Positions 1 through 35,043 of a stretch of 35,043 nucleotides of DNA are shown piece after piece. Both the position numbers and the translations under genes were made by a program. The first letter of the stretch is position 1; each line of letters starts with the position of its first letter. Under the pieces are notes generated by a model that was not told where the DNA came from, searched no databases, and was given only the letters and a program-made list of their open reading frames with translations. The stretch comes from Spirochaetales bacterium (GTDB lineage Bacteria; Spirochaetota; Spirochaetia; Treponematales; UBA12059), in contig JAFGNN010000043.1 in the NCBI GenBank assembly GCA_016926955.1, positions 1 to 35,043 of the forward strand. Reading direction: 5' to 3'.

Positions 1-860
1 AGGCGTTGATGACGTAGATGCGGTTGTCGGGCAGGACCCAGGTCCGGAAGCTGCCGTCCGCGGGCGAGTAGCGGACGAGTCCCGTTCCCCAGGCGCCGAA
101 CCAGAGGTTGCCCCGGGCGTCCTCGGCTATGGATTGCAGCGAGGCCGAGGCGGGCGGTCCTTCGCCGCCGGCTCGCGGCCACCGGTCGAAGCGGTCGCGC
201 TCGTAGTCGTAGGTGGCCAGGCCGCCGCCGGTGAAGCCGATCCAGAGCGTCCCGCGAGAATCGAGCAGCATCGAGCGGACCGTGTTGTTCGGTATCGAGT
301 GCGGGTCCTCCGGGTCGTGGAGGTAGCGTTCGAAGGCTCCGGTCTCTTCGTCGAGCCGCGAGAGGCCGTTGAGCGTGCCGGCCCAGAGCCGGCCCTTGGC
401 GTCCCGGGCTATCGCGATGACCAGGTCGTTCGAGAGCGAGTCGGGGCGGGCCGGATCGTAGACATAACGGGTGAAGGTTTCCGTCCCGATGTCGAAGCGG
501 TTGAGGCCGTTGTAGGTTCCGACCCATAGCACGTCGCCGGCGTCGAGGAAGAGGGTTTGCACCAGGCTGCCAGACAGCGAATTCTCGTCGAAGGGCTCGT
601 TTTCGAAGGTGCGGAACGCGGAGCCGTCGTAGCGGGCGAGCCCGCCCTGGGTGCCCAGCCAGATGAAGCCCTTGGAGTCCTGCGCGATGCTGGACACGGA
701 GGCGTTGACCAGGCCGTCCTTGGCCGAAAGCACAGCGAAGGCGGCCACATCGTCGCGCGGCGTCGTCTCGGCCGGCGCGGCGAACGGGGCGACGAGCGCG
801 AGGGCGAGCGCTGCCGCCTGGCGAAGCGGGAAGCCCGGATTCCGGATGGTGGCTGGCATG
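1..860 (-). CDS. Two-component-regulator propeller sensor, N-terminal part (runs off the left edge)
   Basis: The minus-strand frame from the ATG at 860 stays open to the window edge, giving about 286 residues. The first 30 residues look like a signal peptide (Ala/Leu-rich core ending in APAE). The rest is a series of roughly 45-50-residue repeats of the form 'D..G.lWvGT..GL.RyD': GFIWLGTQGGLARYDG, DVLWVGTYNGLNRFD, GRLWAGTLNGLSRLD, GTLWIGFTGGGLATYD and NLWFGAWGTGLVRYS. These are the Reg_prop beta-propeller blades found in periplasmic sensor regions. In known families such propellers are followed by a Y_Y_Y domain, one membrane helix and a histidine kinase, GGDEF or hybrid output domain. That output part lies outside the window, so the class cannot be decided. 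The start has no Shine-Dalgarno; a TAGAAT hexamer lies 7 bases upstream. Confidence 0.85.
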
Positions 861-867
861 GGGAGAA

Positions 868-873
868 TTCTAG
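868..873 (-). promoter_or_regulatory. Candidate -10 element of the propeller sensor, close to a leaderless start
   Basis: Read on the minus strand the hexamer is TAGAAT, with only seven bases (TCTCCCC) before the ATG at 860. No clear -35 is seen 17-18 bases upstream (TGGATC at best). If used, the transcript would start at or within a few bases of the ATG. Confidence 0.4.
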
Positions 874-923
874 TCGAAGGCCGCACGCCGATCCATACCC
901 GCGCGTCCGCCTTCGCCCGCGAT

Positions 924-953
924 TTGACGCGGTCCGCCAGTCGGCGCTAGGGT
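924..953 (+). promoter_or_regulatory. Candidate sigma-70-type promoter for the OmpA-like gene
   Basis: TTGACG (924-929) and TAGGGT (948-953) are separated by 18 bases and lie about 90 bases upstream of the ATG at 1044. This is the best promoter match in the 861-1043 intergenic stretch. Transcripts would diverge from the minus-strand propeller gene. Confidence 0.5.
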
Positions 954-1043
954 GGTGCCGTCCGACGCATCGCCGCGGCGGCGGAGCCGGGTGGCGCAGG
1001 CTTCCGCCGGTCCCGGCCGAAAATCAGGAAAACGGAGGAAACC

Positions 1044-1883
1044 ATGGCCTTTACCGACGCCGACTTCATATCCAAAGAGGATCACGAGCTCGATTACGTG
1101 CTGCGCAAGTGGAGGAAGCGGGGCACCGCAGCGAATCGCGCGGTCCTTGTCGAGGCGCTCGACCGTTTCAACGCCGACAAGGCCTGGGAGCCCCATACGC
1201 GGGCCAAATTCTACGAGTTCGCCGAACGCGACGGCCTGATCGGACGCCTCGAGGGCGCGGACGCCGCCACGGCAACGCGCGTCTCCGAGGCCGGCACGTC
1301 CGCGCCCCGCCGTTTCCGCTGGTGGTGGCTCCTGGTCCTCGCGGCGCTCGTCGTCATCGCCTTGCTCCTGCTCAGGTACTGCGGCGCGTGCTCGTCCCCG
1401 TCCGTCGTCGCGGGCGTTCCGGCCGCGGCAGCCGCTGCCCCGGCCGCGGGCGCTCCGGCCGCCGTCTCCGCGTCAGCCCCCGCTCCTTCGGCTCCGGCCG
1501 ACGCGGTTCCGGCGAAGCGCGCCCTCTCGCTCGAAGCGCTCCCCGCGGCCTCGCTCTCCATACGTTTTCTGCCCGACTCGAGCGAGCTCCTCGCGCCGGG
1601 CTCGGAAGCCGCCCTCCCGGCCCTCGCCGCGGCTCTCAAGGCTTTCGACGGGGGAACGCTCGTCCTGGTCGGCCACGCGGCCGGCGTCGGCCGACCCGAA
1701 GGCGAACTCCGCGTCTCCGAAGGGCGCGCACGCTTCGTCGCGTCGTTCCTGGAAACGGCGGGATTGCCCTCCGGCCTCGCGATCCGGATCGAGGCCCGCG
1801 GCTCCTCCGAACCCGTGACGGTACCGGGAGGCGTCGAGGCGTCCCGCGCGGCGAGCCGCCGCGTCGAGGTGCGGGTCGAGTAG
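1044..1883 (+). CDS. OmpA-like C-terminal domain protein with one internal membrane helix
   Basis: 279 residues. The start is preceded by a clear GGAGG 4-5 bases upstream. Layout: a charged N-terminal region (1-90) of unknown type with no signal peptide, a Trp/Leu/Val membrane helix at about 96-115, an Ala/Pro-rich linker (125-165), then a periplasmic OmpA/MotB-like peptidoglycan-binding domain (about 175-279). That domain shows the family pattern: a beta strand with 'IRFLPDSSEL', 'LVLVGHAAGVG', a Ser/Arg-rich helix start 'LRVSEGRARFVASFL', and 'IEARGSSEPV'. The predicted topology is N-terminus inside with the OmpA-like domain outside the inner membrane, as in MotB or type VI TssL-like anchors rather than outer-membrane OmpA. 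Its partner is unknown. It is flanked by the sensor (divergent) and the methyltransferase-like gene. Confidence 0.8.
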   Translation: MAFTDADFISKEDHELDYVLRKWRKRGTAANRAVLVEALDRFNADKAWEPHTRAKFYEFAERDGLIGRLEGADAATATRVSEAGTSAPRRFRWWWLLVLAALVVIALLLLRYCGACSSPSVVAGVPAAAAAAPAAGAPAAVSASAPAPSAPADAVPAKRALSLEALPAASLSIRFLPDSSELLAPGSEAALPALAAALKAFDGGTLVLVGHAAGVGRPEGELRVSEGRARFVASFLETAGLPSGLAIRIEARGSSEPVTVPGGVEASRAASRRVEVRVE

Positions 1884-2034
1884 CCGCGCGGTCAGGGGCG
1901 CCTTCGAGCGCCGCCGACAGGCAGAGGCTCCGCGCGAACGTTTTTTCGCTCCCGGCTCCTCCGGGGCGGGTTATAGTGGCATCCATGCGCCTCGCCGCCG
2001 TCTCCGGACGCCGGCGGGCGCGCGGAGGGTGCGC

Positions 2035-2634
2035 TTGCTCCTTGTCCTCGCGGGCTGCTCGGGATTCTTCCTCATGGCGCTTTCCGGGCTCGCGGAGGGG
2101 CGCGGGCGGAGACTTCCGCGCGTGCTTCTCGCGTCCGGCTCCTTCATCGCGTTCGCCCCTGCCTTCATCCTGCTCGCGGCCGCGGGGCCGCGCCTCGCGC
2201 TTCCCGGCGCCCTCCGCCTCGCGGCGCTCCTCCTCTCCGTTCCCGCCGCCTGGCTGCTCTTCCGCGCCCTGGTCCTCGATCTCCGTCCGCCGCGCCACCC
2301 GGCCGCCGCCGGACCCGCCGACCCCGCGCCGAGCGGCCCGCGGGTTCCGCCCGGGGCCGGCCCCCGCTTCCTGTCGGAACGCGGCCTCTACGCCCTCTGC
2401 AGGCATCCCGGCGTGCCGGCGCTCTGCGGCTTCCAGGCCTGTGTCGCCCTCGCGGCGGCCTCGCGCGGTCTCCTCGTCGCCCTCGCGCCCTGGACCGCCT
2501 GCAATCTGGCCCTCGCGGCGCTCGAGGACAGCTTCACCTTCCCCGCCGTCTTCGGGGACGCGTACAGCGGCTACCGCGCCCGCGTCCCCTTCATGATCCC
2601 GAACGCCATCCGCCACGTCAGGAGGAAGCCATGA
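2035..2634 (+). CDS. Small membrane protein of the isoprenylcysteine/PEMT-type methyltransferase superfamily
   Basis: About 199 residues with four or five hydrophobic segments. The C-terminal half shows the superfamily pattern: an Arg-His-Pro motif (LCRHPGVPALCGF), two further hydrophobic stretches, then 'EDSFTFPAVFGDAYSGYRARVPFMIP'-type residues (split in the sequence as an acidic residue, G-x-Y-x-x-Y-R and V-P-F-x-x-P). These motifs form the SAM-binding end in isoprenylcysteine carboxyl methyltransferase-like, NnrU and PEMT-type proteins. The methylated substrate cannot be predicted. Start choice: GGAGG at 2024-2028 is six bases before a TTG at 2035 but touches the GTG at 2029, so TTG is preferred; GTG 2029 is the alternative. 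The stop overlaps the GH3 ATG (ATGA), so the two genes are translationally coupled. Confidence 0.65.
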   Translation: MLLVLAGCSGFFLMALSGLAEGRGRRLPRVLLASGSFIAFAPAFILLAAAGPRLALPGALRLAALLLSVPAAWLLFRALVLDLRPPRHPAAAGPADPAPSGPRVPPGAGPRFLSERGLYALCRHPGVPALCGFQACVALAAASRGLLVALAPWTACNLALAALEDSFTFPAVFGDAYSGYRARVPFMIPNAIRHVRRKP

Positions 2635-4238
2635 GCGAGGCAGCGAGACTGGTCCGCGAGGGCCGCACGAAGGAATTGTGGGAACGCTACTGCGGCTACC
2701 TGGATTTCGATCCGAAGGCTTTCATGGACGTCCAGCGGAAGCTGCTCGCGGAGCAGCTCGGGCGCGCGCTGCCCTCGGCGCTCTGGACCCGGCTCTCCAG
2801 GGGACGTCGGCCGAAGGATGCCGACGAACTCAGGCGTACCGTCCCGCTGACAAGCTACCGTGACTACGCCGAGAGCCTGCTCCCGCGCGACGAGTCCGTG
2901 CTGGCCGGCAAGCCGCGCATGTGGGTCCGCACCTCGGGCCGCTCCGGCGAGTACGACGCCAAGTGGGTGCCGTGGTCGGACGCGATGTACGAGGAGGTCG
3001 GCACGGCCTTCCTCGCGGCCTTCATCGTCGCCTCCGCCAAGCGCAAGGGCGACGTGAGCCTCCGCGAGGGCATGACCTTCCCCTACCTGCTGGCGCCCAC
3101 GCCCTACATCTCCGGCGTCATCAGCGAGGCCATGCTCGAGGCCTTCCCCTTCAAGGTGCTGCCGAAGCTCGAGGACGCCTATGCCATGGACTTCCAGGAG
3201 CGGATCATGGCGGCTTTCGAGAAGTCGCTCTCAGAAGGGCTCGACTTCTTCTGGGGCATGACGAGCATCCTCATGAAGCTGGGCGAGCGTTTCGGCTCGC
3301 GCGAAAAAGGCGCCTCGCCCATGAAGCTGCCGAAGGATCCGCGCGCGCTGTTCCGCATCGTCAAGGCGCTCGCCAAGGCGGGCCTCGCGGGCCGCGGCCT
3401 CATGCCCAAGGACATCTGGAAGGTGAAGGGCGCCATCTGCGGCGGCATGGACACGGCACTGCTCAAGGACAAGGTGGCGGAGCTGTGGGGAGTCGAGCCG
3501 ATGGAGGGCTACGGCTGCACCGAGTTCGGCGCCATCGCCTTCCAGTCCTGGTCGCGGCGCGGCATGACCTTCTACCCCTACATGAATTTCTGGGAGTTTG
3601 TCGACGAGAAGGACTACAGGCGCAGCCTCGAGGATCCGGAGTTCGTCGCGCCTTCCCGCTTCATGGACGAGGTGGAGGCTGGCGCGGAATACGTCCTCGT
3701 CGGCACCAACTTCCACGGCGGATCCATGCTCCGCTACGTGCTCGGCGATCTGGTCCGCATCGACGCGCTGGAGGACGCGGAAGGAGGCATCCGCCTGCCG
3801 CAGATGACCTTCTCGTCGCGCATCGACGGCCTCATCGACATCGCGGGCTTCACGCGGCTGACCGAGAAGACCATCTGGACCGCCATCGAGCGGAGCGGGG
3901 TGAGGTACGAGGACTGGTCCGCGCGCAAGGAGACCGTCGGCGAGCGCCCGGTGCTCAGGCTCTACCTGGAGACCAAGGGCGACGAACGGAGCGCCGGCGA
4001 GCTCGCCTCGCTCGTCCACGCGAAGCTCCGCGAGCTGGACGCCCCGTACCGCGACATGGAGGACCTGGCCGGCATGAGGCCCCTCGAGGTGACGCTGTTC
4101 TCCAAGGGAACCTTCGCGCGCTATTTCGCCGAGCGGCAGGCCGCGGGCGCCGACCTGGCGCACACGAAGCCCCCGCACGTGAACGCGCCCGACCGCGTCG
4201 TCGAGAGCCTCGTCCGCATGAGCGACTGGAAAATCTAG
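2631..4238 (+). CDS. GH3-family acyl-adenylating enzyme
   Basis: 535 residues, close to the usual length of GH3 proteins (auxin/jasmonate-amido synthetase family of the ANL adenylating superfamily). Visible motifs are the Ser/Gly-rich phosphate loop 'TSGRSGEYDAKWVPWS' at about 101-116, the adenylate-binding 'GYGCTEFG' at about 293-300, and a C-terminal region with 'YVLVGTNFHGGSMLRYVLGD' and 'FSSRIDGLIDIAGFTRLTEK', as in the GH3 hinge and C-terminal domain. The family activates a carboxylic acid with ATP and transfers the acyl group to an amine or thiol. Bacterial members are mostly uncharacterised, so the substrate is unknown. The start has AGGAGG six bases upstream. It overlaps the membrane methyltransferase-like gene by four bases and is followed after six bases by a histidine kinase, suggesting one operon. 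Confidence 0.85.
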   Translation: MSEAARLVREGRTKELWERYCGYLDFDPKAFMDVQRKLLAEQLGRALPSALWTRLSRGRRPKDADELRRTVPLTSYRDYAESLLPRDESVLAGKPRMWVRTSGRSGEYDAKWVPWSDAMYEEVGTAFLAAFIVASAKRKGDVSLREGMTFPYLLAPTPYISGVISEAMLEAFPFKVLPKLEDAYAMDFQERIMAAFEKSLSEGLDFFWGMTSILMKLGERFGSREKGASPMKLPKDPRALFRIVKALAKAGLAGRGLMPKDIWKVKGAICGGMDTALLKDKVAELWGVEPMEGYGCTEFGAIAFQSWSRRGMTFYPYMNFWEFVDEKDYRRSLEDPEFVAPSRFMDEVEAGAEYVLVGTNFHGGSMLRYVLGDLVRIDALEDAEGGIRLPQMTFSSRIDGLIDIAGFTRLTEKTIWTAIERSGVRYEDWSARKETVGERPVLRLYLETKGDERSAGELASLVHAKLRELDAPYRDMEDLAGMRPLEVTLFSKGTFARYFAERQAAGADLAHTKPPHVNAPDRVVESLVRMSDWKI

Positions 4239-4244
4239 CGAACG

Positions 4245-7226
4245 ATGCAGAACCTCGCCACGGCGGTCAAGCTGGTAGCCCTCGCGAGCTACCTCGCGCT
4301 CGCCCTCCTGACCCTGCGGAGCGCCGCCGCCCCGCGGATCCGGGTCTTCTTCTCGATCTACCTCTTCGGCATGCTCTTCTGGCAGGCCGGATCGGCGGGC
4401 GTCAACTTCGCGCGCGACCCGGGCACGGCCCTGACGCTGTACAACCTGATGCTGGCGTTCTCGGGGCTCTACACCATCCTCTTCTTCCCCTTCACGCGGG
4501 CCCTGCTCGGCATCGAGGGACAGAGGATACAGACGGCGCTGGCCTACCTGGTGTGCGCCGTGCAGTTCGCGAGCGGCCTGGCCGGGCTCCAGCTCGATAC
4601 GGTGGAGCTCGGGCGCGCCGGTTACTGGGTGCCGGTGTACTCGAGCCGGCTCATGTACGTCCTCTCGGGTCTTTCGTTCCTGTTCTGGGGCCTCGGCTTC
4701 GCGAACCTGGTGCGGGCGCTCGCCCGCAAGCCCAGCCCGGTGCAACGAAACCGCATCCGCTACATCCTGATCGGCGCGGCCGTGACCATAGTCGGCGCCG
4801 CCACCAACCTGACGCCCCTGCGGGACTATCCGGTGGACATCACCGCGAACCTGGCCAGCGCGGCCATCATCGGCTACGCCGTCGTCCGCCACCGCCTGCT
4901 GGACCTCCGCGCTCTAATCGCGCGTAGCCTCATCTACTCGATCCTGACCGCGACCCTGGTCGGGCTGTATCTCGGCTTCATCTTCGGCCTCGAAGGGCTG
5001 CTCTCGCGGGGCGGGGCCTACTCGAGCCCCCTCTACGGGGCCTTTGCCATCGTAGCCCTTGCCGGCATCTTCCTGCCCCTCAGGAACCTCCTTCAGCGCG
5101 TCCTCGACCGCATCTTCTTCAGGGAACGCGGCGAGTACCAGACGGCGCTCGAGCTTTTCAGCCGCGAGTTGGCCTCGCTCTACGACGCCGAGCCGATAGC
5201 GGACCTGGTCTGCAGGGTCGTCGAGCAGGGCATAAAGCCGGAATTCGTCGCCATGCTGGTCCCCGATTCCGCCTTGAGGCGCTACCGGGTCCTTCGGGCG
5301 ACGGGGCCGGAGCGTCCCGACCCGGAGACGCTCGCGCAGGACACGGCCTCGCCGCTCTCCGCCCTGCTCCTGGATCGTCGCGCCCCGGTGCTGAGGGAGG
5401 ACGTCCAATCGGAGGCCGTGTCGGAATCCGTAACGTCGGGACCCGGGTCGGTCTTCGCGAACGGCGCCGTAGCCCTGGTGGCGCCTGTCACCCTCGAGGA
5501 CCGCATGCCCGCCCTCCTGGCGCTCGGCCAGAAACGCTCGGGCGCCATCTACGGAAGCGAGGACCTTTCGTTCCTGTCCACGCTCGCGAGCCAGGCCGCG
5601 ACCGCCATGGACCGCAGCGACATCTTCCTCGGCATCAGGCGCCGCCTGTCCGAACAGACCCTGCTCTTCGTGCTGTCGGAGAAATTCCGCGACGTTTCCG
5701 ACTTTCCGGCGGTCATGGATTCCGTCACCGGCGTCCTTGCGGATTTCCTGGGCCGGGAGCACTGCGCCATCGCGTGGTTCGAGTCGGGGGGCGCCACCCG
5801 GCTGTTCGCGCGCGGCAGGCTCGGCTTCGCCGCGGGCGAGGCGCTCGCGGCCGTCAGGCCCCTGCTCGAGATCGCCGGGGCGAGCCCCGCTCCCGGCATG
5901 GACCTCCGGACCCTCGCGCTCGAATCGCTGCGCGCGAGAGGCGTGCTCGCTCCGGAGGACGAAGCGACGGCCGCGTCCTTCGCGTGGGTGCCGCTCGGCG
6001 GACCCGGGCTCTGGCTCGGCGTGCTCGCCATATCCGGCCGCCGTTCGGGCGGACCCTACGACGAACGGGACGACGAGATTTTCGCGGCCATCCGCTCCAT
6101 CGTCTCGCAGGGCATGTCCCTTCACCGCAGCATCGTCACCCTGACGAACATGGAGCGCTACAACGAGCGCATACTTTCCAGCCTCGACGACATGGGCGAC
6201 ACCCTGCTCGTCGTCGACTCGCGCTTCCGGATAGAGCGAGCCAGTGACGCAGCCGCCCGCCTGCTCGGCCGCTCCGTCGAGGAGCTCCTGGGGCTCTCCT
6301 TCGGACGCGTCATCGACGCCGAGGAAGAGCTCGCCGACCGCAAGACCTTCTTCCGTCTGCTGGAAGCGGGCCCCCTGTCGAACCGCGAGGCGCGTTACCG
6401 GAACGCGCGGGGCGTGGCGGTTCCCATGCTCCTTTCGGCCTCGCTCATGCCGGCCGAGGCCGGCGAGAATCAGCGGGCGGTCATAGTCGCGCGCGACATC
6501 ACCGAGCGGCGGGAGGCGGAGGAATCGGCCAAGAACCTGCTCCTCGTGCAGGAGATTCACCATCGCATCAAGAACAACCTGCAGGTGATCTCGAGCCTGC
6601 TCGCGCTCCAGTCGCACTATGTCGAGGATGAGGCCATCCAGGAGATGTTCCGGGAGAGCCGCAACCGGGTCCGCTCGATGGCCCTGCTCCACGAGAAGCT
6701 CTACCAGTCGCAGACTCCCTCGCGCATCGACTTCGGCGAGTATCTGGGCGACCTCGCCGGCGCACTTCTCGGTACCTATTCGAGCGAGTCGGGCAGGGTG
6801 AACGTTCGGGTGGACGTGAAAGGAATCGAGCTCGGCATGGACAGCGCCGTACCGTGCGGACTCGTGGTCGGAGAGCTTGTGTCCAACGCCTTCAAGCACG
6901 CGTTCCCTGACGGCCGCGAGGGCCTTGTCGTCATCCGCCTGCGCGAACTGGGTATCGGGGAAGCGGAGGCGGAGGCGCGGCCCGGCGAGTCGGTCCGGGA
7001 CCGCGCCGAAGCGCAGGAGCGCCGCTTCCGCCTCGAAATCGAGGACAACGGTGTCGGTTTCGCGTGCCCGACGGATCTCCGCGCCATCAGGACCCTCGGT
7101 CTCAAGATCGTGTGGACGCTCGCCTCGCAGTTGCGCGGTACGGTACGTGTCGAGGACGCGGGGCCCGGCAGCCGTTTCGTCATCGACTTCCTGGAGCGGA
7201 AGGGCCGGAAAATTCTTGCCCGGTAG
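4245..7226 (+). CDS. Multi-sensor membrane histidine kinase (7TM-like, GAF, GAF, PAS, HisKA_2, HATPase)
   Basis: 993 residues. About eight or nine membrane segments lie in residues 4-282, resembling the histidine-kinase N-terminal 7TM region. Two GAF-like domains follow (about 300-455 and 465-635), then a PAS domain (about 650-760, ending in the typical 'VARDITERREAEE'). The phosphoacceptor box reads EIHHRIKNNLQVISSLLALQ with the acceptor His near 772, which marks the HisKA_2/HWE-like class. The ATPase domain shows 'GELVSNAFKHAF', 'DNGVGF' and 'LGLKIV'. A charged insertion (about 908-925) sits inside the ATPase domain. No receiver domain is fused. The start follows the GH3 stop by six bases with no clear Shine-Dalgarno, so it is probably coupled. 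The downstream LuxR-type regulator also lacks a receiver, so the cognate response regulator is not obvious here. Confidence 0.9.
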   Translation: MQNLATAVKLVALASYLALALLTLRSAAAPRIRVFFSIYLFGMLFWQAGSAGVNFARDPGTALTLYNLMLAFSGLYTILFFPFTRALLGIEGQRIQTALAYLVCAVQFASGLAGLQLDTVELGRAGYWVPVYSSRLMYVLSGLSFLFWGLGFANLVRALARKPSPVQRNRIRYILIGAAVTIVGAATNLTPLRDYPVDITANLASAAIIGYAVVRHRLLDLRALIARSLIYSILTATLVGLYLGFIFGLEGLLSRGGAYSSPLYGAFAIVALAGIFLPLRNLLQRVLDRIFFRERGEYQTALELFSRELASLYDAEPIADLVCRVVEQGIKPEFVAMLVPDSALRRYRVLRATGPERPDPETLAQDTASPLSALLLDRRAPVLREDVQSEAVSESVTSGPGSVFANGAVALVAPVTLEDRMPALLALGQKRSGAIYGSEDLSFLSTLASQAATAMDRSDIFLGIRRRLSEQTLLFVLSEKFRDVSDFPAVMDSVTGVLADFLGREHCAIAWFESGGATRLFARGRLGFAAGEALAAVRPLLEIAGASPAPGMDLRTLALESLRARGVLAPEDEATAASFAWVPLGGPGLWLGVLAISGRRSGGPYDERDDEIFAAIRSIVSQGMSLHRSIVTLTNMERYNERILSSLDDMGDTLLVVDSRFRIERASDAAARLLGRSVEELLGLSFGRVIDAEEELADRKTFFRLLEAGPLSNREARYRNARGVAVPMLLSASLMPAEAGENQRAVIVARDITERREAEESAKNLLLVQEIHHRIKNNLQVISSLLALQSHYVEDEAIQEMFRESRNRVRSMALLHEKLYQSQTPSRIDFGEYLGDLAGALLGTYSSESGRVNVRVDVKGIELGMDSAVPCGLVVGELVSNAFKHAFPDGREGLVVIRLRELGIGEAEAEARPGESVRDRAEAQERRFRLEIEDNGVGFACPTDLRAIRTLGLKIVWTLASQLRGTVRVEDAGPGSRFVIDFLERKGRKILAR

Positions 7227-7260
7227 TCATTTTGTCATGGTTAAAATGGAGAAAATGGAC

Positions 7261-7266
7261 TATAAT
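7261..7266 (+). promoter_or_regulatory. Perfect -10 hexamer just before the PAS-LuxR regulator
   Basis: TATAAT lies eight bases before the ATG at 7275 in a locally A+T-rich patch. A TTGTCA at 7232-7237 is 23 bases away, too far for a normal -35. No Shine-Dalgarno precedes the ATG. A transcript from here would be leaderless or nearly so. Confidence 0.5.
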
Positions 7267-7274
7267 GACTTTCA

Positions 7275-8414
7275 ATGAGCAACAGCATTTCCTTGCCCGG
7301 GCGAGCGAACGCGAGGGCGGCGCTGGGTTCCCGGCATGGCCGCTCCGTGCGACTTGGGGCCGACTTCGGTTCCGGTACCCTGCTCTCGAAGGTCTTCGCT
7401 TCGCTGCGCGTCTGGGCGCTGGTTCTCGACGAGGACTTCGCCGTGCTCAAGGCGAACACGGAGGCCGCCCGCGGGCTTGGCGGAGGAAGCAAGGCGCTCG
7501 CCCGGCGCGACGCCCGGCGGCTCCTGGGCGAGCTCGACCCGGCTGACGTCTTCGAGCGCTTCGCCGGGGAAGCGGACCCCGAGGAGACGCGGGGCTTCGT
7601 TGCCAGGCCGGAGGGCAGCGGGGGGCTCCGGAATTTCCGCTTGCAGGCCCTTCACGATCGCTACGGCCATCGGGGCTACCTGGTCACGGGCGGCGAGGAG
7701 CTGGCCTTAAGCGGCTGCGAGGAGGACGTCGAGACGGCGGTCATGGACGCGCCCCGTCGGACGCTGTCCGGACGCTCCGATCCGGCGGTCATCGTCGAGA
7801 CTTCGCGCTGGACCGTGCTCGAAGGGAACGAGCGCTACGCCGCCTGGGCCGGCGTTCCGCGCGGCTCCCTCAAAGGCGCTTCCCTCGCCCCGCGCTTTCC
7901 CGACGCCGAGTCCTTCTCGGCCTTCCGGCGTGAGGCGGTCGGCCAGACCTTGCGTTCGGGTTGCGGGACGATCGCCGCGCCGCTCGACGACGGGCATGGC
8001 GCCCTGGCCCCGTTCCGCGTCAATTTGATCGCCTTTCGAGTGCCGGGCGAGCTCCGTGACCGGTTGACCATGGTTTTCGAGGACGCAAGCGCCGAGGCGG
8101 CGCGCGACGAGCGGATCGGCCGGCTGGTTGACGACCTGGAGCGCGCCGCCGGCGCCCTCGTGGGGACTTTCCGCTCGAGCGCCCACGCGCGGACGGAAGA
8201 CCGCCGCCTCTCGTCCCTCGGCGCGAGCCAGCGCCAGGTCGCGATCGCGCGGCTGCTCCTCGAAGGGGCAACCACGAAGGAAGCGGCCGTCGCCCTGGAA
8301 CTTTCCGAATCGACCGTGAACAGCCACCTGTCGATGCTGTACCGCAAGCTCGGCACATTCGACCGGGCCGGCTTCATGCGCAAGGTCGCCGAGCGTCGGC
8401 TGCTTCCCGAATAA
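7275..8414 (+). CDS. PAS-like regulator with a C-terminal LuxR-type helix-turn-helix
   Basis: 379 residues. Two PAS-like segments can be seen: about 40-135 ('WALVLDEDFAVLKANTEAAR') and about 158-275 ('DPAVIVETSRWTVLEGNERY'). The C-terminal 65 residues form a LuxR/FixJ-type DNA-binding domain: 'LGASQRQVAIARLLLEGATTKEAAVALELSESTVNSHLSMLYRKLG', in which 'TKEAAVALELSESTVNSHL' is the helix-turn-helix. There is no receiver domain with a phospho-Asp, so activity is probably set by ligand binding to, or partner contact with, the PAS domains rather than by phosphotransfer. It begins 48 bases after the kinase stop, with a TATAAT between and no Shine-Dalgarno. No upstream alternative start is credible in this frame. 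The nearest possible target is the chemoreceptor gene 130 bases downstream, which carries an inverted repeat in its leader. Confidence 0.8.
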   Translation: MSNSISLPGRANARAALGSRHGRSVRLGADFGSGTLLSKVFASLRVWALVLDEDFAVLKANTEAARGLGGGSKALARRDARRLLGELDPADVFERFAGEADPEETRGFVARPEGSGGLRNFRLQALHDRYGHRGYLVTGGEELALSGCEEDVETAVMDAPRRTLSGRSDPAVIVETSRWTVLEGNERYAAWAGVPRGSLKGASLAPRFPDAESFSAFRREAVGQTLRSGCGTIAAPLDDGHGALAPFRVNLIAFRVPGELRDRLTMVFEDASAEAARDERIGRLVDDLERAAGALVGTFRSSAHARTEDRRLSSLGASQRQVAIARLLLEGATTKEAAVALELSESTVNSHLSMLYRKLGTFDRAGFMRKVAERRLLPE

Positions 8415-8418
8415 CCCC

Positions 8419-8436
8419 ACCCCCATAGGGGGAGGG
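8419..8436 (+). terminator. GC-rich hairpin after the LuxR regulator (weak terminator candidate)
   Basis: A C-rich run and a G-rich run separated by ATA form a short stem with an A-A mismatch directly after the stop at 8414. No T-tract follows, so intrinsic termination is doubtful. Confidence 0.3.
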
Positions 8437-8444
8437 TAGACGGA

Positions 8445-8461
8445 TGTCCAGGATCTGGACA
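8445..8461. promoter_or_regulatory. Inverted repeat TGTCCAG-GAT-CTGGACA, possible operator
   Basis: Perfect 7-base arms with a 3-base spacer lie between the LuxR-type regulator and the chemoreceptor, 35 bases upstream of a TATACT -10 candidate (8496-8501). The size fits a dimeric regulator site. The LuxR-type protein just upstream is one candidate binder, by position only. Confidence 0.45.
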
Positions 8462-8495
8462 AAACCTCACAACCATTAATTCTCCAAATAGTCTA

Positions 8496-8501
8496 TATAC
8501 T
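8496..8501 (+). promoter_or_regulatory. Candidate -10 of the chemoreceptor gene
   Basis: TATACT (within TATATACT) lies in an A+T-rich patch 45 bases before the ATG at 8546. No good -35 is found 16-18 bases upstream (CCATTA). The leader also contains CCCCGT (8507-8512) paired with ACGGGG (8528-8533). GGAGG at 8537-8541 is a strong Shine-Dalgarno for the ATG. Confidence 0.4.
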
Positions 8502-8545
8502 CCATACCCCGTGCCACCGATGGCCAAACGGGGCATGGAGGAACA

Positions 8546-10225
8546 ATGAAAATCGGAACCAGATTGATGGCGGGTTTCGCGGCCGTAGCCGCGATAGCGA
8601 TCGCCGTCGGCGTCGTCGGCATGGTCAGCATAGGGTCGGTCGTCGAGGCGGACCGCCAGCTCGACCTGAGCGTCGCCCGCCCGATGGGCGACCTCGTCTA
8701 CATCACCGCGAGCTTCCAGCGCGTCCGCATCAACCTGCGCGACTACGTGGACGCGGCGAGCCCCGCAGAGGCCGCCGAAATCCGGAAGACCATCGACGAG
8801 CTGTCGGATGTGATCACTGAAAAAGCTGCGGAATTCGAGGAGACCATCTTCCTCGAGGACACCCGCGAGCTGTTCAGGCGCTTCGAGCAATCCCGCGTGG
8901 TATACCGCGCGGGCATCGAAGGCATCTACGCGATGGCGGAAGCAGGCGACCTCGAAGGGGCGAAGGCCTACCTGACCGGGGCAGGCAAGGAAGCGGCGCT
9001 CGCCGAGCAGGCCGCCATCGACGCCCTCGTAGAGCAGAAGGCCCTCGCGGGCGAGCAGCTCTCGACCGAGAACGCCGCCATCGGCGCGCGCTCCGCTTCC
9101 CTGATGACGGGTGCCCTGGTTTTCGGCGTCCTCGCGGCCCTCGTCCTCGGCATCGCTTTCGCCCGCTCGCTCTCGAAGCCGCTGGCCCTGGCGTCGCGCC
9201 TGGCCGCCGACGTGGCTTCCGGCGACCTCTCCGTGGTCGTGCCCGAGCCCTTCCGCAAGCGCCGCGACGAGATCGGCGACCTCGCGCGCTCCTTTGACGC
9301 CATGATCGCCTCGCTCCGCGAGGTCGTGTCCGGGGTGCAGTCCTCGTCGGCCAACGTCGCCTCGGGTTCGCGGGAGCTTTCGAGCGGGGCCGAGGAACTC
9401 AGCCAGGGCTCCGCTGAGCAGGCGGCCAGCGCCGAGGAGGTCTCGGCCACCATCGAGCAGATCACGGCCTCGGCGCGTGCGAGCGCGGAGAACGCCACCG
9501 CGACGGAAGCCCTTTCGCGCCGGGCGGCGCGCGGCGCCGAGGAAGGTTCCGCCGCCGTGTCCCGCGCGGTCGCGGCGATGAAGGACATCTCCGAGCGTAC
9601 CGGCATCATCGACGAGATAGCGCGCCAGACCAACCTGCTGGCCCTCAACGCCGCCATCGAGGCGGCCCGCGCGGGCGAGGCCGGAAAAGGCTTCGCCGTC
9701 GTCGCGAGCGAGGTGCGAAAGCTGGCGGAGCGGAGCCAGACGGCCAGCGCGGACATCCTGCGCATCGCCGCCGAGAGCGTGGCTGTCGCCGAGGACGCGG
9801 GCGAGCGGATCGGGGCGCTGGTTCCGGACATAGCGAAGACCGCGGAGCTCGTGCAGGAGGTCAGCGCCGCCTCGCGCGAGCAGAGCTCCGGAACCGAGCA
9901 GATCGTGCAGGCCATGATGCAGCTCGATTCCGTCATCCAGCAGAACGCTGGCGTGAGCGAGGAGATGGCCTCGATGGCCGAAGAGCTTTCGAGCCAGGCG
10001 GAGAACCTTTCCGCGGCGGTCGCCTACTTCAGGCTGCCTTCCGGATCGTCCGCCCGCGAGAAGCGGGGCCGGACCGAGGCCGCGCGGCCCCGCCTGCCCG
10101 CGCCGGCGGCCGAGCGCGAGGAGCGGCAGGGTTTCGTCCTTCCGGAAGGGAAGGGCGGCAGCCGTCCGACCCAGGCCTTCAAGCTCGCCTCCGACGAGCT
10201 CGACGGCGACTTCGAGGAATTCTGA
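8546..10225 (+). CDS. Methyl-accepting chemotaxis protein
   Basis: 559 residues. Layout: a first membrane helix at about 9-30, a four-helix-bundle type ligand region (31-185), a second helix (186-206), a HAMP domain (207-260) and a long coiled-coil signalling domain whose conserved hairpin tip lies at about 356-395 ([20 protein letters not shown], then [20 protein letters not shown]). This is a typical inner-membrane receptor that controls CheA through CheW. After the coiled coil a Pro/Arg-rich linker (about 500-535) leads to an acidic tail ending in DGDFEEF, which resembles the C-terminal pentapeptide that tethers CheR or CheB. GGAGG four bases upstream supports the start. The stop overlaps the following cheW-like gene (TGATG), so receptor and coupling protein are made together. 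The ligand cannot be predicted. Confidence 0.95.
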
Positions 10226-10704
10226 TGGGCACCGAGCGCGCGCGTACCTTCCTGACCTTCCGGCAGGGCGAGGTCGTCTACGCCCTGCCGGTGGCGGCCG
10301 TCGAGTCGGTGGTGGAAAAGCCCCGCGTCACCAAGCTGCCGGGCCACAGCGCCGTCAAGGGCGTGTTCAATCTGCGCGGATCGCCGGTGGCACTCGGCGA
10401 CCTTCGGGAAATGCTGGAGGGCGGGGCGTCCGACCTCGAGCGCTCCGGCGCCGTCATCGTGCTGAACTTCGGCTTGCCGGGCGGCTTCAGGGCGCGCTTC
10501 GGGGCTTTCGCCGACGGCGTCGACGAGGTGGTCGAGCTCGAGGCCGAGCCGGCGAACGAGCGCCTGGCCGGCCTCGGTTCCTCGCGGGCGGTGACCGAGG
10601 TGGCGCGCCACAACGAGGATTTCGCCCTGCTCGTCGACCCGGTCGCCCTGGCCGTCGAGATGGGCGTCGACGCCCTCGCGCACCAGGCTGCCGAAGCTTC
10701 GTGA
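10225..10704 (+). CDS. cheW: CheW-like chemotaxis coupling protein
   Basis: 159 residues covering one CheW domain (about 8-150): 'RTFLTFRQGEVVYALPVAAVESVVEKPRVTKLPGHSAVKGVFNLRGSPVALGDLR' matches the family (the 'Y.lp...v.EV', 'P......GvinlRG..vpv.dLr' pattern), followed by a second beta barrel with 'FGAFADGVDEVVELEAE'. The family links receptors to CheA. It overlaps the chemoreceptor stop by one base, so it probably serves that receptor. The last residues (EAS) and the stop codon are encoded inside a short repeat that occurs twice more near 25.8 kb. No CheA, CheR or CheY genes are in the window, so it must act with chemotaxis proteins encoded elsewhere. Confidence 0.9.
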   Translation: MGTERARTFLTFRQGEVVYALPVAAVESVVEKPRVTKLPGHSAVKGVFNLRGSPVALGDLREMLEGGASDLERSGAVIVLNFGLPGGFRARFGAFADGVDEVVELEAEPANERLAGLGSSRAVTEVARHNEDFALLVDPVALAVEMGVDALAHQAAEAS

Positions 10705-10708
10705 CACC
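10693..10708 (+). repeat. Copy 1 of the GAAGCTTCGTGACACC repeat
   Basis: Sixteen bases identical to copies at 25818-25833 and 25875-25890. It covers the last three sense codons and the stop (TGA) of the cheW-like gene. Confidence 0.7.
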
Positions 10709-10717
10709 GTAGACGCG

Positions 10718-10750
10718 CGCGGCCGGGGCCTCGGTGAGGCTCCGGCCGCG
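10718..10750. terminator. GC hairpin between convergent cheW and yidB-like genes
   Basis: CGCGGCCGG (10718-10726) pairs with CCGGCCGCG (10742-10750), with an inner GCCTC/GAGGC pairing. It sits between two genes that face each other. There is no T-tract on either side, so it may act with Rho or only as a transcript end stabiliser. Confidence 0.4.
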
Positions 10751-10811
10751 TCGTTCGCCGGCGGGCTTCCGGCGCTTTGCCCGGGCCGCGAAACCGGCGC
10801 TTTGGCGGGCT

Positions 10812-11306
10812 CTAGCCCTTCTTTCCGAAAAAACCGCCGAGCAGGCCGCCGACGTCGTCGAGTCCGATGCCGTCGGAAAGATCGACGCCGCCCAGATCGA
10901 GGCCGCCTATGGTCTTCCGTACCTTGTCCTCGTCGTCCTCGCCGTCCGGGGTGAGCAGGTCCACCGCCTTCGGCAGGTACTTCGCGAGCGCGCCGGCCGC
11001 GAGCCCCTGGTCGAGTCCGGCTTTCTTCGCGAGCTCGCCTATGACCTTAGGTCCGAGCGCGCTCGTCACCTGCTCGCCCGACACCTTCTGGTTCGGGCCT
11101 TTCCCGATCCACGAGCGCACGGCGTCCCCGAGCCCCGCCTTGGAGAAGAGCTCGATCAGCTTCGGGATGCCGATCTTGCCGATCACGGCCATGGCCGATT
11201 TGGCCAGCAACGCCATCTGCGCGACGTCGAGCTTCGAGCCGACCTTCCTCGCGTCGTCGTCGTCGTCCGTGTCCAGGGCGGATTGCAGGATGTCCAGGAT
11301 GCTCAT
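10812..11306 (-). CDS. YidB-like protein (DUF937-related)
   Basis: 164 residues. The central part matches the YidB family: a helix rich in Leu/Gly, 'LFSKAGLGDAVRSWIGKGPNQKVSGEQVTSALGPKVIGELAKKAGL', then 'LAKYLPKAVDLLTPDGE'. YidB proteins are small, of unknown biochemical role, often soluble. This copy has an acidic DTDDDDD stretch at 12-18 and an acidic, Gly-rich tail ending in GGLLGGFFGKKG. The start has GAGGAG about six bases upstream. A TATGCT hexamer (11358-11363, minus strand) next to a 12-base palindrome GGCCGATCGGCC (11364-11375) may be its promoter. It is probably transcribed apart from the alcohol dehydrogenase/DUF6941 pair upstream. Confidence 0.75.
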   Translation of the reverse strand: MSILDILQSALDTDDDDDARKVGSKLDVAQMALLAKSAMAVIGKIGIPKLIELFSKAGLGDAVRSWIGKGPNQKVSGEQVTSALGPKVIGELAKKAGLDQGLAAGALAKYLPKAVDLLTPDGEDDEDKVRKTIGGLDLGGVDLSDGIGLDDVGGLLGGFFGKKG

Positions 11307-11400
11307 GGTTTGCTCCTCGGGGCGTTTCGTGCGTCGCGGCCGACCGGCCGCCCCAACAGCATAGGCCGATCGGCCGTCGCCCGCCAGCGGAATCCGCGTC

Positions 11401-11421
11401 CCCGGCCGTTCCCCGGCCGGG
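11401..11421 (-). terminator. GC hairpin after the DUF6941-like gene
   Basis: CCCGGCCG (11401-11408) and CGGCCGGG (11414-11421) form an eight-base stem with a five-base loop, 22 bases beyond the stop at 11443. No T-tract is present. Confidence 0.35.
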
Positions 11422-11442
11422 CCGACGGACGGAGCGGGCGCT

Positions 11443-11841
11443 TCAGGCAGGCCGGTTCTTGCGGCGAAGGTGGACCGGCGCCGAGGCGCGCGGTTCGCCG
11501 TCCACGAGGAGGCGGATCTCGTGCTTGCCGAAGCTCCCGAAGCGCACGCCCACGTGGTTGAGCACCAGGTCGGCCGCGACCGAGTCGGTGCCGAGGCCCG
11601 ACACGTCGAGCGAGCCCTTGAAGGGCGGCGCGACCGGCTTTCCCTCGGGGTCGAGGAATTCCACGGTGACCTCGTGGCGGCCGAGCTCGTGGATCATGAA
11701 GCGCACCCGCGTGGCCACGCACATGAAGGGGTGCGTGGCGGGCACGGCGTCCGCGGTGATGGTGTCGAAGGCGCCTACCACCGTCAGCTTCCCCTGGGTG
11801 TCCTGCGCGAAATCGCAGGCGACGAAGGTCTCGACTATCAT
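11443..11841 (-). CDS. Conserved hypothetical protein, DUF6941-like
   Basis: 132 residues from the ATG at 11841. This start overlaps the alcohol dehydrogenase stop as ATGA; a longer frame begins upstream at 11892 but would lie inside the dehydrogenase gene. The sequence opens with 'MIVETFVACDFAQDTQGKLTVVGAFD', typical of DUF6941 proteins, which start with a short strand, an acidic/Asp residue and 'GKLtLvGvFd'. The rest looks all-beta: 'FMCVATRVRFMIHELGRHEVTVEFLDPEGKPV', ending with 'VDGEPRASAPVHLRRK'. No signal peptide and no catalytic motif are seen. The function is unknown. The overlap implies co-translation with the dehydrogenase, but a functional link is only an inference. Confidence 0.65.
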   Translation of the reverse strand: MIVETFVACDFAQDTQGKLTVVGAFDTITADAVPATHPFMCVATRVRFMIHELGRHEVTVEFLDPEGKPVAPPFKGSLDVSGLGTDSVAADLVLNHVGVRFGSFGKHEIRLLVDGEPRASAPVHLRRKNRPA

Positions 11842-13067
11842 CGCTTGCCGCCCGGGGCGTCCCGTATGAGGCCGCGGACCACGGCCTCGCACTCGGCCGC
11901 GTCCATGATGCGCGGCACCGGGTAGGCCGGGTTGGCTTCGCGCAGCGCGCTCCGCACGATGGCGGGGACGTCCCCGTCGCGGATTTCGGCGAAGCCTTCG
12001 GGGATGCCCATGCGCGCGTTCATGGCGCGGATCTCCGCGATGAAGGCGCGGGCGGCCTCCTCTGGCGCCGCGCCCGGTTTCGCGACGCCCGCGATTCCCG
12101 CGAGGCGGGCGAGGGCCGGCGCGGCCGCGTCGCCGTACCAGTCGAGCACGTGGGGCAGGACCACCGCGTTGGCGAGCCCGTGTGGCAGGCCGTAGAGCCC
12201 GCCGAGCTTGTGCGCGATGGCGTGCACGTAGCCGACGTAGGCGCGGGTGAAGGCGAAGCCGCCCGAGAACGAGGCGCGCAGCATGGCCCCGCGGGCTTCC
12301 AGGTCCGAGCCGTCTTTATAGGCTTTCTCGAGCCAGGCGAAGACCAGGCGCACGGCCTCCTCCGCGCGGGCGCGGGTCTCGCGGGTGTTTGCGCGGCCTA
12401 TGTAGGCCTCGACCGCGTGGGTCAGCGCGTCCATGCCGGTCGGCGCGGTGATGTGCGGCGGCAGCTTCAGCGTGAGCTCGGGGTCGAGCACGGCGTAGCG
12501 GGGCAGGAGCTTCGGGTCGGAGATGGCGTACTTGTCGTGGGTCTCGGGGTCGCTCACGACCGCGGCCACGGTGGTCTCCGAGCCCGTCCCGGCTGTAGTG
12601 GGCACCGCGAAGAGGACCGGCGGCCTCCGCGTCACCTTGAGCAGGCCGCGGAGCTGGCGCACGCTCTTCCCCGGATTGGCGAAGCGCGCGCCGGCGGCTT
12701 TCGCGCAGTCCATCGGCGATCCGCCGCCGAAGGCCACGAAGGCTTCGCAGCGTTCGGCGCGGTAGAGCGAAAGCGCCTCCTCGATATTCGCGATGGTCGG
12801 GTTCGGCTGCACGCCGTCATAGACCGAGTACGCGACGCCGGCGGCCTCGAGGCCTGCGAGGAAGCCGTCGAGCAGGCCGAGCGAGCGCAGGCCCTTGTCG
12901 GTGACGACGAGGACGCGGCCGAAGCCCTTTCCCTTGATGAAGGCGGGGAGGCGCTCGACGGCGCCGGGGCCCTCGAGCAGCTCCGGCGGCGAAAAGTCCA
13001 TCAGGTAGCTCGCGGCGCGGAGGACGCCCTGGTAGACGCGGTATGCGACGTGAAGCGGCTTCGGCAT
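11838..13067 (-). CDS. Iron-containing (group III) alcohol dehydrogenase
   Basis: 409 residues, the usual family size. The nucleotide-binding motif 'FVAFGGGSPMDCAKAAG' (111-125) and 'AVPTTAGTGSETT' (155-166) are intact. The metal ligands fit the family spacing: Asp213 and His217 in 'GMDALTHAVEAYIG', His282 in 'VHAIAHKLGG' and His296 in 'LPHGLAN', with 14 residues between the last two as in 1,3-propanediol dehydrogenase. The enzyme should be a cytoplasmic NAD(P)-linked alcohol/aldehyde oxidoreductase using Fe2+ or a similar divalent ion; the substrate is not deducible. Its Shine-Dalgarno is a weak AAGGGGTG stretch. A TGCTAGAAT extended -10 candidate lies about 45 bases upstream. It overlaps the DUF6941-like gene by four bases. 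Confidence 0.93.
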   Translation of the reverse strand: MPKPLHVAYRVYQGVLRAASYLMDFSPPELLEGPGAVERLPAFIKGKGFGRVLVVTDKGLRSLGLLDGFLAGLEAAGVAYSVYDGVQPNPTIANIEEALSLYRAERCEAFVAFGGGSPMDCAKAAGARFANPGKSVRQLRGLLKVTRRPPVLFAVPTTAGTGSETTVAAVVSDPETHDKYAISDPKLLPRYAVLDPELTLKLPPHITAPTGMDALTHAVEAYIGRANTRETRARAEEAVRLVFAWLEKAYKDGSDLEARGAMLRASFSGGFAFTRAYVGYVHAIAHKLGGLYGLPHGLANAVVLPHVLDWYGDAAAPALARLAGIAGVAKPGAAPEEAARAFIAEIRAMNARMGIPEGFAEIRDGDVPAIVRSALREANPAYPVPRIMDAAECEAVVRGLIRDAPGGKR

Positions 13068-13111
13068 TCGTCACCCCTTTTTCGCGCGGCATGGCGTCCG
13101 CGCGCGTCCTG

Positions 13112-13120
13112 ATTCTAGCA
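13112..13120 (-). promoter_or_regulatory. Extended -10 candidate for the alcohol dehydrogenase
   Basis: On the minus strand this reads TGCTAGAAT, an extended -10 (TGn plus TAGAAT), 44 bases before the ATG at 13067. No convincing -35 is seen, which is usual for extended -10 promoters. Confidence 0.45.
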
Positions 13121-13162
13121 TGCGCGGACCCGGTCCGCGCCGTCCGGCCGGCGCCCGGGACG

Positions 13163-13191
13163 AAAAACCGGCGGCCTTCGGGGCCGCCGGC
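13163..13191 (-). terminator. Intrinsic terminator of the subtilisin-like protease gene
   Basis: Read on the minus strand, a nine-base GC stem (13168-13176 with 13182-13190, five-base loop) is followed by TTTTT. It lies about 60 bases beyond the protease stop. Confidence 0.85.
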
Positions 13192-13252
13192 TGATGGCGA
13201 ACGCCTTTCCGGAGCGGTGGTTCGCCCGGGAAGGCGGGAAGCGGGGTGGATG

Positions 13253-14632
13253 CTAGAAGCCGCTCGCGTTCAGGCGGCCTCCGGTGACGCACTTGCCGGC
13301 CAGGCTGGCCGTCGGGACGACCGAGCCGAGGAGCGCGGCCTTGATCTGGGCCGCCGTGGCCGTCGGATGGGTCGCGGCGTAGAGGGCCACCGCGCCCGTC
13401 ACGTGCGGCGTGGCCATCGAGGTGCCGGAGTAGGAGGCGTACGACGAGGTCCGGCCGTTCTTGCTCGGCACCGTGGAGTAGACGGCGGAGCCGGGCGCGC
13501 CGAGGTCGACGCGGGTGGCGCCGTAGTTGGAATAGCTGGCCAGGTTGCCCGCCGAGTCGATGGCGGCCACCGCCACGATGTTGGCGTTCGGATAGCCGGC
13601 CGGGTAGCTGATGGTCGAGTCGATGTTGAGGCTCTCGTTGCCGGCGGCCGCGACGAAGAGGATGTTCGCGGCGTTCGCGCGCTCGATGGCGTCCTGGAGG
13701 CCTTGCGAGAAGGCGCCGCCGCCCCAGGAATTGTTGGTGGCGGGCAGGGCGAGTCCGTGCCGGATCTTGAGGTCGGTCAGGTAGTCGACCGCGAGGATGG
13801 CGTTCTCCGTGGTGCCTCCGGTCGAGCCGAGGAACTTCGCCGTGATGATGGTGACGTTCCAGCTGACGCCGGCCACGCCGAGTGCGTTGCCGCCGATCGC
13901 GCCGATGGTGCCCGAGACGTGCGTCCCGTGGTCGTCCGAGCCGCCGTCGTAGGTGGTGTTGTCGCCGCCCGCGAAATCCCAGCCGTGCGTGTCGTCGACG
14001 TAGCCGTTGCCGTCGTTGTCCTTGCCGTCGACCGGATCGTAGGGGTTGGTCCAGATCTGGCCGGCCAGGTCCGTGTGCGACCACATGGCGCCTTCGTCGA
14101 TGACGCCGATGTGGACGGTCTTCGAACCGACGTTGCCGCGGGCCCAGGCCTCGCCGGCCTGGCTGCCGTACTGGTTGGCCGGGCTCGTGCCGTCGCCGTA
14201 CATGCCCCAGAGCTGGCCGCCCGTGTAGTACGGGTCGTTCGAGACGGCCGCGTGGGTGTAGATCCAGTTCGGCTCGGCGAAGACGACGCCCTCGAGCTTC
14301 CCGACGATGAGCGCAGCCTCGAGCGCGTTCATCGGCACCTTGAGGACGACGATGCCCTCGACGTCCCCGAAGCGCTTCATGGCGGCGCTCAGGATGGTGC
14401 GGTCGACCGCGCCCTTCGCGGCGCGGACGGCAGCGCCGCGGAGCTCGGCCGAGGCGCCGGGCGCGAACTTGACCAGCAGCTCGCCGGGGACGTAATCCCC
14501 GAGGGTGGCGGCCGACGCGGCGCGGGCCTCGAGCTCGTCGGCGGCGGCTTCGACGGGCGCGGCGGGCTCGAGGCTGCACGACAGCGCCGCGAGCGCGGCG
14601 AGCGAGACGAGGGCGAGAACGATTTTCCTCAT
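13253..14632 (-). CDS. Subtilisin-like (S8) serine protease, predicted lipoprotein
   Basis: 459 residues. The N-terminus is a lipoprotein signal with lipobox LALSC-like ending at Cys19. A propeptide of the I9/fervidolysin type follows (about 45-126, 'PGELLVKFAPGAS' to 'VVFAEPNWIY'). The catalytic domain has Asp179 (VIDEGA), His235 (DDHGTHVSG), oxyanion Asn332 (AAAGNES) and Ser405 (SGTSMATPH), so it should be active. A DPVDGKDNDGNGYVDD loop (199-214) is a likely Ca2+-binding insert, common in secreted S8 proteases. The protein ends soon after the catalytic domain, with no C-terminal sorting or repeat domain. It is probably tethered in the periplasm or on the cell surface. GGGAGG four bases upstream supports the start. 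It forms a single-gene unit with its own terminator. Confidence 0.93.
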   Translation of the reverse strand: MRKIVLALVSLAALAALSCSLEPAAPVEAAADELEARAASAATLGDYVPGELLVKFAPGASAELRGAAVRAAKGAVDRTILSAAMKRFGDVEGIVVLKVPMNALEAALIVGKLEGVVFAEPNWIYTHAAVSNDPYYTGGQLWGMYGDGTSPANQYGSQAGEAWARGNVGSKTVHIGVIDEGAMWSHTDLAGQIWTNPYDPVDGKDNDGNGYVDDTHGWDFAGGDNTTYDGGSDDHGTHVSGTIGAIGGNALGVAGVSWNVTIITAKFLGSTGGTTENAILAVDYLTDLKIRHGLALPATNNSWGGGAFSQGLQDAIERANAANILFVAAAGNESLNIDSTISYPAGYPNANIVAVAAIDSAGNLASYSNYGATRVDLGAPGSAVYSTVPSKNGRTSSYASYSGTSMATPHVTGAVALYAATHPTATAAQIKAALLGSVVPTASLAGKCVTGGRLNASGF

Positions 14633-14729
14633 GATGCCTCCCGGAACGGACAGACTTGCCCGGCGACGCGCGGGCGCGCCGGATTGGAAGGCTGTACCTC
14701 CGGCCTGGCGATCGGTTGCGGGGAAAATG

Positions 14730-14763
14730 AAAAAAGCGGCGGCCGGCGCTCGGGCCGGCCGCC
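14730..14763 (-). terminator. Intrinsic terminator after the one-helix membrane protein gene
   Basis: A perfect ten-base stem (14738-14747 with 14754-14763, six-base loop) is followed on the minus strand by GC and TTTTTT (14735-14730). It isolates the gene at 14787-15425 from the protease gene. Confidence 0.88.
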
Positions 14764-14786
14764 TCCGGGGCCTCGCCCCGGCTCCG

Positions 14787-15425
14787 TCAGCCCAGGAGTT
14801 CGCGGAACATGGACCAGGCGCCCCCGTCCGCGAGCGCCGCTTCCGCCTTGCCCGCGGGCAGGCGGATCGCCACGTGCGAAATCCCCGGCTGGCGTTCGAG
14901 GAAACGCAGGGACGGGCGGAGGCGTTCGGCGACCGCGTCGGCGGGCCTCGTCGCCTCGCCTTCCTTCTGGATCTGCCAGGCGTGCAGGACCAGGTAGCTG
15001 GCCGTGAACTGCCGATCGGCGTTGCCGCGGTGACTCGCGCCTTCCTCGATTTCGAGCACGAAGGTGGTCGGCCTGCCGCCGAGTTCCAGCTCCATGCCGC
15101 CCTGCATGTCGAGCTTGTACGATCCGACGCGGCCCGGCAGGTCGAAGCCGGCGCCCCGCGCGCTCGGTCCGACCTTGAGGCTGAAGCTGAGCGTCGATCC
15201 GGTCTTGGAGCTGAAATGGATTTCCTCCGGCTTCGGATACCCGACCGAGTCGAGGAAAGCCGCCGTGGCCCTGAGCCCGAGGTAGCGGCCGCCGAGCGCG
15301 GCGACCCGGCGTTTGAAGGCCGCCGCGGGCGAGGCCCGTTTCTGCAGGATCGGACCGATGACGGCCAGGGCCGCCGCCACGACGAGTATCGGGATTCCTA
15401 TGCTCATGATCTGCGCGTCGCTCAT
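14787..15425 (-). CDS. Membrane-anchored protein of unknown function
   Basis: 212 residues. I do not recognise the family. A single N-terminal helix (about 6-26, 'MSIGIPILVVAAALAVIGPIL') anchors a soluble region of about 185 residues that looks mostly beta, with 'GSTLSFSLKVGPSARGAGFDLPGRVGSYKLDMQGGMELELGGRPTTFVLEIEEG' in the middle (seen as separate strands) and a helical end with 'RFLERQPGISHVAIRLPAGKAEAAL'. No cysteines and no catalytic motif stand out. The start at 15425 is preferred over the longer frame to 15509 because GGAG lies eight bases upstream and the extra residues are Arg-rich. It stands alone between two terminators, so context gives no function. Confidence 0.7.
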   Translation of the reverse strand: MSDAQIMSIGIPILVVAAALAVIGPILQKRASPAAAFKRRVAALGGRYLGLRATAAFLDSVGYPKPEEIHFSSKTGSTLSFSLKVGPSARGAGFDLPGRVGSYKLDMQGGMELELGGRPTTFVLEIEEGASHRGNADRQFTASYLVLHAWQIQKEGEATRPADAVAERLRPSLRFLERQPGISHVAIRLPAGKAEAALADGGAWSMFRELLG

Positions 15426-15530
15426 CGATCGGGCTCCGTGCGGAGAGGATGGGACCGTGGCTTCGACGGTCCGTGAAGCCAGTCTTGGCCATCTGGCCGG
15501 GAGGCGCAAGCGGAACCTTCGCTCCGGGGT

Positions 15531-15566
15531 AAAAAAAGCCGCGCCGGGAAGTCTCCCCGGCGCGGC
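15531..15566 (-). terminator. Intrinsic terminator after the lipoprotein gene
   Basis: A perfect 11-base stem (15538-15548 with 15556-15566, seven-base loop) is followed on the minus strand by seven T residues (15537-15531), starting 24 bases beyond the stop at 15591. Confidence 0.92.
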
Positions 15567-15590
15567 CCTTCCTGTTCCCGACGGTCCGGA

Positions 15591-16391
15591 TCAGCGGAAG
15601 TAGGTGCCGGAGATGACGTTGTCCTCGGCCGCGTCGACGCCGAAGAAATCGCCGAGCTTGTCGCGGTCGGCGGCGGGAACGCCAAGTTCCGCGAAGAGCG
15701 AGTTGACCATGGTGGAGCAGTTGGTCGAGAAGAGGCTGTACTGCACGGTCAGCCCCGCGTCGTGGTTTCGGTTGAAATTCTTCGCCGCGACGATGATGGC
15801 CTTGAGGAAGGCGTCGGTCGAGGCGTAGCCGCGGGTCGAAAGGGTGTACGGCACCCGGTGGCCCTCGAAATCGTAGTCGGGCTTCCACCAGTAGATGTAC
15901 TTGGCGGGATTCACCTGCTCCTTTACGGAGTCGGCGTCGGAGACCTGGTTGAACACCTCGATGATGTTGCCCGACATGCTGCCGTCGTCGGTGAAGGCGC
16001 CGATGGTCGTGTAGTAGACCATGAGGCCCTTCTGGTTCGCGTAGGCCTTGTACGTCACCCCGTAGCCCGCGGCGACGGCGTCTGCCTGGGCCTTTGATCC
16101 GTAGACGATGGTGATAAACTGGTGGTTGCCGATGGGCGAGGAGTCCATGTCGCGCGCGGACCAGTACACGCCGTAGATCGTGGACAGGCTGGTCGCGTTC
16201 TTCATGTAGTCTTCGAGGTACCAGAGCGTGACGGCGCGCGAGGCGTGGAGGCCCCCCTGCGCGTCCGCGTCGAGGGGAACGACGGCATCCTCCTCGAGGC
16301 CCATGAGCGGCGAGGAGCAGGAGCCGAGGGCGAGGAGCAGGGCGGCGGCCGCGAGCAGGGCCGCGATTGCGGGAACGACGGGCTTTTTCAA
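15591..16391 (-). CDS. Predicted lipoprotein with a possible papain-like Cys/His pair
   Basis: 266 residues. The start is TTG with a strong AAAGGAGG five bases upstream; no ATG fits. The signal peptide ends in a lipobox (ALGSC, Cys25). I do not recognise a named family. Two short motifs resemble permuted papain/NlpC-P60-like proteins: a His in 'IGNHQFITIVYGS' (His90) and a Cys in 'STNCSTMVNSLFAELGVP' (Cys225, the only cysteine apart from the lipobox). The region between holds aromatic-rich segments (KYIYWWKPDYDFEGHRVPYTLST). In permuted folds the His precedes the Cys, as here. A peptidase or amidase role is only an inference. The gene is a single unit with a strong terminator; the composition is less extreme in G+C than its neighbours. 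Confidence 0.72.
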   Translation of the reverse strand: MKKPVVPAIAALLAAAALLLALGSCSSPLMGLEEDAVVPLDADAQGGLHASRAVTLWYLEDYMKNATSLSTIYGVYWSARDMDSSPIGNHQFITIVYGSKAQADAVAAGYGVTYKAYANQKGLMVYYTTIGAFTDDGSMSGNIIEVFNQVSDADSVKEQVNPAKYIYWWKPDYDFEGHRVPYTLSTRGYASTDAFLKAIIVAAKNFNRNHDAGLTVQYSLFSTNCSTMVNSLFAELGVPAADRDKLGDFFGVDAAEDNVISGTYFR

Positions 16392-16439
16392 GACGCCTCC
16401 TTTTGTTCGCGCGCGTCGGCGCGCTTCCCGTTTCGGGAT

Positions 16440-16459
16440 TCCGTGACTTTATTCACGGA
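16440..16459. other. Inverted repeat TCCGTGA-N6-TCACGGA
   Basis: Seven-base perfect arms lie in the 87-base gap between the activase stop and the lipoprotein TTG start. It could be an operator for the lipoprotein gene or a weak transcript end for the activase. No T-tract follows on the minus strand. Confidence 0.4.
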
Positions 16460-16478
16460 AGTGTAAAATCGTCCAGCT

Positions 16479-19400
16479 TTATCCGCCCGCCGCGCTCCCG
16501 CGCCGCGCGAAGGCCAGGTAGGGCGCGATGGCGTCGTTCTTCGGCGAACCCGTGCCGTCGTAGGTGACGGTGATGACGGGCACGCCCGTCACGCGCTCGA
16601 TTTCCTTCGACATGGCCTCGGTGACGATCGAGGGACAGCAGAAGGCCGGGCTGGCCTGCACGAAGAGCGCGAGGTCCGGGTGGGTCTCGAGCAGGCGGAG
16701 TATCTTGAGCGTGTTGTCGAAGCACTCGCCCTCGTGGTCCTCCGAGATGCCGAAGAGTCCGAGCTTCTCGACGTAGCCGGGATTGCTCCAGGACTGCGAC
16801 CTGCCGAACCAGTCGGAAGCGGCCAGCGAAAGCGTCCGCTCGACGGCCAGCACGATGGCGTGGGCGGCCTTGGTCCGGGCCCAGGCGCCGTAGCGGCGGT
16901 CCTTGAGCATGCGGCGGAAGAGCGGGTCGAGGGCGGACTTGAGGTACTCGATGTACGAGGTGGTGACGGCCTCGCCGCCGGCTTCCTCGATGGCGCGCAC
17001 GAGGCCCTGGTTGAACACCTCGTTGTCGCGCGCGTAGAAGTCGCCGAAAACCGCCACCTTCGGACGGTCGCGCGGACCGGTCGGTATTTCGGCGAAGGGC
17101 TCGAAAGCCGCACGGTAGGCTGCTTCCCGGTTCGTCCCCCGCTCGAAGGCGTCTACGAGTATGGCGAGCGAGCGGGCGGTCTGGCGGTCCGTCGTTCCTT
17201 TCTCCAGTTCGTAGGGCCGCGTCCGGCAGGCGAATTTGGCCAGGGCTCCGCCGGCCGAGAAGGCGTGGAAGGCGCCGATCGACACCGCGGGCCCGAAGCG
17301 GAGGAAGGTGACGTCGTCGACGAGCACCTCCATCTTCTCCATGCCGCCGCCCTGCTTTTCCATGAGCGACTTGATGAAGTGCGGGTAGAGGGGGATGTTG
17401 CAGGGCCACTTGCTCGTCGGCACCCAGAGGGCGGTCTTCGCGGGGTCGAGCTTTTCGCGCTCGATGGCCTCGACGCATTCGCGGGCGATGACGTTCATGG
17501 GTATGCACTGGCCCGTGTTGGTGCCCATGGCGCGGCGTATCGAGAGGGGGGTCTCCTCGAGGACGCGGACGTCCATGCCCGCCGATCGCAGGTTGGCCGC
17601 CAGCAGGGGGCAGACGTACGGGTCCCAGGCGGGGAAGAGCAGGGTCTTGCCCCGCGGGTCGACGCGCGGAAGGGCCGGCTCGGGGCGGGCGGCCGCGGCC
17701 CTCGGCTTCGCGCGCGGTTTCCCGCTGCGGGCGCCGGGCGCGCCTCCGTCGGCAGGCGTCGCGGGCGTCGCGGGCGAAGACGTCGCGGGCGCCGGCTCGG
17801 GCGCTCGCGCGTGCGCGGACGGGGCGAAGGGCGCCTGAGTTTCCGCGGCGCGCCTGAAGTGGTTGCGGAACGAGCGGAGGCCCGCCTCGATGCGGGTTTC
17901 GTAGCCGACGGCCGAGTCGTGGTCGTCCACCTGGAGCACCAGGTAGGGCTTGCCCGAGGCGTCCATGACGCGGCGGAACCACTCGATGGCGATGGAGTCG
18001 GGCGAGCACTTGAAGGTGGTGACCAGCACGGGATACCAGCGGGGATGGCGCGCGCACCAGTGCGCCGCCTCGAGGAGCTCGGCGGCGTAGCGCCAGTGGA
18101 AGGCCGCGAGCATCGGGTCGATGGCCGCCTCGCCCTCCTCGGCGCGGCCAGGCAGCATGTCGGCGTACCAGAGCTCCTCAGCCTGCCTGCGGAGCACGTC
18201 CACGATGCCCTTGCCCATGGCATCCGACAGGACCGCGTAGGGGCGGCCGACCACGACCACGGCCATGCCCTCCGCGTCACGTTCGCGGGCGTGGATGGCG
18301 CGCACCGCGTGTCGCGCCAGGGCTTTCGCCTCGAGGCAGGCGGCGTACGCCGTTTCCAGGGTTTTCCGCGCGGGGGCGCGCACACCCCAGGGCGCGAGCG
18401 CGGTCTCGAGCGCGGTCCTGAGTTCCTCCATGGCCCGCGAGGTGTCGCCCCGCCGCCCGACGAGCACGGGACTCATGATGCGAGGCCGCTCCCGCTCCTC
18501 CGCGGCGCGGGTGACAACCGCGGCGTACTGCGCGAAATTGCAGTAGCTGCGGGTCGCCTCGTCCGTCCCGAGCCGCTCGGGCCTTTCCGACAGGTAAACG
18601 GGCAGGAAGACGAGGTCCGCCTTCTCGAGCAGGGCGTCAGCCTGGCCGTGGAACATGGCCATGGGAGCGCAGAACTCCGCGCCGGCCAGGCGCTTGCCGA
18701 GCCGGAGCGTCTCGGGGCCGTCGTCCGCCATGACGGCGCGGAAGCCGAGCCGCTCGAAGAAGGCCTTCCAGAAGGGCGCGTCCTCGTGGAGGTAGAGCGC
18801 GCTCGGTATGCCGACGCTCGGCCAGCCGGCGCGGGGCGGCGAGCTGCGCTCGACGCGCGCGTACGCGGTTTCGATGGCGCGCTTCCGCTCCGCGAGCAGG
18901 TCGCGCCCGCCTTCCTTCACGTAATGCCGCGTGGCCTGGTCGCGGCCGCAGAGGAAGCCGTAGGCCACCTCCTCGCCGTCCACGTCCACGATGCGGAGGC
19001 GGCAGTCGTTCGGGCAGAGCCCGCAGCGGTCCACCCGCGAGACCAGGTCGAGTTCGTGGAGGCGGAAACCCCGGAAGGCCGAGCGGGCCTCGCCGTTTCC
19101 GCTTCTCGAGTCGCGGGCTTCGAGCGCCGCGCCGATGGCGCCGGTCAGGTGGCAGAATTTCGAGACGCGCACCGGCTTGCCGAGGCGCTTCTCGAAGGCG
19201 GCCACCAGGGCGCGGTTGCGGGCCGTGGCGCCCTGGAAGGCGACGCGCTTCCCGATGGAGCCCTCGCGCGCCACCTTCCCCAGGTAGTTGTCGCAGACCG
19301 AGAAGAGCGAGGCCGCGAGCAGCTCGCCCGTCGCGTAGCCCCGGCCCCGGAAATGGTTCAGGTCGCGCTCCATGAAGACCGTGCAGCGGTCGCTGGTGAG

Positions 19401-20912
19401 GGGCGCCTTGTTACCGGTGGCCTTGATCGCGAAGTCCGCGAGTCCCACGCCGAGCCGGCCCGCCTGCTCCTCGAGGAAGCTGCCCGTGCCGGCGGCGCAG
19501 ACCGCGTTCATCTGGCTGAAGGTGACGACCCCGCCCGAGAGGGAGGTGAACTTGGAGTCCTGGCCGCCGATCTCGATGATGGTGTCGGTCTCGGGGTCGA
19601 GCTCGAGCGCCGCGCGCGCGTGGGCGGTGATCTCGTCTACGGCGGCGTCCGCGCCGATGACAGCTCCGACGAACTTTCGTCCCGAGCCCGTGGTCGCGGC
19701 GAGCCTCACTTCGAAGGATGCGCCCGCTTCGTGCGCGACGCGCTCGGCGGCCTCGAAGATGGACTGCGTCGCCTCGAGGGGCTTGCCCGCGGTGCGCGTG
19801 TAGAAGCCCGCGAGCACCGGTCCCCCGGGCGAGACCAGGGCGGCCTTGGTGCTTGTCGAGCCTATGTCGATGCCGAGCAGGACGGGAAGGGCCGCGCCGG
19901 CCGGAAGCGGCTCGTAGACGTCGACCTCGACGGGATTCCCCGGGCCGTTCTTCCGGGCGACGTGGAGGAAGCGCTTCAGCGAGGCGAAGTCGGGGTAGCC
20001 TTCCGACGGCTCGCCGAGCCCCTCGTCCGCGTACTCGCGCGTGAGCTCGTCGACGATTTCGATGTCGGCGACGCGGAACGCCCCGCCGGAGCGCTCCGGG
20101 GCGGTCTCGCGCGCGCCCTGCCCCGCGGCCAGCAGCCTGAGCGCGGCGCCGATGGCGCCGTACAGGTGCGAGAAGGCGTCGACCTCGATGGGGGAGCCGG
20201 CCAGGGCTTCCAGGTGCTTGAGCACCGCCCCGTTCCGCGAGACGCCGCCCGCCATGACGATCGGCGCTTCCGGTTTTTCCCCGGGGAAGAGGGTGTCGGC
20301 GATGTTGCGCGCGAGGCCGTTGCAGAGGCCGTCGCAGATTTCCTCGAGGCTCCAGCCCTCGGCCTGCGCGTGGGTCAGGTCGGTCTTGGCGAAGACCGAG
20401 CAGCGCGACGCGATCGAAGGGAATTCGCCCGGGTTGGCGAGGGCGCGCGCGGCCAATGCCGCGCTGCCGCCCGGAAGGCCGAGCCGGGCCGCCTGCTGGT
20501 CGAGAAAGCTGCCGGTGCCGGCCGCGCACAAGGAGTTGCGCCGCATGCGGAGGTACTTTCCGCGCCCGTCGAAGCTCATGCGGGCGAAGCGTTCGGCGCC
20601 GACCACGAGGAGGGTCCGCGCCGCGGGGTGGAAGCGGCGCAGGGCCTCGATCTCGGCCACGTGGCTGTCCGCCTCGAACGGGTCGCCCGCGGGCGTCCGC
20701 GCCGGCGGGGCGGACGAGGTCCGCGCGAGGCCGCCGACGGGGGCGTCGCCGACCGCGGCCGCGAGCTCGTCGAGCAGGCCGCGCAGGCATTCGGTCGCCT
20801 TGCCCTGGTGGAAGCCGGACGCGTGCGCGACGAGCTTTCCTTTTCGGTCGAGAGCGACGACGGAGCAAGAGGCGGAGCCGGAATCGATGCCTATCACCAG
20901 ACGTTCTTGCAT
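16479..20912 (-). CDS. Single-chain 2-hydroxyacyl-CoA dehydratase activase fusion protein
   Basis: 1477 residues. Two BadF/BadG/HgdC-type ATPase domains come first (about 5-265 and 345-600). Each has the cluster-ligand motifs: Cys129 (CAAGTGSFLDQQ) and Cys171 (RCSVF), then Cys472 (CAAGTGSFLEEQ) and Cys510 (RCTVF). A four-Cys patch follows (630, 633, 637, 655; CGLCPNDC...LCG). Next come a DUF2229-type region (about 690-1000), a Pro/Ala-rich linker, and a C-terminal HgdB/HgdD-like region with several cysteines. HgdC-type activators use ATP to push an electron from a [4Fe-4S] cluster into a dehydratase. This long fusion class occurs in anaerobes and its substrate is unknown. Domain 1 lacks the clear IGGQDSKF motif of domain 2 (it reads VVGAERFARMSFD), so it may be less active in ATP hydrolysis. 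No Shine-Dalgarno precedes the ATG; TAGGAT lies ten bases upstream. Confidence 0.92.
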   Translation of the reverse strand: MQERLVIGIDSGSASCSVVALDRKGKLVAHASGFHQGKATECLRGLLDELAAAVGDAPVGGLARTSSAPPARTPAGDPFEADSHVAEIEALRRFHPAARTLLVVGAERFARMSFDGRGKYLRMRRNSLCAAGTGSFLDQQAARLGLPGGSAALAARALANPGEFPSIASRCSVFAKTDLTHAQAEGWSLEEICDGLCNGLARNIADTLFPGEKPEAPIVMAGGVSRNGAVLKHLEALAGSPIEVDAFSHLYGAIGAALRLLAAGQGARETAPERSGGAFRVADIEIVDELTREYADEGLGEPSEGYPDFASLKRFLHVARKNGPGNPVEVDVYEPLPAGAALPVLLGIDIGSTSTKAALVSPGGPVLAGFYTRTAGKPLEATQSIFEAAERVAHEAGASFEVRLAATTGSGRKFVGAVIGADAAVDEITAHARAALELDPETDTIIEIGGQDSKFTSLSGGVVTFSQMNAVCAAGTGSFLEEQAGRLGVGLADFAIKATGNKAPLTSDRCTVFMERDLNHFRGRGYATGELLAASLFSVCDNYLGKVAREGSIGKRVAFQGATARNRALVAAFEKRLGKPVRVSKFCHLTGAIGAALEARDSRSGNGEARSAFRGFRLHELDLVSRVDRCGLCPNDCRLRIVDVDGEEVAYGFLCGRDQATRHYVKEGGRDLLAERKRAIETAYARVERSSPPRAGWPSVGIPSALYLHEDAPFWKAFFERLGFRAVMADDGPETLRLGKRLAGAEFCAPMAMFHGQADALLEKADLVFLPVYLSERPERLGTDEATRSYCNFAQYAAVVTRAAEERERPRIMSPVLVGRRGDTSRAMEELRTALETALAPWGVRAPARKTLETAYAACLEAKALARHAVRAIHARERDAEGMAVVVVGRPYAVLSDAMGKGIVDVLRRQAEELWYADMLPGRAEEGEAAIDPMLAAFHWRYAAELLEAAHWCARHPRWYPVLVTTFKCSPDSIAIEWFRRVMDASGKPYLVLQVDDHDSAVGYETRIEAGLRSFRNHFRRAAETQAPFAPSAHARAPEPAPATSSPATPATPADGGAPGARSGKPRAKPRAAAARPEPALPRVDPRGKTLLFPAWDPYVCPLLAANLRSAGMDVRVLEETPLSIRRAMGTNTGQCIPMNVIARECVEAIEREKLDPAKTALWVPTSKWPCNIPLYPHFIKSLMEKQGGGMEKMEVLVDDVTFLRFGPAVSIGAFHAFSAGGALAKFACRTRPYELEKGTTDRQTARSLAILVDAFERGTNREAAYRAAFEPFAEIPTGPRDRPKVAVFGDFYARDNEVFNQGLVRAIEEAGGEAVTTSYIEYLKSALDPLFRRMLKDRRYGAWARTKAAHAIVLAVERTLSLAASDWFGRSQSWSNPGYVEKLGLFGISEDHEGECFDNTLKILRLLETHPDLALFVQASPAFCCPSIVTEAMSKEIERVTGVPVITVTYDGTGSPKNDAIAPYLAFARRGSAAGG

Positions 20913-20922
20913 GATGTCGGCA

Positions 20923-20928
20923 ATCCTA
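20923..20928 (-). promoter_or_regulatory. Candidate -10 of the activase gene
   Basis: TAGGAT on the minus strand lies ten bases before the ATG at 20912. A TTGCCT 19 bases further upstream is a loose -35 match. The transcript would have a leader of only a few bases, with no ribosome-binding site. Confidence 0.4.
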
Positions 20929-21022
20929 CACCGGGAGTCAAGGTGTCAGGCAAGACCCGGCAGGACGAGCGTCCGTTCGGTAATGGCGAGCTCGCCGCGA
21001 CGCCCGGGGCGCCGCGGACTAA

Positions 21023-21066
21023 GGGCGCATTAACGGGAGCGCCCGGTAAATTAACGGCGCGTTAAT
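21023..21066. promoter_or_regulatory. ATTAACG operator cluster upstream of the potassium operon
   Basis: ATTAACGG occurs at 21029-21036 and 21050-21057, exactly 21 bases apart (two helical turns). The second copy faces an inverted copy (GTTAAT, 21061-21066), making an inverted repeat with 7-base arms and a 3-base spacer. The first copy sits in the loop of GGGCGC/GCGCCC. The patch is A+T-rich compared with its surroundings. It lies 38 bases before the preferred kinase start, directly next to a plausible promoter. The KdpE-like regulator encoded downstream is the natural candidate binder. Confidence 0.6.
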
Positions 21067-21086
21067 GTACGCGCCGCGCTTCCCGG

Positions 21087-21095
21087 TGCTACGCT
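21087..21095 (+). promoter_or_regulatory. Extended -10 candidate of the kdpD-like operon
   Basis: TGCTACGCT (TGn plus TACGCT) ends eight bases before the ATG at 21104. The position where a -35 would lie (about 21067) abuts the ATTAACG inverted repeat, as expected for activation by a bound regulator. Confidence 0.35.
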
Positions 21096-21103
21096 CGCGC
21101 CCT

Positions 21104-23029
21104 ATGGAAGCCGGTGCGGACAAGGGCAGGGAGCCGGGACTCGGCGGCCGCTACCTCGTGGCGGTCAGCGGAAGCGGCAACTCCGAATATCTCGTCCGCT
21201 GGACCGAGGCGGCCGCGCGTCGCCTGGACGCGGAGTGGACGGCCGTCCACGTGCGCGGTCCCCGGCCGGAGCCCGACCCCGCCGCCCTCGAACGGAACCT
21301 CGCGCTGGCCTCAGGTCTCGGAGCCGAGGTCGTCTCCGTGCAGGACGACGACGTCGCCGCCTCGATCATCCGCCACGCGCGCATGCTGAAGGCGACGGCC
21401 CTGGTCATCGGCAAGGCGGACGAGGCTCCAGCGCAGTTCCTCGGCAGGCGCAGCCTCACCGAGGAGATAGTCCGCGAGTCCGGCGACCTGGACCTCATCG
21501 TGCTCCGGGGCGAGAATCCCGTACCCCTCCCGAAGCGGCGTCGCGGCCGTCCGCTTCCGCCCCCGCGCCTCCGCGACGCTCTCGTCGCGCTCGGCGCCCT
21601 GGCGGCTGTCACCGCGCTCGGCCTCGTAGCCCGCCCGGCGCTCGGCTACCGTTCCATCTCGATCCTCTACCTGCTGGCCATCATCAGCCTGCCCTTCGCC
21701 TGCGGCCGGAGGACGGTGATAGCGGCCGCGGCCCTGAGCGCCCTGCTCTGGAATTTTGTGTTCATCCCGCCGCAGCTCACCTTCTCGATCGGCAGCCTCG
21801 AGGACCTGCTCATGTTCGCGGCCTTCTTCCTCGCGGCCTTCGCCGGCGGCATCATGACCTCGCGGCTGCGCGAGAAGGAAGCGGCGCTCTCGCTGCGGGA
21901 GCGCCGGACCGCCCTCCTCTACGGCTTCACCCAGTCCCTGACCCGCGTGCGCGGGGTCGAGGAGATCGCCTCGCTCGGCTCGGCTTTCGCCGCCGAGCAC
22001 CTCGGTGCCGGCGTCGGCTTCTGGCTGCGCGGCCCGGACGGCAAACTCGAATCCGGGAAGGTCCTCCGGACGAACGCCAGGACGGCGCGCCGCGCCGATC
22101 CCGACCCGGCCGCGGCGCGCACCGCGTTCACCATGAACGCGGCCGTGGAGGACGGGGCCGCCTGCCTCTACCTTCCCCTGCGCGCGCCGGACTCGGTCAT
22201 CGGCGTCGCGTTCGCGGAAGGGAAAGGCCGCGAACCCTTCCGCGGCGAGAGCCGCGAGCTCCTGGCTACCCTCGCCGGCAACATGGCGCTGGCCTTCGAA
22301 CGGGAGCTGCTCGCCGCGGCCAACGAGGAGCACAAGCTGCTCGACGAGTCGGCGCGGCTTTCCCGCGTGCTGCTCAACCACGTTTCGCACGAGCTCCGCA
22401 CGCCGCTCACGACCATCAAGGGCTCGGTCAGCGGCCTGCTCGACGGAAGCGCCGACGAGGATCCGCTGTTCCGCAAGGAGTTGCTCGGCGAGACGCTCAA
22501 GGCCGCGGACAAGCTGAACGCCCTGGTGGAGGACCTGCTCTCGATGAGCCGCCTCGAGACCGGCTCGCTCAGGCTCCGCCGCGAGCGGACCGGACTTTGC
22601 GAACTTCTGGCGGCGGCCCAGGGGAGCCTGGCCGAGGAGCTCGCCGGCAGGACGGTACGGACCGGGTCCTCCTGCGCGGATGCGGAATTCGAGGTCGATC
22701 CTGCCCTCATGGTCCAGGTGTTCCGGAACATCCTCCGCAACTTCGCCGCTTACACGCCTGTCGGGTCCGTGCTCGAGGTTTCCGTTGCCACGGGTTGGGA
22801 TCACTTCGGCGTGAGCTTCTCGGACGACGGCCCCGGCGTCCCGCTCCACGAGCTCCCCTCCCTCTTCGACACCTTCTACCGGGGCTCGAACGGCGCGCGG
22901 ACGCAAGGCTCCGGGCTCGGACTGTCCATCTGCAAGGGCATCGTCGAAGCGCACGGCGGCACCGTCGCCGCGCGTCCCTCCGCCTCGGGCGGGCTCGAGA
23001 TCGCGCTCAAGGTGCCGAGGAAGCCATGA
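21104..23029 (+). CDS. KdpD-like sensor histidine kinase without the KdpD N-terminal domain
   Basis: 641 residues from the ATG at 21104; an ATG at 21065 in the same frame would add 13 residues but overlaps the ATTAACG repeats. Neither has a Shine-Dalgarno. Domains: a universal-stress-protein domain (about 12-125, 'RYLVAVSGSGNSEYLVRWTEAAARRL' onward), the four-helix DUF4118 membrane region of KdpD (about 160-255), a GAF-like domain (about 280-400), HisKA with the acceptor His near 429 (NHVSHELRTPLTTIKG), and HATPase_c ('FRNILRNFAAYTP', 'FSDDGPGVP', 'GSGLGLSICKGI'). The KdpD domain with its Walker-type site, normally before the Usp domain, is missing. Full KdpD is about 900 residues. It overlaps kdpE (ATGA) and is followed by potassium uptake genes, so it probably controls K+ or osmotic response. 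Confidence 0.88.
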   Translation: MEAGADKGREPGLGGRYLVAVSGSGNSEYLVRWTEAAARRLDAEWTAVHVRGPRPEPDPAALERNLALASGLGAEVVSVQDDDVAASIIRHARMLKATALVIGKADEAPAQFLGRRSLTEEIVRESGDLDLIVLRGENPVPLPKRRRGRPLPPPRLRDALVALGALAAVTALGLVARPALGYRSISILYLLAIISLPFACGRRTVIAAAALSALLWNFVFIPPQLTFSIGSLEDLLMFAAFFLAAFAGGIMTSRLREKEAALSLRERRTALLYGFTQSLTRVRGVEEIASLGSAFAAEHLGAGVGFWLRGPDGKLESGKVLRTNARTARRADPDPAAARTAFTMNAAVEDGAACLYLPLRAPDSVIGVAFAEGKGREPFRGESRELLATLAGNMALAFERELLAAANEEHKLLDESARLSRVLLNHVSHELRTPLTTIKGSVSGLLDGSADEDPLFRKELLGETLKAADKLNALVEDLLSMSRLETGSLRLRRERTGLCELLAAAQGSLAEELAGRTVRTGSSCADAEFEVDPALMVQVFRNILRNFAAYTPVGSVLEVSVATGWDHFGVSFSDDGPGVPLHELPSLFDTFYRGSNGARTQGSGLGLSICKGIVEAHGGTVAARPSASGGLEIALKVPRKP

Positions 23030-23709
23030 AGGAGATCCTGGTCGTCGATGACGAGCTCGCGATCCGCAGGCTGCTCAGGCTCTGTCTCGAGCGCGAGGGC
23101 TACGCCGTGTCCGAGGCCGGCTCGGGCGGCGAGGGCCTGAACCGCTTCGCCGGCTCAAAACCCGACCTCGTGCTCCTCGACCTCGGATTGCCGGACATGG
23201 AAGGCCGGGAACTGCTCGGGCAGATCCGTTCCCGGGGCGACACGCCCGTCATAATCCTCTCGGTGCGCGATGCCGAGGCGGAAATCATGGACCTGCTCGA
23301 CGCGGGGGCCGACGACTACCTCACCAAGCCCTTCGGGACGGGCGAACTCCTCGCGCGCATACGCGTCGCGCTCCGCCACCGGACCCCGCAGGCCATGAGC
23401 GGGCGTCGGGTCGCCGTGGGCGCCATCGAGGTGGACATGGACACCCGCGAGGCGTTCCGCGGCGGCGCCGAGGAGAAGCTCACCCCCACCGAATGGGCGC
23501 TGCTCCTCGCCTTCCTCCGGAACTCCGGCAAGATCATGACGCGACGCCAGATCCTCCGGGAGGTGTGGGGCCCGAACATGGAGGAGGAGTACAACAACCT
23601 CCGCGTCTACGTGAACCAGCTCAGGCGGAAGATCGAGCCGGACCCGTCCGTGCCCACGGTGCTGCTGACCGAACCCGGCGTCGGTTACCGGCTCCGGGTC
23701 GCGACCTGA
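23026..23709 (+). CDS. KdpE-like response regulator (OmpR/PhoB family)
   Basis: 227 residues. The start is the ATG overlapping the kinase stop by four bases. Receiver domain: acidic pair 'VVDDE' near 7-10, phospho-acceptor Asp52 (LVLLDLGLPDMEG) and Lys101 (LTKPFG). A winged-helix DNA-binding domain covers about 130-227: 'LTPTEWALLLAFLRNSGKIMTRRQILREVWGPNMEEEYNNLRVYVNQLRRKIEPDPS', ending in 'LLTEPGVGYRLR'. The sequence and the KdpD-like partner support the KdpE subgroup. It is the likely regulator of this operon through the ATTAACG repeats upstream; that is an inference from position. One base separates its stop from the KtrB start. Confidence 0.93.
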   Translation: MKEILVVDDELAIRRLLRLCLEREGYAVSEAGSGGEGLNRFAGSKPDLVLLDLGLPDMEGRELLGQIRSRGDTPVIILSVRDAEAEIMDLLDAGADDYLTKPFGTGELLARIRVALRHRTPQAMSGRRVAVGAIEVDMDTREAFRGGAEEKLTPTEWALLLAFLRNSGKIMTRRQILREVWGPNMEEEYNNLRVYVNQLRRKIEPDPSVPTVLLTEPGVGYRLRVAT

Positions 23710-23710
23710 C

Positions 23711-25033
23711 ATGGGCAGAAGCGAACCCTCCGACGCCGTCTTCCTGGTCGGCTTCTTCGCCCTGGCCATCCTCGCGGGCACCCTCGCGCTCGCCGTGCCC
23801 GCGGCCTGGTCGGGGCCGGGCGGCCTTTCACTGCTCGATGCCCTGTTCATCTCCACCTCCGCGGTCTGCGTGACCGGCCTCGCGACCGTGGACATCGCCG
23901 ACTTCAGCCGCTACGGTCAGCTCGCGGTCCTCGCCCTCATCCAGGCGGGGGGGCTCGGCATCATCTCGTTCACCTCGCTCGTCCTGCTCCTTCCGGGGCG
24001 GCGCCTGCCCTTCCGCCGCCTCGGCTCCATAAGGAGCTTCTCGCTCGGCGACGTCGAGCACGACCCGAGGCGCATAGTCCGGAACATCGTCGCCTTCACG
24101 CTGATCTTCGAACTCACGGGCGCGGCGGCGCTGTTCGGCGCGTTCTCCCGGGCCGGTGTCGCCGACGCGGGCTTCGCCGCGATCTTCCACTCCGTCTCGG
24201 CCTTCTGCAACGCGGGCTTCTCGCCCTTCCGGGACAGCCTGGAAGCCTTCGCGGGCGACCCGGCCGTGCTCGGCATCATCGCGGTCTTGATCGTCGCGGG
24301 GGGCATCGGCTTCATCGTCATACAGGACCTCGAGCGCCGGCTCCGCGGGAAGCGCGGAGCCTTGAGCGCCCATACGAAACTGGTGCTCTCGGTCACGGCC
24401 TTCCTCGTGATCGGCGGCGGCCTCTCCTTCTGGCTGATCGAGCGCGAGGGCGCCTTCGCCGGCATGGCGCCGCTCGACGCGGCGGCCAACGCCGCCTTCC
24501 AGGCGATAACCCCGCGCACCGCCGGCTTCGACGCGGTGCCGCAGGCGGCCCTCTCCGACGCCTCGAAAGTCCTGACGGTCGTACTCATGTTCATCGGCGG
24601 GGCGCCGGGCTCGATAGCGGGCGGCATCAAGGTCAGCACCTTCTTTTTGGTCGTCCTCGCCGCGATCGGTCGCCGGAACGCGCGGGGCGAGATAAACGCG
24701 TTCGGTTCCCGTTTCCCGGCCGCGACCACCGACAGGGCGCTGAATTACTTCCTCAAGGCCGGGCTCCTCGTGAGCGCGGCCGCGGTGGCGCTCGGCATCG
24801 CCGAAGGCTCGCGCGGGGCCGGGTTCGGCGAGTCCGTCTTCGAGACGGTGTCCGCGTTCGGAACGGTCGGCCTCTCGCTCGGCCTGACGCCGGGGCTCGG
24901 ACCGGTCGGGAAGCTGGTGATCATCGCTACCATGTTCGCGGGCCGGGTCGGCCTCGTCGCCCTGGCCTTCCCCGCACGCTCGAGCCGTAACGAGGCCGCC
25001 GTCTATCCTGAAGCCGAAGTGCTCGTGGGGTGA
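23711..25033 (+). CDS. ktrB: KtrB/TrkH-type potassium translocating subunit
   Basis: 440 residues with four membrane-pore-membrane repeats. The four selectivity-filter loops can be seen: 'TSAVCVTGLATVD' (first), 'HSVSAFCNAGFSPF' (second), 'QAITPRTAGFDAVP' (third) and 'ETVSAFGTVGLSLGL' (fourth), each with the conserved Gly. The length fits KtrB (about 440-450) rather than the longer TrkH. It should be an inner-membrane K+ channel-like transporter, often Na+-dependent. The gene begins one base after kdpE and is followed after six bases by ktrA, its cytoplasmic gating partner. There is no clear Shine-Dalgarno, consistent with coupling. Confidence 0.93.
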   Translation: MGRSEPSDAVFLVGFFALAILAGTLALAVPAAWSGPGGLSLLDALFISTSAVCVTGLATVDIADFSRYGQLAVLALIQAGGLGIISFTSLVLLLPGRRLPFRRLGSIRSFSLGDVEHDPRRIVRNIVAFTLIFELTGAAALFGAFSRAGVADAGFAAIFHSVSAFCNAGFSPFRDSLEAFAGDPAVLGIIAVLIVAGGIGFIVIQDLERRLRGKRGALSAHTKLVLSVTAFLVIGGGLSFWLIEREGAFAGMAPLDAAANAAFQAITPRTAGFDAVPQAALSDASKVLTVVLMFIGGAPGSIAGGIKVSTFFLVVLAAIGRRNARGEINAFGSRFPAATTDRALNYFLKAGLLVSAAAVALGIAEGSRGAGFGESVFETVSAFGTVGLSLGLTPGLGPVGKLVIIATMFAGRVGLVALAFPARSSRNEAAVYPEAEVLVG

Positions 25034-25039
25034 GGTGAC

Positions 25040-25768
25040 ATGAAACAATTCGTCGTGATCGGACTCGGGTATTTCGGCAGGAACGTCCTCGACGAGCTAC
25101 TCGAGCTCGGCGCCGAGGTGTTGGTCATCGACCGCGACCGCGAGCTCCTGGACCGCTACCAGAACCGGCGCGTCGGCGCCTACGCGGTCGAGACCCTCAG
25201 CGAGGAGAGCCTTCGGCGCATCCTGCCGGGAGAGGTGGACGGCGTCGTCATAGACATGGGCGAGCGCGTCGAGTCATCGATACTCGCGACAAGCTACTGC
25301 CGGAAGCTCGGCATCGCCCAGATCGTCGTCAAGGCCGAGGACAGCGAACATGCGGAGATCCTCGGACTGGTCGGCGCCACCCGCATCGTCTTTCCCAACC
25401 GCGAGGCCGCCAAGCGGGTGACGCCCCTCATGCTCTCGTCGGCCCTGCTCAACTACCTGCCGGTCTCGGGCAAGCTGGCCATCGCGGAGATCGCTGTGCC
25501 GGACTCCTTTGTCGGCCGCAACGTGCTCGAGGTCGGGCTCAGGAAGAACCACGGGCTCAACCTGATCTCGGTCAAGAATGGCGACGAGGACTATGGTCCC
25601 TTCGTGCCCGAGTACGCGTTCCGCCCGGGCGATGTCGCGCTGGTTTCCGGCACCGATGCCCAGCTCGAGGCCTTCGCCGCCTCCGCGGGCAACGGGAGGG
25701 TGAGGAGCGGGAAGCGGAAACGGGCGGCAGGCAAGCTCGGAAGCCTGTTCGGTTTCGGCCGTCGCTGA
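25040..25768 (+). CDS. ktrA: KtrA/TrkA-type RCK regulatory subunit
   Basis: 242 residues. The N-terminal RCK domain has a Rossmann motif 'VVIGLGYFGRNVLDELLELGAEVLVIDRD' with Gly-x-Gly-x-x-Gly and a terminal Asp, which binds NAD(H) or ATP/ADP. A C-terminal RCK_C domain (about 150-215) reads 'LAIAEIAVPDSFVGRNVLEVGLRKNHGLNLISVKNG'. In KtrAB an octameric ring of KtrA gates KtrB, with ATP/ADP at the N-domain and often c-di-AMP at the C-domain. A basic tail (GRVRSGKRKRAAGKLGSLFGFGRR) is extra. GAGGTGACATG precedes the start, giving a moderate Shine-Dalgarno. It is the last gene of the operon; a hairpin with a TTTT run follows within 35 bases. Confidence 0.93.
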   Translation: MKQFVVIGLGYFGRNVLDELLELGAEVLVIDRDRELLDRYQNRRVGAYAVETLSEESLRRILPGEVDGVVIDMGERVESSILATSYCRKLGIAQIVVKAEDSEHAEILGLVGATRIVFPNREAAKRVTPLMLSSALLNYLPVSGKLAIAEIAVPDSFVGRNVLEVGLRKNHGLNLISVKNGDEDYGPFVPEYAFRPGDVALVSGTDAQLEAFAASAGNGRVRSGKRKRAAGKLGSLFGFGRR

Positions 25769-25778
25769 ACCGGGTGAC

Positions 25779-25801
25779 GCCCGGCCTTCGCCCGGGCTTT
25801 T
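25779..25801 (+). terminator. Intrinsic terminator of the kdpD-like/kdpE/ktrB/ktrA operon
   Basis: GCCCGG (25779-25784) pairs with CCGGGC (25792-25797) around a seven-base loop, followed by TTTT and a second TTT. It begins 11 bases after the ktrA stop. Confidence 0.75.
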
Positions 25802-25813
25802 CGTTTCCCGCCG

Positions 25814-25890
25814 CCCGGAAGCTTCGTGACACCTCCTTGCGGATGCCTCGGGAATTCCCGGGATCCGCAACCCGGAAGCTTCGTGACACC
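25814..25890 (+). repeat. Two direct copies (57-base period) of the GAAGCTTCGTGACACC repeat
   Basis: A 20-base match (CCC + GG + AAGCTTCGTGACACC) occurs at 25814-25833 and 25871-25890. Between them lies a hairpin-like stretch: GCGGAT ... ATCCGC flanking the palindrome CGGGAATTCCCG. A third 16-base copy is at 10693-10708. No protein-coding function is apparent in 25769-25968. Confidence 0.75.
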
Positions 25891-25922
25891 CGCTTCCGGT
25901 TGCCTCGCGCGCGGAGGCCGCG

Positions 25923-25928
25923 CTATCA
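25923..25928 (+). promoter_or_regulatory. Candidate -10 for the ABC exporter pair
   Basis: TATCAT lies 40 bases before the ATG at 25969. An AGGAA (25959-25963) serves as a weak Shine-Dalgarno. No good -35 is visible. Confidence 0.3.
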
Positions 25929-25968
25929 TCCTGCGCCGACCACCGCCCGAGTCCGAACAGGAACCTTC

Positions 25969-27990
25969 ATGAAATCCCTTTTCCGCCGCTTTCTCGAACG
26001 CGTCCTCTTGGTCAACGTGCCCGCCTGGAAGCGGGCCATCGCTGCGAGCGGCGCCTGGGATCCCTCGCTCTCCGCGCTGCCGTCCGGCCTCGACGTCCGG
26101 CTGACCGCGTGGCGCGACGCCCACCTGGACGCCCGCTCGGAACTCGCCCTCATCTTCTCGATGTGGAAGCCCGGCCGCGCCTGGATAACCCGCGCCGTCG
26201 TCCTCGATTCGAGCTATGCCCTGCTCTCGGTGGCGCTCGTGCGCCTCCTCGAGACCGCGCTCGCGCTCATCGAGCGGCCGGGAACGGGCGTCCTCGCCGC
26301 CTGGCTCGAGACGACCGGCCTCGCGCGCCTCGTCGCGCCGCCCCCGGGCGGCTTCGACCCGCTGCGCGAAGGCCTCTTCTGGAGCTTCCTCATCCTGCTC
26401 GTCGGCGCGCTCTCCGCCCTGGCGCGCTCGCACGCCACGCGCTGCAACGTGACGGGCGCCACCTTCATCCAGGGCGTCTCGGTGCCGGCCTTCTTCTCGC
26501 GCGTGCTCGCCCTGCCCCCCGAGATCCGGCGCGCCGAGAGCTCGGGCAGCCTCCAGGAGAAAGTCTGGCGCGACGTGACGGACGCCTCCTTTGCCGCCTG
26601 CTACGTCTCGGACGCGTTCGCGACGCCCATCCGGCTCGTGCTGTTCACGGTCACGCTCTTCCAGCTCGTCGGCGCTTCGGGAATCGCGGCCCTGCTCGCC
26701 ATCGCGCTCGCCATCGGCATCTCGTCCGCGCTCGGCCGGGCGCTCAGGCACCGCACGCGCGAGCTCCGCGACCGGCGCTCCGAGCGGGTCAACCTGGTCA
26801 CCCGGACCGTGCAGGCCGTCCGCGTGGTCAAGGCCTTCGTGCTCGAGGCCTTCTTCCGAGGCCGGATACAGGAGCAACGCAGGGTCGAGATGGGCCTCGT
26901 GCGGCGCGTCATGTCGCTGGAGGCCGGACTCGCGGTGATGAACATCGCGAGCCGGGTGCTGGTGGCCCTGGCCACCTTCGGCGCCTACACCCTGCTCGGG
27001 AACGAGCTCACGCCCTCCATCGTCTTCACCACGCTCTTCGTGCTCAAGGGCATCGAGTCCGAACTCTCGATGATCAACGACATCATCCGCAACGTCTCGC
27101 GGGTGCGCAGCTCTGGTGCCCGGCTCCTCCCCCTCGCGCGCGCGAAGGGCGTCGGGGCGCTTCCCTCGATCGACGAAGCGGAAGCGCCTGGCGCCGCGCT
27201 CGCGTTCGAAGGCTACACGGCGCGCCACGACGACGCGGAAGCGCCCTGCCTCCGGAACCTGGAGCTCCGCGTGGCGCGCGGCGAGGCCGTGGCCGTTGTG
27301 GGCCCGGTGGGCTGCGGAAAGTCTTCGCTCTTCAAGGCCCTGCGCAACCAGCTCGTGACGGTGGCGGGCCGCGTCGCGACGGTCCGCCCCGAGGGCCGGG
27401 ATGGCCGGGAGCCGCGGCTCGGCTGGGCTTCCCAGGACCCCTTCGTCATGAACGCGTCGCTGCGCGACAACGTCGCCTTCGGCGCCGAGCCCGACGCGGC
27501 CGCGCTCGAACGGATCATCGACGCCTGCGCCCTCCGCGCTGACCTCGAGGCCATGCCTTCGGGCCTCGACACCGAGATCGGCGAGAACGGGCTCAACCTT
27601 TCGGGCGGGCAGAAGGCCCGCGTCCAGCTCGCGCGCGTCGCCGCGCAGGAGCCGGACCTCGTGCTGCTCGACGACCCCCTGTCCGCGGTCGACCACCACA
27701 CCGAGGCGGAGCTGCTAGAACGTCTCGTCTTCGGTCTCTGGAAAGAGACGACGCGCGTCGTCGCGACCCACCGGCTCGGCTCGCTCGGGCGCTTCGACCG
27801 CGTGGTCTACATGGTCGACGGCGCCATCGCCGCGGCGGGGAGCCACGAGGAGCTCCTGGCCTCGAGTCCGGACTACGCGGCCTTCGTTCACACCACGCCG
27901 CCGTCGAGGGCGATGCGAAGCACTTCCGCGACGGGGCGGATGCTCCGCCCGCGCTCGCTGCGGCCATGGACGCGGCGGGGGGCAGGGTGA
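25969..27990 (+). CDS. ABC exporter half-transporter resembling the first half of ABCC/MRP proteins
   Basis: 673 residues: a six-helix exporter membrane domain (about 80-400) and an ATPase domain (about 415-640). Walker A is 'GPVGCGKSS' near 445, the Q-loop reads 'WASQDPFVMNASLRDNVAFG', the signature is 'LNLSGGQKARVQLAR' near 543 and the H-loop is 'VATHRL'. Walker B reads 'LVLLDDPLSAVD': Asp replaces the catalytic Glu. The stretch 'IDACALRADLEAMPSGLDTEIGENGLNLSGGQ' (read as two pieces) is close to nucleotide-binding domain 1 of eukaryotic ABCC transporters. It probably pairs with the next gene product and contributes the degenerate ATP site together with the partner's signature. The exported substrate is unknown. 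The start ATG at 25969 is chosen because the longer frame reads through the repeat region. It overlaps the next gene by 4-25 bases. Confidence 0.88.
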   Translation: MKSLFRRFLERVLLVNVPAWKRAIAASGAWDPSLSALPSGLDVRLTAWRDAHLDARSELALIFSMWKPGRAWITRAVVLDSSYALLSVALVRLLETALALIERPGTGVLAAWLETTGLARLVAPPPGGFDPLREGLFWSFLILLVGALSALARSHATRCNVTGATFIQGVSVPAFFSRVLALPPEIRRAESSGSLQEKVWRDVTDASFAACYVSDAFATPIRLVLFTVTLFQLVGASGIAALLAIALAIGISSALGRALRHRTRELRDRRSERVNLVTRTVQAVRVVKAFVLEAFFRGRIQEQRRVEMGLVRRVMSLEAGLAVMNIASRVLVALATFGAYTLLGNELTPSIVFTTLFVLKGIESELSMINDIIRNVSRVRSSGARLLPLARAKGVGALPSIDEAEAPGAALAFEGYTARHDDAEAPCLRNLELRVARGEAVAVVGPVGCGKSSLFKALRNQLVTVAGRVATVRPEGRDGREPRLGWASQDPFVMNASLRDNVAFGAEPDAAALERIIDACALRADLEAMPSGLDTEIGENGLNLSGGQKARVQLARVAAQEPDLVLLDDPLSAVDHHTEAELLERLVFGLWKETTRVVATHRLGSLGRFDRVVYMVDGAIAAAGSHEELLASSPDYAAFVHTTPPSRAMRSTSATGRMLRPRSLRPWTRRGAG

Positions 27991-29759
27991 CGGTCGAGGA
28001 AGCGACCCCGACGAGCAGGGGCGGCAAGCCCGCGGTGCTCGCCCTGCTCTCCGACCTGATGGACGGTTCGGGCCTGGGCCGCGCCGGATTCGCCGCGCTG
28101 CTCGCCCTGGCCGTCTCCGCCTGGGCGGTGTTCCGCCTTCTCCCCGACGCCTGGCTCGCGGCCTGGAGCGGCGAGCGCGGCGCCTCCTTCATCGGTCCCC
28201 TCCTTTCGCCCCTGCTCGGGAGCGCGGGCGCGAACCTGCTCGCGTACGCCGGGCTCTCCGCGCTCCTCCTCGTCGTCGACGCGGGGCTGTCGATAGCCTG
28301 GATGCTCCTCATGACCGCCCTCGCGACGCGGACGCACGAGCGCATGCTCTCCGCGCTGCTCGCCGCGCCGACGCGCTTCTTCGACTCGACGCCCTCGGGG
28401 CGCGTCGTCAACCGCTTCTCGATCGACCTGGGCGAGGTCGACTCGACGCTCGGCTCCGCGGGCATCCTCTTCCTGCGCGGCGCGCTCGAGATCTCGCTCT
28501 CGATCGTGTTCTGCCTGCTCCTCGTGCCCTCCACGGTCCTGGTGTTCCCGCCGGTGGTCGCGCTCTTCCTCCTCCTCAACCGGGTGAACCTGCCCCTGAG
28601 CCGGGCACAGCGCAAGTACGGCTCGGTGCAGACCGGCAAGGCGCTCTCGCTCGTCAAGGAAGGAGCCGCCGGCGCGGAGACCGTCGCGGCGCACGGGCGG
28701 GGCGCCTGGTTCGAACGGCTCCTCAGGGAGCGGCTCGCGGCGCACAACGCGGTGGAGCTCGCGCGCATGGCCACGCGCACCTGGTACGGCGTCCGCGCCG
28801 AGACCCTGCCCGCACTGATGCTGGCCGCCGTGGCCGCGCTCGCCTTCCTCTCGCGCTCGGGCGGCGGCGCCTCGGTCGCGGCCGTGGCCGGCCTCGCCCT
28901 GGTCTACGCCCAGTCGGTGGGCTCGGGCTTCGGCCGCATCATGTGGAGCTGGAACCAGAGCGAGATCGCCTTCGTCGGCTACGAGCGCTGCAAGGAATAC
29001 GCGGGCCTCGAGCGCGAGGCGCCGCCGACGCGCGCCCCGGTCCTGTCCCACGAAACGCCCTGGCCCACGGAAGGCCGCGTCGAGTTCCGCGAGGCGACGC
29101 TCCGCTACGCCGGGGACCTGCCGCTCGTCCTCAAGGGCGTCTCGTTCGAGGTGCCGGGCGGCGCGCACGCGGGCCTCGTCGGTCGAACGGGCTGCGGGAA
29201 GAGCACGGCGCTCCAGGCCCTGCTCCGCTTCGTCGAGCTCGAGTCGGGCTCGATACTCGTGGACGGCGTCGACGTCGCCGCCATTCCCCTCGAACGGCTC
29301 AGGCGCGCCATCGCCTTCATCCCGCAGGATCCCGTGCTCTTTCCCGGCACGCTCCGCTCGAACCTCGACCCGCTCGGGCGCCGGGACGAAGCGGCGCTGG
29401 TCGCGGCGCTCGATCGCGCCGGGCTCTCCCGCCTCGCGAACCGCGAGGGCCTCGAATCGGAGGTGCAGGGCGCGGGCGAGAACCTGAGCCGCGGCGAGCG
29501 CCAGCTCGCGTGCCTGGCGCGGGCCTTCCTGCTCGAGGCGCGCATCATCCTGCTCGACGAGGCTACCGCGAGCGTCGACGTGGCGACCGATACGGCCATC
29601 CAGCGCGTGGTCGAGCGCGAATGCCGCGGCCTCACGGTGCTCACCGTGGCGCACCGGCTCGGAACGCTCAAGGCCGCCACCCGCGTCGTGGAGCTGGCCG
29701 CGGGCAGGGTCGTCGCCGTCCGGGACCGCGGGTGCGCGGGGAAGCTCGCGCCCGCCTGA
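27966..29759 (+). CDS. ABC exporter half-transporter resembling the second half of ABCC/MRP proteins
   Basis: 597 residues: an exporter membrane domain (about 30-340) and an ATPase domain (about 360-590). Walker A is 'GRTGCGKST' near 406, the Q-loop reads 'IAFIPQDPVLFPGTLRSNLDPLG', Walker B is 'IILLDEATASVD' with the catalytic Glu, and the H-loop is 'TVAHRL'. The signature is altered to 'LSRGERQ'. This is the ABCC NBD2 pattern ('PQDPvLF.GtlR.NLDP', non-consensus signature, intact Glu). With the upstream protein it would form one degenerate and one working ATP site. The ATG at 27966 lies inside the upstream gene; a GTG at 27987 would give a GTGA overlap and is the alternative start. No specific substrate can be inferred. 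The next gene is a separate hydrolase. Confidence 0.88.
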   Translation: MDAAGGRVTVEEATPTSRGGKPAVLALLSDLMDGSGLGRAGFAALLALAVSAWAVFRLLPDAWLAAWSGERGASFIGPLLSPLLGSAGANLLAYAGLSALLLVVDAGLSIAWMLLMTALATRTHERMLSALLAAPTRFFDSTPSGRVVNRFSIDLGEVDSTLGSAGILFLRGALEISLSIVFCLLLVPSTVLVFPPVVALFLLLNRVNLPLSRAQRKYGSVQTGKALSLVKEGAAGAETVAAHGRGAWFERLLRERLAAHNAVELARMATRTWYGVRAETLPALMLAAVAALAFLSRSGGGASVAAVAGLALVYAQSVGSGFGRIMWSWNQSEIAFVGYERCKEYAGLEREAPPTRAPVLSHETPWPTEGRVEFREATLRYAGDLPLVLKGVSFEVPGGAHAGLVGRTGCGKSTALQALLRFVELESGSILVDGVDVAAIPLERLRRAIAFIPQDPVLFPGTLRSNLDPLGRRDEAALVAALDRAGLSRLANREGLESEVQGAGENLSRGERQLACLARAFLLEARIILLDEATASVDVATDTAIQRVVERECRGLTVLTVAHRLGTLKAATRVVELAAGRVVAVRDRGCAGKLAPA

Positions 29760-29823
29760 AGCGGCGGCCGCTTTCCGGAGCCGGCGCTGGCATCCGGCGG
29801 CGTTTCGTGCGAAGATCGGGCGC

Positions 29824-30888
29824 ATGATGCGTAAAGCGGGCGGGAAGGGCGGACGGAAGGCTTTGTGGATAGCGCTCGTCGCGGCGGGAACGCTGGCGGC
29901 GCTCGCGCTCGGCGCGCTTACGGTGACGCGGCACGGCCTCGTGCCGCCGGGCACGGGCTTCATGATCCGCGCCCGCGCCGCGCTGTCCGCCCTCGAGCCC
30001 GTGCCCTACGAGGCCGCGGCGCGGCGCGCTGCTGGCGAGGCCGACCTCGACATCGTGGCTAGTCCGCCGCGCGATCCCGTATCCGTCCGCGAGCTCTCCG
30101 TCGAGGGGCCGGGAGGCGCGCTGCCCGTGCGCCTCTACCGCGCCGAAAGCGCGCCGGAAGGCCCCGTTCCCGTCCTCCTCTTCATGCACGGCGGCGGCTG
30201 GGTCCAGGGGAGCGTCGGAACCTACGACGCGCTCTGCCGCTGGCTCGCCGTGGAATCCGGCGCCGTGGTCGCCAGCCTCGAGTATCGCCTCGCGCCCGAG
30301 CACCCGTATCCCGCCGCCGTCGAGGACGCGCTCGCCGCCTATCGCTGGCTGCTCTCGGGCGGCGCGGGAACGGACGCTGACCCCGCTCGCGTCTTCGTCA
30401 CGGGCGATTCGGCCGGCGGCAACCTCGCCGCCGTGCTCTGCCTGGCCGCCCGCGAGACGGGCCTGCCGCAGCCCGCGGGCCAGATACTGCTCTATCCGGC
30501 CACGGATCTTTCACGCACCGATACCGAGTCCCGCGCGAAGTACGGCTCAGGCTACCTGCTCGACGCCGAGGCCATGGACTGGTTCATGGACCAGTACGTG
30601 CCCGACCGGGCCGGGCGCGCCGACTGGCGCGTCTCGCCCCTGCTCGCGCCGTCCCACGCGGACCTCGCTCCTGCCTTGGTGTACACCGCCGAGTACGACG
30701 CGCTCCGAGACGAGGGCGAAGCCTACGCCGCCGCGCTCGCCGCCGACGGCACTCCGGTCGTCTTGCGGCGCATGAAAGGCCAGGTCCACGGCTTCGCGTC
30801 CACCAACCGATTTTCCCTGGCCGCCTACCGCGTCTACCGCGAGGTCGGCGATTTCGTGCGGGAGGGAACGCTGCCGGCTGACCGGTAG
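29824..30888 (+). CDS. Membrane-anchored alpha/beta hydrolase (HSL-type esterase family)
   Basis: 354 residues. An N-terminal helix (about 13-34) after a Lys/Arg-rich start suggests a membrane anchor or uncleaved signal. The hydrolase domain shows the hormone-sensitive-lipase-type oxyanion motif HGGG (122-125), the nucleophile Ser196 in GDSAGGN, Asp292 in 'YTAEYDALRDEG' and His322 in 'GQVHGFAS', all with normal spacing. The family cleaves short- or medium-chain carboxyl esters; the substrate here is unknown. The ATG pair at 29824/29827 has no Shine-Dalgarno. It lies 64 bases after the ABC pair on the same strand and may be co-transcribed. An eight-base inverted repeat spans its stop codon. 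Confidence 0.9.
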   Translation: MMRKAGGKGGRKALWIALVAAGTLAALALGALTVTRHGLVPPGTGFMIRARAALSALEPVPYEAAARRAAGEADLDIVASPPRDPVSVRELSVEGPGGALPVRLYRAESAPEGPVPVLLFMHGGGWVQGSVGTYDALCRWLAVESGAVVASLEYRLAPEHPYPAAVEDALAAYRWLLSGGAGTDADPARVFVTGDSAGGNLAAVLCLAARETGLPQPAGQILLYPATDLSRTDTESRAKYGSGYLLDAEAMDWFMDQYVPDRAGRADWRVSPLLAPSHADLAPALVYTAEYDALRDEGEAYAAALAADGTPVVLRRMKGQVHGFASTNRFSLAAYRVYREVGDFVREGTLPADR

Positions 30889-30926
30889 GAACCGCGCCGA
30901 GGGGGCTTGAAACCTCCGTCCTACCG
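30883..30926 (+). other. Stem-loop spanning the hydrolase stop codon
   Basis: CGGTAGGA (30883-30890, containing the TAG stop) pairs perfectly with TCCTACCG (30919-30926), with an inner GAGG/CCTC pairing. No T-tract follows; the tRNA -35 box begins two bases later. Confidence 0.45.
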
Positions 30927-30927
30927 C

Positions 30928-30956
30928 TTGACACTTTCGCCTCGTTCCGGTAATTT
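30928..30956 (+). promoter_or_regulatory. Strong promoter of the tRNA pair
   Basis: TTGACA (30928-30933) and TAATTT (30951-30956) are separated by 17 bases. The predicted transcript start near 30963 is about 12 bases before the first tRNA. Confidence 0.8.
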
Positions 30957-30974
30957 CTCCCTCGTTCCGAGCGC

Positions 30975-31045
30975 TCCCCGGTTGTGTAATGGTAGCACGG
31001 CAGACTCTGGATCTGCTTGTGGGGGTTCAAATCCTCCCTGGGGAA
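30975..31045 (+). tRNA. tRNA-Gln (anticodon CUG)
   Basis: Cloverleaf read by hand: acceptor TCCCCGG with CTGGGGA (one G-U), D-stem GTGT/GCAC with AATGGTA loop, anticodon stem GCAGA/TCTGC with loop CTCTGGA (anticodon CTG), T-stem GGGGG/CCTCC with loop TTCAAAT. The discriminator is A and no CCA is encoded. It is 35 bases upstream of tRNA-Glu and shares its promoter. Confidence 0.93.
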
Positions 31046-31080
31046 TACCGGCGCCGACCCAACCCGGCGCGCAAACAGAC

Positions 31081-31152
31081 GGCCCCTTCGTCTATCGGTT
31101 AGGACACAAGATTCTCAATCTTGGAAGAGGAGTTCGACTCTCCTAGGGGCTA
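31081..31152 (+). tRNA. tRNA-Glu (anticodon CUC)
   Basis: Acceptor GGCCCCT with AGGGGCT (first pair G-U), D-stem GTCT/GGAC, anticodon stem CAAGA/TCTTG with loop TTCTCAA (anticodon CTC), T-stem AGGAG/CTCCT with loop TTCGACT. The discriminator is A and no CCA is encoded. Its 3' half (31129-31150) is perfectly repeated in inverted orientation at 31206-31227, and part of it again at 31347-31365 and 31421-31434. Confidence 0.93.
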
Positions 31153-31227
31153 ACAACAAAATCCAAAGACCGGCCGAAAGGCCGGTCTTTGCTTTCCAGG
31201 CAGGCGCCCCTAGGAGAGTCGAACTCC
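31129..31227. repeat. Palindrome 1: inverted tRNA-Glu 3' ends around the terminator
   Basis: Bases 31129-31150 (T-arm and acceptor of tRNA-Glu) are repeated as an exact 22-base reverse complement at 31206-31227. Both arms share the centre of the terminator hairpin (about 31178). The 14-15 bases between arms and hairpin on each side are not complementary. Confidence 0.9.
31165..31190 (+). terminator. Intrinsic terminator of the tRNA pair
   Basis: AAAGACCGGCC (31165-31175) pairs perfectly with GGCCGGTCTTT (31180-31190) around a GAAA tetraloop, 12 bases after tRNA-Glu. The stem is symmetric with A-runs and T-runs, so it could work from both strands. It is the centre of a larger palindrome. Confidence 0.85.
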
Positions 31228-31237
31228 GGAGCGCCGA

Positions 31238-31335
31238 CCCCCGAAGCGCGATTCGATGAGCGCTTCGGGGGACCGGGCGCCAAGGATGGCGCCCGGAGGC
31301 GCGGAGGCGGCCTGAAGCGAGCCGCGTGATGCGGC
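31238..31335. other. Cluster of three hairpins between the two palindromes
   Basis: CCCCCGAAGCGC (31238-31249) pairs with GCGCTTCGGGGG (31260-31271); CCGGGCGCC (31273-31281) pairs with GGCGCCCGG (31288-31296); GCCGC (31321-31325) pairs with GCGGC (31331-31335). All are perfect. No open frame, ribosome-binding site or promoter is convincing here. The 31153-31514 stretch holds no protein gene. Confidence 0.65.
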
Positions 31336-31346
31336 GAGCTGAAGGC

Positions 31347-31434
31347 TCGACTCTCCTAGGGGCTATTAACCAAAAACAAAAGACCGGCCGCAAGACCGGT
31401 CTTTTGTTTTCCCTGACTGTGCCCCTAGGAGAGT
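31347..31434. repeat. Palindrome 2: second, degenerate copy of the tRNA-tail/terminator palindrome
   Basis: TCGACTCTCCTAGGGGCTA (31347-31365) repeats the tRNA-Glu 3' end. Fourteen bases of it (31350-31363) are mirrored as GCCCCTAGGAGAGT at 31421-31434. Inside is a 15-base perfect stem (31373-31387 with 31396-31410) whose GACCGG core matches the first terminator. All elements share a centre near 31392, 214 bases from that of palindrome 1. In minus orientation the stem can end the oxidoreductase transcript. Confidence 0.9.
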
Positions 31435-31514
31435 GCGCCTCCGGCGCTTTCGGCGCGGAAATGATTTTAGTGCGCGGCCTTGCCGCGCGTCCTCATCGAA
31501 CCGCGGAGCCGCCG

Positions 31515-33104
31515 TCAGCGCTTCATGCACTGCTTCGCCGCGATCCTTCCCGTCATGATGGCCGTGGGGCCGCCTGCGGGGCTGTACACCCACTTGCCGG
31601 CGGCGTACACGTCGGGCAGCGCCGTCTTCACCGAATCGGCCATGCGGAACATGCTCGTCGTCACCGGGACTTCCTCCTCGAAGGACCAGCCGACGATGGA
31701 GCCTTCCGAGCTTCCCACACGCTCGCGGATCGACGAGGGCGAGGCGGAGAAGCTGAAAAGGACCTTGTCCGCGAGGCCTGGGTAGAGGCTCGCCGAGATC
31801 GTCTCGATGAAAGCCTTCTCGACGTGGCGCTTGAAATCGTCGTGCCAGCCCTCCGCGCGGATCCGCTCGCTCAGGGCGTAGTCGAACAGGGCGCTGATGA
31901 TGAGCCCGGTCTTGCCCGCGGGCGCCGCGTCGCTGTCGCGCAGGACGGGGATGGAGAGCTCGAAGGTGTTGTAGCGGCAGAAGCGGCCGAGCCATTCCAG
32001 CACCTCGTCCTTCGGCAGCGCGCCGGTACGGGCGAGCAGAGCCTTGAGCTCGTCGGTGTGGATCGCGCCGAGCCCGCGCCGGTCCGGCGTGTAGAAGACG
32101 TGGGCGCCCGCGTGGCCGCCGAAGAATTCGGGCGGCAGGTCGGCGGCCAGGAAGACCGAGAAGACCGATTCGGCGCCGTGGCGCTTCAGCACCGCTTCCT
32201 TCGTCCGCGCGAACGCGGCCTGTTCCTTCGGCGCAAGCCCAGCGTCGGCGCTCAGCGAATACAGGGTCTTGAGGTCGCCGGTCCAGATGAGCTTCCCGTA
32301 GCGGTAGGAATTTCCGGCGGCGTCGGTGAGGGTCTTCGCGGCGGGGTCGACGGCCACGATCTCGGCATCGAGGCGCAGCTCGCCGCCGCGCCGCGTTATC
32401 GCGTTCGCCATGGCCTCGATGAAGGCGCCGACGCCGCCCTTCGGATAGACGTAGTCGCCGTAGAGCGCGAAGTAGCTCAGGGCGAAGAACACGGGCGTCT
32501 TCCGGAAGAAATGCTGGCCGATGATGTCCTTGAGCGGGCGGTTGGCGGAGAGTTCGTCGAGTCGCTCCTCGAAGGGCGTGTCCATCTTCGAGATGCGGTA
32601 CATGGTCCGCATGAACTTGAACATCCACGCGGCCATGGCGGGGACGAGGACGAGGATGTTCTTCTTCTTCCGGGTGAAGAGGGGACTGTCGACGCCGTAG
32701 AGCGTCTTCATGTCGCCGATGACCGCGCGGATGGCGTCGACGATCCGGTCGACCTCGGCGCCGCTCTCCGGGTAGAGCCCTTTCAGGAGCTCCGCGTAGG
32801 CGTCGAGGCTCCGTTCCCCTTCGATCCTGAGCATGCGGTCCTCGACGCCCAGCGTGATGGGGTTGGGGAGCATCTCGACCTCGAGCGCGAATTCCTTGAG
32901 GAGGGGCTTCACGAGGCCGGCGTTGACCAGGGCCCGCGCGCCGCCCTCGAAGCGGAAGCCGTCGCGGACGAAGGAATTCATGAGCCCGCCGCACGCCTCG
33001 TTCTTCTCGAGGAGAAGCACGTCCTTCCCCTTGTTCGCCAGGCTCAGGGCCGCGGTGAGTCCCGCGATGCCGCCGCCGACCACGATGACGTCCTTGCTCG
33101 TCAC
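31515..33104 (-). CDS. FAD-dependent oxidoreductase of the phytoene desaturase/retinol saturase type
   Basis: 529 residues from a GTG at 33104, which overlaps the SDR stop (GTGA); a frame from 33149 exists but would lie inside the SDR gene. The N-terminus is a dinucleotide-binding fold: 'VIVVGGGIAGLTAALSLANKGKDVLLLEKNEACGG'. A substrate-binding middle part with hydrophobic patches follows, and the C-terminus has the FAD-family closing motif 'LPDVYAAGKWVYSPAGGPTAIMTGRIAAKQC'. This set (NAD(P)/FAD-dependent, CrtI/CrtN, carotenoid isomerase and retinol saturase relatives) acts on polyisoprenoid or lipid double bonds. No other carotenoid genes are here, so the substrate is open. It is translated after an SDR, suggesting two steps of one lipid conversion. 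Confidence 0.85.
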   Translation of the reverse strand: MTSKDVIVVGGGIAGLTAALSLANKGKDVLLLEKNEACGGLMNSFVRDGFRFEGGARALVNAGLVKPLLKEFALEVEMLPNPITLGVEDRMLRIEGERSLDAYAELLKGLYPESGAEVDRIVDAIRAVIGDMKTLYGVDSPLFTRKKKNILVLVPAMAAWMFKFMRTMYRISKMDTPFEERLDELSANRPLKDIIGQHFFRKTPVFFALSYFALYGDYVYPKGGVGAFIEAMANAITRRGGELRLDAEIVAVDPAAKTLTDAAGNSYRYGKLIWTGDLKTLYSLSADAGLAPKEQAAFARTKEAVLKRHGAESVFSVFLAADLPPEFFGGHAGAHVFYTPDRRGLGAIHTDELKALLARTGALPKDEVLEWLGRFCRYNTFELSIPVLRDSDAAPAGKTGLIISALFDYALSERIRAEGWHDDFKRHVEKAFIETISASLYPGLADKVLFSFSASPSSIRERVGSSEGSIVGWSFEEEVPVTTSMFRMADSVKTALPDVYAAGKWVYSPAGGPTAIMTGRIAAKQCMKR

Positions 33105-34063
33105 AGCGCCACCCCTTTTTCGCCGAGGATTTCGAGGGTCCGTTTCCACAGGGCTTCCGCCGCCTCGCCGTCGCGGGCGGGCGGCGCGAGCTCCTCTTCG
33201 GTAGTCAGGTGGAAGAAGGCGTCGCTCTTCCCCGCCATCTCGTCCGACGCGCCGAGCCAGTAGAGCGCCTCGGCCGACACTTCAGGCGAGTCCGAATTCC
33301 GGTCGATGACGTTCCGCTTGTACCACTTGTAGAAGCGGCCGTTGTCCCTGCCGGTCTCCGTCCGCACCATGCCCGGGTGCATCGAGATGATGGTCGCGCC
33401 CGATGATGCGAGCTCCTTCGCGAACACGTGCATCGAGAGGAGCTGCGCGAGCTTCCCGGCCCCGTAGGCCTTGAGGCCCGAGTAGCGCCTGCGCTCAAAC
33501 TGCAGGTCGTCGAGGCGGAGGCCCCAGACCGCGAAGCGGTAGCCCTCCGAGCCGACCAGGATGATCCTGGCCTTCCCCTCGCGCTTGAGTTTCGGCAGGA
33601 GGAGCTTCGTGATGACGAAGGGTGCCAGGTGGTGCACCGCGAAATTCGTCTCGAAGCCGTCGGGCGTCTCGGTCCGCGCGTCCAGATGGAGCCCGGCGTT
33701 GTGGATGAGGACGTCGATGGGGCGGTCGAGCGCCGTCAGGGCGCGTCCCGCCTTCTGCATGTCCTCCAGGACCGAGAGGTCGGCGATGACTTCTTCGACC
33801 TCGGCGCCGAACTCGGCGGCCAGCTCCGCGCGCACGCGGCGGGACTTCTCCGGATTCCGGTTGACGAGGATGAGGCGCGCGCCCATGGACGCGTACTTCC
33901 GCGCCGTCCGGTAGCCGACCCCGGAGGTGGTGCCGGTGATCACGACCAGCTTTTCGCGGAAAGGCCCGTCGCACCGCTTCGGCGCGGCCTTCATGTTCTT
34001 CAGCATGGCGAACACGTTCGACCATTCGTACTGCGGCCAATAGCGGCGGATAGCGGGGTTCAT
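33101..34063 (-). CDS. Short-chain dehydrogenase/reductase (retinol dehydrogenase-like)
   Basis: 320 residues from the ATG at 34063, with GGAG nine bases upstream; a longer frame from 34447 has no support. The cofactor motif is TGTTSGVG (43-50); 'HNAG' (121-124) is the NAG motif; the catalytic set is Ser172 with Tyr200 and Lys204 (YGAGK). Arg/Asn after strand 2 ('LILVNRN') suggests NADP(H). About 37 extra residues precede the Rossmann fold ('MNPAIRRYWPQYEWSNVFAM'), and the C-terminal extension fits retinol dehydrogenase/WWOX-like SDRs. It should reduce or oxidise a hydrophobic alcohol or ketone. The stop overlaps the GTG of the FAD oxidoreductase. A TTGCCC-N17-TACAAT promoter lies 32 bases upstream. 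Confidence 0.9.
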   Translation of the reverse strand: MNPAIRRYWPQYEWSNVFAMLKNMKAAPKRCDGPFREKLVVITGTTSGVGYRTARKYASMGARLILVNRNPEKSRRVRAELAAEFGAEVEEVIADLSVLEDMQKAGRALTALDRPIDVLIHNAGLHLDARTETPDGFETNFAVHHLAPFVITKLLLPKLKREGKARIILVGSEGYRFAVWGLRLDDLQFERRRYSGLKAYGAGKLAQLLSMHVFAKELASSGATIISMHPGMVRTETGRDNGRFYKWYKRNVIDRNSDSPEVSAEALYWLGASDEMAGKSDAFFHLTTEEELAPPARDGEAAEALWKRTLEILGEKGVAL

Positions 34064-34094
34064 GCCACGGAGCTCCTTGGGCTGTCGCCGGCTG

Positions 34095-34123
34095 ATTGTA
34101 GTCGCTCGACCGGCTCCGGGCAA
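34095..34123 (-). promoter_or_regulatory. Promoter of the SDR/oxidoreductase pair
   Basis: On the minus strand TTGCCC (34123-34118) and TACAAT (34100-34095) are separated by 17 bases. The predicted transcript start is about 25 bases before the SDR ATG. Confidence 0.65.
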
Positions 34124-34177
34124 GAAAAAGGGGAACCGGGCGCCGGCGGGACCGGGCGCCCCGCGCGCGCGGGGACG

Positions 34178-34206
34178 TTGCCTTCCGCCCCGAAGCATGC
34201 TCCAAT
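34178..34206 (+). promoter_or_regulatory. Weak promoter candidate before the small membrane protein
   Basis: TTGCCT (34178-34183) and TCCAAT (34201-34206) are 17 bases apart; the -10 ends eight bases before the ATG at 34215. No Shine-Dalgarno is present. The match is loose, so this is tentative. Confidence 0.3.
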
Positions 34207-34214
34207 GGTCCACC

Positions 34215-34817
34215 ATGAAGACCAAGCACGTGCTGGCGCTCTTCCTCGCCCTCATGGCGGCCCTCGTCGCCTTCGCCCTGTGTTTCCGGGAGACCTTTCT
34301 CGCGCTGCTCGACCGCCCCGAACTGCGCGGCCACGCCCGCTTCGTCCACATCGCGGCGACCACGCTCTTCTTCGCCAACGCCGCGCTGGGCATGGTCTGG
34401 GAGGCCCGGAGCCTCGCGTCGGGCCGGAAGGAGACCATCCTCCACACCTACGACACCGTCGCCTGGTTGGACGCGCGCTTTTCGTCGCCCCTCATCGTGC
34501 TCTCGCTCGTTTCCGGGCTCATGCTCGCCGTCGCCTCGGGCGACCTGTGGCACATCGGCTGGCTTTCGAACGCCTTCGTCCTCTTCCTGCTTTCGGGCGT
34601 CATCTGGGTGGCGAGCGACATCCCGACCCAGGGCAAGGTCCGGCGCCTGACGGCGGCCGCGCGGGAAAGCGATGACGAAGCGCTCCCCGCTGAGCTTTTC
34701 CACATCCTCAAGCTACGCCTGTGGATCGGCCTCGCGGGCGTCCTCCCCCTCGTAGCCGTCCTCGTCCTCATGGTCTACCGGCCCGACATCAGAGCCGTCG
34801 CCGCCTGGTTCCGCTGA
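34215..34817 (+). CDS. Small integral membrane protein, possibly DUF2269-like
   Basis: 200 residues with about four membrane helices (roughly 6-24, 43-62, 92-112, 120-140 and a last one at 170-190). 'RFVHIAATTLFFANAALGMVWEARSLASGRKETI' has a His in a helix start followed by a long second helix, as in DUF2269 and related small helical membrane proteins; I am not certain of the family. The central loop 'VASDIPTQGKVRRLTAAARESDDEALP' is charged. No enzymatic motif is seen. The ATG at 34215 is preferred over an upstream frame start at 34062, which would cover the SDR promoter. It is divergent from the SDR pair. The function is unknown. Confidence 0.65.
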   Translation: MKTKHVLALFLALMAALVAFALCFRETFLALLDRPELRGHARFVHIAATTLFFANAALGMVWEARSLASGRKETILHTYDTVAWLDARFSSPLIVLSLVSGLMLAVASGDLWHIGWLSNAFVLFLLSGVIWVASDIPTQGKVRRLTAAARESDDEALPAELFHILKLRLWIGLAGVLPLVAVLVLMVYRPDIRAVAAWFR

Positions 34818-34820
34818 CCC

Positions 34821-35034
34821 GGCGTAGCGCCGCGCGGAAGCCTGCAGCGCGGCGGCCTGCGAGGCAACGCAATCGCCCAGAACCGCGCCCCTCGTCCTCC
34901 ATGCGCCCGGCGTGCTGGCGCAAACCCGGCACCGCCATCGCCCCCAGCCACGCGGCCGGCGTGATAGCGCAAACCCGCCGAAGCGCCTCGCGGAGCTCCG
35001 CAGGACGGCGGCCAACCAGGCAACGCAATCGCCC
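34821..35034. repeat. Degenerate G+C-rich repeat tract at the right edge
   Basis: GGCGGCC-N4-AGGCAACGCAATCGCCC occurs at 34851-34878 and 35007-35034, 156 bases apart. A second motif, CCGGCGTGnTnGCGCAAACCC, occurs at 34907-34927 and 34956-34976, 49 bases apart. Several frames stay open on the minus strand and would encode imperfect 'GRLRCL.GRR' repeats, but no start signal or codon pattern supports a gene. The tract continues beyond the window. Confidence 0.65.
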
Positions 35035-35043
35035 CGGCACGCG

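Follow-up and report, generated by a model that had tools for sequence, protein, structure and literature searches.

The 3′ part of a tRNA-Glu gene recurs in direct and inverted orientation around a folded core in the window analyzed here, a 35,043-nt stretch of DNA from a Spirochaetales bacterium. We propose that this arrangement is probably an element of the tRNA-linked repeat (TLR) type, that is, a short piece of non-coding DNA inserted at the T-loop of a tRNA or tmRNA gene, always on the strand of that gene and just behind its terminator. A sequence-only reading of the window had described two concentric palindromes made from the tRNA-Glu tail and its terminator, and both hold exactly (22/22 bases around position 31178 and 14/14 around 31392). 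That reading had passed over an exact 19-nt copy of the tail at 31347–31365, and it had not recognized that the palindromes form only the borders, the conserved and transferable part being the folded core of ~105–119 nt between them.

The locus reads, in order, as tail, terminator, inverted tail, folded core, tail copy, terminator and inverted tail (Table 1), the repeated tail being the part of tRNA-Glu from C56 in the T-loop to base 73. The first inverted pair (31129–31150 and 31206–31227) surrounds the terminator stem at 31164–31191, and the second (31350–31363 and 31421–31434) the stem at 31373–31410; the two sets are direct repeats spaced 213–215 bases apart, and their terminators share 85% identity over a 39-nt repeat. 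By our own estimate a 22-nt match is expected by chance within a few hundred bases at ~1e-8, and the predicted RNA fold of 31081–31440 exceeds shuffled sequences in stability by 14 s.d. The covariance model R1, made from six cores with no tail included and with the structure of the first core alignment set by hand, matches the window core at 31244–31345 (E = 1.3e-4, 35.5 bits). A REP-like insert at 31435–31496 interrupts the second inverted tail and so limits it to 14 nt, the motif CGAACC GCGGAGCCGCCG continuing from 31497. This interrupted tail and the stub of a second core, which stops at the stop of a convergent oxidoreductase gene, therefore mark the locus as a former two-unit array. At gathering thresholds, Rfam returned nothing but tRNAs over 28000–35043, and a permissive Rfam search of eight loci yielded only sub-threshold noise.

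Table 1 Features of the locus behind tRNA-Glu in the window
Feature	Position	Strand	Basis or remark
tRNA-Glu (CTC), host gene	31081..31152	+	ARAGORN, Rfam
T-arm/acceptor 3′ strand, arm 1 of first palindrome	31129..31150	+	GGAGTTCGACTCTCCTAGGGGC
Terminator hairpin 1, perfect 12-bp stem	31164..31191	+	
Inverted tail (rcTail), exact reverse complement of 31129–31150	31206..31227	+	
Folded core (core A), ~119 nt: three-way part and second hairpin	31228..31346	+	R1 match, covariation, fold
Direct tail copy, 19/19 nt identical to tRNA 3′ end 31134–31152	31347..31365	+	
Terminator hairpin 2, 15-bp stem	31373..31410	+	
Second inverted tail, 14 nt, shortened by inserted element B	31421..31434	+	
Core B (element B), separate REP/MITE-like insert, GGAAATGATnnTAGTG and hairpin	31435..31496	+	Interrupts second inverted tail
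Stub of second, truncated core A (CGAACC GCGGAGCCGCCG)	31497..31514	+	Sequence compared with other core starts

Several other inserts were observed at or near such loci. Element B consists of GGAAATGATnnTAGTG and, next to it, a G+C hairpin, and repeatedly interrupts the tails and cores of TLR-like units; besides its one copy in the window, it occurs downstream of tRNAs at loci L025, L114 and L105 and inside core A at L004. Behind tRNA-Cys on contig C52 of the source genome (L022) it is flanked by the 7-nt acceptor strand only, in two units, and the terminator there is perfectly palindromic through both tails. A third insert type was seen in a tRNA-Pro array (L144, genome G244), where an extra hairpin in the acceptor part splits a tail copy. 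At locus L165 (G015:C1:210600-230000), two copies of a tRNA-Leu tail enclose a 6.9-kb interval with integrase, protease and capsid-like genes, which is a small prophage or satellite in tRNA-Leu that duplicated the 3′ part of the gene and displaced a pre-existing TLR-like unit downstream. An integron integrase is encoded on contig C27 of the source genome (L172, 8906–9850) and in 15 other Spirochaetia genomes. The source genome also holds a 50-nt repeat pair, 618 bases apart, near a contig end, and many of its contigs (C63, C64, C70, C77, C32 and C41) end 0–200 bases from a tRNA, probably because TLR-like arrays broke the short-read assembly.

The same layout stands behind 9–10 of the 44 tRNAs of the source genome, at Thr, Met (two), Ala, Pro, Glu and Leu (three), each copy carrying the tail of its own tRNA. 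When loci were scored by a 12-nt inverted T-loop within 300 nt downstream of the tRNA, an exact 12/12 match was found 49–59 nt after about nine tRNAs, the others mostly reaching no more than 9/12. A search of the source genome with the window locus gave a second match directly behind tRNA-Thr (contig C57, 10980–11111), and because of this match we regard the region between the palindromes as the key part. Named records with a matching motif belong to Treponema, Spirochaetaceae, Spirochaetales and Spirochaetia. R1 finds the core in 39 of 59 relatives, mostly at 3–15 copies per genome in carrier families, and in 72 of 393 Spirochaetota genomes from 34 genera, the latter count being a lower bound owing to strict filters. 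Although the model contains no tail, nearly all of its hits lie behind a tRNA or tmRNA, and the exceptions are mostly contig ends or cases in which ARAGORN missed the tRNA or tmRNA end. Placements cover 15 tRNA isotypes and tmRNA and invariably share the strand of the gene; relatives have zero, one or two cores downstream of tRNA-Glu, and in G244 a tRNA-Pro is followed by as many as five units in tandem. The recurrence of the inverted tail at other tRNA loci in the genome and its relatives excludes a one-off local rearrangement or scar, which the sequence-only reading had entertained. The phage and plasmid collections searched held no match to the element, and a search for an autonomous, gene-carrying version found none.

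We measured borders in 117 placements, counting tandem copies separately. The inverted tail was present in 116, the direct tail in 111 and both in 110. Unit borders fall at the T-loop, at about positions 54–56 of the tRNA: tail copies mostly start at positions 55–57 and are mostly 17–19 nt long, and the inverted tail has a tight inner edge, mostly at positions 52–54, and a spread outer edge with peaks at 64–66 and 69–72. In some Treponema-type copies both borders are shifted together to ~47–49 (positions 47–58, with the tail from 49). A unit consists of the tail (C56–73), a terminator or spacer, the inverted tail and the core, and arrays comprise one to five units closed by a final tail and, often, the native terminator. 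The host locus supplies the tails and inverted tails and in many cases the terminator, and the core is common to different tRNAs and genomes. The direct repeat often takes in the terminator or spacer: in 18 of 34 loci the segment after the tail is homologous on both sides (above the 99th percentile of mismatched pairs). Non-homologous terminators, seen at a good many loci, are more consistent with a carried cassette than with a target duplication.

Comparisons between close relatives bear on movement. In two congeneric species, the source genome (G000) and G001, 42 tRNA genes pair at 92–100% identity; an intact core is found only in the source genome at Thr and one Leu and only in G001 at Gly, although the tRNA genes concerned are identical. 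At Leu, the terminator of the element-free site is the one found behind the element, and the insertion was therefore placed between T55 and C56, displacing the original tail and terminator. At Gly, the block of tail, terminator and inverted tail is exactly duplicated on either side of the core, and at tRNA-Glu one whole unit is cleanly present or absent between G006 and G018. Cores are also similar across genes, as between tmRNA of G019 and Leu of G016 (identity 0.87) and between Leu and Met of G031 (0.89), and this similarity breaks off at the T-loop on both sides. Other core pairs are orthologous and old, and core identity across tRNAs within one genome is ~0.70; many copies are thus old, and movement appears to be infrequent. 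As judged from these aligned loci, whole units have been cleanly gained or lost, and the element evidently moves or has moved. The upstream copy leaves the tRNA and its terminator intact, so that insertion looks harmless. The sequence-only reading had suggested an element, mobile or self-propagating, that makes use of tRNA 3′ ends, and a comparison of its presence and absence among relatives; a layout that occurs at 15 isotypes and tmRNA, with units polymorphic between congeners, supports that suggestion.

The core has a strongly covarying fold, with 93.5% of cells paired and double changes at 26 of 27 pairs, compared with at most 42.3% in slid controls. G-U accounts for 1.5% of core pairs versus 7–8% in the acceptor and T stems of tRNAs at the same loci (p = 7e-21), and the ratio of G-U to A-C is 30:13 in the core versus 149:1 in the tRNA stems; the core alignment was fitted to the model, but the count for the closing stem formed by the two tails, which gives a G-U to A-C ratio of 10:9 with 81 of 104 stems perfect, was not. 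Since selection at the RNA level should tolerate G-U, its rarity leads us to read the fold as a DNA-level one, and the structure of the core seems to be kept or corrected as DNA rather than RNA.

These counts weigh against the idea that the locus serves the host as an RNA for regulation or processing, in which a structured 3′ trailer would govern maturation or termination through pairing of its inverted tail with the tail of the tRNA. A strong conserved fold that always lies on the strand of the tRNA would suit such a role, and a published account (PMC8144298) describes transcription of the RrA, RrB and RrF TLRs of E. coli and their binding to Hfq and CsrA. We nevertheless consider it improbable: the tolerance of G-U well above A-C characteristic of a structured regulatory RNA was not found, G-U being nearly as rare as A-C, unlike in tRNA stems of the same genomes; the core is situated past the terminator; and its presence is patchy between congeners with identical tRNAs. 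Template switching at a hairpin was also among the suggestions of the sequence-only reading; in a pure form, template switching or quasi-palindrome correction at terminator hairpins would need no dedicated element. Some loci are wholly palindromic through the terminator (for example, tRNA-Cys at L022), and correction of this type would maintain perfect inverted tails, but a core that is conserved and has a covarying fold of its own is found across 34 genera and, as in the window, the spacers separating tail from terminator are as a rule not inverted copies. As a full explanation it is refuted by the conserved core, and we give a pure form of it next to no credence; a contribution is possible, and such correction may still be what holds the tails identical.

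Enzyme-driven alternatives were weighed by co-occurrence. In an integron-like cassette system, the T-loop would serve as attI, the inverted tail, core and tail as a folded, attC-like site, and the tail and terminator as the cassette, which a tyrosine recombinase that works on single-stranded DNA would move. The anatomy of the arrays and a DNA-level fold with conserved unpaired GA and GGA bases match the attC principle, and 16 of the 25 Spirochaetia examined, the source genome included, have an integron integrase (TIGR02249) above cut-off. However, none reaches the cut-off in the closed carrier G034, which has 15 copies, or in carriers G015, G029 and G039, whereas non-carriers G024, G027, G055, G009 and G044 have one; non-carriers also commonly possess a second, IntI-like recombinase; no significant core lies beside integrase loci, where the one strong match is behind tRNA-Asp; and the specificity of tail and inverted tail for each new tRNA would be left unexplained, making this system unlikely. 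A SINE-like retroelement that entered the T-loop by target-primed reverse transcription, with tail and terminator as its target-site duplication, would account for a direct duplication of roughly 40–90 bp with a fixed left edge and for the universal target motif. It is very improbable given that carriers G000, G001, G010, G015 and G016 and the closed genomes G031, G034 and G058 have no RVT_1 protein and that the rarity of G-U speaks against selection at the RNA level. Reverse transcriptase, integron integrase and the IntI-like recombinase all fail co-occurrence as required mobilizers, and RAYT (Y1_Tnp) is rejected in the same role by its absence from the closed carriers G031, G176 and G244. 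Among these candidates (RVT_1, Y1_Tnp, integron integrase and IntI-like recombinase), no mobilizing enzyme was found.

For the TLR-type element that we favor, we envisage that the core would enter as folded single-stranded DNA and that its movement would create the direct duplication of tail and terminator. We invoke fold-back of a 3′ overhang, copied to the edge of the duplex, because the inner edge of the inverted tail is fixed and the outer edge variable; such a copy would yield an inverted tail ending at the T-loop. The sequence TTCRANTCC and its complement border the core on both sides, and this T-loop sequence, common to all tRNAs, would allow passage from tRNA to tRNA and could guide the core in and out. 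The enzyme may be ordinary replication or recombination machinery acting on T-loop homology.

TLRs, the closest known system, were described in 1978 (Egan & Landy), and a later account lists 22 units at ten loci in E. coli K-12, gives the 3′ end of a unit as the last 18–19 bp of the upstream gene, and assigns no known function to the class (PMC8144298). The spirochaete element shares with TLRs its same-strand downstream placement, 18–19 bp of tail identity and one to five units per locus; in both, units lie in tandem directly behind tRNA or rRNA genes (tRNA or tmRNA in spirochaetes). We found inverted tails in K-12 at tyrV (10 nt, GGGGAAGGAT), lysV (11 nt, GATTCGAACCT) and proK (12/14, two mismatches), a tail copy in all three units, and a duplicated terminator sequence behind proK and lysV; the available text of PMC8144298 makes no mention of the inverted tail, which may have been described earlier elsewhere. 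In 15 kb of K-12 tRNA and rRNA loci, R1 gave five matches, all to TLRs and all weak (E 0.013–0.3; 0.0026–0.3 when all R1 comparisons with E. coli TLRs are taken together), and a similar GA-flanked stem, CGAGCG..AGCGAG, is present in E. coli TLRs (alignment A4). The two differ in that spirochaete copies mostly start at C56 and E. coli copies at A58/A59, and in that the spirochaete core is longer, has an extra covarying hairpin and occurs behind 15 isotypes and tmRNA in 34 genera. The Rfam family RtT (RF00391), which partly covers TLRs and includes K-12 units, scored above its gathering cut-off in none of the 59 relatives, with a positive E. coli control. The spirochaete element is of the same kind as TLRs and has the same anatomy, but is not a member of RtT; the homology between the two sets of cores is weak, and their common descent is likely.

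With these data, TLRs become a large comparative family, with dozens of spirochaete genomes, mapped borders, and units present or absent at identical tRNA genes, which makes their nature testable with respect to movement, the polymerase or recombinase involved, and the form of the strand. Terminal inverted repeats acquire a new origin, the target gene rather than the element. More tentatively, TLRs might represent a class of enzyme-less mobile DNA that extends well beyond enterobacteria, in which folded cores pass through the T-loop and the host gene forms the terminal inverted repeats.

Other known systems share parts of this anatomy. Integron cassettes and their attC sites likewise form arrays in which a folded, imperfectly palindromic site delimits the units and structure exists at the DNA level, whereas the spirochaete element has no required IntI, is bordered by the tRNA T-loop, and consists of tRNA tail and terminator without a gene. 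REP/RAYT elements and MITEs are similarly small, non-coding, palindromic and dispersed, but the spirochaete element is bound to tRNAs, takes its flanks, inverted, from the target, and occurs in closed carriers that lack RAYT. Islands and satellites that integrate into tRNA genes also use and restore the 3′ part of the gene; the spirochaete element, by contrast, measures ~200 bp, is without an integrase, and combines an inverted with a direct copy of the tail.
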